Shown: positions 1-59,189 of the stretch, one piece after another
How the letters are laid out: every line of letters begins with the position of its first letter
Numbering within the stretch: position 1 is the stretch's first letter
NCBI GenBank assembly: GCA_031272245.1
Contig: JAISUE010000004.1
Span: 1-59,189 of the forward strand
Length of the DNA: 59,189 nucleotides
DNA from: Bacteroidales bacterium
GTDB lineage: Bacteria > Bacteroidota > Bacteroidia > Bacteroidales > P3
Reading direction: 5' to 3'
Translations under genes and position numbers: made by a program
Notes under the pieces: model-generated
What the model was told of the DNA's origin: nothing
The model's input: the letters and a program-made list of their open reading frames with translations, nothing else
Database searches by the model: none

Positions 1-76
1 CAATGAGCCGTTGCAGGAAGCGATATATTCCATTGCTATAGTCATTTACACATCTGTTATAGTCCTTTGCTGTCAT
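1..76 (-). CDS. Partial N-terminus of an RNA polymerase ECF-type sigma-70 factor (runs off the left edge)
   Basis: Reverse strand reads MTAKDYNRCVNDYSNGIYRFLQRLI, resembling the start of Bacteroidota ECF sigma factors; a TACCTTTG -7 box lies upstream at 112-119 (minus). Confidence 0.5.
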   Translation of the reverse strand, partial: MTAKDYNRCVNDYSNGIYRFLQRLI

Positions 77-111
77 CTTTCCTTCTTTTGTGAAAACATT
101 GTTAAGACGAA

Positions 112-119
112 CAAAGGTA
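112..119 (-). promoter_or_regulatory. Bacteroidota -7 promoter box (TACCTTTG) for the partial sigma factor gene
   Basis: Forward strand CAAAGGTA, reverse complement TACCTTTG. Confidence 0.6.
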
Positions 120-340
120 GTGAAAAGTTACAGCACTCTGAAATTTTTTTGATTTTACTTTTTTAACTCTTTATTTTCATTATGCTTTATTTTGAATAAA
201 AAAATTAAATTTTTGATGTTTAACAGTTGTGTTTTCAAAAAGTGCTTATGGCTATTGGAAATATGTATTCCTTCACATAAATATAAGTTTTAATTGTAGG
301 AAATGTGTGTTTCTAATAAAACGTAATTGAAAGATACTAC

Positions 341-377
341 AAAAAAGCATATTCAAAAATTTTGAATATGCTTTTTT
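341..377. terminator. Bidirectional intrinsic terminator
   Basis: AAAAAAGCATATTCAAAA-a-TTTTGAATATGCTTTTTT: perfect inverted repeat with A/T tails on both sides. Confidence 0.8.
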
Positions 378-408
378 GTAACAATGCTTCAATTTGTTCC
401 ATGAATAA

Positions 409-522
409 TTATACTCTATAATGATTTGTACTTTTATAAGTTTCGCAACGCTGTGAAGAACAACTTGATGCAAACAAGCCCAAACCAATAACTGCAATAA
501 GGATTAAAATTATTTTTTTCAT
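409..522 (-). CDS. Small (37 aa) putative lipoprotein, absent from the supplied ORF track
   Basis: Reverse strand reads MKKIILILIAVIGLGLFASSCSSQRCETYKSTNHYRV*; lipoprotein signal peptide with Cys; -7 box at 559-566 (minus) and terminator at 341-377. Confidence 0.7.
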   Translation of the reverse strand: MKKIILILIAVIGLGLFASSCSSQRCETYKSTNHYRV

Positions 523-558
523 TTTTGTTTATTGTTATAAATTTATTATTTTCACTTG

Positions 559-566
559 CAAATATA
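559..566 (-). promoter_or_regulatory. -7 promoter box (TATATTTG) of the small lipoprotein gene
   Basis: Forward strand CAAATATA, about 37 nt upstream of the ATG at 522. Confidence 0.6.
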
Positions 567-655
567 CTCTTTTTTTTAATATAAACGCAATTATGAAATA
601 TTATTATATATATAAATATAATTTCATTTATATTATAGAAAAATATTGCAGGCGA

Positions 656-1381
656 TTATACCGTCATTCCTCCGTCAACGGAAAGCGTATGACCATTTAT
701 ATATGCCGCTTCGTCACTGGAAAGAAAACAATATGCGTTAGCTATTTCATCAGGTTTTCCTAAACGTTGCAAAGGAACTTTAGCTTTCATTGTTTCAATA
801 ACATTGTCAGGCATTTTGGCGACCATTTCCGTTGCAATAAATCCGGGTGCAACACAATTAACAGTAATTCCTTTGCGACCTAATTCACGAGCAAGTGTTT
901 TAGTCATTCCAATTAAACCGCTTTTTGTAGCAACGTAATTAGTTTGTCCAAAATTACCGTAGAGTCCAACCACAGAAGAAGCATTTACTATTCTGCCATA
1001 ATTATTTGCAAGCATATATTCACTAACTGCCTTTATGCAATAGAATACCCCGGTTAAATTTACATCAATAACTTGTTGCCATTGTTCTATCGTCATTTTT
1101 TTTAACGTAGCATCGCGAGTTATTCCTGCATTATTTATCAAAATATCAATACGACCGAATTTGTTATTAACTTCTTTAGCTGCATTTTCTACTTCTTCAA
1201 ATTTTGCAGTATTAACTTTCATAAAAATTGCGTTAATCTTTGTGGCTAAATCATTGCCACGCGCTTCATCCAAGTCCCAAATAATTACTTTTGCACCCTC
1301 TGTTGCAAATTTAATGGCAGTTGCTTCTCCAATACCTGCAGAACCACCGGTGATAATTGCTATTTTATCTTTTAATCTCAT
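656..1381 (-). CDS. fabG: 3-oxoacyl-ACP reductase / SDR family oxidoreductase
   Basis: TGGSAGIG nucleotide-binding motif, NNAG, YxxxK (YVATKSG), C-terminal GHTLSVDGGMTV. Confidence 0.92.
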   Translation of the reverse strand: MRLKDKIAIITGGSAGIGEATAIKFATEGAKVIIWDLDEARGNDLATKINAIFMKVNTAKFEEVENAAKEVNNKFGRIDILINNAGITRDATLKKMTIEQWQQVIDVNLTGVFYCIKAVSEYMLANNYGRIVNASSVVGLYGNFGQTNYVATKSGLIGMTKTLARELGRKGITVNCVAPGFIATEMVAKMPDNVIETMKAKVPLQRLGKPDEIANAYCFLSSDEAAYINGHTLSVDGGMTV

Positions 1382-1435
1382 ATTATTTATTTATGTTTTG
1401 ATTTATATTATTTGTACAAACTAATATTGGTATTA

Positions 1436-3490
1436 CTATCTAACTTCGCTACCATTGTTTATTATTGTAGATGGCTGGATAAAATGCAAAGATCCGTCAG
1501 CGTTTTCTGCCATTAAAATCATTCCCTGCGAAGTTATACCTTTTAATTCCTTAGGTTCAAGATTAACAAGCACACAAACCTGCTTGCCAATAATATCTTC
1601 AGGTTCATAGTATTCAGCTATGCCACTTACAATAGTCCTTTTATCCAAACCCGTATCAATAGTAAGTTTTAGTAATTTCTTTGTTTTAGTAACTTTTTCT
1701 GCTTCTAAGATGGTAGCCGTTCTAATATCTATTTTAACAAAATCTTCAAAGCTTATATTATTTTTTTGATGTTCAACCTTTGCATTGGAAAGAGCGTTCT
1801 CTTTCTTTATGTTTTCCAGTCTTTGCATTTGGTTTTCTATTGTTTTGTCATCTATTTGTTCAAACAACAATTCAGGTTTTTCTATTGCAGAACCTTCGCT
1901 TAATAAATTGCATTTGCCGGCATCTGTCCAGTTTAACTTTGGTAAATTAAGCATTGTCGAGAGTTTTTTTGCAGTGAAAGGAAGAAAAGGCTCACACAAT
2001 ACAGCCAGACCGGCACAAATTTGCAAACTTAAATTTAATACCGTTGCGGTTCTATCTTTATCTGTCTTTATAAGTTTCCAAGGTTCACATTCAGTCAAAT
2101 ATTTATTACCAAGTCTTGCAAGATTCATCACTTCCATTAAAGCTTCGCGAAACTTGTAATTTTCAATAGCGCTGCCTGTCTTTTGAGGATAAGAGGCTAC
2201 ATCTCTGATTACATCTTTTTCTAATTGAGTTAAGTTATTAGTTTGAGGGACTTTGCCGTCAAAGAATTTGTGAGTTAAAACCAGTGTTCTGTTTACAAAG
2301 TTGCCAAGTATAGCTACAAGTTCCGAATTATTTCTAGTCTGAAAATCCTTCCACGTGAAGTCATTATCTTTTGTTTCAGGAGCATTGGCACAAAGAACAT
2401 AACGAAGAACATCCTGTTTGTCTTTGAAATCATTAAGATATTCATGCAACCATACTGCCCAGTTTCTTGATGTAGATATTTTATCGCCTTCCAAATTCAA
2501 AAACTCATTTGCAGGTACATTTGCAGGAAGAATAAAAGAACCTTCCGCTTTCAACATTGCGGGGAAAATTATACAATGAAAAACTATGTTGTCTTTTCCA
2601 ATAAAATGTACAAGTTTGGTATCCTTATTTTTCCACCACTTTACCCAGTCATCGCCGCATAATTCTTTTGTATTGGAAATGTAACCTATGGGAGCATCAA
2701 ACCAAACATATAAAACTTTTCCTTCCGTATCCGCAAGAGGTACTTTCACTCCCCAGTCCAAGTCTCTTGTTACGGCTCTTGGCTGCAATCCCTGTTCAAT
2801 CCAACTTTTACACTGTCCATAAACGTTTGCTTTCCAGTCTTTATGCCCATCTAAAATCCATTCTTTCATAAACGTTTCATAATCATTCAAGGGCAAATAC
2901 CAGTGCTTTGTTTTTCTCAATACAGGCTCATTACCGCTCAATGCACTCTTTGGATTTAGCAATTCAATTGGAGAAAGACTGCTTCCGCACGCTTCACACT
3001 GGTCTCCGTAAGCTTTCTCATTACCGCAATGAGGACAAGTTCCTGTGATATACCTGTCAGCAAGGAAAGTTTTAGCCTCTTCGTCGTAGTATTGCTCACT
3101 TATTTGCTCTATGAACTTGCCTGCATCGTAGAGTTTTTTGAAAAAATCTGATGCTGTTTCGTTATGAATTTTTGAAGATGTGCGAGAATAAATGTCAAAT
3201 GAAATGCCAAATTCCTCAAAAGAGCGTTTAATAATCTCATGGTATCTGTCAACAATCTGCTGAGGAGTAACGCCTTCTTTTCGTGCCTTTATTGTAATGG
3301 GGACGCCGTGTTCATCGCTTCCGCCAATGAAAACAACATCTTCGTTATTTGCTCTTAAATATCTTACATAAATATCCGCCGGAATGTAAACGCCTGCCAA
3401 ATGTCCAATATGCACAGGACCATTTGCATAAGGTAAAGCAGTTGTAACGCAATAACGGTTAAAGTTTTTATCTTCCTGTTTGTATTTCAT
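1436..3490 (-). CDS. metG: Methionyl-tRNA synthetase with C-terminal tRNA-binding (EMAP/Trbp111-like) domain
   Basis: HIGH motif PVHIGHLAG, zinc-binding [23 protein letters not shown]-like KISTSRNW, C-terminal [12 protein letters not shown]... Confidence 0.95.
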
Positions 3491-3512
3491 TATCTTTAAT
3501 AATTTGAGGTTG

Positions 3513-3520
3513 CAAAAGTA
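3513..3520 (-). promoter_or_regulatory. -7 promoter box (TACTTTTG) of metG
   Basis: Forward strand CAAAAGTA just upstream of the metG start. Confidence 0.6.
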
Positions 3521-3719
3521 ATAAAAATAAAAAAGTTGTTTTATTTTATTTGAATATATTTGGTTAAGAATAATTTAGATACATATATATTTGTTATTAT
3601 TACTAATTATTTATGTTGCAGAAATATAATTTTGAAATTCTCCATATCGGAAAAATATTTTGCAAAATAAATCTTTATTGCACGGCGTAAAAAATATTAA
3701 TTGTGTAACAATAGCGATA

Positions 3720-3795
3720 AATCTTGATTAATTGCTAATAAATTTTGATTATTTGGGAATAAATCTTGATTAAGCACAAAATAATTTTGATTATT
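3720..3795. repeat. Four-copy AT-rich intergenic repeat, 21-bp period (core TTGATTA)
   Basis: TTGATTA at 3724, 3745, 3766 and 3787: exact 21-bp spacing. Confidence 0.85.
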
Positions 3796-3882
3796 TAGAA
3801 ATCAAATTTAGAAGGTTGAAAATGATTGTTGTTATTTCTTCTTTGTAAAAATAGGCTTTTTGAATTTTTTACTTTGTTTTCG

Positions 3883-3890
3883 TACATTTG
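3883..3890 (+). promoter_or_regulatory. -7 promoter box (TACATTTG) of hutI
   Basis: TACATTTG 30 nt upstream of ATG 3920; it lies inside the upstream extension of the listed ORF. Confidence 0.65.
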
Positions 3891-3919
3891 CACATAAATT
3901 TTATTATAAGTTTAGGAAT

Positions 3920-5161
3920 ATGAGAACAATTATAAGGAATATTAAAGGTCTTGCAGGTGTAGAAACGGATAAAAGAGCAATAGCAGTATGTGGAAAGGAT
4001 ATGGATAATCTGAACATAATCAATGATGCCTATCTAATTTGTAATAATGGTAAGTTTGAGTGCTTTGGTCGTATGACGGAATTGGATAAAGAACAGAACT
4101 TTGATTTTGATTTTGATGCTGATAATGGTTATGTTTTACCTTCATTCTGTGATTCACATACACATTTGGTTTATAAAGGTAGTAGAGAAATAGAATATAT
4201 AGATAAGATAAAAGGTTTGTCATACGAAGAAATAGCAAAAAGAGGCGGGGGGATTTTAAATTCCGCAGAGCGATTAAGATCTGCTTCGGAACAGGAATTG
4301 TTTGAAGATGCGTATGTCAGAATTGAAGAAATAAAATGTTTAGGAACGGGAGCTGTTGAAATAAAATCAGGCTATGGATTAAATACCGAAAGTGAGTTAA
4401 AGATGTTGCGTGTGATTCGTAGGTTGAAAGAAGAATGTGATATTGTTATAAAGGCTAATTTTCTTGCTGCTCATGCTTTTCCTTTGGAGTATAAAGGGAA
4501 TCCAAATGGTTATGTAGATTTGATTGTTAATGAAATGTTACCACGAGTTGCCGACGAGGGTTTGGCAGATTATGTGGATGTGTTTTGTGACAGAGGTTTT
4601 TTTACAACGGAACAAACAGAAAGAATTCTTTTAGAAGCTTTACAGTATAATTTAATACCGAAAATACATGCTAATGAATTGGATTTTTCAGGCGGAGTTG
4701 AAACAGGAGTAAAATATAATGCTCTTTCTGTTGATCATTTGGAATACATAGGTGAACGGCAAATAGAGGTTTTGAAAGCATCTCAAACAATGCCTACAAT
4801 TTTACCGGGAGCTGCCTTTTTCCTTAATATGAAACTTTCACCTGCAAGAGAAATGATAAACGCCGGTTTACCGATAGCTATGGCTTCGGATTTTAATCCT
4901 GGTTCTTCACCTTCGGGAAATATGCAGTTGATACTTTCTTTTGCCTGCATTAATTATAAATTAACACCATTTGAAGCAATAAATGCAACAACTTTAAATA
5001 CAGCCTACGCTATGGGAATAAGTAATACACATGGAACTATTGCGGCAGGGAAAGTTGCTAACTTCTATATTACGAAAAAAATACCAAGTATAGAATATAT
5101 GCCTTATTATTATGGCAGTAATAAAATAAAAGAAATATTTATTAATGGAATAAAACACTAA
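3920..5161 (+). CDS. hutI: Imidazolonepropionase
   Basis: DSHTHLVYKGSREIEY, GTGAVEIKSGYGL, HANELDFSGG, ASDFNPGSSPSGNMQ typical of HutI. Start moved from 3860 to 3920 because the promoter box is at 3883-3890. Confidence 0.93.
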   Translation: MRTIIRNIKGLAGVETDKRAIAVCGKDMDNLNIINDAYLICNNGKFECFGRMTELDKEQNFDFDFDADNGYVLPSFCDSHTHLVYKGSREIEYIDKIKGLSYEEIAKRGGGILNSAERLRSASEQELFEDAYVRIEEIKCLGTGAVEIKSGYGLNTESELKMLRVIRRLKEECDIVIKANFLAAHAFPLEYKGNPNGYVDLIVNEMLPRVADEGLADYVDVFCDRGFFTTEQTERILLEALQYNLIPKIHANELDFSGGVETGVKYNALSVDHLEYIGERQIEVLKASQTMPTILPGAAFFLNMKLSPAREMINAGLPIAMASDFNPGSSPSGNMQLILSFACINYKLTPFEAINATTLNTAYAMGISNTHGTIAAGKVANFYITKKIPSIEYMPYYYGSNKIKEIFINGIKH

Positions 5162-5171
5162 AATTTTTATT

Positions 5172-5453
5172 ATGCAAGAAGATGTTATTTACACAGAAAT
5201 AAGAGATTTGATAGATAAGTTTAAATACGATAAAGCAATTATCCTGTTGGATAGTCTGATAAAAAGCGGTAAAGCAACGGATATAACTTATTATATTAAG
5301 GGTAATATATATCGCAGACAAAATGACTGGAAAAATGCTATTGACAACTATTCTATAGCCATAGAACTAAATTCTGAAAGCCCTGCTGTTACTGCAAAAG
5401 AAATGGTTATAAACATTCTTAATTTTTATAATAAGGATATGTATAACCATTAA
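5172..5453 (+). CDS. Small TPR-like protein
   Basis: 93 aa with a TPR-like pair: DITYYIKGNIYRRQNDWKNAIDNYSIAIELN. Confidence 0.75.
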   Translation: MQEDVIYTEIRDLIDKFKYDKAIILLDSLIKSGKATDITYYIKGNIYRRQNDWKNAIDNYSIAIELNSESPAVTAKEMVINILNFYNKDMYNH

Positions 5454-5457
5454 CATT

Positions 5458-6693
5458 TTAATCTTTTTTCTTTTTTCCCCAGAATTTATGCAGTATAAAT
5501 TGCAAAAATGACACGTGTTCAATCAAAAATACACATAAAGAACAAATTAAAATAGAGAAGAAAACAACTGCAAATGCAATATCTCTAATGGTATCTCCCT
5601 GCGGCAAGTCAAATTGTGCAGGAATAGACGCAAGTACTGCTGTGGCTAATCCTTTAGGTATCATAAAAGCAATGATACTTTTGTCAAAATTATTAGATCC
5701 TTTTGGAGAACAAAATTTTGCTACAGCGAGTCTTGCAATTAAAAGCAAAAGAGAAATTACTACACCTGCAAGAAGAGAAGTCAAATTATCAAAAGTAATA
5801 GATAATCCTATATAAACGAAGAAAAGAGTTTTGAGAAAAAATACTATTTCACTTATAAAACTTTCTTCATGTTCGTTGAGTTTGAGCATTTCTTTATTAC
5901 GTTGAAAACGTTGCAGGATACGAAAATGAAAATACTCCATATTTGCAATAGTAATTCCAAAAGATAAAACTGCTATTGCACCGCTAAATCCCATCAATTC
6001 AACAATTCCATATATCAAAAACAAATATGCAGGAGTGAGAAACATAGAATTGCGCAGTTTTCGTATCTTTTCTAATAAACTTGCCCAGACTAACGCTGAC
6101 AGGAATCCGACAATGATTGCAACTACAAAAGAAGAAATCAGGCTGCCGGTTATTTTTAATATGTTTAAACCTTCTCCAAGTTTAGCAGCATCAATAAGAG
6201 CCAATGTTGTAACAAGACAAATTACATCACTTAATGCGGATTCTAATACTAAGGCTGTTTTTGTTTCACTTCCTATTTTTAGATAGTTTGTCATTGGAAT
6301 AACTACTGCGGCTGCTGTTCCGCTTAATGCACAACCAACAATAAGACTGTTGATTAAAGTTAGACCGAATATATTAGATACAAAAACACCTACACCTATT
6401 GTGCAAACAACATTGATGACAGTTAAGCGGACAGTTGTCTTCCAACTTCTTCGTAAATCCGTAAGAGAAATATCTATTGCCCCTTCAAAAAGAATTACAA
6501 CCAAAGTAATTGTAGTGAAAACTTCGCCAACATTTCCAAACTCTTTTGGAGAAACAAGGTGAAGGACAGGACCCATCAAAATGCCAATAATCATTAGCAG
6601 TAACACATCAGAAACTTTTTTCTTGCTGAAAATCATTGAGAAGAAGTGTGCTGCAAAAACTAATAAACCCAAAAAAACAAGAGTTTCTCCCAT
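5458..6693 (-). CDS. Cation:proton antiporter (CPA family)
   Basis: Many TM helices with VVILFEGAIDISLTDLR, VLESALSDVICL, FVYIGLS and IPKGLATAVLAS, as in Na+/H+ antiporters. Confidence 0.88.
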   Translation of the reverse strand: MGETLVFLGLLVFAAHFFSMIFSKKKVSDVLLLMIIGILMGPVLHLVSPKEFGNVGEVFTTITLVVILFEGAIDISLTDLRRSWKTTVRLTVINVVCTIGVGVFVSNIFGLTLINSLIVGCALSGTAAAVVIPMTNYLKIGSETKTALVLESALSDVICLVTTLALIDAAKLGEGLNILKITGSLISSFVVAIIVGFLSALVWASLLEKIRKLRNSMFLTPAYLFLIYGIVELMGFSGAIAVLSFGITIANMEYFHFRILQRFQRNKEMLKLNEHEESFISEIVFFLKTLFFVYIGLSITFDNLTSLLAGVVISLLLLIARLAVAKFCSPKGSNNFDKSIIAFMIPKGLATAVLASIPAQFDLPQGDTIRDIAFAVVFFSILICSLCVFLIEHVSFLQFILHKFWGKKKKD

Positions 6694-6723
6694 AAGTTAA
6701 ATTATTTAGTTTCTTTTTGCGTA

Positions 6724-6731
6724 CAAAAGTA
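6724..6731 (-). promoter_or_regulatory. -7 promoter box (TACTTTTG) of the antiporter gene
   Basis: Forward strand CAAAAGTA upstream of the start at 6693. Confidence 0.55.
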
Positions 6732-6827
6732 ATTAAAATTACGCTATATTTTTTTGTACCGTTTATTAAAGGAGTTATAAAAGTATATAAGATAAAAATG
6801 AAATAAGTCAAATATATAGAATTTTAT

Positions 6828-6899
6828 AATCAAGTTTTAGAAATATAAATCTTGACTTTATATTTTTTTAATCAAGTTTTATATTTCTAAAATTTGATT
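6828..6899. repeat. About 21-bp-period AT-rich repeat that also forms a 22-bp-arm inverted repeat
   Basis: Arms AATCAAGTTTTAGAAATATAAA (6828-6849) and TTTATATTTCTAAAATTTGATT (6878-6899); 21/22 Watson-Crick plus one G.T. Confidence 0.8.
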
Positions 6900-6968
6900 T
6901 TAGTATATTAAAACGAAGTAATAATTACACTTATCTTAATGCTTGTTTTATAATTAAAATGATTTTAT

Positions 6969-6976
6969 TATTTTTG
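6969..6976 (+). promoter_or_regulatory. -7 promoter box (TATTTTTG) for the SUMF1-domain lipoprotein gene
   Basis: TATTTTTG upstream of ATGs at 6989 and 7046. Confidence 0.5.
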
Positions 6977-6988
6977 TAATAAAAAAAT

Positions 6989-7897
6989 ATGTTTAATAAG
7001 GTAAATCAAACGAAATCGTTTTATTGGATAATGTTCGGAATATTTATGAGCAAAACGCTTTGCTTTGTAATGATAGCAACGGCTATCGTAAGTTTGTCAT
7101 CGTGCAGAGGCGATGACGAAGAAGATAACAATGGCGGGACTACTCCAACCCCAACAGTTGTAACTCAAACTTATACCGTTAATGAAGTAAGTTTTAAGAT
7201 GGTTGCTGTTAAAGCAGGCAGTTTTACAATGGGAGATACAATTTATAATGAAGATTATTTATATGATTGGTGCTTACCTGAACATCAAGTAACACTTACT
7301 AATGATTATTTGATTGGTGAAACGGAAGTAACGCAGGAACTTTGGCAGGCAGTAATGGGTCAATCGTTAAGAGAATGGCAGGATAGTATTGGAACTAACT
7401 GGTATTATGGTGAAGGTGCAAATTATCCTATGTATATGATTAGTTGGAACGATATTCAGGTATTCATAGAGAAATTAAATCAACTGACGGGTAAAACATT
7501 TCGTTTACCAACCGAAGCGGAATGGGAATTTGCAGCAAGAGGCGGCAATCAAAGTCATAACTATCTTTATAGCGGCAGCAATGATATAGATGCTGTTGCT
7601 TGGTATGTAGACAATTCCAACCAAACATCGCATCCTGTAAAGACAAAAGCGGCAAACGAATTAGGTTTGTATGATATGAGTGGAAATGTTTATGAATGGG
7701 TTAATGATTGGTGGTCAGACTATACAAGTGATGCACAAACCAATCCTCAAGGATCAACTACCGGCTCCCGCCGAGTTTTTCGTGGCGGCATTTGGGGCTA
7801 CTATGCGTCTGGCTGTCGTGTGGCTTACCGCAGCAACCATACGCCCGACTATTGCAGCAGCGGCATAGGCTTCCGTTTGGCTTGCAGTTCAAATTAA
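6989..7897 (+). CDS. Lipoprotein with formylglycine-generating-enzyme (SUMF1)/C-type-lectin-like domain
   Basis: Lipobox LSSC, then FKMVAVKAGSFTMGD...VTLTNDYLIGETEVTQELWQAVMG...RLPTEAEWEFAARGG...YDMSGNVYEWVNDWW...RVFRGGIWG...IGFRLA. Start may be the internal ATG at 7046. Confidence 0.93.
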   Translation: MFNKVNQTKSFYWIMFGIFMSKTLCFVMIATAIVSLSSCRGDDEEDNNGGTTPTPTVVTQTYTVNEVSFKMVAVKAGSFTMGDTIYNEDYLYDWCLPEHQVTLTNDYLIGETEVTQELWQAVMGQSLREWQDSIGTNWYYGEGANYPMYMISWNDIQVFIEKLNQLTGKTFRLPTEAEWEFAARGGNQSHNYLYSGSNDIDAVAWYVDNSNQTSHPVKTKAANELGLYDMSGNVYEWVNDWWSDYTSDAQTNPQGSTTGSRRVFRGGIWGYYASGCRVAYRSNHTPDYCSSGIGFRLACSSN

Positions 7898-7976
7898 AGT
7901 AAAGAGCGAATTTTAATCTATTTTTGCTAATTAGACTTTTATTATTTTTGCATTATTAAAATCTCAAATAAAATAT

Positions 7977-8372
7977 ATGGATATTCAAATTCCGGAAGGG
8001 TTGGAAAACCGAATAGAAACTGTTGTGAATGAAAAAAATACAGCAAAAGCTCATGGTTCAGGTTTGCTTGACGTTTTTGCAACTCCTGCAATGATTGCTT
8101 TGATGGAAGAAACATCACATAAAAGTATTGAAAGTTATTTGCCGCATGGGTATGCTTCAGTTGGAACACAATTAAATATAAAACATGTGAAAGCTACGCC
8201 AAAAGGAATGAAGGTTTATTGTATTTCTAAATTGCAGACGGTGGAAGGCAGAAAGCTTTTGTTTTCGGTTGAGGCTTATGATGAAACAGACAAAATAGGG
8301 TATGGATTGCACGAGAGATATATTGTGGAAACAGATAGGTTTATGTCAAAAATTACTGTAAATAATAATTAA
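7977..8372 (+). CDS. Hotdog-fold thioesterase (fluoroacetyl-CoA thioesterase-like)
   Basis: AHGSGLLDVFATPAMIALMEETSHKSIESYLPHGYASVGTQLNIKHVKATPKGMKV typical of this hotdog family. Confidence 0.85.
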   Translation: MDIQIPEGLENRIETVVNEKNTAKAHGSGLLDVFATPAMIALMEETSHKSIESYLPHGYASVGTQLNIKHVKATPKGMKVYCISKLQTVEGRKLLFSVEAYDETDKIGYGLHERYIVETDRFMSKITVNNN

Positions 8373-8378
8373 AGAAAA

Positions 8379-8948
8379 ATGATTAAAGTAGCTTTGTTTG
8401 CATCAGGTAACGGAACAAATGTTCAACAGATTGCGGAGTATTTTTTGAAAAATGATAATGTTAAAATAGAAACAGTTATAGTTAATAAATCTGATGCTTA
8501 TGTGCTTGAAAGAGCAAAGAAACTTGGTATTGAAACTGCATACTTTAATAAAAATGATTTTTATAATACAGATAACGTTCTTAAATATTTGTTTGAAAAG
8601 GATATAGATTGGATTGTGCTTGCAGGTTTTCTGTGGCTTATACCTGAAAATCTATTGAAAAAATTTAATAATAAAATCATAAATATTCATCCTGCTCTTT
8701 TACCTCTATATGGCGGAAAGGGAATGTATGGACATTTTGTGCATGAGGCTGTGATTGCCGCAAAGGAAAAAATAAGTGGAATAACAGTACATACGGTTAA
8801 TAAAGATTACGATAAAGGAAAAATTATTTTTCAGGCAAGATGTAAAATAATGAGTACAGATACACCGCAAACACTTGCAGAAAAGATTCATTTGTTGGAA
8901 AAAGAATATTTTCCAACTGTTATAGCTTCTTTGTTAGCGTCATCTTAA
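8379..8948 (+). CDS. purN: Phosphoribosylglycinamide formyltransferase
   Basis: ALFASGNGTNVQ, NIHPALLPLYGGKGMYG.HVHEAV, SGITVHTVNKDYDKGKIIFQ. Confidence 0.92.
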   Translation: MIKVALFASGNGTNVQQIAEYFLKNDNVKIETVIVNKSDAYVLERAKKLGIETAYFNKNDFYNTDNVLKYLFEKDIDWIVLAGFLWLIPENLLKKFNNKIINIHPALLPLYGGKGMYGHFVHEAVIAAKEKISGITVHTVNKDYDKGKIIFQARCKIMSTDTPQTLAEKIHLLEKEYFPTVIASLLASS

Positions 8949-9638
8949 TCCTTTTACTTGAGATGGTGCAGCAATGAAATCTTTTAGATAATAGGGTTCA
9001 AAGTATGCTATATCTTCAAATTCATTATTCATATATTTTTTTATGACAGGTTTTATCATATATTTTGCAGATAAAAGAATGGTTTCATCAAAAATATATT
9101 TTTTATCTGTCAAAATGTTTCTGCATTTGGCAGCTCCATCACCGCAAACAAGAATATTTTCCGCATTTTTAAGGTAATCATTATAAATATTAGGTGTAAT
9201 AATATCTGCAGATACTTGCTTGATAATTTGCATATCTGAATTGTAAATAGCGGAATAAACTTCCATTCTTCGTGCATCAATCATAGGGAGAATGGTATTT
9301 GGATGATTTTTTTCAGTTAATACTCTTTCTACTAATATTTGTAGAGTTTCAATACTGATAAGTGGTATATTTAAAGCATAACAGATACCTTTTGCAGTTG
9401 AGACTCCAATGCGTAAGCCTGTATATGAACCAGGTCCTTTGCTAACTGCTACAGCGGAAAGGTTATTATAATTATAAGAAAGCTTGTGAAATAAATTGTC
9501 AATAAAAACTGACAGTAAGCGAGAATGAGCATTAGGAATATTGCTTTCATTGTATGCAACAATGTTTTCGCCTTCTGCTAAAGCACAAGAGCATATATTA
9601 GTTGCGGTTTCAATTAATAAAAATAAAGGCTTATTCAC
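8940..9638 (-). CDS. tsaB: tRNA threonylcarbamoyladenosine biosynthesis protein TsaB
   Basis: LIETATNICSCALAEG, AVSKGPGSYTGLRIGVSTAKGICYAL, MIDARRMEVYSAIY. Confidence 0.92.
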   Translation of the reverse strand: MNKPLFLLIETATNICSCALAEGENIVAYNESNIPNAHSRLLSVFIDNLFHKLSYNYNNLSAVAVSKGPGSYTGLRIGVSTAKGICYALNIPLISIETLQILVERVLTEKNHPNTILPMIDARRMEVYSAIYNSDMQIIKQVSADIITPNIYNDYLKNAENILVCGDGAAKCRNILTDKKYIFDETILLSAKYMIKPVIKKYMNNEFEDIAYFEPYYLKDFIAAPSQVKGLR

Positions 9639-9653
9639 TTTTTGAATTTGTAA

Positions 9654-11237
9654 TTAAAATTTGGTTAATGCTTTCTGCACATCTTCATCCATTGTAAGAA
9701 AAATAGAGTAGAATGTTTCATCATCAAAAATAATTTGACCAATATATGATTTTATCAAAGTTTTTACTGATATAATTTCCTTTTCAGATAAGCGTGGTGT
9801 GCAGTTGTTGTTTTTTGCATACATAAGAAATTGGTTGTAAAGATTAGAGTTTATATTGAATTGTGATATAAACTGTTTGCCATTAGAATATTTTGTAAAA
9901 TCTTTGCGATTTTTGTCTGCATATTCAAAACAGAATTTGTAAATAAGTCCAAAACGAAGGAGTTCAGAATAACTTTCCGAACGTTTATAATTATGATAAG
10001 GAAAATCTATGTCTGGTTCAATTCCACCACCTCCGTAAACGGTACGTCCGTTTTTTGTTTTATAGAGAAGGGAATCAACATGAGAAATAGTGTCGGCATT
10101 TTTTTCCATATTTGCATATCTTGTAATGAAATCTGCATAGTATTGTTCAGGATCATTTGAAACATAAGGTCGTTGAATACATCTGCCTGATGGAGTATAA
10201 TAGCGGCTGACAGTTAATCTTATTGCAGAACTGTCTGTTAAAAGTATTTGCTCCTGTACTAAACCTTTTCCAAATGTACGTCTTCCTGCTATTGTTGCAC
10301 GATCGTTATCTTGTAATGCCCCTGCAAGTATTTCAGATGCAGATGCACTTACTTCGTCTATTAATACAATCATTTTGCCCTTTTCAAACAACCCGCCGGA
10401 TGTAGCAAAACTTTTATTTTCTTTTGTGCCATTGCGACCTTTGGTAAAGACTATTAAATCTCCTTTAGGCAAAAATTCATCAGCAATAGCAACTGCTTCC
10501 TGTAAGTAGCCTCCACCATTTCCTCTTAAATCAAATATTAATTGAGTCATACCATGATCATATCGTAAAATATATAAAGCTTTACTTACTTCATTTGCCG
10601 AAGAAGCGCTAAATTCATTAAGTTTTATGTAGCCAGTGTTTTCATTTAGCATACCAAAATAATCAACACTGTTTGTTGTTATTACATCTCGTAATACATA
10701 AAAATCTAACAATTTACTCAATCCATTCCGTTTTATAGACAGTTTTACTTTTGTTCCTTTTTTACCTTTAAGAAGTTTTAGGACATTATCATTATCTATG
10801 TTTTTATTTGCCCAAAGAGAATCATTAATCTTTACAATCCTATCACCTGCCATAATTCCAACTTTATATGAAGGTCCTCCTTTTAAAGGTTGTATAACGA
10901 CAATGGTATCTTCTACTATTCTAAATTGAATACCAATTCCTTCAAAATTACCATTAAGATTTTCACTTTCTTTTCTTACTTGAGCAACTGTAAGATAGAC
11001 ACTGTGTGGATCTAATTGTGATAAAATACTTGTAATAGCTTCATCAGTTAGGGTATCTAAATTAACTTTGTCCACATAACGTTCGTTAATAAGTTGAAGT
11101 ATGTTTTGAAGTTTAGTTGCACTGTTATTTGTTGGGTATTTGATGAAGGTTGTTTTTTGTACTTCAATTATACCTATTGCAATGCCAACAAGTAGAGATA
11201 TAATAATTATTGTAACGGTTTTTGCTTTTGATTTCAT
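9654..11237 (-). CDS. S41 family C-terminal processing peptidase with PDZ domain
   Basis: LDPHSVYLT, PDZ GIMAGDRIVKINDS, FDLRGNGGGYLQEAV, DEVSASASEILAGALQDNDRATIAGRRTFGKGLVQ. Confidence 0.93.
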   Translation of the reverse strand: MKSKAKTVTIIIISLLVGIAIGIIEVQKTTFIKYPTNNSATKLQNILQLINERYVDKVNLDTLTDEAITSILSQLDPHSVYLTVAQVRKESENLNGNFEGIGIQFRIVEDTIVVIQPLKGGPSYKVGIMAGDRIVKINDSLWANKNIDNDNVLKLLKGKKGTKVKLSIKRNGLSKLLDFYVLRDVITTNSVDYFGMLNENTGYIKLNEFSASSANEVSKALYILRYDHGMTQLIFDLRGNGGGYLQEAVAIADEFLPKGDLIVFTKGRNGTKENKSFATSGGLFEKGKMIVLIDEVSASASEILAGALQDNDRATIAGRRTFGKGLVQEQILLTDSSAIRLTVSRYYTPSGRCIQRPYVSNDPEQYYADFITRYANMEKNADTISHVDSLLYKTKNGRTVYGGGGIEPDIDFPYHNYKRSESYSELLRFGLIYKFCFEYADKNRKDFTKYSNGKQFISQFNINSNLYNQFLMYAKNNNCTPRLSEKEIISVKTLIKSYIGQIIFDDETFYSIFLTMDEDVQKALTKF

Positions 11238-11260
11238 TCTGTTACTTAATAGTGTTTGAG

Positions 11261-13108
11261 TTATTCTACAGTTACGCTTTTAGCCAAATTTCTTGGCTGG
11301 TCAACATTTCTGCCTTTGGCTGTAGCAATGTAATATGATAAAAGTTGCAATGGAATAACTGTAAGCAATGGAGTTAAGCATTCTTCAGTATTAGGAATTT
11401 CTATAACATAGTCAGCAATGTTTGATATTGTAGTATCTCCTTCGGAAACGATAGCAATAATTCTTCCTTTTCGTGCTTTTAATTCTTCAATGTTGGATAC
11501 TATTTTGTCATACATTTTGAATTTTGGAGCTATAACAACAATAGGCATTTCTTCATCTATTAAAGCAATAGGTCCGTGTTTCATTTCAGCAGCAGGATAA
11601 CCTTCGGCGTGAATGTATGAAATTTCTTTAAGTTTCAAAGCACCTTCCAAAGCTACGGGATAATTGTAACCTCGTCCCAAATACATAAAGTTATGAGCGT
11701 AAGTAAAAATCTTGCTCATATTTTTTATTTCATCAGCTTTTAGAATTATTTTTTCTATTTTGTTGGTTATTTCAAATAATGCTTTAACTAATTGTTTATA
11801 CAGAGATATTTCTATCGTTCCGAGTTCCTTTCCTAATAAAAGAGTTATCATTGTTAAAACGGCTACTTGTGTAGTAAAAGCTTTAGTTGACGCAACTCCT
11901 ATTTCTGGTCCAGCATGAGTGTATGTGCCACTATGTGTTACTCGAGCTAAAGATGAACCTACAACATTGCAAATCCCATAAATGAATGCCCCTTTTCCCT
12001 TTGCAAGTTCAATAGCTGCAAGAGTATCTGCGGTTTCTCCCGATTGAGAAATAGCAATCATTACATCGTCTTCAAATATTACAGGATTGCGATAACGAAA
12101 TTCTGATGCTACTTCTACTTCTACAGGTAATTTGCAATAGTACTCAATTAAATATTTTCCTATTAAAGCAGCATGCCATGAAGTACCGCAGGCTGTAATG
12201 AGAATACGGCGGGCTTTGCGAAATTTTTCTATGTTTTCACGGATGCCGCTTAACATTATGTCCTGTAATTCTGTTTGAACACGTCCATTCATACACATTA
12301 TAAGGCTTTTTGGCTGTTCAAAAATTTCTTTGAGCATAAAATGAGGAAAGCCACCTTTTTCTATTTCGCTTAAATCCATTTGTATTTTTTGAATTTTAGG
12401 TTTCAGCTCTATGTTAGCAAGGTTTTTAACTACTATTTCTTTTGCACCTCTTTTTATTTCAACTATTTCCTCATCATTAAGATAAATTACATCTTTTGTA
12501 TATTCAACGATTGGTGAAGCATCAGAACCTAAAAAATATTCATCTTTGCCAACGCCTATAATTAAAGGTGAGCCTTTGCGGGCAGCAACTAATGTATTAG
12601 GATTTCCCTTTTCCAAAACTCCTATTGCATAAGCACCTACTACTTGCGAAAGAGCCTGATGTACAGCTTCATAAAGAGAACACTGTTCTTCATTCATTAT
12701 ATATTCTATAAATTGAACCAAAACTTCAGTATCAGTTTGACTGATAAATTTAAATCCTTTTAGTTCTAACATTTGTTTTAACGCTAAATAATTTTCAATT
12801 ATTCCGTTATGTATCAATGCAAGATTTTCACTTTGTGAATAATGAGGGTGAGCGTTAATATCACTTGGCTCTCCATGTGTTGCCCAACGAGTGTGAGCAA
12901 TTCCTATAGTTCCATTAATGTTTTTATCTTTACAGAATTGTTCTAAATTTATTACTTTCCCACGAGTTTTATATACATGAAGTTCAGCATTATTATCTAA
13001 TAATGCTATACCTGCACTGTCATATCCACGATATTCTAAACGATGAAGACCTTTTATTAAGATAGGATAAGCATCTTTATTGCCGATATATCCAACTATT
13101 CCGCACAT
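11261..13108 (-). CDS. glmS: Glutamine--fructose-6-phosphate aminotransferase (isomerizing)
   Basis: MCGIVGYIGNKDAYPILIKGLHRLEYRGYDSAG...TRWATHGEPS...PRNLAKSVTVE. Confidence 0.97.
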   Translation of the reverse strand: MCGIVGYIGNKDAYPILIKGLHRLEYRGYDSAGIALLDNNAELHVYKTRGKVINLEQFCKDKNINGTIGIAHTRWATHGEPSDINAHPHYSQSENLALIHNGIIENYLALKQMLELKGFKFISQTDTEVLVQFIEYIMNEEQCSLYEAVHQALSQVVGAYAIGVLEKGNPNTLVAARKGSPLIIGVGKDEYFLGSDASPIVEYTKDVIYLNDEEIVEIKRGAKEIVVKNLANIELKPKIQKIQMDLSEIEKGGFPHFMLKEIFEQPKSLIMCMNGRVQTELQDIMLSGIRENIEKFRKARRILITACGTSWHAALIGKYLIEYYCKLPVEVEVASEFRYRNPVIFEDDVMIAISQSGETADTLAAIELAKGKGAFIYGICNVVGSSLARVTHSGTYTHAGPEIGVASTKAFTTQVAVLTMITLLLGKELGTIEISLYKQLVKALFEITNKIEKIILKADEIKNMSKIFTYAHNFMYLGRGYNYPVALEGALKLKEISYIHAEGYPAAEMKHGPIALIDEEMPIVVIAPKFKMYDKIVSNIEELKARKGRIIAIVSEGDTTISNIADYVIEIPNTEECLTPLLTVIPLQLLSYYIATAKGRNVDQPRNLAKSVTVE

Positions 13109-13139
13109 AAAATTATTTTATTTATAATATTTTAAGTTG

Positions 13140-13147
13140 CAAAATTA
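13140..13147 (-). promoter_or_regulatory. -7 promoter box (TAATTTTG) of glmS
   Basis: Forward strand CAAAATTA upstream of the glmS start. Confidence 0.5.
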
Positions 13148-13288
13148 AGGAAAAAAAATATAAAAGTAGTAAAATACCTATAAAAAACGCTGTAAAAAAT
13201 AAAAAAAACACTGTAAAATAAAACAAAGATATATATTCAATAAATCTTTTTCTTTTTATAATTTTCTTTTGTTTATTCTTAAATTTCT

Positions 13289-13296
13289 TACTTTTG
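13289..13296 (+). promoter_or_regulatory. -7 promoter box (TACTTTTG), with TTTG at 13268-13271 as a possible -33 element
   Basis: Box ends 4 nt before the tamB-like ATG at 13301; 17-nt spacer to the upstream TTTG. Confidence 0.6.
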
Positions 13297-13300
13297 CCAA

Positions 13301-16300
13301 ATGAAACGAAGCAAATTTAAAGTTAAACAATTATTACAAAACAAAATAGCAAAGATTATTTTTAAGTCTTTGATATGTTTGTTTGTTGTTATTTATTTGC
13401 TTGTTACTTTACTTAACACATCTCTATTTCAAACTATTATAGCAAACTCTGCTTCAAATTTTTTTTCACAGCAATGGCAAACAGAATTAAGAATTTCTGC
13501 AATTTCCATAGATATTTTCAGAGGTATTAAAATTCATGATGTTTATTTGGAAGACCAAAAGGGAGATACAATAATTGCTGCAGATGATATACGCATATCG
13601 TTTGACTTTTTCCCTTTTTACAATGGATTGAACGTTAACAGGGTAACTTTAAATGATGTAACCTTCAATCTTTGTAAAAATGACGGAAGATTGAATTTTG
13701 CATTCATCATTGATTACTTTAAAAGTAACAAGGAAAAAAAGAAAAAGAACAAAAAAGCTTTTGTAGTTAGGGTAAAGCATGTATCTATGAAGAATGTTAA
13801 CTTTCTTCTTGATGTAAGTAATGAAAAACCTGATTTGCAAGAGGGGTTATTCAATGGGAAGTATGAAAAATATACAAATATAAATGCGGAAATAAGCAAT
13901 ATAAAAGTTATCAAAGACAGTGTGTTGTGTGAAATAAAACATTTTGAAACTAGAGAACGTTCAGGTTTTGTTTTGAATAATTTGATGGGTAAAATTATTG
14001 CCTCACCATCTTTAATTGAGGTAAAGGGAATGAATTTGATAACGCCTTTTACACACATTTATGCTGACTGTCGTTTGCAGGCTACAAGTTGGAAAACTTA
14101 TAAATATTTCATGGATAGTGTCAATATGAATGTGGTATTTAGAGATAGTACATTGCTTGGTGGAAAGGATGCAACTTTTTGGACAAAGAGTATGCAGGGA
14201 TTTACTGAAAAATTCAATGTAAAAGGTAATGTTAATGGCTGTGTAGCCAATATGAAAATAGGTGATTTGGAAATAATAAACAAAAATACGCATATTGCTT
14301 TGGATGGTGTGATAGAAGGATTGCCTGATGTTACAAACACGTATTGTGATTTGAATTTAAAGGATTTAACATCTTCATGTGAGGATATAAATGGATTAGC
14401 AATGGGAAAGATAGGTGAGAATATAAAATTACCAAAGCAGTTGGCAAATATTGGTACTTTTTCCATTGTTGCAAATGTGAAAGGGATGATGAAAGAGTTT
14501 GATGCTGCTGCCTTTGTAACTTCACAAGCCGGTACTTTGGACTTGATAGCAAAGAGTGTTTATGATGAAACATCAAATGTTACAACTTATGCTGCAGAAT
14601 TAAATTCAGGGGGCTTTAATATAGGACAGGTGTTAGATAACGATATGTTTGGCACGGCAGATGTGAATGCCAAAGTAAGTTTTAAAGGTACTGACTTTAA
14701 ACAAAATATGACTGCTGATATTGATGTCGATTTACATTACGCAACCATAAAAGGCAATACTTATAACATTGTGAATTGTGTGGGAAAACTGCATAATGGT
14801 AAAGTAGATGCATGCTTAAATATTGAAGACAAAGATATTGTTATGATGGCAAATGCGATAGTGGATTTAACTGATAGCAAACGGACGTCAATAAATTTTT
14901 CGGCAGATATTGACAATGCGGATTTGGCAGAGATAAACTTTTTCACATTTGCGGATTCAAATGCTGTTGTGTCGGCGAAGATTGAAGCGGATATTCGTAA
15001 TTTAAATATGAAAATGCTTGATGCAGACGTGAATATAAAAGATTTTGAGGTGAGAAATACGAAAAAAGATTTCACATTGAACAATTTTAATTTGAATATA
15101 GCTTCCGTGGATACTATTAATAAACAATTAACTATCAACTCTGAAGTGTTTGATTTCCGCCTCTTCGGGCGTTTTGAATTGAATGAAATAGGTGGAGATT
15201 TTGCTAATGTGATTAAAAATTATCTCCCGGATTTCAAAGAAAAAGAAATTGATAATACAATTGCAGATACTAAAAATTTGTTAAAAAATAAAACTAAACA
15301 AGTGGAAGATTCTGCAATTATACATTCAGACATAACCTTTGATGCTGATTTGAAAAACGTTACTCCTTTGTTGCATCTTTTTATACCGCAGATAGAACTT
15401 AATCACAGTACTAAAATAAATGGAAGTCTTAATAATGAAGATAAGTTAAAGTTTAATTTTACAAGTAGAGAAGTAAAACTGTCTTCAATTCTTTTGGAAA
15501 ATTTTGCGATAAAATGTGAAGACAAAAAAGGTACATTAGCTATCAATCTTACAATGGATAAATGTTTCCTGTCAGACAGCTTGTACTTACCGCAATTTAA
15601 CGGACAGATTTCAACAAGCAAAGAGAAAATAAATATGTCGTTGTTGTTTGACGATAAATTGAATAAAGCAAATCAGTTGGAAGGTAATCTGAATTTGGGA
15701 TTTTTCATTGACGGGAAAAATATGCACGGCAGTTTTGCAAATTCGTATTTGCAAATTTTGAACAGGAAAATAAATATAAATGAAAATAATCTCATAAGTT
15801 ATAATGGTGAAAAACTTTCATTGATCAATTTAATGCTTTATGATAGCGAAGAAAAGATACAGATAGATGGAAATCTATCGGAATCTATTGATGATTCCTT
15901 AAAAGTTAAGTTTGAAAACTTGGATATATCTCTGCTCAATTCTTTTCTAAAGGAATCAAATACTATTCTCTATGGCAGGTTGAATGAAACAGTAATTCTG
16001 AAAACTGTGTTTGATAAACCTGTTCTTACATCATCTTTGCGTATAGATGATTTAAAAATTAACGACATCTCTTTAGGATACGCATGGCTTAATGTTAATA
16101 AAACTTACAATACTGAAAAACTTTATGCCGATATTAAGTTATTGAAACAAGATTCTGTGCAAAACATACCTTTATCAGTTAAAGGATATATAAATCTTAA
16201 TGATGAAAAAGACAATCTTGATTTATCTGTAGGATTTAAAAACTTTAACGTTGGCATCATTCAAAAATATCTTGCAAAGTTTTCTTCTAAATTTTCAGGT

Positions 16301-17848
16301 TATCTTTTTGCAGATAATATCAAAGTAAAAGGAAAGTTTAATCAGCCGGATATAAGAGGAAATTTATTTGTTAAAGATGGAGTAATCAAAATAGATATGA
16401 TAGGTACAACGTATTTCTTTGACGACACAATCAAATTAAATAACAATTATTTTTCATTTAATAATTTTATGTTTTATGATGAACAGCAAAACAAAATAGT
16501 TTTAAATGGTAGTGTCAATCATAAAGAATTCCGTGATTATAATATTAATCTTATAGCTTTGGCAGATAAAATAAAGATATTAAATACGAAAGCGAGTGCT
16601 AATACAAAATATTACGGCACTGCTTATGCTTCGGCAAGTGTAAAATTAGACGGTGATCTTAACCTTTTAAATATAGATATAAAAGCTAAAACAGAGAAGG
16701 GAACAATGTTGGTCGTGCCGGTTAGCAGTAAAATGTCGGCAAAAGAAAACGATTTCATTGTCTTTTCTGCTCCCGAAACAGATTCTGTATCATGGCAATC
16801 TGACATTACGACAAACTCATCCATCAATAATAATGGTAAAGACGAATATATGAAATTGAATATTTCTATGGATTTAAGCGTAACTCCGGATGCACAAATT
16901 AATGTGCCTATGGATTTCAAAGAGATTTCAGGAAGTCTTTCCGCTTTTCCAAGTGGTGATTTGAAAATAGACATTGATACAAAAGGTGATGTAAAAATGT
17001 ATGGTAAGGTAGATATTGATAAAGGTAATTTTAATATGGGATTGCTTTCGGCTGTAGCAAGGAATTTTGTGTTGCAGAAAGGCGGTTCAATACAGTTTAC
17101 AGGTGGAAGCCCTTCTGAAGCACAGATAGACATAAAAGCTATTTACAAAACCAAAGCTCCATTAACAATGTTGGGTGAAGGGTTAGAATATAGACAGAAA
17201 GCGGATGTGGATTGTATTGTTAATTTGACGGAAAATCTTACTGACCCCAAACCATCTTTTGACATACAACTGCCAAATACTGACCAGCAGACAACGGATA
17301 AACTCTTTAATGTCCTTAATCTTGACAAGACAAACAGTGAAACAATGTTTATGCAGGTGGCATCTCTTATGATTACAGGTGGTTTTTATCAGGACGGTGG
17401 AGATTATGCAACTAATTTTAATGCATCTTATGTGGAAAATTCAGCTTTTGATGCTCTTTTCTCGCAGGTGAACAGCAAAATTTCTAACTTTTTTAATGTA
17501 GATTTCACAGGAGGAGTAGAGATGAGTGATGATGAAACTGTTGGGAATCGCCTTAATGCCGGTGTTTCCAAAGACTTTGGGCGTTGGTATTTCAATGTTA
17601 ATACAAGTTTTAATCAGACTAATCAACAGCAGAGTGAAGAAAACTCAGACATTACTTCACTTGGTATCTTTGAAGGAAATGTTGGTTACAGAATCACGGA
17701 TAATCTGGTTATTCAAGGTTACAATAAGTCAAATAAAGATAACTTTGAAAAGATGTATATTACTCCTTATACACAAGGTATTGGATTGCAATATCGCCGT
17801 CAATATCGTAAATTCTCTGATATATTTCGCACAAAACGTAAAAAATAA
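13301..17848 (+). CDS. TamB-like translocation and assembly module protein (DUF490/AsmA-like)
   Basis: 1515 aa, N-terminal TM anchor, long beta-rich repeats, C-terminal GDVKMYGKVDIDKGNFNMGLLSAVARNFVLQKGGSIQFTGGSPSEAQIDIKAIYKTKAPL and a TamB-domain-like end. Confidence 0.9.
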   Translation: MKRSKFKVKQLLQNKIAKIIFKSLICLFVVIYLLVTLLNTSLFQTIIANSASNFFSQQWQTELRISAISIDIFRGIKIHDVYLEDQKGDTIIAADDIRISFDFFPFYNGLNVNRVTLNDVTFNLCKNDGRLNFAFIIDYFKSNKEKKKKNKKAFVVRVKHVSMKNVNFLLDVSNEKPDLQEGLFNGKYEKYTNINAEISNIKVIKDSVLCEIKHFETRERSGFVLNNLMGKIIASPSLIEVKGMNLITPFTHIYADCRLQATSWKTYKYFMDSVNMNVVFRDSTLLGGKDATFWTKSMQGFTEKFNVKGNVNGCVANMKIGDLEIINKNTHIALDGVIEGLPDVTNTYCDLNLKDLTSSCEDINGLAMGKIGENIKLPKQLANIGTFSIVANVKGMMKEFDAAAFVTSQAGTLDLIAKSVYDETSNVTTYAAELNSGGFNIGQVLDNDMFGTADVNAKVSFKGTDFKQNMTADIDVDLHYATIKGNTYNIVNCVGKLHNGKVDACLNIEDKDIVMMANAIVDLTDSKRTSINFSADIDNADLAEINFFTFADSNAVVSAKIEADIRNLNMKMLDADVNIKDFEVRNTKKDFTLNNFNLNIASVDTINKQLTINSEVFDFRLFGRFELNEIGGDFANVIKNYLPDFKEKEIDNTIADTKNLLKNKTKQVEDSAIIHSDITFDADLKNVTPLLHLFIPQIELNHSTKINGSLNNEDKLKFNFTSREVKLSSILLENFAIKCEDKKGTLAINLTMDKCFLSDSLYLPQFNGQISTSKEKINMSLLFDDKLNKANQLEGNLNLGFFIDGKNMHGSFANSYLQILNRKININENNLISYNGEKLSLINLMLYDSEEKIQIDGNLSESIDDSLKVKFENLDISLLNSFLKESNTILYGRLNETVILKTVFDKPVLTSSLRIDDLKINDISLGYAWLNVNKTYNTEKLYADIKLLKQDSVQNIPLSVKGYINLNDEKDNLDLSVGFKNFNVGIIQKYLAKFSSKFSGYLFADNIKVKGKFNQPDIRGNLFVKDGVIKIDMIGTTYFFDDTIKLNNNYFSFNNFMFYDEQQNKIVLNGSVNHKEFRDYNINLIALADKIKILNTKASANTKYYGTAYASASVKLDGDLNLLNIDIKAKTEKGTMLVVPVSSKMSAKENDFIVFSAPETDSVSWQSDITTNSSINNNGKDEYMKLNISMDLSVTPDAQINVPMDFKEISGSLSAFPSGDLKIDIDTKGDVKMYGKVDIDKGNFNMGLLSAVARNFVLQKGGSIQFTGGSPSEAQIDIKAIYKTKAPLTMLGEGLEYRQKADVDCIVNLTENLTDPKPSFDIQLPNTDQQTTDKLFNVLNLDKTNSETMFMQVASLMITGGFYQDGGDYATNFNASYVENSAFDALFSQVNSKISNFFNVDFTGGVEMSDDETVGNRLNAGVSKDFGRWYFNVNTSFNQTNQQQSEENSDITSLGIFEGNVGYRITDNLVIQGYNKSNKDNFEKMYITPYTQGIGLQYRRQYRKFSDIFRTKRKK

Positions 17849-18960
17849 TGGCAGGACTTTACGTTCATATTCCATTTTGTAAAAGACGCTGTATTTACTG
17901 CGACTTTTTTTCTTGTGTATCAAAAGATGTACCTGATGCTTATATTACTAAACTTGGTGAAGAATTAGAAGAACGAAAAACATTTTTAACTGACAGGGTA
18001 ACCACGCTTTATTTTGGTGGTGGAACTCCCTCTCTTATGTCGTTAAATCAAATAGAATATCTTATTTCTCAAATCAATAAATATTTTCCTGTCTCTCAAA
18101 TGGAGGAAATTACTTTGGAAGCAAATCCGGACGATTTATATTTGGAATATCTTAAAGGGCTGAAATCTATAGGTGTTAACAGACTTTCTATAGGAGTGCA
18201 AAGCTTTGATGACAAAGAACTTCAACTTTTGGGACGCAGACATAATGCTGCTCAAGCTATAAAGGCTATAAATGATTCGGCAGATGCAGATTTTGAGAAC
18301 GTAAGTATTGACTTGATGTTTGCATTGCCGGCGGAGAGAAAAACAAACAGTTTTGAAATGTCATTAAAAAAAGCGGTCTCTCTGCCCGTCAATCATATTT
18401 CCGCTTATTTGCTTTCACAGGAAAATGATACTGCACTTGATACCATGATTAAAAAGGGTTTGATAACCTTGCCTGATGAGGAGAAAGCGTTGGAGGAGTT
18501 TGATTTCACCGAAGATTTTTTGACTTCCAAAGGTTTTATTCATTATGAAACTTCATCATATTGTTTGTTGGGGTGTTATTCAAAACATAATTCAAATTAT
18601 TGGAAACAAAAACAATATCTTGGTATTGGTGCGGCAGCTCATTCTTTTAACGGAGAAAAACGGATGTGGAACGTTGCGGATTTATTTTCTTATGTTGAGA
18701 AACCGTTGAATGAAACTCGGAAAAGCGAGAGGTTAACACTCATAAATCGTTATGAAGAATATATAATGTTGTCTTTGCGAACGATGGAAGGATTGGATGT
18801 GTCTGTGATAGAAAAAGAATTTCCAACTTTTTATTCTTCCTTTTTGCAAAAATCGCAAATACAAATTGATGCGGGACTGTTGAAACAGGAAAATACCCAC
18901 TTGAAAGCAACACGACTCGGACAACACCTCCTTAATCAACTCATCCTTTCTCTTTTTTGA
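17848..18960 (+). CDS. hemW: Radical SAM coproporphyrinogen III oxidase-like heme chaperone
   Basis: AGLYVHIPFCKRRCIYCDFFS, TLYFGGGTPSLM, EANPDDL, RLSIGVQSFDD; start overlaps the previous stop (TAATG). Confidence 0.93.
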   Translation: MAGLYVHIPFCKRRCIYCDFFSCVSKDVPDAYITKLGEELEERKTFLTDRVTTLYFGGGTPSLMSLNQIEYLISQINKYFPVSQMEEITLEANPDDLYLEYLKGLKSIGVNRLSIGVQSFDDKELQLLGRRHNAAQAIKAINDSADADFENVSIDLMFALPAERKTNSFEMSLKKAVSLPVNHISAYLLSQENDTALDTMIKKGLITLPDEEKALEEFDFTEDFLTSKGFIHYETSSYCLLGCYSKHNSNYWKQKQYLGIGAAAHSFNGEKRMWNVADLFSYVEKPLNETRKSERLTLINRYEEYIMLSLRTMEGLDVSVIEKEFPTFYSSFLQKSQIQIDAGLLKQENTHLKATRLGQHLLNQLILSLF

Positions 18961-19048
18961 TAGTACATACTTTTTTTAAGTTCTTATAACTTCAAAACAA
19001 TATTATTACTCTTACAAATGAGTTGTTAAAACCTTCATAAATAAAAAA

Positions 19049-19071
19049 GGGTAATCGTTTTGCGACTACCC
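19049..19071 (-). terminator. Intrinsic terminator of mutA
   Basis: GGGTAATCG-ttttg-CGACTACCC stem with one mismatch; on the minus strand followed by TTTTTTAT. Confidence 0.7.
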
Positions 19072-19100
19072 TCAATGCAATATGAATAACAACTAACTGA

Positions 19101-20966
19101 TTATTTTTGTAACAGCCTGTTGTTGTATTTTTGTAAAGTTTCAAGTACATTGGTCTTCACGTGAATGAAATCCGTTATACCCTGAGCTTTGAAATTCTCA
19201 ATTTGTTCAACAGGATTTCCCGCAATAACTATGTTCTCCACTTTGCCTTTGAGTAACGGCATAACTCCTGCAACCAAATCAATATATTCTTCATCGGAAG
19301 AACACAAAACAACAATGTCGGCATTACTGTTCAATGCCGCATTTGCACCTTCATTTACATCATTATACCCCGATCCTTCTTCGATAGTATATCCTGCAAC
19401 GGCGAAGAAATTTGTAGAAAAACCGGCTCTCGCTTTTCTCATCGCAAGATTACCATAAGTTAAAAGAAACACTTTCGGACATTTTGCCGATTTCAATGTG
19501 GCTAACCTTAATTCCTCAAATGGTTCTGAGAAACGAATGAAAGGTAGAGTTTTAATATCGGTACTTTCGGATTTATACCCGCAAGGTTTCAAATTCTCCA
19601 ATTCATTCACTTTGGTTTCCTCCATAAGATTAGGATACTGATTTGTTCCGAGAATTGTGGTCTTACGCATAGCTACATCTTTAGCTCTTTGTTCGGCAGT
19701 TTTAGCTATTGCATCCTGAACCGTACCTTTTCTTATGGCAGCAACAAATCCGCCTTCGGCTTCCGTATCCTTAAAAATTTCCCAAGCCTTTGCTGCTATG
19801 GCATCTGTCAGACTCTCTATATAATATGCCCCCGCTGACGGATCAACAACCCTGTCCATATAACTCTCTTCCTTTAAGAGTATCTGCTGATTGGTTGCTA
19901 TGCGGCGGGAAAACTCACTGTCGTGCGAAAACGCAACATCAAAAGGGAAAACGCTAATGCTGTCTGCTCCTGCAATAGCGGAAGACATTGTTTCGGTAGT
20001 TGTACGCAACATATTAACATACGGGTCAAAGACAGTCTTATTGGATAAACCGCTCTCGCTATGAATATGAAGACGGTAAGCCGTATCGCATTTCGGATTG
20101 TACTCTTTCATTATCCTGCTCCACAGCAAACGAGCCGCACGCAACTTTGCTATCTCCATAAAGTAATTTGAACTCGTAGCGAATGAAAACACCATTCTAT
20201 AGCCCACAGAGTGAGCATCCACGCCTTTAGCAGTTAAATGATGCAAATAATCGTTAGCCGCCGAAAGCGTAAAGGCTAACTGCTGAACAATACCCGCACC
20301 CGCATTGTAGAACACCGAACCGTTCACTGTTATACAGTCAAAATGAGGAATGTTCTCTCTGATTAGTCGGATGATATTTGCCATTTCCTCATAATTAGAT
20401 TCTTCGCTGTCGTAAAAAAATCCTCTTTTCAGAGCGAAAGCATAAGGATCGAAATTTAAAGATCCTTTTATCTTTTCTTTATCATAACCCTTAATCTTAA
20501 TATATTCTATGAACAGTTTCACAAGCTCAACGAAGGAAATCGTCTTGGTGAAATTCACTTTTATCTTTTCCAAATCAATATCTTTCAGGAGTATTTTCAA
20601 ATCCTCAACCGATTTCACGGCTTTGGCACTCAAACCCAACGAAGTAACACCGCGTTTAATGGCATAAATCGCAATATCATTTGCGGCTTTAGGATCATCC
20701 TGCTCAACATCCTGCCTTATATCCCACGCATTATTGGTTTTATTGTGTCCCCTCGTGTAAGGAATCTCGGCAGGATTGGTATCCAAATACTCTTTACCCT
20801 GCAAATTTTCGGCTCTGTAATAAGGTTGCACATCAAACCCCTCTATTGTCTTCCACACAAGTTTTTTATCGTAGTCCGCACCTTTAAGGTCGGCTTTTAT
20901 AACTTCTTCCCACTGTTCCGTAGAGATAGGAGGGAACTCTGTAAATAATTTATTATCGTTCATCAC
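19101..20966 (-). CDS. mutA: Methylmalonyl-CoA mutase small subunit
   Basis: FTEFPPISTEQWEEVIKADLKGADYDKKLVWKTIEGFDVQPYYR, SGLSNKTVFDPYVNMLRTTTETMSSAIAGADSISVFPFD; divergent C-terminal cobalamin-binding-like domain. Confidence 0.92.
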   Translation of the reverse strand: MMNDNKLFTEFPPISTEQWEEVIKADLKGADYDKKLVWKTIEGFDVQPYYRAENLQGKEYLDTNPAEIPYTRGHNKTNNAWDIRQDVEQDDPKAANDIAIYAIKRGVTSLGLSAKAVKSVEDLKILLKDIDLEKIKVNFTKTISFVELVKLFIEYIKIKGYDKEKIKGSLNFDPYAFALKRGFFYDSEESNYEEMANIIRLIRENIPHFDCITVNGSVFYNAGAGIVQQLAFTLSAANDYLHHLTAKGVDAHSVGYRMVFSFATSSNYFMEIAKLRAARLLWSRIMKEYNPKCDTAYRLHIHSESGLSNKTVFDPYVNMLRTTTETMSSAIAGADSISVFPFDVAFSHDSEFSRRIATNQQILLKEESYMDRVVDPSAGAYYIESLTDAIAAKAWEIFKDTEAEGGFVAAIRKGTVQDAIAKTAEQRAKDVAMRKTTILGTNQYPNLMEETKVNELENLKPCGYKSESTDIKTLPFIRFSEPFEELRLATLKSAKCPKVFLLTYGNLAMRKARAGFSTNFFAVAGYTIEEGSGYNDVNEGANAALNSNADIVVLCSSDEEYIDLVAGVMPLLKGKVENIVIAGNPVEQIENFKAQGITDFIHVKTNVLETLQKYNNRLLQK

Positions 20967-20999
20967 TTTATTTTTTTTATACGTTTTATTTTAACGGTG

Positions 21000-21007
21000 C
21001 AAAAGTA
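21000..21007 (-). promoter_or_regulatory. -7 promoter box (TACTTTTG) of mutA
   Basis: Forward strand CAAAAGTA upstream of the mutA start. Confidence 0.55.
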
Positions 21008-21045
21008 GTGTTTTTTTTAAATATTCATTTATTATTATTTTTTAC

Positions 21046-21053
21046 TACTTTTG
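21046..21053 (+). promoter_or_regulatory. -7 promoter box of tandem cassette 1 (TACTTTTG)
   Basis: Preceded by AAATATTCATTTATTA and a T-tract, shared with cassette 2. Confidence 0.65.
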
Positions 21054-21109
21054 CAACATACGTTATTTATTATTTAAATAATAGTAATTTTCATATTGAT
21101 TTGAAATTG

Positions 21110-21142
21110 ACAGACATGGCGGGTAATATATCCGCCATCTGT
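21110..21142 (+). ncRNA. Hairpin of cassette 1 (putative short RNA element)
   Basis: ACAG-ac-ATGGCGGGT-AATAT-ATCCGCCAT-CTGT; 9-bp inner stem with one G.U and a 4-bp outer stem. Confidence 0.5.
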
Positions 21143-21213
21143 TTTATGAGTTACGGCATGACAAAGAAGACATATTTTTTACGTAAAAATATTCATTTAT
21201 TAATTTTTTTTAA

Positions 21214-21221
21214 TACCTTTG
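21214..21221 (+). promoter_or_regulatory. -7 promoter box of tandem cassette 2 (TACCTTTG)
   Basis: Exactly 168 bp downstream of the cassette 1 box, same upstream AAATATTCATTTATTA and T-tract. Confidence 0.65.
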
Positions 21222-21285
21222 CAACTTTGTTATGTTATAGTATAATTTTCAATTTGTAGGTTTTGTTTACTTATTATTGTGAAAG

Positions 21286-21304
21286 GGCGGGCAATATGTC
21301 CGCC
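21286..21304 (+). ncRNA. Hairpin of cassette 2 (putative short RNA element)
   Basis: GGCGGGC-AATAT-GTCCGCC, same loop as cassette 1; GGCGG start is exactly 168 bp downstream of that in cassette 1. Confidence 0.5.
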
Positions 21305-21319
21305 TTTACTTTTGCCCCA

Positions 21320-21348
21320 TATCAATAAAAAAATGCCACATATTGATA
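21320..21348. repeat. 8-bp perfect inverted repeat TATCAATA/TATTGATA upstream of the third promoter
   Basis: TATCAATA (21320-21327) and TATTGATA (21341-21348) separated by 13 nt. Confidence 0.7.
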
Positions 21349-21367
21349 CGGTTTCAAGATTTTTTTG

Positions 21368-21375
21368 TACTTTTG
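21368..21375 (+). promoter_or_regulatory. -7 promoter box (TACTTTTG) of the repeat-ORF/FN3-like transcription unit
   Basis: TTTTTTTGTACTTTTGCAA, 35 nt upstream of ATG 21410. Confidence 0.65.
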
Positions 21376-21409
21376 CAATATCTAACAACATAAAAACGAA
21401 AATTACAGC

Positions 21410-21658
21410 ATGTCAAAACGTATAAATATCTCAAAAAACAACAGGTCGCACTACTTACTGCATATCTCCGATTTATGCTGCAATTCATACCGCAATTCAT
21501 ACCACACATACCTTACAAATTATGAAACATACAAAATATTGAGCGGTACGTCCCACAAATTCATTGGTACGTACCGCAAATTCATTGGTATGTACCACAA
21601 ATTCATTGGTACGTACCTTTTTGATTTTGGTAGGCATTATAATTTTGAACATAAATAA
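21410..21658 (+). CDS. Hypothetical 82-aa protein with heptapeptide repeats (GTxxKFI)
   Basis: Open frame after the third promoter; 21-bp DNA repeat reads as GTSHKFI GTYRKFI GMYHKFI GTYLFDF. Coding status uncertain. Confidence 0.35.
   Translation: MSKRINISKNNRSHYLLHISDLCCNSYRNSYHTYLTNYETYKILSGTSHKFIGTYRKFIGMYHKFIGTYLFDFGRHYNFEHK
21545..21617. repeat. 21-bp-period tandem array with palindromic core GGTACGTACC
   Basis: Cores at 21545 (GGTACGTCCC), 21566 (GGTACGTACC), 21587 (GGTATGTACC) and 21608 (GGTACGTACC), spacer RCAAATTCATT; 12-bp relatives GCAATTCATACC at 21480-21503. Confidence 0.9.
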
Positions 21659-21702
21659 TTAAAACAAAATAATATATCATTAATAAAAAAAATTAAGCAG
21701 TT

Positions 21703-22386
21703 ATGACTTACAGTAAGGATTGGATATTTAGAAAAGAGGATGATTTTTTTCATCAGGCTGAAGTTCAAGTAGATTACTATGACCAGCAAAAAGAGTTCCT
21801 TGAAATTCCAAGTGCCACAGTTACAAATTTGAAAGCCGAATTTCAAAAGTATAAATCCGACTACGAACTTTATCTGGCAAGCAACAAAAGCGCCACAAAG
21901 CCGGATACCATTAAACGGAATATGCATAAAGAAGTGGTTATCGGATTATTACGGGATATGTACAACTTGTACGTGCGTCTTAATCCAAAAGTGAAGAATG
22001 ATGACAGAGAAGCAAACTATTTTCCTGTATTTGACACCAAAAAAACATCGCTTCACCCGCCTCTTGAACCGCCTGTCTTTGAAGTTAAAGCAATGGGACA
22101 CGGATTGATAGAATTGGCATTCGGATATAATATGACGGACGGCGGAAAACTCTCTCACGGTTTGCCAAAAGGTGCGGACGGAGTTGCAATTCATTACTTC
22201 ATAGGAGATGTTGAACCGACTACAGCCGACAAAATGCTGTCGTGGGGAGTAGATACGAGAAGCCCAATTAAAATGATATTCGGTGCAGAGAACGAAAGCA
22301 AAAGAGTATGGATCGCAATGAGATATTTCAATGTCAAAGGCGAGTATTCATTGTGGTCGGACATAAAGTCACTGGTAATCAATTAA
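21703..22386 (+). CDS. Uncharacterised protein, helical N-terminus and FN3-like C-terminus
   Basis: 227 aa; C-terminal GADGVAIHYFIGD...SPIKMIFGAENESKRVWIAMRYFNVKGEYSLWSDIKSLVIN reads as a beta-sandwich ending. Confidence 0.85.
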   Translation: MTYSKDWIFRKEDDFFHQAEVQVDYYDQQKEFLEIPSATVTNLKAEFQKYKSDYELYLASNKSATKPDTIKRNMHKEVVIGLLRDMYNLYVRLNPKVKNDDREANYFPVFDTKKTSLHPPLEPPVFEVKAMGHGLIELAFGYNMTDGGKLSHGLPKGADGVAIHYFIGDVEPTTADKMLSWGVDTRSPIKMIFGAENESKRVWIAMRYFNVKGEYSLWSDIKSLVIN

Positions 22387-22397
22387 GAAAAAGTTAA

Positions 22398-22488
22398 GGG
22401 GTAGCCGAAAACCTTTGATAGAGTAGGCTTGGTTTTAAAATAGTAAATACAGTGAGAGGCTAACCCACAGGGGATGCCTCTTTTTTTT
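22398..22488 (+). ncRNA. Putative structured RNA with competing pairings and terminal intrinsic terminator
   Basis: GGGTAGCC (22399-22406) can pair with GGCTAACCC (22458-22466); AAAACC (22408-22413) with GGTTTT (22431-22436); competing terminator stem AGAGGC/GCCTCT. Confidence 0.5.
22455..22488 (+). terminator. Intrinsic terminator upstream of porZ-like gene
   Basis: AGAGGC(taaCCCacagGGGat)GCCTCT followed by a T run. Confidence 0.8.
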
Positions 22489-22555
22489 GCTCAAAAAGAG
22501 GATTTTACAATAAAATCACCCGATTTTCGTTTATTTAACCATAAAAATATGTAAG

Positions 22556-24928
22556 ATGAAAAGGATAATTTTTACGCTCTTTTGTTTGGTTTTTACTATA
22601 GAAACGTTTGCTCAGGCTTCTGATAATATTCCTGTCGGTAAGTGGCGTGAGCATTTGTCGTATTATAGCACTCACGCCATTGTCAATATGGGAGAAAAAA
22701 TGTTGTTGGCGGGAGAAAGTTCTCTGTTTTTTATTGATAAAAAGACAGAGAAGATGGAAAGGTTTTCAAAGGTGGCAGGTCTGTCTGACGCAGGGGTAAA
22801 TCTGTTAGGGTATGACAAAAACTCCAATACGGTTATAATAACTTACAGTAACTCCAACATAGATATAGTTCAGGGAACAAAAATTTACAACATATCGGAT
22901 ATTCGCTTGAAGACCATTGAGGGAAGTAAGGAGATAAACCAGATAATTTTCGATAACGGAAAGGCATATTTGGCGTGCGGGTTCGGAATTGTGGTGCTTG
23001 ATTTGAAAAAACACGAGATAAACGATACATGGTTCATTGGCAATAATTCTTCTGCAATTAAAGTTCTGCAAATTGCAATTAACGACACGGCAATTTTCGC
23101 TGCCACTAAAGATTTCGGTATTTTGTATGCTCCGAAATCAAGTCATTCCTTAGCCGTTAGCGATACTTGGAAAACTTTACCGAATCTACCCGTTACAACC
23201 AACGATACCGTTGTAATAAATAATGATACGATTAAAAACGATTTGCTTAACGTTACCTCCGTTTTTTCTTTGCCCAACAATGATTTGGTGATAGGTATGC
23301 AAAGGAAAAACGGCGAGACGGATATTTTTAAGTACAATGGGAATTTTGAACCTGTATGGAAGAATATGCAAATGAGCAAACTGCTTTTCAGTGAGGGAAA
23401 GATAATAAAACTTGCGTGGAAGACGGTAACCGTGTATGATACTGCTTTTGCGAGAATTGGTGAATTGACGGAAAGCCCCGAATGGAATGTTGCTTTGCGG
23501 TATAATTCCTCCATTTTGCCTTTGGATATAAATGATGCCGTTATGGACGGAGATAAGATCTGGTTTGCCCATCAAAATATTGGTGGAGTGCAGACAGATG
23601 TGTATAAGTGGCATCCTGATGCTAAAGAGTATTATCCTAATGGTCCTTTATATACATCGGCGGCAAAGGTTAAGGCTGCGGAAGACGGTACGATTTACGT
23701 TGCACCAACGGCTATCGGAGGATGGCAGGAGGCGGATTTGTTCATGTTTGACGGTTATGAATGGAGTTTTCTTACAAAGACTGACGGTATTGATACATTG
23801 TTTGGCATTTGCGATATGGCTGTTGATCCTTTGGATGAGAACCATCTTTTTTTGGCTTCGTGGTGGAACGGAATAATTGAGGTTCGCAACAATCGCGTGG
23901 TTAAGATATGGAATGATGCTAACACCAACGGTTTTATGCAGCGATATTATGGTGTCAGGTGTGTGTGTGTGGATTATGACAAGGCGGGCAATCTTCTTGT
24001 GGCTAATGCTTTGAGTTCTTACGGTATAGTTGCCATGCGAGCCGATAATAAGGAATGGACAGGATTTAGCACTTCGGATATGATTGGTGTGAATCAGTTG
24101 ATAACCGGGTTTGTGAAAGATTCCATAACGGGTTATATTTTGATTTATGGAGGCGATACGAAAATTATACTGTTGGATAATTATAATAATGCGTTGTATA
24201 TAGATCCTAACAATGGTGCTAAAGATAAAACAAATACCGTTCGCTGTATGGTGCAGGATATGGATGGAGAAATTTGGATAGGTACGGAAAAAGGTATTAA
24301 GGTTATTTATTCTTTGGTTGATGCTTTCAAAAGCAATAACGGGCAGACTTCGCTTGTGGAGTGTAACAATATAGTTTATGATGACAACGGGGTTCTTCAG
24401 TATTTGCTTAATTCGGATAATGTGTTGTGTATAATGGTTGATGGAGCAAATCAAAAATGGATAGGTACGGAACGTAACGGTATATATGTTTACAATTCAA
24501 ATGGAAGTAAGGAATTGCATCATTTTACGGCAGAAAATAGTCCTTTGTTGTCTAATCGTGTTTTATCTATGGCACAGAATCCTTTAACCGGTGAAGTTTT
24601 CATTGCAACAGATAGAGGGGTTGTTTCTTACAAGGCAGAATCTACAAAAGGGGCTGTAGAGGCAAATGATTTGACGGTTTTTCCTAATCCTGTGCGTCCG
24701 GATTATACGGGAGAGATTGCCATTCGTGGATTTGTTGCTAACAGTGATGTAAGAATTACTGACGTTTCGGGTAATCTTGTCAGGCATCTTAAATCTGTTG
24801 GAGGCACAGCCATTTGGGACGGGTGCAATATGAATAAAGAGAAAGTTAAGAGTGGAGTTTATCTTATATTTGGTTCTGCAAATGAGGGATCGGAAACGAC
24901 TGTCGGTAAAGTTCTAATAATAAGATAA
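22556..24928 (+). CDS. porZ: PorZ-like type IX secretion system beta-propeller protein with T9SS C-terminal domain
   Basis: N-terminal WREHLSYYSTHAIVNMGEKMLLAGESSLFFIDKKT, propeller repeats, C-terminal FPNPVRPDYTGEIAIRG...VYLIFG...VGKVLIIR; next to recO. Confidence 0.82.
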   Translation: MKRIIFTLFCLVFTIETFAQASDNIPVGKWREHLSYYSTHAIVNMGEKMLLAGESSLFFIDKKTEKMERFSKVAGLSDAGVNLLGYDKNSNTVIITYSNSNIDIVQGTKIYNISDIRLKTIEGSKEINQIIFDNGKAYLACGFGIVVLDLKKHEINDTWFIGNNSSAIKVLQIAINDTAIFAATKDFGILYAPKSSHSLAVSDTWKTLPNLPVTTNDTVVINNDTIKNDLLNVTSVFSLPNNDLVIGMQRKNGETDIFKYNGNFEPVWKNMQMSKLLFSEGKIIKLAWKTVTVYDTAFARIGELTESPEWNVALRYNSSILPLDINDAVMDGDKIWFAHQNIGGVQTDVYKWHPDAKEYYPNGPLYTSAAKVKAAEDGTIYVAPTAIGGWQEADLFMFDGYEWSFLTKTDGIDTLFGICDMAVDPLDENHLFLASWWNGIIEVRNNRVVKIWNDANTNGFMQRYYGVRCVCVDYDKAGNLLVANALSSYGIVAMRADNKEWTGFSTSDMIGVNQLITGFVKDSITGYILIYGGDTKIILLDNYNNALYIDPNNGAKDKTNTVRCMVQDMDGEIWIGTEKGIKVIYSLVDAFKSNNGQTSLVECNNIVYDDNGVLQYLLNSDNVLCIMVDGANQKWIGTERNGIYVYNSNGSKELHHFTAENSPLLSNRVLSMAQNPLTGEVFIATDRGVVSYKAESTKGAVEANDLTVFPNPVRPDYTGEIAIRGFVANSDVRITDVSGNLVRHLKSVGGTAIWDGCNMNKEKVKSGVYLIFGSANEGSETTVGKVLIIR

Positions 24929-24958
24929 AGATATTATTCAAGATAAGTTATAAAACAG

Positions 24959-25528
24959 ATGTTGGAAACCACAGAGGCGATAGTTCTAAATTCATTTGCA
25001 TACAACGAAACGAGTCTTATCACAAAACTTTATACTGAGAAATTTGGTTTGAAAGGTTATATAATCAAAGGAGTACGGAAGCGAAAATCTTCATTTTCAT
25101 CCTCGCTTTTTCAACCTTTGCAGCTTATAGAAGCAGAAGTATATAATAATTCAAAGCAAAGTCTCCAGATTTTAAAATCTGCAACATTGACCGATGATGT
25201 GTCTGCTTTGCGTTTTGATATGATAAAATCCACATTAGCAATTTTCATCACCGAAATTATTTCTAACAGCATAAGGGAAGAAATGGCTGATATTTCTATT
25301 TTCAAGTTTCTTTCCTGTCAAATTAAGAGTCTTAATGCAGCAAACAGAATGCAATTAAGTAAATTTCATATTAATTTTATGACAATGTTTGCTACTTATC
25401 TTGGTTTTTCGTTAGAACATTATGATTGTAATAACACTTTAAATTCTTTGGTGTTGTTTTATGAAACACATATTACATCAGGTAGACGTATAGTTTCACA
25501 TAATATTTTACACGAGATTTTGCATTAG
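24959..25528 (+). CDS. recO: DNA repair protein RecO (short form)
   Basis: TEAIVLNSFAYNETSLITKLYTEKFGLKGYIIKGVRKRKSSFSSSLFQPLQLIEAEVY; 189 aa. Confidence 0.85.
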   Translation: MLETTEAIVLNSFAYNETSLITKLYTEKFGLKGYIIKGVRKRKSSFSSSLFQPLQLIEAEVYNNSKQSLQILKSATLTDDVSALRFDMIKSTLAIFITEIISNSIREEMADISIFKFLSCQIKSLNAANRMQLSKFHINFMTMFATYLGFSLEHYDCNNTLNSLVLFYETHITSGRRIVSHNILHEILH

Positions 25529-25830
25529 AGAGTAGAAATATAAATTCTCATTATTGAGTTGTATTTTAATTTTCAAAGTTTAAAACGATTGAATATTTGT
25601 ATTCCATCAAAAAATATTGATACTTTCCCCATAAAATATATGTTTTTCTGAATTTTGATATATATCTAAATCAAAAAAATTAAGATTTTTTCTGAATAAA
25701 ACAGTGTAATTTACAAGAAATATGCGATTTTTCAAACAATAAAAACAGGTTTGCAAGCGTTAATTAAAGTAAATTATTAATAAATAAAAGTAAAAAAATA
25801 ACGTAAATAGATGATTTGAAAAAAAATATT

Positions 25831-25838
25831 TATCTTTG
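25831..25838 (+). promoter_or_regulatory. -7 promoter box (TATCTTTG) of lepB
   Basis: TATCTTTG 32 nt upstream of ATG 25870. Confidence 0.6.
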
Positions 25839-25869
25839 CTTTGTTTTTTAATAAAAAAAATAAAAAATA

Positions 25870-27624
25870 ATGAGTATATATATAATAGTCCTTCTTCTAA
25901 CAAGTGTCTGTATTCTTATTGGTTTTGCCGCTATATTCAAAAAGGCAGGAATTAATTTTTGGTGGGCAATCATACCAATTGTAAATATATGGTTTTTAGT
26001 TAAAATTATTGGAAAAAAATATTGGTGGTTTATTTATTTTTTAATTCCATGCATAAATATTTTTGTTTTTTTACTTGCAATTGTAGAAATAGCAAAATGT
26101 TTTAAAAAATATGGCTTGGGCTTTCAGCTTTTATCTGTACTTTTTCCATTCATTATTCTTCCATATCTTGGTTTTTCTAAAAAAGAAATTTATACTCATC
26201 CTTCAGAATTGCCTAAAAAAAAGTTATCAGCCACAAGAGAATGGGTAGATGCTATTCTTTTTGCTGTTATTGCAGCGACAATAATAAGAACTTTCTTCTT
26301 TGAAATGTATACTATTCCAACTTCTTCTATGGAAAAATCGTTGTTGGTTGGAGATTATTTAGTTGTAAGTAAAATTGCTTATGGACCAAGAGTACCTGAA
26401 ACACCTATAGCTTTTCCACTTGTACATCATACTATTCCTCTTTTGAATATAAAATCTTATTTAGACTGGATACATTTGGATTATTATCGTTTTCCCGGTT
26501 TTGGAAAAATAGAACGAAATGATGCTGTTGTATTTAATTTTCCGGACGGTGATACACTTTCAACGGTAGCTCAAAGTAATCAAAGCTATTATTCTTTAGT
26601 GAGAGAATATGGAAGAGATAGAGTATGGAATGACAGACAAACATTTGGAGACATAATAACTCGTCCTGTGGATAAAAGAGAAAATTTTGTTAAACGTTGC
26701 ATTGGATTACCGGGAGAAACTGTTTCTATTGATAAAGCAATAGTACACATAAATGGCAAAGCAATAGAATCACCTGAAAATTTCCAACTCACATATAGAA
26801 TAAAAACAAAGAAAAACGATAACAACGAAGCATTTTCACTTAATCAAAAAGAAATGTTGAAAATGGGCATATCAAAAGAAGATATGGATATGATGTACGA
26901 ATATTATTATGTGCAATTAACTAAAAAACAGATTTATGACCTTTCTCATACTCCTTATGTTCGTATCGTTGAACCTTTGCAATCAGGTGATAAAACTTAT
27001 ACTTCTATTATTTATCCGGAGGAAAAGATACCTTGTTATGTTGTCTTTGCATCAGAACTTTATGATAAAGGAAATTTTTTAAAAATAGTAGGATTGGATT
27101 CTGTTGAAATAGCAAATTGTTACAATTATCCTACCATTCCTTTAAGTCGTCCATTGGCAGAAAAAATTAGAAAACTGCCATATGTAGAAGAAGTAACTCC
27201 TATGTTATCAATAAAAGATTACAGAGATGAAAATATGTTTCCTTATGATGATAACTTAAAATGGAACGTTGATTTTTACGGACCTGTAACAATTCCTGCC
27301 AAAGGAATGACTATAACTCTTAACGACAGTACTTTAAAATTTTATAAACGAGCAATAACAGCCTTTGAAGGTAACACTTTGGAACAAACAAACAATGGAA
27401 AATATTTGATAAATGGGAAAGAAACCTTAACATATACATTTAAAATGAACTATTATTGGGTACAGGGAGATAACAGACACAATTCTGCTGACAGTCGTTT
27501 TTGGGGATTTGTGCCGGAAGACCACATTGTAGGTAAAGCTGTATTCGTATGGTTCTCCTTAAATAAGGATATGACATGGTTTAATAAAATAAGATGGTCT
27601 AAATTATTTAGAACAATAAAGTAA
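25870..27624 (+). CDS. lepB: Signal peptidase I with N-terminal multi-TM extension
   Basis: TIPTSSMEKSLLVGDYLVVSKIAYGPRVPETP, RPVDKRENFVKRCIGLPGETVSI, YWVQGDNRHNSADSRFWGFVPEDHIVGKAVFVWFS. Confidence 0.93.
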   Translation: MSIYIIVLLLTSVCILIGFAAIFKKAGINFWWAIIPIVNIWFLVKIIGKKYWWFIYFLIPCINIFVFLLAIVEIAKCFKKYGLGFQLLSVLFPFIILPYLGFSKKEIYTHPSELPKKKLSATREWVDAILFAVIAATIIRTFFFEMYTIPTSSMEKSLLVGDYLVVSKIAYGPRVPETPIAFPLVHHTIPLLNIKSYLDWIHLDYYRFPGFGKIERNDAVVFNFPDGDTLSTVAQSNQSYYSLVREYGRDRVWNDRQTFGDIITRPVDKRENFVKRCIGLPGETVSIDKAIVHINGKAIESPENFQLTYRIKTKKNDNNEAFSLNQKEMLKMGISKEDMDMMYEYYYVQLTKKQIYDLSHTPYVRIVEPLQSGDKTYTSIIYPEEKIPCYVVFASELYDKGNFLKIVGLDSVEIANCYNYPTIPLSRPLAEKIRKLPYVEEVTPMLSIKDYRDENMFPYDDNLKWNVDFYGPVTIPAKGMTITLNDSTLKFYKRAITAFEGNTLEQTNNGKYLINGKETLTYTFKMNYYWVQGDNRHNSADSRFWGFVPEDHIVGKAVFVWFSLNKDMTWFNKIRWSKLFRTIK

Positions 27625-27670
27625 ATAAAAAAAACAGAAAAAGTATAAAAATAATAAAAGTAAAAAAATT

Positions 27671-28378
27671 ATGGCTCAAATTAAGATTTTGTTAGCAGAT
27701 AGCGACTGGAATATAGGTCCTATATTAAAAAGTTACCTTGAGAAAAGGAACTTTGTGATAACTTTAGCTACCGATGGTGCTAAAGCATACGATACATTTG
27801 AAAAAGGAGACTTTGACTTCTGTATTTTTGAAGTAGTGTTACCAACAATAGACGGTTTTGAATTGACTCAAAAAATAAGAACAATAAATAGCAAAGTGCC
27901 TATTATGTTTTTATCTTCCCGTACAGAAGAGGTAGATAAGATAAAAGCTTTTGAATACGGAGCAGATGATTATTTGACCAAACCTTTTTCTATGGCAGAA
28001 TTGATATTGCGTATAGCTGCTATATCAAGACGTTGCCTTGATTTGGAAAAAGATGACAAAATTATTCAGATAAGCAATTTTACATTTGATAATGCCGCTC
28101 AACAATTAGTTTATAAAGATCCGCAAACAGGAGAAACTACAGTTTATAAACTTACAATTAAAGAAACAAAGATGTTACATTTGTTTGCTAAAAACATAGG
28201 TGTAGTTGTTTCGCGTGAGGAAGCACTTTCAAAAGTTTGGAATAATGAAACATATTTACATGCTCGCAGTATGGATGTTTATGTTACACGTCTCCGCCGT
28301 TTATTAGATCGCGACCCTAATATTAAGATAATTAATCAACATGGTTTAGGTTTTAAGTTAGAGATAGTAAATCAGTAA
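27671..28378 (+). CDS. OmpR-family two-component response regulator
   Basis: Receiver domain (LLADSDWNIGPILKSYLEKRNF...SSRTEEVDKIKAFEYGADDYLTKPFSMAEL) and winged-helix (VVSREEALSKVWNNETYLHARSMDVYVTRLRRLLDRDPNIKIINQHGLGFKL). Confidence 0.93.
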   Translation: MAQIKILLADSDWNIGPILKSYLEKRNFVITLATDGAKAYDTFEKGDFDFCIFEVVLPTIDGFELTQKIRTINSKVPIMFLSSRTEEVDKIKAFEYGADDYLTKPFSMAELILRIAAISRRCLDLEKDDKIIQISNFTFDNAAQQLVYKDPQTGETTVYKLTIKETKMLHLFAKNIGVVVSREEALSKVWNNETYLHARSMDVYVTRLRRLLDRDPNIKIINQHGLGFKLEIVNQ

Positions 28379-28425
28379 GCATTATTTAATTGAATAATTA
28401 TTAATAGAGTATAAATATATTTTTG

Positions 28426-28464
28426 AAATGTTGTAATTGATATAGCAGTTGCAACATTTTTTTT
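28426..28464 (+). terminator. Intrinsic terminator after the response regulator gene
   Basis: AAATGTTGTAA...TTGCAACATTTTTTTT stem and T run. Confidence 0.75.
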
Positions 28465-28780
28465 AATTTTTTACTTAAGCACAAATAAAAATTACAAAAT
28501 CACAGAAAATGTCTTTACAATATATCTGAAATGTCAAATTAACAAGATCAGAAATAGGCACAACAGATTAAAATTATCTGCTTTTTACGGTGAAAAAGTG
28601 ATAAAAAATAATTAGACAATAGATATTTGTTTAATTATTATTTTTTGTTTTCCGCAAAGTATGTTTATAAATTTAATATATGTTGTTATGAATTTAGAAT
28701 TATAAATAGAAGATATGAGGATGTGTTTTTAATCTTATGTATAAAAATGTTACCTTTGCGAAATCTAAATATATAAGGAA

Positions 28781-31699
28781 ATGCACGCTAAAAATTTGAA
28801 ATATTTAAGTAAAATTCTAAATTCACCTCTTCATTTTGATAGATGTACAAAAATAATTTATGCAACTGACGCTTCGGCTTATAGTGAGATGCCATTGGCT
28901 GTTTGTGAGTTAAAAGATGAAAATGATATTCCTAAATTAATTGATTTTGCACGTAAAAATAAAACAAGTCTTATTCCGAGAGCAGCAGGCACGTCCCTTG
29001 CCGGGCAAGTTGTAGGTAACGGAATAGTGATAGATGTTTCTAAATATATGAACAAAATTATTGAAATAAATGTAGAGGAAAAATGGGTTCGCGTGCAGTG
29101 TGGAGTAGTTTTAGAAAAACTCAATAATGTTTTAAAACAATTTGGACTTTTTTTTGCACCTGAGACTTCAACTTCAAATCGTTGTTGTGTTGGTGGAATG
29201 GTTGGAAATAATTCTTGTGGTTCTCATTCATTGGTTTATGGTTCTGTTAGAGAGCATCTTTTGGAAGCCAAAGTTTTTCTTGCTAATGGTGAACATGTTA
29301 CTATTAGTAACAGGATGGATATTTCGGACTTGAAGCAGTTTAAATCTATTGGTTTAAAAAATATTCTTGATTACATTGCAAAAACTTATTATAATTCTGA
29401 AATTCAGCAGGAAATAAAAAATAATTTTCCTGTCCCTGCCGTTACTCGCCGAAATCATGGCTATGCTTTAGACGAGTTAATAAACGATGATGGAAGTGTA
29501 AATTTGACTTCTATTTTTGCTGGAAGTGAAGGAACGCTTGCTTTTGCAACTGAATTAAAGTTGAATCTTGAACCTCTTCCCCCATCCCACAAAGTATTAC
29601 TGTGTGTTCATTTTCACAATCTTGAAGATGCTTTTTGTGCAAATCTTATTATTTTACGACACAAACCTTTTGCCGTTGAGTTAATAGATAAAAATATTAT
29701 AAGGGCTGCAAGCAGAAATATTTCTCAACGTCAAAATATGTTTTTTGTTGACGGAGAACCGGAAGCGGTGTTAATAGTGGAATTTTGCCATGCTGATGAA
29801 GATTATCTACAAAACGTTATAATTAAAGAATGTATTGATGATTTAAAGCAAAATTTTATGGGATATTCTTTTCCTGTAGTAACTGGTGAGAATGTGGGTA
29901 GAGTATGGGCTTTAAGGAAGGCTGGACTTGGCTTATTAACTAATGTAGTTGGAAGTTGTAAACCAGTTTCTGTAATTGAGGATACAGCGGTTGCTCCTGA
30001 ATATTTACCTCAATACATGAAGGAATTTCGTGCTTTGCTTGTAACTCATGGTTTAGAATGTGTGTTTCATGCTCATATTGCGACAGGAGAACTGCATTTG
30101 CGACCTATTCTTAATTTAAAAAAAGAGGCAGATGTTAAAAAATTTTGTGTTATAGCTAAAGAAGTGGCTAAGCTTGTAAAAAAATATCATGGTTCTCTTT
30201 CAGGCGAACATGGCGATGGAAGATTACGAGGGGCATTTATTCCTCTTATGTATGGAGAAAAAGTTTATGATTTAATCAGGCAAATGAAATCTGTATGGGA
30301 TAAAGATAATGTATTCAACAGCGGCAAGATAATTGATACTCCATCTATAGATAGTAACTTGCGATATGAAATTGCTGATGAAGACAAAATATTGGAGACT
30401 TATTTTGATTTTCAAAAAAATGCCGGATTTCTTTCAGCCATAGAGCAGTGCAACGGTGCGGCAGATTGTCGTAAAGCAGTGGAATTTGGCGGAATGATGT
30501 GTCCGTCTTATCGTGCAACAGAAGACGAAAAATTTACACCGCGAGCCAGAGCAAATATTATGCGAACACTTCTTTATCATTCTCAATTCAATAATCCTTA
30601 TGCAGAGAAAGATATTTATTTTATGCTTGATAATTGTTTATCTTGTAAGGCTTGTAAATCTGAATGTCCATCTAACATAGATATTGCAAGGCTTAAAAGC
30701 GAATATTTGCAGCATTATTATAAACATTATGGTTATCCGCTTTCTGTAATTTTAATAAATCTTTTACCTGTTTTGCAACGATTGGGTAGTATTTACCCTG
30801 CAGCATATAATTTTGTTGTTGGTAATCGTTTGAGTGCAATGATATTAAAGGCTATGATGGGTTTCTCTCAAAAAAGACAGTTACCTTTACTTCATAATTA
30901 TACAATGCGTTCAGGATTTAAAGCCTTATCTCAATATGCTGATGTGAAAGATAATAAGCCTGTGGTATATCTTTTTGCTGACGAGTTTTCTAATTTTAAT
31001 GATGCGAATATAGGGGTTATTGCTGCCAAGTTTTTCATTTCTCTTGGTTATTGTGTTAAAATAGCTGATTTAAAAGAAAGTGGGCGAATAGCCATCAGTA
31101 AGGGTATGGTTAAGCGTGCAAAGAAAATAGCTATTCGCAATGTTAAACGATTACAAAAATATGAAAAATGTGTTGTGAATGGAAAGGAAAGTGATTATGT
31201 TATTGTTGGTATTGAGCCTTCTGCTATTTTGTCTTTCCGCGATGAATATCCCGATTTGGTTTCTGATGATTTAGAAAATTTGAATAGAAAAATTTTATTG
31301 TATGATGAATTTATTTCACAACAAGTAGATAAAGGTAATATTCTCCCCAAACAATTTACAGACAAATCAGCAAATATTCTTTTGCACGGGCATTGTCAGC
31401 AAAAATCTCTAATTGGAACAAATGCCACCGAGCGAATTTTGCGGTTGCCCGTAAATTATAACGTAGAAATCATACCTTCTGGTTGTTGTGGTATGGCGGG
31501 AAGCTTTGGATATGAAAAGCGTCATTATGAATTGAGTAAAAGTATAGCTTATCAAACATTGATACCTGCAATTCTTTCTGCACCTAAAGATGTTTTAATT
31601 GCTGCTGTTGGGACAAGTTGTCGTGAGCAGATTCGTCATTTTGTTCCTGAACGTGAGCCATTACATCCTTTAGAAATACTTTACAGAGCGTTAAAATGA
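28781..31699 (+). CDS. FAD-linked oxidase with C-terminal Fe-S domain (D-lactate/2-hydroxyacid dehydrogenase type)
   Basis: PRAAGTSLAGQVVGNGIVIDVSKYMNKI, VGGMVGNNSCGSHSLVYGSVREHL, CLSCKACKSECPSNIDIARLK, GHCQQKSLIG, PSGCCGMAGSFGYEKRHYELS. Confidence 0.92.
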   Translation: MHAKNLKYLSKILNSPLHFDRCTKIIYATDASAYSEMPLAVCELKDENDIPKLIDFARKNKTSLIPRAAGTSLAGQVVGNGIVIDVSKYMNKIIEINVEEKWVRVQCGVVLEKLNNVLKQFGLFFAPETSTSNRCCVGGMVGNNSCGSHSLVYGSVREHLLEAKVFLANGEHVTISNRMDISDLKQFKSIGLKNILDYIAKTYYNSEIQQEIKNNFPVPAVTRRNHGYALDELINDDGSVNLTSIFAGSEGTLAFATELKLNLEPLPPSHKVLLCVHFHNLEDAFCANLIILRHKPFAVELIDKNIIRAASRNISQRQNMFFVDGEPEAVLIVEFCHADEDYLQNVIIKECIDDLKQNFMGYSFPVVTGENVGRVWALRKAGLGLLTNVVGSCKPVSVIEDTAVAPEYLPQYMKEFRALLVTHGLECVFHAHIATGELHLRPILNLKKEADVKKFCVIAKEVAKLVKKYHGSLSGEHGDGRLRGAFIPLMYGEKVYDLIRQMKSVWDKDNVFNSGKIIDTPSIDSNLRYEIADEDKILETYFDFQKNAGFLSAIEQCNGAADCRKAVEFGGMMCPSYRATEDEKFTPRARANIMRTLLYHSQFNNPYAEKDIYFMLDNCLSCKACKSECPSNIDIARLKSEYLQHYYKHYGYPLSVILINLLPVLQRLGSIYPAAYNFVVGNRLSAMILKAMMGFSQKRQLPLLHNYTMRSGFKALSQYADVKDNKPVVYLFADEFSNFNDANIGVIAAKFFISLGYCVKIADLKESGRIAISKGMVKRAKKIAIRNVKRLQKYEKCVVNGKESDYVIVGIEPSAILSFRDEYPDLVSDDLENLNRKILLYDEFISQQVDKGNILPKQFTDKSANILLHGHCQQKSLIGTNATERILRLPVNYNVEIIPSGCCGMAGSFGYEKRHYELSKSIAYQTLIPAILSAPKDVLIAAVGTSCREQIRHFVPEREPLHPLEILYRALK

Positions 31700-31880
31700 G
31701 CGTTAAAATCACGTGGGAGTAATCTTTTTGTTTTATACATTTATAAAATTGATTGAATACATAACAGTATTTTATATACATAACTATAAAATAATAATTA
31801 AAAAAGAAGAAAATTTTGTTTGATTAAGATTTTTTTGTATTTTTGCATTTGAAAATATAAATAAATATACAAATGACGCT

Positions 31881-32063
31881 ATGGATTTGTTATATAATCA
31901 CAGACACACAGTAATTTATCCAAACGGACAGCAAACGAGTTATAGTAAATTTAAATACTATATTTATGGTATACTTGTGCCTTTTTTACCATTTTTAATT
32001 ATTTGCAGTAATATATTTATCCACAAACACTCAAAAGATTATGGCTTGGTTAATAAAAACTGA
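31881..32063 (+). CDS. Hypothetical small protein with one TM segment
   Basis: 60-aa ORF downstream of a TATTTTTG box near 31840; hydrophobic YYIYGILVPFLPFLIICSNIFI. Confidence 0.35.
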   Translation: MDLLYNHRHTVIYPNGQQTSYSKFKYYIYGILVPFLPFLIICSNIFIHKHSKDYGLVNKN

Positions 32064-32361
32064 GAAGAAGTTTTATGAAACAGTAGTTGCACATAGAACT
32101 TTTTATAAAAACAATCAATCTGCGTTGAAAATAAACAGCAAGGATAAAGCAAAATACAGAGCAGCGTTTGCAAAATATGAAGAGGCATACAAAAACAGTT
32201 TTTCTGATGTAGCCTCACAGCAAAATATAGTTAAGAGACATTTTGCTCGAGAAGAGATGGAAATAATGGAACGATTTTTCTATAATAAATATATCAAATA
32301 CAAATGTGTTTTTTCAAATGAGATATTGTTATTGAACAAGTTTCCCAAGAATAAAAAATAA
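32041..32361 (+). CDS. Hypothetical protein, lysine-rich
   Basis: 106-aa ORF MAWLIKTEKKFYETVVAHRTFYKNNQSALKINSKDKAKYRAAFAKYEEAYK... Confidence 0.5.
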   Translation: MAWLIKTEKKFYETVVAHRTFYKNNQSALKINSKDKAKYRAAFAKYEEAYKNSFSDVASQQNIVKRHFAREEMEIMERFFYNKYIKYKCVFSNEILLLNKFPKNKK

Positions 32362-32439
32362 GGTTTTTATTGTAAATTTTCTTACTTTTGTTGCTCAAAA
32401 ACAAAACAATAATATGTTTTTATCAAAAAAAATAATGAT

Positions 32440-33180
32440 ATGCAACAAGTATTTGATTTTTTAAAAGGATTAAGAGCGAATAATAATAAAAATTGGTTTG
32501 ACGCTCATAAAAATGAATATAAAGAAATTCAGACAAAGATAGAATTTCTTACTCGTGATTTAATTAAATATTTGTCTAATTATAATCCGGAACTCAGGAG
32601 TTTGCAACCTGCTGATTGTTTATACAGGATAAATCGCGATATTCGGTTTTCAAAAGACAAAACTCCATATAAAAATCATATTGGAATTTTTATAGCACAG
32701 GGAGGAAAGAAAAATGGTAAAGCTGGATATTATTTTCATTTTGAACCGGAAACAGAAAATGAAGAAGGGCATAGTTTACTTGCAGCAGGAACATATATGC
32801 TTGATAATAAATATTTGAAAGTTATACGTGAAGATATTTGGAACGATTACGATGGATTTAGAAGCATATTGCGTGCAGCAAGCGGTTTTTGTTTAGATGA
32901 AAGCAATAAATTAAAACAAACGCCTCATGGCTATCCGAAAAAAACAAAATATGACAAATATTTAACACTTAAAGATTTTTGTCTTACTCGAAAACTTGAC
33001 GAAGAGAATTTGTTACGTGAAGGTAATAGACATTATATGGATAGTTCACAATCCATATCCAATGGAATGCTTGCTCACTATCTTGTAAATGAAATTCATA
33101 CCACACATCGCTTTGTAGAATTTCTAAATAGAGCAATAAATTTTGTTGATGAGCAGGTTGAAGAAGAAATAACATGGTAG
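32440..33180 (+). CDS. DUF2461 domain protein (TIGR02453-like)
   Basis: FLKGLRANNNKNWFDAHKNEYKEIQ...LYRINRDIRFSKDKTPYKNHIGIFIAQGGKKNGKAGYYFHFEP. Confidence 0.9.
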   Translation: MQQVFDFLKGLRANNNKNWFDAHKNEYKEIQTKIEFLTRDLIKYLSNYNPELRSLQPADCLYRINRDIRFSKDKTPYKNHIGIFIAQGGKKNGKAGYYFHFEPETENEEGHSLLAAGTYMLDNKYLKVIREDIWNDYDGFRSILRAASGFCLDESNKLKQTPHGYPKKTKYDKYLTLKDFCLTRKLDEENLLREGNRHYMDSSQSISNGMLAHYLVNEIHTTHRFVEFLNRAINFVDEQVEEEITW

Positions 33181-33241
33181 TATTTTGGGGATAAATTATT
33201 ATTTTTGCCTATCTAAAACTAACTGAAAATATAATAAAAAA

Positions 33242-35710
33242 ATGAAAATATCTTATAATTGGCTAAAAAATTATATACAGACAGATATTTCCGCTGAAAA
33301 AGTTGCAGAATTATTAACGTTTTGCGGGCTTGAAGTGGAAAATATAGAAGTTGTTGAATCTGTAAAAGGTGGTTTAAAATATTATTTTGTGGGTGAAGTG
33401 ATAGAATGTGAACCTCATCCTGACAGCGATCATTTACATTTAACCAAAGTCAATGTTGGTTTTCCTGAAATATTAAATATTGTTTGTGGAGCAGGAAATG
33501 TAGCCAAAGGGCAGAAAGTTATTGTTGCAACTATTGGAGCAAAAGTTTATACTGATGAGAATGAGTATTTTGAAATAAAGAAAACTAAACTTCGCGGTGC
33601 TGTATCAGAAGGAATGATTTGTTCGGAAAAAGAATTGGGATTGAGTGATAATCATGCTGGAATAATGGTGTTAAGAGAAAATGCTCCTGTTGGACAGAGT
33701 GCCAAAGATTTTTTCAACATCAAAGAAGATTATGTTTTTGAAATAGGATTGACACCTAATCGTTCTGATGCAACATCTCATATTGGTGTAGCTAGAGATT
33801 TAGCAGCAGTTCTAAATAATCAGAACGGGAAAACCGAATATAAAATAAATTATCCTTCAATAGATGGTTATCAAACAGACTCTAATGATTATGAAATAAA
33901 AATAAAAATAAATAAAGATGTTTGTGGTCGTTATGCAGCGGTAGTAATTAGCAATTTAACTATAGAACAATCGCCTGAATGGTTGCAAAATTACCTGCGA
34001 GCTATTGGATTAAAACCTGTAAATAATGTTGTAGATATTACTAATTTTGTTCTAATGGAAACAGGACAACCGTTGCATGCTTTTGATTTTGATAAAGTTT
34101 CCGGTGGTAATGTAGAAGTGAAAACTCTACCTAAAGGAACTAAATTCAAAACTCTTGATGGTATAGAAAGAGAATTAAATGGTAAGGAGGCTATGGTTTG
34201 CAATACAAACGAGCCAATGTGCATGGGAGGTATTTATGGGGGACTTATTTCTGGAATAAGTTCTCAAACTAAAAACGTAATGATTGAATCTGCTTATTTT
34301 AATCCTGTTGTAATACGTAAGGCTTCCAAATACCATAATTTGCATACTGATGCTTCATTCCGTTTTGAACGTGGAGCGGATATAAATATAATAATTTATG
34401 CTTTAAAACGCGCAGCTCTGTTAATGAAAGAGATTGCAAACGGAAAAATTGCTTCTGAAATAGTAGATGTTTATCCTCAAATAATAGAAGAAGCAAAGAT
34501 AGAATTGAATTATGTACGAATAGATAATTTAATAGGGAAACGGATAGACAGAGCAATCATAAAACTTATTCTTACTTCTTTAGAAATGAAAATTATAACT
34601 GAAAACGAAGAAGGTTTAATAGTTTCTGTCCCGACAAACAAAGTTGATGTAACCAGAGAATGTGATGTAATAGAAGAAATATTGAGAATTTACGGTTATA
34701 ATAATGTTGATATTCCACAAAATGTTTTAAGCAGTCTTTCATATCAACCAAAACCGGATAAAGAAAAAATACAAAATATAATATCAGATTATTTAGCTGC
34801 AATAGGGTTTAGTGAAATAATGAACAATTCTCTTACAAAAGTTGTCTATTACGAAAACAATAAAGATTTTCCGAAAGAAAAATCAGTAGCAATTCTCAAT
34901 GCTCTAAGTAAAGATTTGGGAGTTATGCGTCAGACATTGTTATATGGAGGTCTTGAAACAATAATTTACAATATAAATCGCAAAACTAATAATATACGTA
35001 TATTTGAATTTGGTAACTGTTATAAAAGAAATATTGAAACGTTTTTAGACTCTAATATAACTAATAGATACGATGAACAACAACATTTAGCTGTTTTTGT
35101 AACAGGAAATTTACAGGATGAAAACTGGATACAAAAACCTCAAAAGACAGATTTTTATTATTTGAAAAACATTGTGGTTAATGTATTGCAGCGTTTAAGG
35201 ATAGACGAGAGTCGTTTTAATGTAGAGAATGTGGAAACTGATTACTTTGAACAAGGATTGCAATTAGTTAATCGCGACAATAATAAAATTTATGTGCAGT
35301 TTGGAAAGTTAAAATCAAAAATTTGTAAAGTATTTGATATTAAACAGGAAGTTTTTTATGTTGATTTTTCATGGACTTTACTTTTGAAAATGCTGTCTAA
35401 AAAAGAAATTAAATATGAAGAGGTAGCAAAATATCCTGAAGTCCGTAGAGATTTGGCTTTAGTTGTAGATAAAAATGTAACATTTAAAGAGATTTATTCT
35501 TTGGCTATGCAAACAGAAAAACACTTATTGAAGGATATTTTTCTCTTTGATGTATATGATGGTGATAAATTGGAAGAGGGTAAAAAACAATATGCTGTAA
35601 GTTTCATTTTGCAAGATAACGAAAAAACTTTAACTGATAAACAAATTGAAGCAATAATGAATAAATTGCTTAAGAGTTTTGAGGTAAAACTTGGAGCAAA
35701 ATTAAGATAG
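33242..35710 (+). CDS. pheT: Phenylalanyl-tRNA synthetase beta subunit
   Basis: MKISYNWLKNYIQTDISAEKVAELLTFCGLEVE, tRNA-binding, B3/B5 domains, FDX-ACB C-terminus. Confidence 0.96.
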   Translation: MKISYNWLKNYIQTDISAEKVAELLTFCGLEVENIEVVESVKGGLKYYFVGEVIECEPHPDSDHLHLTKVNVGFPEILNIVCGAGNVAKGQKVIVATIGAKVYTDENEYFEIKKTKLRGAVSEGMICSEKELGLSDNHAGIMVLRENAPVGQSAKDFFNIKEDYVFEIGLTPNRSDATSHIGVARDLAAVLNNQNGKTEYKINYPSIDGYQTDSNDYEIKIKINKDVCGRYAAVVISNLTIEQSPEWLQNYLRAIGLKPVNNVVDITNFVLMETGQPLHAFDFDKVSGGNVEVKTLPKGTKFKTLDGIERELNGKEAMVCNTNEPMCMGGIYGGLISGISSQTKNVMIESAYFNPVVIRKASKYHNLHTDASFRFERGADINIIIYALKRAALLMKEIANGKIASEIVDVYPQIIEEAKIELNYVRIDNLIGKRIDRAIIKLILTSLEMKIITENEEGLIVSVPTNKVDVTRECDVIEEILRIYGYNNVDIPQNVLSSLSYQPKPDKEKIQNIISDYLAAIGFSEIMNNSLTKVVYYENNKDFPKEKSVAILNALSKDLGVMRQTLLYGGLETIIYNINRKTNNIRIFEFGNCYKRNIETFLDSNITNRYDEQQHLAVFVTGNLQDENWIQKPQKTDFYYLKNIVVNVLQRLRIDESRFNVENVETDYFEQGLQLVNRDNNKIYVQFGKLKSKICKVFDIKQEVFYVDFSWTLLLKMLSKKEIKYEEVAKYPEVRRDLALVVDKNVTFKEIYSLAMQTEKHLLKDIFLFDVYDGDKLEEGKKQYAVSFILQDNEKTLTDKQIEAIMNKLLKSFEVKLGAKLR

Positions 35711-35731
35711 AACCAATTAAATAAGATAATA

Positions 35732-36145
35732 ATGAAAACGCTCACGCATTATGACATTAAAATTTTGCTTGCACTGGTAAAATCTTTGCACGGAGAAACA
35801 AAATTTTTCAAGTTTCTTTTAAACAATGGCTATCCGGAGTTAGCTGCATGGTCTAATGCGGTTAGAGGAGATGAAGAAGCGTTACATTGGTTATTTGATA
35901 ATGGCTTTGAAGTTTTAGGTGTACTTTCTAATGCAATAGATAATGAAAAAAAAGCAGTGCAATGGGTATTGCAATCAAAAGACGATTTTCTTATAAACTT
36001 TTCAGCAGCTTGTCGACAGGAAAAAGATGGATTAAAATGGTTAAAGTCTAATAATCTTGATGTGTTTATTATGATGGCAAATGAAATAATTGTTGTTTTG
36101 GAAACACAAATCAAGGATAAAATGTTTTGGTATAGATGGAGATAA
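35732..36145 (+). CDS. Hypothetical protein made of about 26-28-aa helical repeats
   Basis: Internal repeats: LLNNGYPELAAWSNAVRGDEEALHWL / FDNGFEVLGVLSNAIDNEKKAVQWV / LQSKDDFLINFSAACRQEKDGLKWL. Confidence 0.75.
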   Translation: MKTLTHYDIKILLALVKSLHGETKFFKFLLNNGYPELAAWSNAVRGDEEALHWLFDNGFEVLGVLSNAIDNEKKAVQWVLQSKDDFLINFSAACRQEKDGLKWLKSNNLDVFIMMANEIIVVLETQIKDKMFWYRWR

Positions 36146-37209
36146 TAGAAACACGTAAAAAACATAACAGAATAGTTATGTTAAACAATGCAGCAATTTT
36201 TATTGTGTCGTACTTGATAGTTTTTTACATATATCAACTTTTTACTTTAATACCTGCTTTTGCTCTGCAAATACCTTCGGTATTTCATACGGGATACATT
36301 GATTTTGATTCTGTAACTTCTTCTGCTTCGGCAGATGTTTGGCAAGACAAAGATAATATCTTTGCAGTTTTTGGTACATCGCCGTTAGTGATAGCAATCT
36401 TTGTTCTCTTTAATATATTAATTTTAACAGCGGCGGTTCATAAATTAAATTATTCATTGAGCGTTTTTTGTTTTTGGAATATTGTAAACGGCATATTGCG
36501 ATTTTTGGGTAATTTTATTTCCGGGCATATCTTTTATTTATGGTCTTCCAATCTGATAACTGATTTTTTGGGTTTATCTTATCCTTCAAAAATTGGCACT
36601 CTGCTATGTGTAATCGTAGCATTGATAATTACTTTTTTATGTATTACTTCTACAGTAAGACTTATTAAATATGTATTTAATCCTTTTACCGGTGCTGTAA
36701 AAGAAAAAGTTCTTTATTATATTTTGCTTCCTGTTTTAATTGGTATTTTGTTTCTATATACATATCTTTCGATTCCTAAATTTAACGAAAATGAATTTGG
36801 TATTTTTATTCTCACAGCTGCATCAGTTTATTTGATTTATTTTATGACAAACCGCAAATACAAAAACATAAAGGAAAGACGTGAAAGTATGTATGTGAAG
36901 TTCAATCGTCCTTTAATAATATCTGTATTAGTTTTACCATTTATTAAAATAATAACAGATAGAGGCATAAGTATTAATGCTTCTGTTTATCGCCAATACA
37001 TAATAGAAATGTTTCTTTTAATCAGTTTTTCACTTATAGCTTTTATAACTCTTGTATCTGTAATTTATTATTTTCATAAAAGACGTAAAATTCATAAACA
37101 GAAAATACTTAATGCACAAAATACATTCATAGAAAATAATGCTGATATAAATAATGCTGAATGGGGTATAAAGAAGCATGATATGGATAAATATAAAGAT
37201 GTATTGTAA
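36136..37209 (+). CDS. Multi-pass membrane protein of unknown function
   Basis: 357 aa with about eight hydrophobic segments; overlaps the upstream ORF by 10 bp. Confidence 0.75.
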   Translation: MEIIETRKKHNRIVMLNNAAIFIVSYLIVFYIYQLFTLIPAFALQIPSVFHTGYIDFDSVTSSASADVWQDKDNIFAVFGTSPLVIAIFVLFNILILTAAVHKLNYSLSVFCFWNIVNGILRFLGNFISGHIFYLWSSNLITDFLGLSYPSKIGTLLCVIVALIITFLCITSTVRLIKYVFNPFTGAVKEKVLYYILLPVLIGILFLYTYLSIPKFNENEFGIFILTAASVYLIYFMTNRKYKNIKERRESMYVKFNRPLIISVLVLPFIKIITDRGISINASVYRQYIIEMFLLISFSLIAFITLVSVIYYFHKRRKIHKQKILNAQNTFIENNADINNAEWGIKKHDMDKYKDVL

Positions 37210-37254
37210 AATATTTACTTTAATAAAATTAATAGTGCTAATTTTCTAATAAAA

Positions 37255-37330
37255 ATGTTTTGATTTTAGAATAAAAGTTTTTAATTTTGGATTAAAATGT
37301 TTTGACTTTGGATTAAAATGTTTTGATTTT
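37255..37330. repeat. Four-copy AT-rich intergenic repeat, 21-bp period (core TTTTGATTTTGGATTAAAATG)
   Basis: TTGA/TTAA cores at 37260, 37281, 37302 and 37323: exact 21-bp spacing. Confidence 0.85.
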
Positions 37331-37431
37331 CAATAAATGTAAATAATATCATTTTTAATTAAAATAGTAATTTTGTCATACAGATAAACTGAAAAAAGAT
37401 AAAAAGTAAATAATAATTTAAAATTAAACTT

Positions 37432-38820
37432 ATGTTTAGAAAAGAAATTTATGAGCAGCGAAGAAAACAATTAGCAAAAGACGTTGCTAACGGTATCATT
37501 CTCATTGCAGGCAACAGTGATGCTGCATTCAATTATCCAAATAATACTTATTCTTTTCGTCAGGACAGTACATTCCGTTACTTTTTTGCTCACAATCTGC
37601 AGGATTTGGCAGGAGTTATTGATTGCGAAAGCGGAGAGGAATGGTTATTTGGCGAAGATGTATCAATGGACGATATTATATGGACAGGTCCCGTACCTTC
37701 AATGAGAGAGAGAGCGGAAGAAGCAGGCGTAAAAAATTCCGGTTCTCTGGCTGATTTGGCTCTCATGCTCAACAACGCCATTGACCAAAGACGTAAAATA
37801 CACTATGTAACTCCTTACCGTATTAAAACTATCAACTACATTTCGGAGTTGCTTCATATAAAAAAGGATTGGGTTACAGCCTATTCTTCCGTTGAACTTA
37901 TGCAGGCGATAATAAAACAGCGTTCAGTGAAATCGGCAGAAGAGATTGTTGAAATAGAAAATGCTCTTGATACTGCCTTTAACATGCACACAACAATGAT
38001 GAGAATGGCTGCAAGGGAAGGAACGTTTGAATACGAAATAGCAGGAGCAATGGAGGGTTTGGCTTTGGCTGGAGGAGGTCCCGTATCATTCCCGATAATT
38101 CTAACAACTCACGGAGAGATTTTGCATGGACACGACCACAGTTTGAAATTAAAAAAGGGCAGAATGGTTGTTTCTGATGCAGGCAGCGAAAACCCTGAGG
38201 GTTATTGCAGTGATATTACACGGTCTGTTCCTGTTGGAGGGCATTTTGATGCAAGACAAAAAGCGGTTTATGAAACTGTTCTTTCTGCTCAATTACTCGT
38301 TCCAACTTTAATCAAGCCACACGTCCCTTACAAAGATGTTCACATTGCTGCTGTAACCCGTATTGGAGAAGGCTTAAAGGCAATGGGCTTGATGAAAGGC
38401 GATATAAATGAAGCGGTAAAAGAAGGAGCGATGGGTTTGTTTATGCCTCACGGACTTGGACACATGATGGGCTTGGACGTTCATGATATGGAGAATTATG
38501 GAGAAAACTATGTCGGTTATGATAAAAAATACAAACGTTCTGCACAGTTTGGTTTGGCATCTTTGCGTTTGGGAAGAGAATTGGAAAAAGGTTTTGTTAT
38601 AACAAATGAACCGGGTTGTTATTTTATTCCTGCTTTGATAGATCAATGGAAAGCCGAACACAAATGCGAAGCCTTTATAAACTACACGGAAGTAGAAAAG
38701 TATAAAGACTTTGGCGGTATTCGTATAGAGGACGATGTACTTGTAACCGAAGAAGGCTGTCGTACTCTTGGCAAACCAATACCAAAGACTGTTGAAGAGA
38801 TTGAAAGGGAGATGAGATAA
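37432..38820 (+). CDS. pepP: Xaa-Pro aminopeptidase family (M24) metallopeptidase
   Basis: RQDSTFRYFF, VSDAGSENPEGYCSDITRSVPVGG, FMPHGLGHMMGLDVHDM, NEPGCYFI, GGIRIEDDVLVTEEGCRTL. Confidence 0.92.
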   Translation: MFRKEIYEQRRKQLAKDVANGIILIAGNSDAAFNYPNNTYSFRQDSTFRYFFAHNLQDLAGVIDCESGEEWLFGEDVSMDDIIWTGPVPSMRERAEEAGVKNSGSLADLALMLNNAIDQRRKIHYVTPYRIKTINYISELLHIKKDWVTAYSSVELMQAIIKQRSVKSAEEIVEIENALDTAFNMHTTMMRMAAREGTFEYEIAGAMEGLALAGGGPVSFPIILTTHGEILHGHDHSLKLKKGRMVVSDAGSENPEGYCSDITRSVPVGGHFDARQKAVYETVLSAQLLVPTLIKPHVPYKDVHIAAVTRIGEGLKAMGLMKGDINEAVKEGAMGLFMPHGLGHMMGLDVHDMENYGENYVGYDKKYKRSAQFGLASLRLGRELEKGFVITNEPGCYFIPALIDQWKAEHKCEAFINYTEVEKYKDFGGIRIEDDVLVTEEGCRTLGKPIPKTVEEIEREMR

Positions 38821-38837
38821 ACTTTTTTATCACATAA

Positions 38838-38887
38838 ATATAAATAAAGGCGTTTTACTGATAATAATAAAACGCCTTTATTTATAT
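38838..38887. terminator. Bidirectional terminator between pepP and ridA
   Basis: About 20-bp perfect stem centred on TAAATAAAGGCGTTTTA...TAAAACGCCTTTATTTA, 10-nt loop. Confidence 0.85.
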
Positions 38888-38907
38888 AATCTATTTTTAA
38901 TAGAACG

Positions 38908-39294
38908 TTAGTTTGCTTTGTATGCTATAGTTTCTATTTCTATTAATACTCCCATAGGTAATTTTTCCACTGCATAAGCAGCTCGTGCCGGTAGCATCTC
39001 ATTATAATATTTAGCATATATAGTATTCATGGCAGTAAAATCGTCCATAGAGTTAAGAAGACAAGTAGTTTTAACCACGTCTTTGAAAGTATAACCTGCT
39101 TCTTTCAGTATGGCTTCAGTATTTTTTAAAACTTGTTCAGTTTGTTCACTAATACTTCCTTCTACTATTTTTCCCGTTTTAGGATTTACTGGTATTTGCC
39201 CTGAAATAAATAACATTCCATTGCCTGATAGAATTGCCTGACTGTATGGTCCTATTGCTTTAGGAGCATTTTCTGTGTTAATGACTTTATTCAT
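38908..39294 (-). CDS. ridA: RidA family (reactive intermediate/imine deaminase)
   Basis: [32 protein letters not shown]...[19 protein letters not shown]...[22 protein letters not shown]. Confidence 0.95.
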
Positions 39295-39308
39295 ATTTTT
39301 TATTTAGT

Positions 39309-42300
39309 TTATTTGTTAATTATGATTTGTTTTTTTACTGTTTCGTTTTTAGTATTTATTGTTATAAAATAAATTCCATTGTCAAGATGTTTTAATGATA
39401 TTTTCTTATTTTGTAAATTTTCATTAGATGATGCATAAACAATTTGTCCCAAAGAGTTTGTTATTAGAATATCAGCATTGTCTTTTAGATTTGTTGTAAT
39501 TGTAATAATATCGTTTGAAGGATTAGGAAAAATGTTTAAATCATGTGCAGTTATTGTTGCAGGTAAAGAAAGCGATGAAGCAATAATACTTAATTCTGTA
39601 GAATAATCTGCTTCACATTGTTCTATTTGAACTTTTACTCTATAAGAATAGTTTCCCTCTGCTTCTAATGTTTCAATATATTTTGTTGAAATGTTACTTA
39701 ATGATTGCCAACCTTCTGTATTGAATTGACGTTCCCAATCAATAACTGTCCCTTTGTAACCAGAAAGTCTTAATGTATCAGTACTTTCTCCAATGCCGAT
39801 AGTATCACCGACTAATTTATTTATTTTACCTCCTACAGATGTAAGTACTGTCATTAAAACAGAATTACTTGTGTCTTGAATAGTTCCATTGGAAATAACT
39901 ATTCTTCTAAACAAAGTAGTGTCAGTTAATGCTGGAGGTTGATAATTTTGTTCATTATTTGTTCCTGTAGCTGCAATCCAGTTATTTCCTGTTCTGCCTT
40001 TTTGTTCCCAAAAATATGTGAAATTGCCTAAACCGTCTGTTGGTGTTGAACCTGTAATTATAGAAGGTGTAGAACCGGAACAAAGAGTTTGATTACCGGA
40101 AATAGTGTTATTATTTACAGGATGATAATTTGTGCGGAAATTTAATTTAGAACCGTATGCTGTTCCCAAAGAAGTTGTAACAAAAGCACGTACATAATAC
40201 CTCAAACCTTCTGCTAAACCTGTTAGATTTACATTAAAACTTCCTGTATCTGCTGTTAGTGCTGTTACAATAGTAGAATTGTTTATATCAGGAGTTATAT
40301 TTGCATTTGAAGTATAAACAATACCTCTTGATATAATAGAAGCATCTCCCGCTCTGCTAACATATCCACCTGCAGTTGCTGTATTGTAACCTATATTAAT
40401 TACTATAGATGTAGAAACTGTTCCAAGTCCTGTTGGTGTTGTGAGTTGCATTACGTTTCCCGTTACAGTATCATTAGATATTGTTATAACAAAAGCTTTA
40501 TAATAAATGGTTGTATAAGGTGTGAGAGCCGAAAGTGTTGCTCCAATAGTATCGTTAGATAAAGTACCTGTAACAATATTTGGATTTACATTTAATTCAT
40601 TTGCGTCCGTATTCCAATAGAACCCACATTGTGTTATTGTTTGAGAACCTTGGTAAATTATATTTCCTTTAACGTATGCACTTGTTGCGTGTAAAGAGTC
40701 ATAAACTTGTGATAAAGTTTGAACGACTGGACGACTTCCAAAAAATGCAAAAACTATTGTTGAATCATTTGTATAGTGTATTTCTGTTATTGGTTTATTT
40801 ATAAGTGTACCATTTTTTAATTTTGCGGCAGGATTAGAATTATTTGTATATAAAGTATTTCCTGTTGTTCCTGGAAAAGTTGCTGATGCTGCTACTGTTT
40901 GGTTATAATTGCCGCTGGCAGGTTCTATAAACCATCCTCTGTCATTAGCATTAGCATTAACACTATTACCGCTCGCATTCAATTTTTGATTATCGCCATG
41001 CCAAATCAACATTCCTTTGCCGGGAAGATAAGCATCCCAACTTTTTTGTTGCCTGTTTTCTATCATAAAAAACTCATTAGAAGATAAAGTTATCTTATAA
41101 GCAATGGTATCATCTGTTAAAGCAGGTAAAATTAAACTGTCATTTGCGATTGAAAGTGAAATGGGAGTAATCCATCCGCAATAAGATTTTTCCCATGCAT
41201 TTAATCCGGCAGGAGTTGCTCCATTATTATTGTAACTTCCGGATGCCATTAAATCCCAACTGCTTGGATGAACAGCGTCTCCGTTAATAGTATCATCGGT
41301 ATCATAAAAATCTGGGTAGCCTAACACATGTCCAAACTCGTGACAAATAGTCCCTATACCGTCCATTGTTGTTGCATTTCGCTTTTCGGCAGAACACGAA
41401 TAATTAGTTATTCGTTTGCCATCTTTCCAAATATTTGGACGATTACCATAATAAGAAGAATTATAATAATCTATATTATAGCGATGAGGCCATATTTCAT
41501 TTGTATTTCCGGTTGAAGATTGAGGTGTCCCTGCAAAAATAAAATGAATAGCATCAACTTCTCCATCATTATCATTGTCATAAACGGTGAAATCTGTTGA
41601 AGCTGCATCTGCTGCATTCAAAGCATCAGCAAGAAAATCATACATACGGTAATCTTGTCTCCTGTATCCATTGACGATGGTATCTAATCCATAATAAGCC
41701 ATTGGGTGAGGAATGGTAACAGGACCTTTCACATCTATATCCATAGTAAATTGTCCATAAGAGTTTTCAAGATAATAATCTTTTACACTTCCCGTTCCAT
41801 TATAATTACTGTCTGAAACAAGACTTACAAAATCTGCATTTGTATATGTAAAAGGTAAATCTGAAAAAGAAACAAGTATTACCAAAAGTTTAACTGTTCC
41901 CTGTGTAGGATATGATTTGAGCACTTTTGTTTTATCAACATAAAAATTATTTGCTTTAGATTTTTTTAACTGTGCATCACTGAAACGTAAATTAGGTGGA
42001 AGCATTGAAAGAAATTTGTTTTCTTCATTTGTTCTTTCTTCTTTATTTGCTGCCAAATAATTAGATGCTACCAAATAACCTTCGTCATTGAGTATAGCAT
42101 AACACCAAAAACCTTCATTATTAGTTACTAATGTATAAGAATCGAGAGTTTTACCCCAATGAAAATATTCATCACCACATAGAAACATCGTTAATGTTTT
42201 TCCATTTGGTTGTTTTATTGTTATAGATGTTGGAATTGCAGGTACAGAATATACTGTTTGTATTGTTATTGCACAAAAGACTATTACTAAAAATGTCTTT

Positions 42301-42323
42301 ATTGGCATTGTTTTACTTCTCAT
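39309..42323 (-). CDS. M6 family metalloprotease with T9SS C-terminal sorting domain
   Basis: HEFGHVLGYPDFYD zinc motif, FN3-like repeats, C-terminal LNIFPNPSNDIITITTNLKDN...LDNGIYFITINTKNETVKKQIIINK. Confidence 0.9.
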   Translation of the reverse strand: MRSKTMPIKTFLVIVFCAITIQTVYSVPAIPTSITIKQPNGKTLTMFLCGDEYFHWGKTLDSYTLVTNNEGFWCYAILNDEGYLVASNYLAANKEERTNEENKFLSMLPPNLRFSDAQLKKSKANNFYVDKTKVLKSYPTQGTVKLLVILVSFSDLPFTYTNADFVSLVSDSNYNGTGSVKDYYLENSYGQFTMDIDVKGPVTIPHPMAYYGLDTIVNGYRRQDYRMYDFLADALNAADAASTDFTVYDNDNDGEVDAIHFIFAGTPQSSTGNTNEIWPHRYNIDYYNSSYYGNRPNIWKDGKRITNYSCSAEKRNATTMDGIGTICHEFGHVLGYPDFYDTDDTINGDAVHPSSWDLMASGSYNNNGATPAGLNAWEKSYCGWITPISLSIANDSLILPALTDDTIAYKITLSSNEFFMIENRQQKSWDAYLPGKGMLIWHGDNQKLNASGNSVNANANDRGWFIEPASGNYNQTVAASATFPGTTGNTLYTNNSNPAAKLKNGTLINKPITEIHYTNDSTIVFAFFGSRPVVQTLSQVYDSLHATSAYVKGNIIYQGSQTITQCGFYWNTDANELNVNPNIVTGTLSNDTIGATLSALTPYTTIYYKAFVITISNDTVTGNVMQLTTPTGLGTVSTSIVINIGYNTATAGGYVSRAGDASIISRGIVYTSNANITPDINNSTIVTALTADTGSFNVNLTGLAEGLRYYVRAFVTTSLGTAYGSKLNFRTNYHPVNNNTISGNQTLCSGSTPSIITGSTPTDGLGNFTYFWEQKGRTGNNWIAATGTNNEQNYQPPALTDTTLFRRIVISNGTIQDTSNSVLMTVLTSVGGKINKLVGDTIGIGESTDTLRLSGYKGTVIDWERQFNTEGWQSLSNISTKYIETLEAEGNYSYRVKVQIEQCEADYSTELSIIASSLSLPATITAHDLNIFPNPSNDIITITTNLKDNADILITNSLGQIVYASSNENLQNKKISLKHLDNGIYFITINTKNETVKKQIIINK

Positions 42324-42363
42324 TATAAAATATTTTTTTATTATTTAATCAAGATTTCGGCTG

Positions 42364-42371
42364 CAAAGGTA
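42364..42371 (-). promoter_or_regulatory. -7 promoter box (TACCTTTG) of the M6 protease gene
   Basis: Forward strand CAAAGGTA. Confidence 0.55.
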
Positions 42372-42608
42372 ATAAAAATAATGGTATTAGCCAAAATATT
42401 TGTTTGTTAATTTGTCAATTTTAAATTTTATTTTATAAGTTATTATTTGTAATTTATTGTATTGCAATAAAAAACTTGATTTTAGAAGAGAAAAGTAAAG
42501 AATTTTTATACGAAAACGAAGATAAAAATTAGTAAAATCAAAATATTTGGGAACAATAACTTCACAATAATCTCTTGTAATTACAAAACAGCAAAATAAT
42601 AATTTATA

Positions 42609-42616
42609 TATTTTTG
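42609..42616 (+). promoter_or_regulatory. -7 promoter box (TATTTTTG) of the SurA-like gene
   Basis: TATTTTTG 30 nt upstream of ATG 42646. Confidence 0.6.
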
Positions 42617-42645
42617 CGTTCCTTAAACAATAATAAAAAAATAAA

Positions 42646-44034
42646 ATGAGAAATATAAAAACATTGTCCTGTATGTTGTCTTGCTGTTTTTTGTCGGCAA
42701 CGCAAATCTATGCACAGGAACAAGAAAGCAACGTTATTGATAAAGTTATTGCAGTTGTAGGAAAAAATATGGTTAAAGAATCAGACCTTGAAATAGCATA
42801 TCTGCAATCTAAAATGCAAAATAATTTGCCATCAGAGAATAAACATACTTCAAAATGTGAGTTTTTAGAAACAATGTTGTTAAATAAACTTCTTTTACAT
42901 GAAGCAGAAATTGATACTACGATTACTTTTACTGATGTAGAAGTGGAGAAAAATTTTGAAAATATAGTACGAATGAATTATGGTTCTATTGAAAATTGTG
43001 AGAAAGCAATGGGAAAATCTTTTCGTGAAATCAAAGAACAACAATTACCATTGCACAAAGAACGCATGATGATTCAAAGTGTTGTGGAAAAACTTTCAAC
43101 AGATAATAAATTGACTCCGAAAGAAGTAACAGATTTTTTCCATTCTATTCCGCAAGATAGTTTGCCTGTTATAAATGAAGAATACGAATTTACACAAATA
43201 GTTAAACTTCCTCTTATAAGTCAGGAAGATAAAGAAATAATATATCAACGATTGAATGATTATAGAGAACGTGCTTTGAAAGGTACTGCTTTTGCTACTC
43301 TCGCCAAACTTTATTCGGAAGATCCGGGAACTGCTAAAAAGGGTGGAGAACTTGGTTTCTTTTCAAGAGGACAAATGCTTGAAGAGTTTGAAACGGCTGC
43401 TTTTGCATTGGAAAAACCGGGTGATATTTCTCCTGTGATAGAAACAAAGTATGGTTTTCATATCATACAGTTGATAGAACGCAGAGGCAATCAGGTAAAT
43501 TGTCGTCATATTCTTATACAGGCTAAACCTTCCGATATAGCATTAGCAAAAGCAAAGACAGAATTAGATAGTGTAAGAGCGTTAATAGAGAGTGGAAAAA
43601 TATCGTTTGAAGAGGCAATAGGTACATTTTCTGATGACGAAAGCAAAATAAATGAGGGGTTGATTATAAATTCTTATAACGGTAGTGCAAAATTTTCTAA
43701 GGAAAATATAAATGAAATAATGAAGAACGTTAATAAGGTTGATTTTTTGTCAATGAAACAGGGAAACATAACACAACCTGTTTTGTTTGAAGCAGAAAGT
43801 GGAAATGCTTATAGATTGATTAAGGTAAGGCATAAAACGGAGGCTCATAAGGTAAATCTTCATGATGATTATGATAAAATTTATAACCTTGCAAGCGAAG
43901 CAAAACGTACAGAAGATCTTGTTAAATGGGCAGAAAAACATGTAGGAAAAACGTATGTTCGTCTTGATAACGATTATATCAACTGTAATTTCAAAATAAA
44001 TTGGACAAAAAACAAATTTGACTCAAAAGATTAA
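42646..44034 (+). CDS. SurA-like periplasmic peptidylprolyl isomerase/chaperone
   Basis: Signal peptide, IDKVIAVVGKNMVKESDLE, parvulin motifs LYSEDPGTAKKGGELGFFSRGQMLEEFETAAFALEKPGDISPVIETKYGFHIIQ, second NCRHILIQAKPS. Confidence 0.9.
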   Translation: MRNIKTLSCMLSCCFLSATQIYAQEQESNVIDKVIAVVGKNMVKESDLEIAYLQSKMQNNLPSENKHTSKCEFLETMLLNKLLLHEAEIDTTITFTDVEVEKNFENIVRMNYGSIENCEKAMGKSFREIKEQQLPLHKERMMIQSVVEKLSTDNKLTPKEVTDFFHSIPQDSLPVINEEYEFTQIVKLPLISQEDKEIIYQRLNDYRERALKGTAFATLAKLYSEDPGTAKKGGELGFFSRGQMLEEFETAAFALEKPGDISPVIETKYGFHIIQLIERRGNQVNCRHILIQAKPSDIALAKAKTELDSVRALIESGKISFEEAIGTFSDDESKINEGLIINSYNGSAKFSKENINEIMKNVNKVDFLSMKQGNITQPVLFEAESGNAYRLIKVRHKTEAHKVNLHDDYDKIYNLASEAKRTEDLVKWAEKHVGKTYVRLDNDYINCNFKINWTKNKFDSKD

Positions 44035-44044
44035 AACTAAATTT

Positions 44045-45034
44045 ATGAACACAGAACAATCGCAATTTTCATCAGATGTTGAGGCAATGGACTTTTTAGT
44101 AAGTAAAAGTCAGCAACTTAAAAAAGAAATATCAAAAATTATAATAGGGCAAGAGACAATTATCAATCAAATACTCATATCGATTTTTGCCAATGGACAT
44201 TGTCTTTTAGTTGGCGTACCCGGTTTAGCAAAAACATTATTAGTGAACACTATTGCACAAACTTTGGGATTGACTTACAGTCGCATTCAGTTTACACCGG
44301 ATCTTATGCCTTCTGACATTATTGGTAATGAAATACTTGATAAGGAAAGAGAATTTAAATTTATAAAAGGTGCTGTCTTTGCTAATATTGTGCTTGCTGA
44401 CGAAATAAATCGTACTCCACCCAAAACACAAGCGGCACTTTTAGAAGCTATGCAAGAACATAATGTAACTATATCTGGCACAAAGCATTTGTTGGAGGAA
44501 CCATTTTTTGTGCTTGCAACGCAAAATCCGATTGAACAGGAAGGAACATATCCTTTACCTGAAGCACAATTAGATCGTTTTATGTTTATGCTTTGGTTGG
44601 ATTATCCTTCATTTGATGAGGAAATAAACATACTTAAAGCAACAACAGGCAGTAATAAAAATCAAGTAGAAAAGGTGTTATCTGTAGAACAAATAATTAT
44701 TTTTCAACAGATAATACGTAAAATGCCTGTTGTAGATAATGTTTATAACTACATAGTTCGTTTGGTTGAAAGCACACGATTAAATAATCCAAAAAATGAC
44801 ATTGCTAATAAATATCTTTCATGGGGAGCAGGACCACGTGCTTCACAATATCTTGTACTTGGAGCAAAATGTAATGCAGCTTTAAATGGCAAATATTCTC
44901 CGGACATAGAAGATGTGAAAGCAGTAGCTGTTTCTGTTTTACGACACAGAATAGTATTAAATTATACTGCACAGGCGGAAGGTTTTACACCAGAAAAAAT
45001 AATAGAACAACTTATCAATAATGTGTTGTTTTAA
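44045..45034 (+). CDS. MoxR-family AAA+ ATPase
   Basis: IIGQETIINQILISIFANGHCLLVGVPGLAKTLLVNTIA, ADEINRTPPKTQAALLEAMQE, ATQNPIEQEGTYPLPEAQLDRFMF; preferred start ATG 44045 (ORF track gives 44018). Confidence 0.94.
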   Translation: MNTEQSQFSSDVEAMDFLVSKSQQLKKEISKIIIGQETIINQILISIFANGHCLLVGVPGLAKTLLVNTIAQTLGLTYSRIQFTPDLMPSDIIGNEILDKEREFKFIKGAVFANIVLADEINRTPPKTQAALLEAMQEHNVTISGTKHLLEEPFFVLATQNPIEQEGTYPLPEAQLDRFMFMLWLDYPSFDEEINILKATTGSNKNQVEKVLSVEQIIIFQQIIRKMPVVDNVYNYIVRLVESTRLNNPKNDIANKYLSWGAGPRASQYLVLGAKCNAALNGKYSPDIEDVKAVAVSVLRHRIVLNYTAQAEGFTPEKIIEQLINNVLF

Positions 45035-45376
45035 AAATATGTATTTAACTTATTATAACTGATAACCTATTTATTATTATTTGCACTTTATTTCTTATCA
45101 AAATTGGAACACAGATAATTATTTTAAGCAAAATTAAAAATATAATTAACTGATAATAAGTTATAAATAAATTGATAATGAAAAATTTATTTATTTGGAT
45201 GTAATTTTGGTAGGAATGTGTGATATGTTCTTCTATATTATACTTTATAAGCTGAATTTGGACTATGATATAAAGTATAAATTGTGAATTAAGTGTAGCA
45301 AACATGAAAAATAAAAGTAAGGGGGGACAGGATAGAGAGAATTGAGCTTTAAGAGGATAAAATTTGAATTAAAATA

Positions 45377-45410
45377 AAAAGGGGTTACTTTAATTAGTAA
45401 CCTTTTTTAT
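45377..45410 (+). terminator. Intrinsic terminator
   Basis: AAAAGGGGTTACT-ttaatt-AGTAACCTTTTTT. Confidence 0.75.
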
Positions 45411-45476
45411 TTATTATAGTAAAAATTGTTATTTTTGCCATTTGATGATAAAAAATTTAATACATAAGATAAAAAA

Positions 45477-47672
45477 ATGAGTAATTTTAGAAAACAAGCC
45501 CTGCAAGAAATAGGGGTAAGAGAATTTAAACCGATGTTTAAGGAGCAAACTTCGTTAGCAGAAGAATTTGCTATTAATGTTTTTGACCGCAAGGCTATGA
45601 GGCATTATTTATCACCTGAAGCTTATAATGTTGTAATCGCAGCTATTGACGAGGGAAAAAAGATAGAGCGAAAGGTTGCAGACCAAATTGCTTCAGGTAT
45701 GAAAACATGGGCAATGCAAAGAGGTGCAACGCATTATACGCATTGGTTTCACCCTTATACCGATGCTACAGCGGAAAAACATGAAAGTTTTCTTGATAGA
45801 GCAAAAGACGGTTCTGTTTTTGAAAATTTTAATGGTGATGCTTTGGTGCAACAAGAGCCAGATGCGTCAAGTTTTCCAAATGGAGGATTAAGAAACACTT
45901 TTGAAGCACGAGGTTATACGGCATGGGATCCATCGTCTGCTGCCTTTGTTTTTGACCAAACGCTTTGCATTCCAACAATTTTTGTTTCTTATAACGGTGA
46001 GGCACTCGACCAGAAAACACCTTTGTTGCGGTCGTTGCAGGTTTTAGACCGTGCGGCAACTCAAGTTGCTCAATTTTTTGATAAAGATACCAAAAGGGTT
46101 AATAGTTGTTTAGGATTGGAACAGGAATATTTTGCGGTTGACAGTGCATTGTTTAAGGCTCGCCCCGATTTACAATTAACCGGCAGAACGCTTATAGGGC
46201 ATATTGCCGCAAAAGACCAGCAATTGGAAGACCATTATTTTGGAGCAATTCCACAGCGGACGATGTCGTTTATGAAAGAATTTGAACAGGAAGCTTATCG
46301 CTTGGGAATTTTGTTAAAAACAAGACATAATGAGGTTGCACCAAATCAGTTTGAATGTGCACCACTTTATGAAGAAGCAAATCTCGCAATAGACCATAAT
46401 CTTCTTTTGATGACTCTTATGAAGAGAGTTGCTGAAAAATATAATCTAAAAATACTTTTTCATGAAAAACCTTTCGCAGGAGTAAATGGTTCAGGAAAGC
46501 ACTGCAACTGGTCAATGATAACGGATAATGGCACAAATCTGCTTTCTCCGGGCAAAACTCCTCGAAGTAATTTGCAGTTTCTTACTTTTTTTGTTACTAC
46601 AATCAGGGCAGTTTTTGAACATCATTATCTTTTGATGAGCAGCGTGATGTCTTTAAGTAACAGTTTGAGGCTTGGCGCAAGTGAAGCACCGCCTGCGATA
46701 ATGTCCATTTTTACAGGTAGAAAGTTAGCCGAAACTCTACAATCTATAGTTGAAAGGGTTAGTGATAAAAAAATGAGTCCAGACGAAAAAACAGAATTAA
46801 AACTTGACGTTGTTGGAAAAATACCTGAAATTTTATTGGATAACACTGATAGAAACCGCACCTCGCCTTTTGCTTTTACAGGCAATCGTTTCGAATTTCG
46901 TGCAGTTGGTTCGTCATCTAATTGTGCGTTACCAATGACGGTATTAAATACTGCTGTAGCAGAGCAACTTGTAAGATTTAAAAATGAAGTTGAAGATTTA
47001 TTCTCTTCAAAGAAAATAAAAAGAGATGAGGCTGTTTTCCACGTTTTAAGAAAATTCATTGAAGAAAGTAAATCTATTCTTTTTGAAGGCAACGGGTACA
47101 GTGAAGAATGGTTAAAGGAGGCTTTAAAAAGAGGTTTGCGAGTTGTGGAAAGTGCAACGGAAGGATTTAAAGCCTTCATTGAGCCTGAAACTATAAGGCT
47201 ATTTGAAGAATATGGTGTTATGAGCGAAGCAGAATTACGAGCGAGATATGAAATTTTTAATGAGATATATGCTAAAAAAATTCAGATAGAAGCAAGAGTG
47301 ATGGGAGACTTGGCGATAAATCATATTGTACCTGCAGCTATAAAATATCAAAACAGATTAGTTGAGAATGTTTGTGGCTTAAAACAGATATTGACCGAAG
47401 AAGAATATGAGGAATTGGCAATGCCTCAACTTCATTCCATAAAAAAAATTGGCATATATATAAAGAATCTGAGAGATTTGATGCACAATTTAATAATTGA
47501 ACGTAAAAAAGCACATGATATTCCAACTTTTCCGGAACGAGCAAAGGCTTATAAGGATGATGTTTTGCCTATTATGCAGGAAATGCGGCTGAATACAGAT
47601 AAGTTAGAACGTATAATTGATGACGAAATATGGTCTTTACCAAAATACAGAGAATTACTTTTTGTACAGTAA
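45477..47672 (+). CDS. glnN: Glutamine synthetase type III
   Basis: YTHWFHPYTDATAEKHESFLD, GLEQEYFAVD, EVAPNQFECAPLYEEANLAIDHN, GSGKHCNWSM, NRTSPFAFTGNRFEFRAVGSSSNCA. Confidence 0.96.
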   Translation: MSNFRKQALQEIGVREFKPMFKEQTSLAEEFAINVFDRKAMRHYLSPEAYNVVIAAIDEGKKIERKVADQIASGMKTWAMQRGATHYTHWFHPYTDATAEKHESFLDRAKDGSVFENFNGDALVQQEPDASSFPNGGLRNTFEARGYTAWDPSSAAFVFDQTLCIPTIFVSYNGEALDQKTPLLRSLQVLDRAATQVAQFFDKDTKRVNSCLGLEQEYFAVDSALFKARPDLQLTGRTLIGHIAAKDQQLEDHYFGAIPQRTMSFMKEFEQEAYRLGILLKTRHNEVAPNQFECAPLYEEANLAIDHNLLLMTLMKRVAEKYNLKILFHEKPFAGVNGSGKHCNWSMITDNGTNLLSPGKTPRSNLQFLTFFVTTIRAVFEHHYLLMSSVMSLSNSLRLGASEAPPAIMSIFTGRKLAETLQSIVERVSDKKMSPDEKTELKLDVVGKIPEILLDNTDRNRTSPFAFTGNRFEFRAVGSSSNCALPMTVLNTAVAEQLVRFKNEVEDLFSSKKIKRDEAVFHVLRKFIEESKSILFEGNGYSEEWLKEALKRGLRVVESATEGFKAFIEPETIRLFEEYGVMSEAELRARYEIFNEIYAKKIQIEARVMGDLAINHIVPAAIKYQNRLVENVCGLKQILTEEEYEELAMPQLHSIKKIGIYIKNLRDLMHNLIIERKKAHDIPTFPERAKAYKDDVLPIMQEMRLNTDKLERIIDDEIWSLPKYRELLFVQ

Positions 47673-47720
47673 AATAAAAATTTTCCATATTGTATAGATA
47701 GAAATAATAAAAAAACTCAA

Positions 47721-49070
47721 ATGAAAAGAACGTTTTTTTTAATAGCAAATATTTTTGTTTTTGTTGTAAATGCTTTATCTCAATCGGTGCTTCCAACGGA
47801 TGCTTGTGCGGAAACAGATGAGCGTATAATAGATAAAATAGAACAATGGCAGGACTTGAAATTCGGTTTTATGGTTCATTGGGGAATGTATTCGCAATGG
47901 GGAATAGTTGAAAGTTGGAGTGTATGTAATGAACCATGGATTTCTCGTAATGGGAAACCTTATGATGATTATAAGAAAGAGTATTTTTCTTTGAACAAAA
48001 CATTTAATCCTGAGAATTTTAATCCTGATAAATGGGCAGAGATTGCCGAGAAAGCAGGAATGAAATATTTTGTTTTTACTACCAAACATCACGATGGTTT
48101 CTGTATGTTTAATACTAAACAGACAGATTTCAGCATTGTTAATAAACAATGTCCATATTCTGTTAATGAAAAAGCCGATATAACAGGTGAGCTTGTAAAG
48201 AGTTTTCGTAAAAAGAATTTTTGGACTGGATTATATTTTTCCAAACCTGATTGGCATAATGAAGATTACTGGTCGCCTCTTTGGGCTACTCCAGACCGCA
48301 ATGTTAATTACAACATAGAAGATTTTCCGGATAAATGGGAACGGTTTTGTAATTTTACTTATGAACAGATAAAGGAACTAACTACTCAATATGACCCTGA
48401 TATACTTTGGCTGGATGGAGGTTGGATACGTCCTGTGTGGAGTTTGAATGAAGAAACTGCTGAATGGCTTGGATGTTATAAAAGAATACAGGATATAAAT
48501 ATGAGTCGTATAGCCATAATGGCAAGAGAAACTAATCCAGAACTTATTATAGTGGATAGGAGTGTTGGGGGAAAGTATGAAAACTATCATACACCTGAAA
48601 AAAAAGTGCCTGATTCTGTGCTTTTGTATCCGTGGGAAACTTGTATGACAATGGGTGAAAGCTGGTCGTATGTGCCTGATGACAATTATAAATCGGTTAA
48701 TACTTTGATACATCTTTTAATAGATATTGTTGCAAAAGGTGGAAATCTTCTGTTGAATGTTGGTCCTGATGCTCAAGGAGAGTTACCTCCGCAAGCTATT
48801 CAAAGAATGGAAGCAATAGGAGAATGGTTATCGTTAAATGGACAGGCTATTTATGCTACAAAACCTGTGTTTCCATACAAAGAAGGTAATATTTGTTATA
48901 CGCAATCAAAGAAAAATGGACAAATTTATGCTATTTATTTGCTTGAAGAAAATGAGATGTTGCCTGAAAAAATAGTGGTAAATAAAAATGGTGAAATAAA
49001 AAAGATAAAAATTTCACGCAAACAGCAGAAGCAAAGTAAATGTTCTCATGCTGTGGTTTTTCCTTTATAG
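47721..49070 (+). CDS. GH29 alpha-L-fucosidase
   Basis: Signal peptide, KFGFMVHWGMYSQWG, AGMKYFVFTTKHHDGFCMFNTKQTDFSI, YDPDILWLDGGW, GGNLLLNVGPDAQGELP. Confidence 0.93.
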   Translation: MKRTFFLIANIFVFVVNALSQSVLPTDACAETDERIIDKIEQWQDLKFGFMVHWGMYSQWGIVESWSVCNEPWISRNGKPYDDYKKEYFSLNKTFNPENFNPDKWAEIAEKAGMKYFVFTTKHHDGFCMFNTKQTDFSIVNKQCPYSVNEKADITGELVKSFRKKNFWTGLYFSKPDWHNEDYWSPLWATPDRNVNYNIEDFPDKWERFCNFTYEQIKELTTQYDPDILWLDGGWIRPVWSLNEETAEWLGCYKRIQDINMSRIAIMARETNPELIIVDRSVGGKYENYHTPEKKVPDSVLLYPWETCMTMGESWSYVPDDNYKSVNTLIHLLIDIVAKGGNLLLNVGPDAQGELPPQAIQRMEAIGEWLSLNGQAIYATKPVFPYKEGNICYTQSKKNGQIYAIYLLEENEMLPEKIVVNKNGEIKKIKISRKQQKQSKCSHAVVFPL

Positions 49071-49132
49071 ATTAAAAACTTGAATTTTAAGATTAAAATT
49101 TTGAATTTGTATATCAAAATCTTTATTTTTGA
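49071..49132. repeat. Three-copy AT-rich intergenic repeat, 21-bp period
   Basis: ATTAAAAACTTGAATTTTAAG / ATTAAAATTTTGAATTTGTAT / ATCAAAATCTTTATTTTTGAA; TTGA/TTTA cores at 49080, 49101 and 49122. Confidence 0.8.
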
Positions 49133-49191
49133 AATGAAAAACAGCATTTTTTTCAGATAATTTTTTTTCTTTTTACTTATTCAAAAAAATC

Positions 49192-49199
49192 TATATTTG
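49192..49199 (+). promoter_or_regulatory. -7 promoter box (TATATTTG) of the GH2 gene
   Basis: TATATTTGCAAC 29 nt upstream of ATG 49228. Confidence 0.6.
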
Positions 49200-49227
49200 C
49201 AACTTCTAATTTTAATATTTATTTTGT

Positions 49228-51228
49228 ATGAAAAAATATCTATCTTTCTTTGTTGTTATTATTATATATGGAGTGTCTCTGGCTCAAAATGTAAAGTTTG
49301 ATACAACTTTTGTTGCCGACAGGTCTATGCTTGCAAATAAGAATGTTTTTTTGACAATAGACAGAATAAAGGGACTTGCAAATATTTTTGTGAATGAAAA
49401 ACATGTAATGCGGACAACAAATGAATTCATTCCTTATTCAATAAATATAAAATCATATTTGCATAAAGGTGAAAATAAAATAAACATTTTGTTTGACAGT
49501 CTTTTTACGGATACAAATGATTATGTAGCCCGCTATAACCTTTTGCCAAACGAACCGCGAGTTTTGTATAGAATGGCTCAATATAATTTTGGTTGGGATT
49601 TTGCAAAAGCGAATTTGAATCCTGAAATTTCAGGATTACGGATTGTAACTTCAAATGAAGATAATAATTTGCCGTTTTCTTATTATGTTACTACGGATAC
49701 GATAAAATATGATACGGCTTTTCTAACTCTGCATACCAAAGATAAAAAGCATCATTTTCAAGTAGCACATCCTGAACTGTGGTATCCAAATGGTCTTGGA
49801 AAGCCTTATCTGTATAATATGAAAGTTGATGGGAAAGATATACAGTTTGGCATTCGTACCATTCGTTTAATTCAGGAACAGGATTCTGCAGGACAATCTT
49901 TTTACTTTGAAGTTAATGGAAAACCAATGTTTGCAAGAGGCAGTAATTGGATACAATTACCTGAAACGGATACACTTTTACTTATGAAAGTAAAAGAAGC
50001 GAATATGAATATGTTACGTATTTGGGGAGGAGGTCGTTATGTTGATGAAGTGTTTCTTACATGGTGTGATAGAAATGGAATACTTGTATGGCAGGATTTT
50101 CCTTTTGCCTGTGCATTGTATCCGTCAGATAGTAAGTTTATAGATGAAGTAAAAAATGAAGCTGAAATAAATCTTAATAGAATGAAACGGCATCCAAGTC
50201 TTGCTTTACTTTGCGGAAATAATGAAAATTGGGAAGGAATTTTTAATTGGGGTTGGAAACGACAGGTGAAAGATTCAGTTTTAATGAAGGAGAATTACAA
50301 AAAACTTTTCATGGAAGCCTTGCCAAGTGTTGTGGAAAAAGTATGCCCGGATATTCCTTATATACATACTTCACCTTTGCATGGATGGGGTAGAAAAGAA
50401 AGTTTAACTCATGGCGATTGTCATTATTGGGGAGTATATCACGGAGACAGTTGTTTTGAAACTTATACTCGGAAGATAGGTCGTTTTATGTCAGAATATG
50501 GATTTCAGTCTCCATTTGTGTTATCTTCTGTTTTCAAAGGTCAATATCAAATGCGATTTACTTCTATTAAGGAAATGTATGCACGTTTTCAAAATCAACC
50601 ACAAGGATTTGATAAAATAGATAAAATGATTTCAGATTTGTATGGAGGTTATGAAGGTAACAGTGATTATTTTTTTAAGGCTCACAGAATAGTATGCCGA
50701 GCTTATCGTATTGCAATAGAAGCACACCGCAGGGCAAAACCTTATTGTATGGGTAGTCTTTCGTGGCAATTTAATGAACCTGCTCCTGCTTTTTCGTGGG
50801 CATGTATTGATGGAAATGGTACACCAAAGCCGGTTTATTATACTATAAAACGTGCTTTTGAACCTGTAATTCTTTCTATAGATACATATTCAAGCGAAGA
50901 CAGTGTAAAGATTTATTATTGCAATGATATGGATATTACTTACAATGTACAAAATATAAACATTTCATTCTTTGATGAAAACGAAAACATTATATATACT
51001 AAAATATTACATAACATTCCTTTTGATAAAAACACAAGTCATTGTTTTGTAGCATTAGCTCTTAAAGATATTCCAAACTTCAACAGTATTAAAACGTTTA
51101 TGAAAGTGAGTATAAATCAGGACGATTTACAATTGTATTCGTATTCCTTCTTTTGTAAACCGAAAGATTACATAGATTCATTGCTTTATGATAAAATAGA
51201 ATTTGATTATTTGCAGGATAAAGATTAG
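49228..51228 (+). CDS. GH2-family beta-mannosidase-like glycoside hydrolase
   Basis: Signal peptide; NFGWDFAKANLNPEISGLRI, FARGSNWIQLPETDT, MLRIWGGGRYVDEVFLTWCDRNGILVWQDFPFACALYP, LLCGNNENWEG, RFMSEYGFQSPFVL. Confidence 0.9.
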   Translation: MKKYLSFFVVIIIYGVSLAQNVKFDTTFVADRSMLANKNVFLTIDRIKGLANIFVNEKHVMRTTNEFIPYSINIKSYLHKGENKINILFDSLFTDTNDYVARYNLLPNEPRVLYRMAQYNFGWDFAKANLNPEISGLRIVTSNEDNNLPFSYYVTTDTIKYDTAFLTLHTKDKKHHFQVAHPELWYPNGLGKPYLYNMKVDGKDIQFGIRTIRLIQEQDSAGQSFYFEVNGKPMFARGSNWIQLPETDTLLLMKVKEANMNMLRIWGGGRYVDEVFLTWCDRNGILVWQDFPFACALYPSDSKFIDEVKNEAEINLNRMKRHPSLALLCGNNENWEGIFNWGWKRQVKDSVLMKENYKKLFMEALPSVVEKVCPDIPYIHTSPLHGWGRKESLTHGDCHYWGVYHGDSCFETYTRKIGRFMSEYGFQSPFVLSSVFKGQYQMRFTSIKEMYARFQNQPQGFDKIDKMISDLYGGYEGNSDYFFKAHRIVCRAYRIAIEAHRRAKPYCMGSLSWQFNEPAPAFSWACIDGNGTPKPVYYTIKRAFEPVILSIDTYSSEDSVKIYYCNDMDITYNVQNINISFFDENENIIYTKILHNIPFDKNTSHCFVALALKDIPNFNSIKTFMKVSINQDDLQLYSYSFFCKPKDYIDSLLYDKIEFDYLQDKD

Positions 51229-51232
51229 ATAT

Positions 51233-53854
51233 TTACAGTTGAGTTTTCAACAATTTAATTTTTTCCTGTGCATCAGCATATTTTTTCTTTTCTCCTTCAA
51301 CAACGGATTGCGGAGCTTTAGATATGAAATTTTCATTATTCAATTTCTTTGATACGCTTGCCATAAATCCTTCCAAATATGCTATCTCTTCCATTATTTT
51401 CTTTTTTTCTTCTTCCTTATTTATATTGTCGCCAAGCAATATAAACAATTCAAAATGTCCAATAAGTTTAGTTGCAGCTTCATCTATTGTTTTGGAAGTT
51501 GCTGCAGGCTTGTTTACATTTGCGAGCTTCAGTATTATATCGCCATATTTATCAACAAAATCATTTGCTTTTTCTCCCTTAATAAATAAAGGTAAAGTTA
51601 CTTTTGGACTTATGTTTTTCTCATTGCGAATTGAACGAACAGCAATAATAATATCCTGCATCAAGGTGAAATCATCTAACAATGTTTGAGAGTAGTCTTT
51701 GGCTTTTGGCATTTGGGAGAGCATTATTGTTTCATTGTCTTTTCTTGCGTCTAACAAGTGCCAAACTTCTTCTGTAAGGAAAGGCATAAACGGATGCAGT
51801 ATCTGCATTACATTAGAGAAAATATTTAGTGTTGAGATGTATGTGGTTCGGTCTATTGGCTTGCCATATTCAGGTTTTATTATTTCCAAATACCATGAAC
51901 AGAAATCATCCCATATAAATTTATATATTTTCATTAAGGCTTCAGATAAACGATATTTGCAGAAATCATCATCAACTTCTGTTATAACCGAATTAAATTT
52001 TTCATTTATCCATTTAACAGCAATGGCTGAAGTTTGTAATTGAGCGGCGTCTGTAATTGTCCATCCTTTTATTAACCGCATAGCGTTCCATATTTTATTG
52101 GCAAAATTTCTCCCCTGTTCACAATAACTTTCGTCAAAAGGAAGGTCATTTCCGGCAGGAGAAGCCATGAGCATACCCATTCGGACACCGTCTGCTCCAT
52201 ATTGCTCTATTAATTTTACCGGATCGGGACTGTTGCCTAACGATTTAGACATTTTTCTGCCAAGTTTGTCTCTCACTATACCCGTAAAATAAACGGCACG
52301 AAAAGGAATTTGTTTCCTGTATTCCAATCCCGCAATTATCATTCTTGCAACCCAGAAAAATATGATTTCAGGCGCAGTAATCAAATCGTTTGTCGGATAA
52401 TAATACTCTATTTCCCGGTTACGGGGATAACGTATGCCGTCAAAGACACTGACAGGCCAGAGCCAAGAGGAAAACCATGTATCCAAAACATCTTCGTCTT
52501 GAGTCAAATCATCAATGGTCTTAACAATATCAGGATATTTTTCTTTCGCAATTTCAAATGCCTCTTCTTTTGTCTTTGCGACCACAAACTCTCGGTTGGA
52601 CAGGTAATAGGCAGGTATTTGTTGCCCCCACCATAATTGCCTTGAGATGCACCAGTCCTTTACGTTTTCCATCCAATGTCTGTACATATTCTTGAATTTG
52701 GACGGATAAAATTTTATTTGGTCATTCATCACAACTTCTAACGCCGGTTTTGATAAATCTTCCATTTTCAAAAACCATTGTAACGAAAGTTTCGGTTCGA
52801 TGACAGCATCCGTACGCTCAGAACATCCGATTTTATTGACATAATCTTCAATTTTAGATATTAAGCCCGCCGCCTCCAGATCTTTTACTATCTGTTTCCG
52901 ACATTCAAATCGGTCTAAACCCCGATATTGCAAACCGTTTTCATTCAGTGTTGCGTCATCATTAAAAATATTGATGCTGTCCAATTTGTGTTTTATGCCG
53001 AGATTATAATCGTTGATGTCATGTGCAGGAGTGATTTTCAACGCTCCGGTGCCGAAATCCATATCAACGTATTCATCAAAAATAATATCAACAACCCGAT
53101 TGACAACAGGAACTATAACCCGTCTGCCTCTTAAATGTGTGTAGCGTTTGTCATTCGGATTTACGCAAACAGCCGTATCTCCCATGATGGTTTCGGGACG
53201 CGTAGTTGCAACTTCGATATATTCACCGTCTGTGCCGTCTATCATATATTTCAGGACATAAAGGTGAGATTTCTGCTCCTTAAATATTACCTCCTCGTCG
53301 GAGAGGGCAGTCTGAGCTTTTGGGTCCCAATTCACCATCCGAACGCCTCGATAGATAAGCCCTTTGTTATATAAATCAACGAAAACTTCTATCACGGACT
53401 CATATAAGGCTTTTTCCATCGTGAAACGGGTTCTATCCCAATCGCAGGACGCTCCCAACTTTTTTAATTGCTCTAAAATTATACCCCCGTGCTTCTCTTT
53501 CCATTGCCATGCGTGAGAAAGGAACTCCTCTCTCGTTAAATCTTTTTTACTTATTCCTGTCTCCTTCAATTTGGCTACAACTTTTGCTTCCGTAGCGATG
53601 GATGCATGGTCGGTTCCCGGAACCCAGCAGGCATTTTTGCCAATCATCCTTGCTCTCCGAACTAAAACATCCTGAATTGTATTGTTTAGCATGTGACCCA
53701 TGTGAAGGACCCCGGTCACATTTGGCGGCGGAATAACGACTGTATATGGTTCGCGGGCGTCAGGTTCGGAGTGAAAGCATTTATTGTCTAACCAGAAGTT
53801 ATACCACTTTTTCTCTATGCTTTGAGGATTATATTTAGAAGAAATCTCGCTCAT
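51233..53854 (-). CDS. valS: Valyl-tRNA synthetase
   Basis: [59 protein letters not shown]-terminal coiled coil. Confidence 0.97.
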
Positions 53855-53883
53855 TTGTTTTATTTTTTATTTTTTACAGTTTG

Positions 53884-53891
53884 CAAAGGTA
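53884..53891 (-). promoter_or_regulatory. -7 promoter box (TACCTTTG) of valS
   Basis: Forward strand CAAAGGTA. Confidence 0.6.
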
Positions 53892-53998
53892 AGAAAACTT
53901 GCAGACTTAAATAAATGCCTCAATTTTTTCCTGAAAAGTAACTGTCGGGCAGGGGATGGGGCATGGGCGGACATCTCCTGCAACTTACCGAAAGTTAT

Positions 53999-54012
53999 TC
54001 GCCCGCGGGCGA
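53999..54012. repeat. 14-bp perfect GC-rich palindrome TCGCCCGCGGGCGA
   Basis: Direct reading; self-complementary. Confidence 0.85.
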
Positions 54013-54040
54013 TTTAAAGAAACCGGCGGATTCAGACTTT

Positions 54041-54169
54041 CGCCCCACGCCGAAAGTCTCCTGCAATTTACGAGAAGGTTTCGCCCCACGCCGAAAGTCT
54101 CCTGCAATTTGCGAGAAGGTTTCGCCCCACGCCGAAAGTCTCCTGCAATTTACGAGAAGATTTCGCCCC
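54041..54169. repeat. Three-copy 41-bp tandem repeat, GC-rich, intergenic
   Basis: CGCCCCACGCCGAAAGTCTCCTGCAATTTACGAGAAGGTTT at 54041, 54082 and 54123, then a partial CGCCCC. Confidence 0.95.
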
Positions 54170-54199
54170 CAAAAATTTGTGTATTTAATATAAATTACA

Positions 54200-54207
54200 T
54201 ATTTTTG
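54200..54207 (+). promoter_or_regulatory. -7 promoter box (TATTTTTG) of the M28 peptidase gene
   Basis: TATTTTTG 33 nt upstream of ATG 54240. Confidence 0.6.
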
Positions 54208-54239
54208 CCCGCAGAAAAATAACCAAGCCCGTACGAAAT

Positions 54240-55433
54240 ATGAAAAAAGTCATTTTATTTTTATCTGCAATCCTGCTGACTCTCAATATTTTTTCTCAAA
54301 CAATGAAAGAGAGCGTTTATTTCCTTGCATCGGACGAGTTGGAAGGTCGGTTTCCAATGTCAAAAGGCGATTCGCTCGCTCGCAAATATATCGTTGAGAC
54401 GTTTCTTAATAATAAAATTGTGCCGATAACACAAAACTTCACATTTTCTTTCAAACCGAGATTGGCGGAAGAGAAAATTGAGTTGCAAACCGCTAATATT
54501 TACGGTATTATACGTGGAAATGACCACAAGTTGAAGGATGAGTACGTTGTCATTGGGGCGCATTTTGATCATTTGGGCAAAAATAACACGTACAGTATGC
54601 GAAATGACAGTACGAACATTCATTATGGTGCGGACGATAATGCGTCGGGAGTTGCAATGATGTTGGAAATGGCGGGCAGATTGAGCAAAGGGAATTACGG
54701 CAGAAGTTTGATTTTTGTCGCTTTTGCGGCGGAAGAAGAGGGACTTAACGGCTCAAAGTTTTTTGTTGAAAATATGCCCGTGAATAAAGATAATGTGGTG
54801 GCGATGTTTAATTTTGACATGGTGGGAAAGTTTCGGAACAATACAATTAACGCAGGCGGCATCGGGACATCGCTTGAATCGGAGGCGATTGTGAGAAATG
54901 TTGCAAAGGAATATAATTTAAATGTAAAATTATCGTCATCGGGCATTGGGGCTTCGGATCATTCATCGTTTTATGCGTCAAACATACCCGTTTTTTTCAT
55001 ACATACGGATGCGGACACGACATATCATACTCCGTCCGATAAACCGCAATATATAAATTACTCAGGCATGGACACGATAGCCGATTTCTCTTTTGCATTG
55101 ATAGAAAATGTACTTCTGAGAGAGAATCGCCTCACGTTTCAAAGGAGTATTGACCCGCAGAATACAAATCCCTCTCGGATGAAAGTCTCACTGGGTATCA
55201 TGCCTGACCATAGCGGCACGGCGAATGGGGTAAAGGTGGATGTCGTATCAAAAAATCGTGCGGCGGACAGGGCAGGAATAAAACAGGGAGACATTATTAT
55301 TGAGATAAATAACAAAAAGGTAGGGGATTTGTACGAATATATGGAGGCATTTTCAAACGTTGAACAGGGAGAAACAATTGACGTTAAGCTAATAAGAGAA
55401 GGGAAAGAAATTGTAATCAAAGTAAAAATGTAA
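54240..55433 (+). CDS. M28 family zinc peptidase with C-terminal PDZ domain
   Basis: VVIGAHFDHLG, GADDNASGVAMMLEMA, FAAEEEGLNGSKFF, FNFDMVG, ASDHSSFYASNIPVFFIHTDADTTYHTPSD; PDZ NRAADRAGIKQGDIIIEINNKKV. Confidence 0.94.
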   Translation: MKKVILFLSAILLTLNIFSQTMKESVYFLASDELEGRFPMSKGDSLARKYIVETFLNNKIVPITQNFTFSFKPRLAEEKIELQTANIYGIIRGNDHKLKDEYVVIGAHFDHLGKNNTYSMRNDSTNIHYGADDNASGVAMMLEMAGRLSKGNYGRSLIFVAFAAEEEGLNGSKFFVENMPVNKDNVVAMFNFDMVGKFRNNTINAGGIGTSLESEAIVRNVAKEYNLNVKLSSSGIGASDHSSFYASNIPVFFIHTDADTTYHTPSDKPQYINYSGMDTIADFSFALIENVLLRENRLTFQRSIDPQNTNPSRMKVSLGIMPDHSGTANGVKVDVVSKNRAADRAGIKQGDIIIEINNKKVGDLYEYMEAFSNVEQGETIDVKLIREGKEIVIKVKM

Positions 55434-55437
55434 TGAT

Positions 55438-56196
55438 ATGAAACGAAGAATATTCTTTTGGTTGCTTGCAATCGTTTTGACGCTTGCGGCGAGTGTCTAT
55501 CAAAGGAGAACGGGTCCGACCGTTCCTGCAACAGCAACCTTAAAAATGGAAAAAGGCGATTGTGTGTTTAAGTTTCCCCGCTCTGTTTCGACCGAGGATC
55601 TTTACCTGGAAATACGGTCGTCATCCGATTTTAATTTGGCGAATGGTTTTTTGCATTGGCGATCTTATAACAGCCATGAAATATTTCGCAGTATTCCATT
55701 GTGGGAAGAGACCGGCAATTGGCTATTTGCGGATTTGCCTCCGCGACATGCCTTGGACAAGATAGAATATTATGTTACGATTAACGACACAACATTGTTC
55801 AAGGACGAACCTTTGGTTGTCAGGTATAAAGATCCTGTGCCGTCATTATGGCTTATGATTCATATAGTTTTGATGTTTTTGTCAATGCTTTTTGCGGCGT
55901 ACGGATTCATTGTCTGTTTTACGAAAAACGGCAAAGTTTACCGCTATCTCACGCTTACTCTCTGGACATTGTTTCTTGGTGGAATTGTCTTTGGGGCAAT
56001 AATTCAGAAATATGCATTTGGTGTATTTTGGACAGGTTTTCCTTTTGGGAATGATGTAACCGACAATAAGACCTTGCTGGCTTTGATAATTTTGTTGCTG
56101 GCAGTTCTATTCAGGAATAAATCATATTTTCGGTATATTTCGATGTTTGTTTTTGCGGTTATGTTTGCCGTTTATTGCATTCCACATTCCGTGTAG
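55438..56196 (+). CDS. Conserved-looking membrane protein of unknown function
   Basis: 252 aa; N-terminal signal anchor, beta-rich extracytoplasmic part, then about four TM helices. Confidence 0.8.
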   Translation: MKRRIFFWLLAIVLTLAASVYQRRTGPTVPATATLKMEKGDCVFKFPRSVSTEDLYLEIRSSSDFNLANGFLHWRSYNSHEIFRSIPLWEETGNWLFADLPPRHALDKIEYYVTINDTTLFKDEPLVVRYKDPVPSLWLMIHIVLMFLSMLFAAYGFIVCFTKNGKVYRYLTLTLWTLFLGGIVFGAIIQKYAFGVFWTGFPFGNDVTDNKTLLALIILLLAVLFRNKSYFRYISMFVFAVMFAVYCIPHSV

Positions 56197-56209
56197 GAGG
56201 TCGGTTGAC

Positions 56210-56998
56210 TTATTCTTTGCTGTTAAATGTGTTATCCAAGTATTCCTGTAAATAAGTAAGGGTTACATTTGTTTGTATCTTACCTGCTTCGGCTATTGAG
56301 ATAAGTCCGGTTTGTTCACTGACTATTATTGCAATGGCATCCGAATCTTCGGTTATCCCAATGGCAGAGCGATGTCTTAATCCCAATGATACGGGGATTT
56401 CATTGCTGTGGCTGACAGGTAAAATGCAACGTGCGGCTTTAATTTTGTTGTTGTCAATAATCATTGCGCCGTCGTGCAAAGGAGTGTTTTTGAAGAATAT
56501 TGTTTCTATAAGTTGGGTATTTATTTGAGCGTCTAAACTTTCTCCGCTTGTTATAATTGCCTCAAGTTTGTCAAACCTGCAAATGATTATTAAGGCTCCG
56601 CACATAGAGTTGCTCATGTGTCCGCACGCTTGAACGATTGCTGTCGAATTGAAGACTTCCCCTTTTTTGTTGTATGTTTTTCTAAACAACCATTTGTAAC
56701 GTCTGTTTGTAATGGTTTTTGAGCCAACCATATTAAGAAATTTGCGAATTTCCGGTTGAAAGATTATAATCATTGCAATAAATCCTACGGAAATGAATCC
56801 TTCCATAATTTTAGAAAGTAACTCCAAATTAAAATGTTTAGCTAAAGCCCAGAGAATATAAATGGCTATAACGCCTATGAAAATACTTTGAGCGGTCGTA
56901 CCTCGTGTGAGCTTATAAACGAGCATAAATAGTGCAATAACAAGGCAAATATCAATAATACCCCCTATTGTGAAATGAAGAATGGTTGCAATTAGCAT
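56210..56998 (-). CDS. cdaA: Diadenylate cyclase (CdaA/DacA type)
   Basis: Three N-terminal TM helices; IFFKNTPLHDGAMII and GLRHRSAIGITEDSDAIAIIVSEQTG catalytic motifs. Confidence 0.94.
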   Translation of the reverse strand: MLIATILHFTIGGIIDICLVIALFMLVYKLTRGTTAQSIFIGVIAIYILWALAKHFNLELLSKIMEGFISVGFIAMIIIFQPEIRKFLNMVGSKTITNRRYKWLFRKTYNKKGEVFNSTAIVQACGHMSNSMCGALIIICRFDKLEAIITSGESLDAQINTQLIETIFFKNTPLHDGAMIIDNNKIKAARCILPVSHSNEIPVSLGLRHRSAIGITEDSDAIAIIVSEQTGLISIAEAGKIQTNVTLTYLQEYLDNTFNSKE

Positions 56999-57064
56999 AT
57001 CTTTTTGTTTTTTAATTTTATATTTAAGTTTTTATGCAGCGTGCTTTATTAAGTTTAACGGAGG

Positions 57065-57072
57065 CAAAATTA
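57065..57072 (-). promoter_or_regulatory. -7 promoter box (TAATTTTG) of cdaA
   Basis: Forward strand CAAAATTA. Confidence 0.5.
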
Positions 57073-57101
57073 AGAAATTCTTATAAATAAATAAAAATTT
57101 T

Positions 57102-57109
57102 TATCTTTG
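57102..57109 (+). promoter_or_regulatory. -7 promoter box (TATCTTTG) of the DUF4290-murA unit
   Basis: TATCTTTGCAATC upstream of ATG 57163. Confidence 0.6.
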
Positions 57110-57162
57110 CAATCAGAATTTTATCCAAATTTGTAAAGAAAAAAAAGAATAAAGAAAACATA

Positions 57163-57819
57163 ATGTACAATACACAAAGAAAACCATTAGTAATACCCGA
57201 ATATGGACGTAATGTTCAAAATATGATTGATCTTGCCTTAACAATGGACAACAAGGAGAAAAGAACACAGTTTGCATATCTGATAGTGGAAGCAATGAGT
57301 AGAGTAAATCCTAATGCAAAGGATACATTGGACTATCGTAGGAAACTTTGGCATCATCTTTATATTATGAGTGATTATAAGCTTGATGTTGTATCTCCTT
57401 TTGATTTGCCTCAAAAAGGGAATAATAATTTTAAGCCAAAAACACTTGGTTATAAAAGTAATACGATAAAATTTCGTCCTTATGGCAATATAATAGAACA
57501 AATGATAGAACGGGTTATTTCAATGGCTGAAGGAGAAGAAAAGGATACATTGATAGGTATGATTGCTCAACAGTTAAAACGAGCGTATTTGCTTTGGAAT
57601 GTGTCTTCGTGCGATGATGAAACTATTTTACGACATTTTGAACATTTGTCCAAAGGTCAATTAAAATTAAGAGACGATTTCAAACTTAAAAGTACAGGTG
57701 CTATTCTTGCTACACAGAACAAAAAGAAAAAGAATGGCAAAAACAACAACCTTAACAATAAACAGAGAAATAAAAACAATAAAAGTATCAACAACAGAAA
57801 AAACACTAATAACAGATAA
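57163..57819 (+). CDS. DUF4290 domain protein with Asn/Lys-rich C-terminal tail
   Basis: YNTQRKPLVIPEYGRNVQNMIDLALTMDNKEKRTQFAYLIVEAMSRVNP; precedes murA. Confidence 0.88.
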   Translation: MYNTQRKPLVIPEYGRNVQNMIDLALTMDNKEKRTQFAYLIVEAMSRVNPNAKDTLDYRRKLWHHLYIMSDYKLDVVSPFDLPQKGNNNFKPKTLGYKSNTIKFRPYGNIIEQMIERVISMAEGEEKDTLIGMIAQQLKRAYLLWNVSSCDDETILRHFEHLSKGQLKLRDDFKLKSTGAILATQNKKKKNGKNNNLNNKQRNKNNKSINNRKNTNNR

Positions 57820-59126
57820 TGGATTCCTTTGAAATCTACGGTGGTAAAACTTTGTCAGGTTCTATTGTGCCTCAAGGTGCAAAAAATGAAGCTTTGCAGG
57901 TATTATGTGCTGTGATACTTACTGACAAGGAAGTAACTGTAAGTAACGTTCCGAATATAAGAGATGTTAATAAACTTATAGACATATTGCAGTTTATAGG
58001 GGTGAAAATAAGAAAAGAAAACGAGGATACATTTACTTTCAAATCCGACGAAATAGAAATAGATAAAATTTATACAACAGAATATGCACAGCTTTGTTCA
58101 CAATTACGTGGTTCTATTATGCTTGCGGGTGCATTTCTTGCCCGTTTTCGCCGAGCAGTTGTAGGATCTGTTGGTGGAGATAAAATAGGACGCAGGCGAG
58201 TTGATACTCATTTTGACGGGTTTGAAAAACTTGGAGCAAAATTAACATATAATTCTACAAATAATTTCTTCTTAATAGAGGGAAATCTGAAAGGAAACTA
58301 TCTTTTGCTTGATGAGGCGTCGGTAACTGGAACAGCTAATCTAATTATGGCTTCTGTTATGGCTGAAGGTTTTACGACAATATTCAATGCAGCATGTGAG
58401 CCTTATGTTGCTCAATTATGTAAAATGCTAAATTCAATGGGGGCAAAAATTAGTGGAGTTGGCTCTAATCTTTTGACAATTGAAGGAGTTTCATCTCTTA
58501 ACGGCTGCGTTCATCGTTTATTACCGGATATGATTGAGGTTGGAAGTTTCATAGGTTTGGCTGCTATCACAGCTTCTTCTTTAACAATAAAAGATGTCTG
58601 TTATGAACAGTTGGGTATTATACCTGATGTTTTTCGTCGTCTTGGAATAAGAGTGGAGTGTAAAGGCGATGATTTATTTATTCCACAACAAGATATTTAT
58701 GAAGTAGAACGTTTTAAAGATGGCTCAATTATGACTGTTGCTGATGCTCCATGGCCTGGTTTTACACCTGATTTAATAAGTATAGTATTAGTTGTTGCTA
58801 CTCAAGCTTTGGGAAGTGTTCTTATACATCAAAAGATGTTTGAAAGCCGTTTGTTCTTTGTAGATAAACTTATTGATATGGGGGCACAAATTATTTTATG
58901 TGATCCTCACCGTGCATGCGTGATAGGGTCAGCAAGACGTTATCCTTTACGCGGTGTTCGTATGACTTCGCCTGATATTCGTGCGGGAGTTGCTCTTTTG
59001 CTTGCAGCTTTATCTGCAGAAGGAAGAAGTATAATAGACAACATTGAGCAGATAGACCGTGGTTATCAAAATATAGACAAGCGTTTGCAATTATTAGGAG
59101 CAGATATTCACAGAATAAATTGCTAA
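57819..59126 (+). CDS. murA: UDP-N-acetylglucosamine 1-carboxyvinyltransferase
   Basis: GGKTLSGSIVPQGAKNEALQVLCAVILT, LRGSIMLAGAFLARF, GGDKIGRRRVDTHFDGFEKLGA; TAATG overlap with the previous stop. Confidence 0.94.
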   Translation: MDSFEIYGGKTLSGSIVPQGAKNEALQVLCAVILTDKEVTVSNVPNIRDVNKLIDILQFIGVKIRKENEDTFTFKSDEIEIDKIYTTEYAQLCSQLRGSIMLAGAFLARFRRAVVGSVGGDKIGRRRVDTHFDGFEKLGAKLTYNSTNNFFLIEGNLKGNYLLLDEASVTGTANLIMASVMAEGFTTIFNAACEPYVAQLCKMLNSMGAKISGVGSNLLTIEGVSSLNGCVHRLLPDMIEVGSFIGLAAITASSLTIKDVCYEQLGIIPDVFRRLGIRVECKGDDLFIPQQDIYEVERFKDGSIMTVADAPWPGFTPDLISIVLVVATQALGSVLIHQKMFESRLFFVDKLIDMGAQIILCDPHRACVIGSARRYPLRGVRMTSPDIRAGVALLLAALSAEGRSIIDNIEQIDRGYQNIDKRLQLLGADIHRINC

Positions 59127-59189
59127 AATAGACAATGTAGAAAATAGAAAAATGAAATTTATGTTAGTGTAAAAGTATACTAAAAAATA

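Follow-up and report, generated by a model that had tools for sequence, protein, structure and literature searches.

In REP/BIME systems, palindromic repeats lie in genome-wide intergenic arrays and also flank the RAYT gene, and iterons match the protein that binds them. CRISPR and other guide arrays consist of short units beside a protein gene, and in type III toxin-antitoxin loci (ToxIN, CptIN, and TenpIN) tandem repeats are located directly upstream of one small gene, the antitoxin repeats differing in length and number (PMC5449768). We compared with these systems a locus of a Bacteroidales bacterium in which a 21-bp tandem array precedes the gene for an uncharacterised FN3-like protein. 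Array and gene together apparently constitute a recurring two-part module of the Bacteroidota that is new to description, and the module fails membership in every known kind tested; this claim excludes the composite locus in which it was noticed. Like REP/BIME and RAYT, the module combines palindromic intergenic arrays with a gene that has repeats in its flank, but it has no Y1 (HUH) transposase fold, keeps a strict 21-bp period, and its units are generally not common to gene copies and orphan arrays. It resembles iteron and operator arrays in its direct repeats of about 21 bp, two-turn-phased, dyad-symmetric and near a gene, whereas its unit changes while the neighbouring protein stays nearly constant. 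Unlike CRISPR and guide arrays, it has neither a constant repeat with variable spacers nor a nuclease, and the window unit has no exact match in viral contigs. The likeness to type III toxin-antitoxin loci is one of position: the units are 21 bp long, palindromic as DNA, free of RNA-strand bias and unrelated between near-identical proteins, and the helical-plus-FN3 protein did not match a ToxN/CptN/TenpN-type endoribonuclease (Pfam, PADLOC, Foldseek). An open-access literature search for 21-bp intergenic arrays in Bacteroidota gave no paper.

The window, that is, the whole 59,189-nucleotide stretch analysed, is contig C39 of the host genome (G000, 1.8 Mb). A sequence-only reading had proposed that two hairpin cassettes, an inverted repeat, a third promoter, a small repeat ORF, an FN3-like protein and a structured 3' RNA form a single functional unit, and a check of the sequence found each of these elements at or near the place assigned to it. 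All are on the plus strand except the inverted repeat and the array, which carry no strand. Cassette 1 (21046-21142), which lies outside the core module, comprises a TAnnTTTG promoter at 21046-21053 and the hairpin GGCGGGTAATATATCCGCC at 21118-21136 (terminator-like hairpin 21116-21138); its sister, cassette 2 (21214-21311), comprises a TAnnTTTG promoter at 21214-21221 and the hairpin GGCGGGCAATATGTCCGCC at 21286-21304. The two hairpins, against none expected in shuffles, have GGCGGGYAATATRTCCGCC in common (0 expected by chance) and fold with z -4.4 and -2.2, respectively. Two copies of their sequence are present in the window, and none in 25 other genomes of the family and order with one mismatch allowed; the cassettes look like a local tandem duplication of a promoter and a terminator-like hairpin. 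The inverted repeat, TATCAATA..TATTGATA (ATATCAATA...TATTGATAC), is there in sequence at about 21320-21348, but its RNA fold is not above chance (z -1.1). A third Bacteroidetes-type promoter, TACTTTTG, at 21368-21375, lies 5' of the array, and TAnnTTTG is thus found at all three positions (21046, 21214, and 21368) for which a promoter had been claimed. The core module extends from 21527 to 22388 and contains the array (21545-21617), whose four units of 21 bp, GGTACGTCCC/GGTACGTACC/GGTATGTACC/GGTACGTACC, each consist of a GGTAYGTACC palindrome and a spacer of about 11 bp, and the gene for the 227-aa FN3-like protein (21703-22386). An 82-aa ORF (21410-21658) runs across the array; the repeats within the small ORF of the sequence-only reading are real, but the coding status of that ORF is unsupported.

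A paralogous copy on contig C67 of the same genome marks out the core. Homology between C39 and C67 covers 21527-22388 at 88% nucleotide identity, from the array through the stop codon of the gene and no further. The C67 protein is 83% identical in amino acids to that of the window and its gene now has a stop codon; dN/dS between the two genes is 0.31, and the pair is under purifying selection. Duplication of array and gene as one block was seen in this one pair. The proposal of a single unit drew on the physical adjacency of its parts, but the duplicated block holds the array and the gene only, leaving out the cassettes and the 3' RNA; the cassettes are peculiar to the window locus, with 0 of 25 other genomes carrying them, and porZ in 10 family members is without the parts upstream. 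In one congener (G315), no FN3-like gene lies directly upstream of porZ, and a quite different 21-bp array (L219, 13904-14043) lies near its porZ locus (L181).

The RNA that had been drawn at 22398-22488 is structured, but it is in fact a DUF805b RNA (Rfam RF02914) at 22395-22429 plus a separate intrinsic terminator at 22455-22488 (stem 22455-22481, AGAGGC..GCCTCT, then 8 T). The DUF805b copy scores 41.5 bits against the RF02914 covariance model (cut-off 35.6, E 2e-8) and has both pseudoknot strands, AGCC/GGCT, intact. In score and pseudoknot strands it is thus like the DUF805b/DUF805 family (RF02914/RF03081); unlike the other copies, it has no ORF start at the usual leader distance and runs into the terminator, the start of porZ lying 127 nt past the RNA. 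In the several genomes checked, an ORF starts within 90 nt after 35 of 36 other copies, and in 26 of those 35 the start follows a conserved AGAGTAGG at a distance of 20-24 nt, a near-fixed spacing that points to translation-initiation control. Three further copies in the host genome each precede a small lipoprotein gene. Copies are often clustered, one per gene (L165, L166, L167, and L168, with further copies at L347-L366), and head ORFs of papain-like peptidase type, of lysozyme type or for short double-glycine leader peptides (named by eye). Because the window copy is without the usual ORF, and porZ in 10 family members is without the RNA pattern upstream, this copy is best read as an orphaned leader; a role as a conserved porZ regulator was rejected on the latter ground. 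A three-codon frame, GTG AGA GGC TAA, lies at about the usual distance after the orphan RNA and overlaps the terminator stem (22427-22463). An open-access literature search for the DUF805b RNA gave no paper.

Some association of this RNA with the FN3-like family does exist. A DUF805 or DUF805b copy lies at most about 400 nt downstream and on the same strand at six family loci (the window, L058, L074 = L086, L080, L121, and L130; a copy at L103, 1 kb off, was left out), where about 0.1 would be expected by a rough estimate from 4-20 copies per genome. The proximity is thus genuine, though it involves roughly one locus in ten; the RNA is missing at most relatives, and elsewhere DUF805b heads many unrelated genes. 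When the refuting condition set by the sequence-only reading was applied to the relatives, the array recurred (56 of 66 loci), while the cassettes never did (0 of 25 other genomes) and the RNA did so in a minority. The idea that cassettes, array, protein and 3' RNA make up one composite system is already largely refuted, and we give it almost no credence; what survives of the proposed undescribed system is the smaller core of array and FN3-like gene.

Pairing of array and gene was examined at named loci of the protein family, 80 of which were fetched from species genomes, with plain ORFs as gene calls. They come chiefly from Paludibacter, Tannerella, Prevotellaceae and Dysgonomonadaceae MAGs, with some from Flavobacteriaceae and Chitinophagaceae, a taxonomic breadth that is biased because the homolog seeds were Bacteroidales. 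Family members at L120, L122, L152, and L157, in MAGs labelled Planctomycetaceae, Zoogloeaceae and Spirochaetia, are most likely mis-binned Bacteroidota contigs. To the named loci whose upstream sequence measured 150 bp or more we applied a simple lag-match statistic, over the 600 bp preceding the gene. The best self-match fell at lag 21 or 42 in 56 of 66, and 55 of these 56 exceeded their own shuffle maximum. Downstream regions had a best period of 21/42 in 2 of 63 cases (85% upstream vs 3% downstream; Fisher p 2e-23, with loci that share one genome not independent). The 56 array loci were drawn from 42 of 48 genomes, and about 15% of family loci show no array. The contigs of L060, L069, L101, L107, L109, and L128, and likewise those of L140, L145, L150, L151, L156, and L157, start no more than a few hundred bases upstream of the family gene, suggesting that assemblies break in arrays; with several contigs starting or ending close upstream of such genes, short-read assemblies probably hide part of the module.

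The TAnnTTTG motif was found 17 times in the 150 bp preceding the array (5.0 expected) and three times between the array and the ATG (3.8 expected). Since the motif is enriched before the array and not after it, the array usually seems to lie within the transcribed leader, to which L017 looks like an exception. On the other side of the gene, the following gene has the same orientation in 41 of 46 loci (general co-orientation in the sampled genomes is 75%), and 25 of 41 encode exported proteins by a home-made signal-peptide rule, compared with a background of 31%. These downstream genes come from many families, and a fixed operon partner was accordingly rejected.

For the 227-aa protein, AlphaFold2 on a 65-row alignment gave a model with pLDDT 93.9, in which helices at residues 12-29, 37-59, 66-91, and 99-104 are followed by a C-terminal FN3 sandwich (125-225) that resembles solved FN3 domains (Foldseek against PDB: E 2e-4, prob 1.0). 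The claimed FN3-like ORF is thus borne out at the level of predicted fold; at the level of sequence, the protein matches no Pfam FN3 model and belongs to no Pfam, NCBIfam, PHROG or PADLOC family. It appears to be without a convincing signal peptide and is probably cytosolic. We recognised no DNA-binding fold in it (median family pI 7.1), and neither Pfam searches nor the predicted structure nor Foldseek revealed a recombinase or nuclease domain. A first contig scan with three divergent rows returned zero matches; a weak three-row profile matched in 10 of 295 genomes of the order, and an improved profile found 6, 16, and 12 family copies in three congeneric genomes. A truncated paralog of 106 aa, helical part only, lies elsewhere in the window (32041-32361). 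Neither the family nor an exact match to the window unit was found in viral contigs, and a link to phage was rejected.

Several properties of the arrays bear on whether they act as protein, RNA or DNA. Differences among units are not phased by codon (p 0.97), and the arrays are crossed by open frames equally on both strands (57/63 plus, 56/63 minus). The units are strongly dyad-symmetric (z 7.6; longest arm z 12.6), and mismatches at dyad positions show no bias toward pairs tolerated in RNA (G-T 121 vs A-C 131, p 0.57). Because this symmetry is equal on both strands, the array signal more likely resides in double-stranded DNA. With 21 bp equal to seven codons, the arrays might instead encode small heptad-repeat proteins such as the KFxGxYR peptide of the window, and open frames with a KFxGxY-like heptad do occur at several arrays of the host genome. 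Against this, codon phase and strand preference are absent, an in-frame stop precedes the array at C60, and the two ORFs that match best have unrelated N-terminal portions (the N-terminal half of the 82-aa ORF is not common to the C67 copy); an array acting as protein was rejected, and we regard such peptides as barely credible. An array of RNA hairpins is disfavoured as well: their folding exceeds that of column-shuffled controls (mean z -1.9) but comes without strand bias. That folding, together with the placement of a probably transcribed repeat array directly 5' of a single small protein gene, would suit a type III toxin-antitoxin-like arrangement in which the repeat RNA binds and inhibits the downstream protein. 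We nevertheless consider this very improbable, given that dyad positions show no excess of G-U over A-C, that proteins 90-95% identical have unrelated units, and that the protein has an FN3 fold and falls in no toxin or defence family (Pfam, PADLOC).

The units themselves differ completely from locus to locus. At L117 and L118, the proteins are 95% identical in amino acids while the units agree at 13 of 21 positions; at L130 and L132, the proteins are 90% identical and the units agree at 10 of 21, where shuffled units give a mean of 9.7 and a 95th percentile of 12 (of 21). The 99% identical proteins of L121 and L123 have a common unit, which turnover that is simply fast would predict. The L118 unit resembles that of L121, yet the L118 protein is nearest to L117. 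Because near-identical proteins have unrelated units, and because the affinities of unit and protein disagree at L118, we infer from these comparisons that arrays are replaced or swapped without a matching change in the protein.

Arrays of this kind also occur away from the gene. The window unit recurs in an orphan six-unit array on contig C60 of the same genome (G000), and further intergenic 21/42-bp arrays with distinct units lie in the window at 3688-3837, 6797-6928, 37199-37378, and 49056-49174, where an FN3-like gene is not adjacent. In 455 kb of the host genome, which hold about 94 intergenic gaps over 200 bp, there are 14 intergenic arrays with period 21/42 and two with other periods. 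Orphan arrays occupy ordinary intergenic gaps with no clear preference in orientation and are weakly dyad-symmetric (z 4.2). In a partial sampling of about 2 Mb from 36 Bacteroidales genomes, 21/42 is the commonest period of intergenic arrays (43 of 62). Of genomes with at least 20 kb sampled, arrays were found in seven of nine with the gene family and in three of 17 without it (p 0.0085). Orphan arrays are present in the family-free genomes G078, G274, G313, and G010, and are many in G078; with the association moderate and such clear exceptions, a requirement of the FN3 gene for arrays was rejected. Since arrays exist without the gene, even in family-free genomes, the gene may not be what the array serves.

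The strongest rival to a functional pairing is that in these genomes the arrays are non-adaptive minisatellites, 21-bp repeats generated by slippage or palindrome-assisted replication that the leaders of FN3 genes merely tolerate. The prevalence of the 21/42 period among intergenic arrays, the orphan arrays that lie remote from any FN3 gene or in genomes lacking one, the locus-specific units and the weaker dyads of the orphan arrays all fit such an origin. It accounts less well for a frequency upstream of FN3 genes that is far above both that downstream and that of ordinary intergenic DNA (the 14 arrays in 455 kb), or for the co-duplication of array with gene, and we hold it to be somewhat unlikely.

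Alternatively, the arrays may be sites used or left behind by recombination or transposition, as parts of a selfish or mobile element that also carries the FN3 gene. The multi-copy family in the three congeneric genomes, the block duplication of array and gene, the lineage-specific insertion before porZ, and decayed copies (the stop codon at C67 and the truncated 32041-32361) are in keeping with this, as is a second array family in the host genome (C22, C62, C81, and C45) whose flanks are conserved, like those of a dispersed element. We judge this quite unlikely, however, as the protein lacks a recombinase or nuclease domain, a target-site signature was not demonstrated, and the family was not found in viral contigs. 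Dispersed repeats were noticed as well: at L172, L173, L174, and L218 (8316-8461), conserved flanks surround a GGTAGCCCCCATGAAATTTGC array, one such element lying upstream of an ispG-like gene (named by eye), and similar 41-bp tandem arrays of GAGACTTTCGGCGTGGGGC and its complement at 53993-54216 of the window and at L206 (9047-9540) are apparently another dispersed repeat.

The reading that we favour, with a probability of roughly 0.4, is that of a duplicating FN3 gene with a fast-turning-over, two-turn-phased array of double-stranded DNA sites in its leader, which tunes expression. The palindromic 21-bp units, in the upstream or leader region and usually between promoter and start codon, would form a row of putative dimer-binding sites lined up along the same helical face, and these sites would set or tune how strongly the FN3 gene is expressed. 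Both the sequence of the unit and the number of copies would change fast through slippage and through exchange with orphan arrays of the same genome, such that each copy of the array ends with its own sequence. In the window, one such module may have landed between mutA and porZ, where it would adjoin an independent orphan DUF805b leader with a terminator, as well as the two promoter-terminator cassettes that were duplicated locally. Quite unlikely, but the most novel of the readings, is that the FN3-like proteins, or a complex containing them, bind, shape or maintain the arrays by their two-turn, dyad geometry and not by sequence. Were this so, array sequence would be free to vary, every locus would have a tag of its own, and the dozens of orphan arrays would constitute a genome-wide network of sites.

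Whatever its basis, the pairing ties an unnamed, Bacteroidota-wide protein family to a DNA feature commonly written off as a minisatellite, one whose length and symmetry are fixed while its sequence is almost unfixed. If the tie is not functional, the strict 21-bp intergenic period still wants a mutational explanation; if it is functional, the array would be a sequence-free, geometry-based cis element, invisible to ordinary motif searches.
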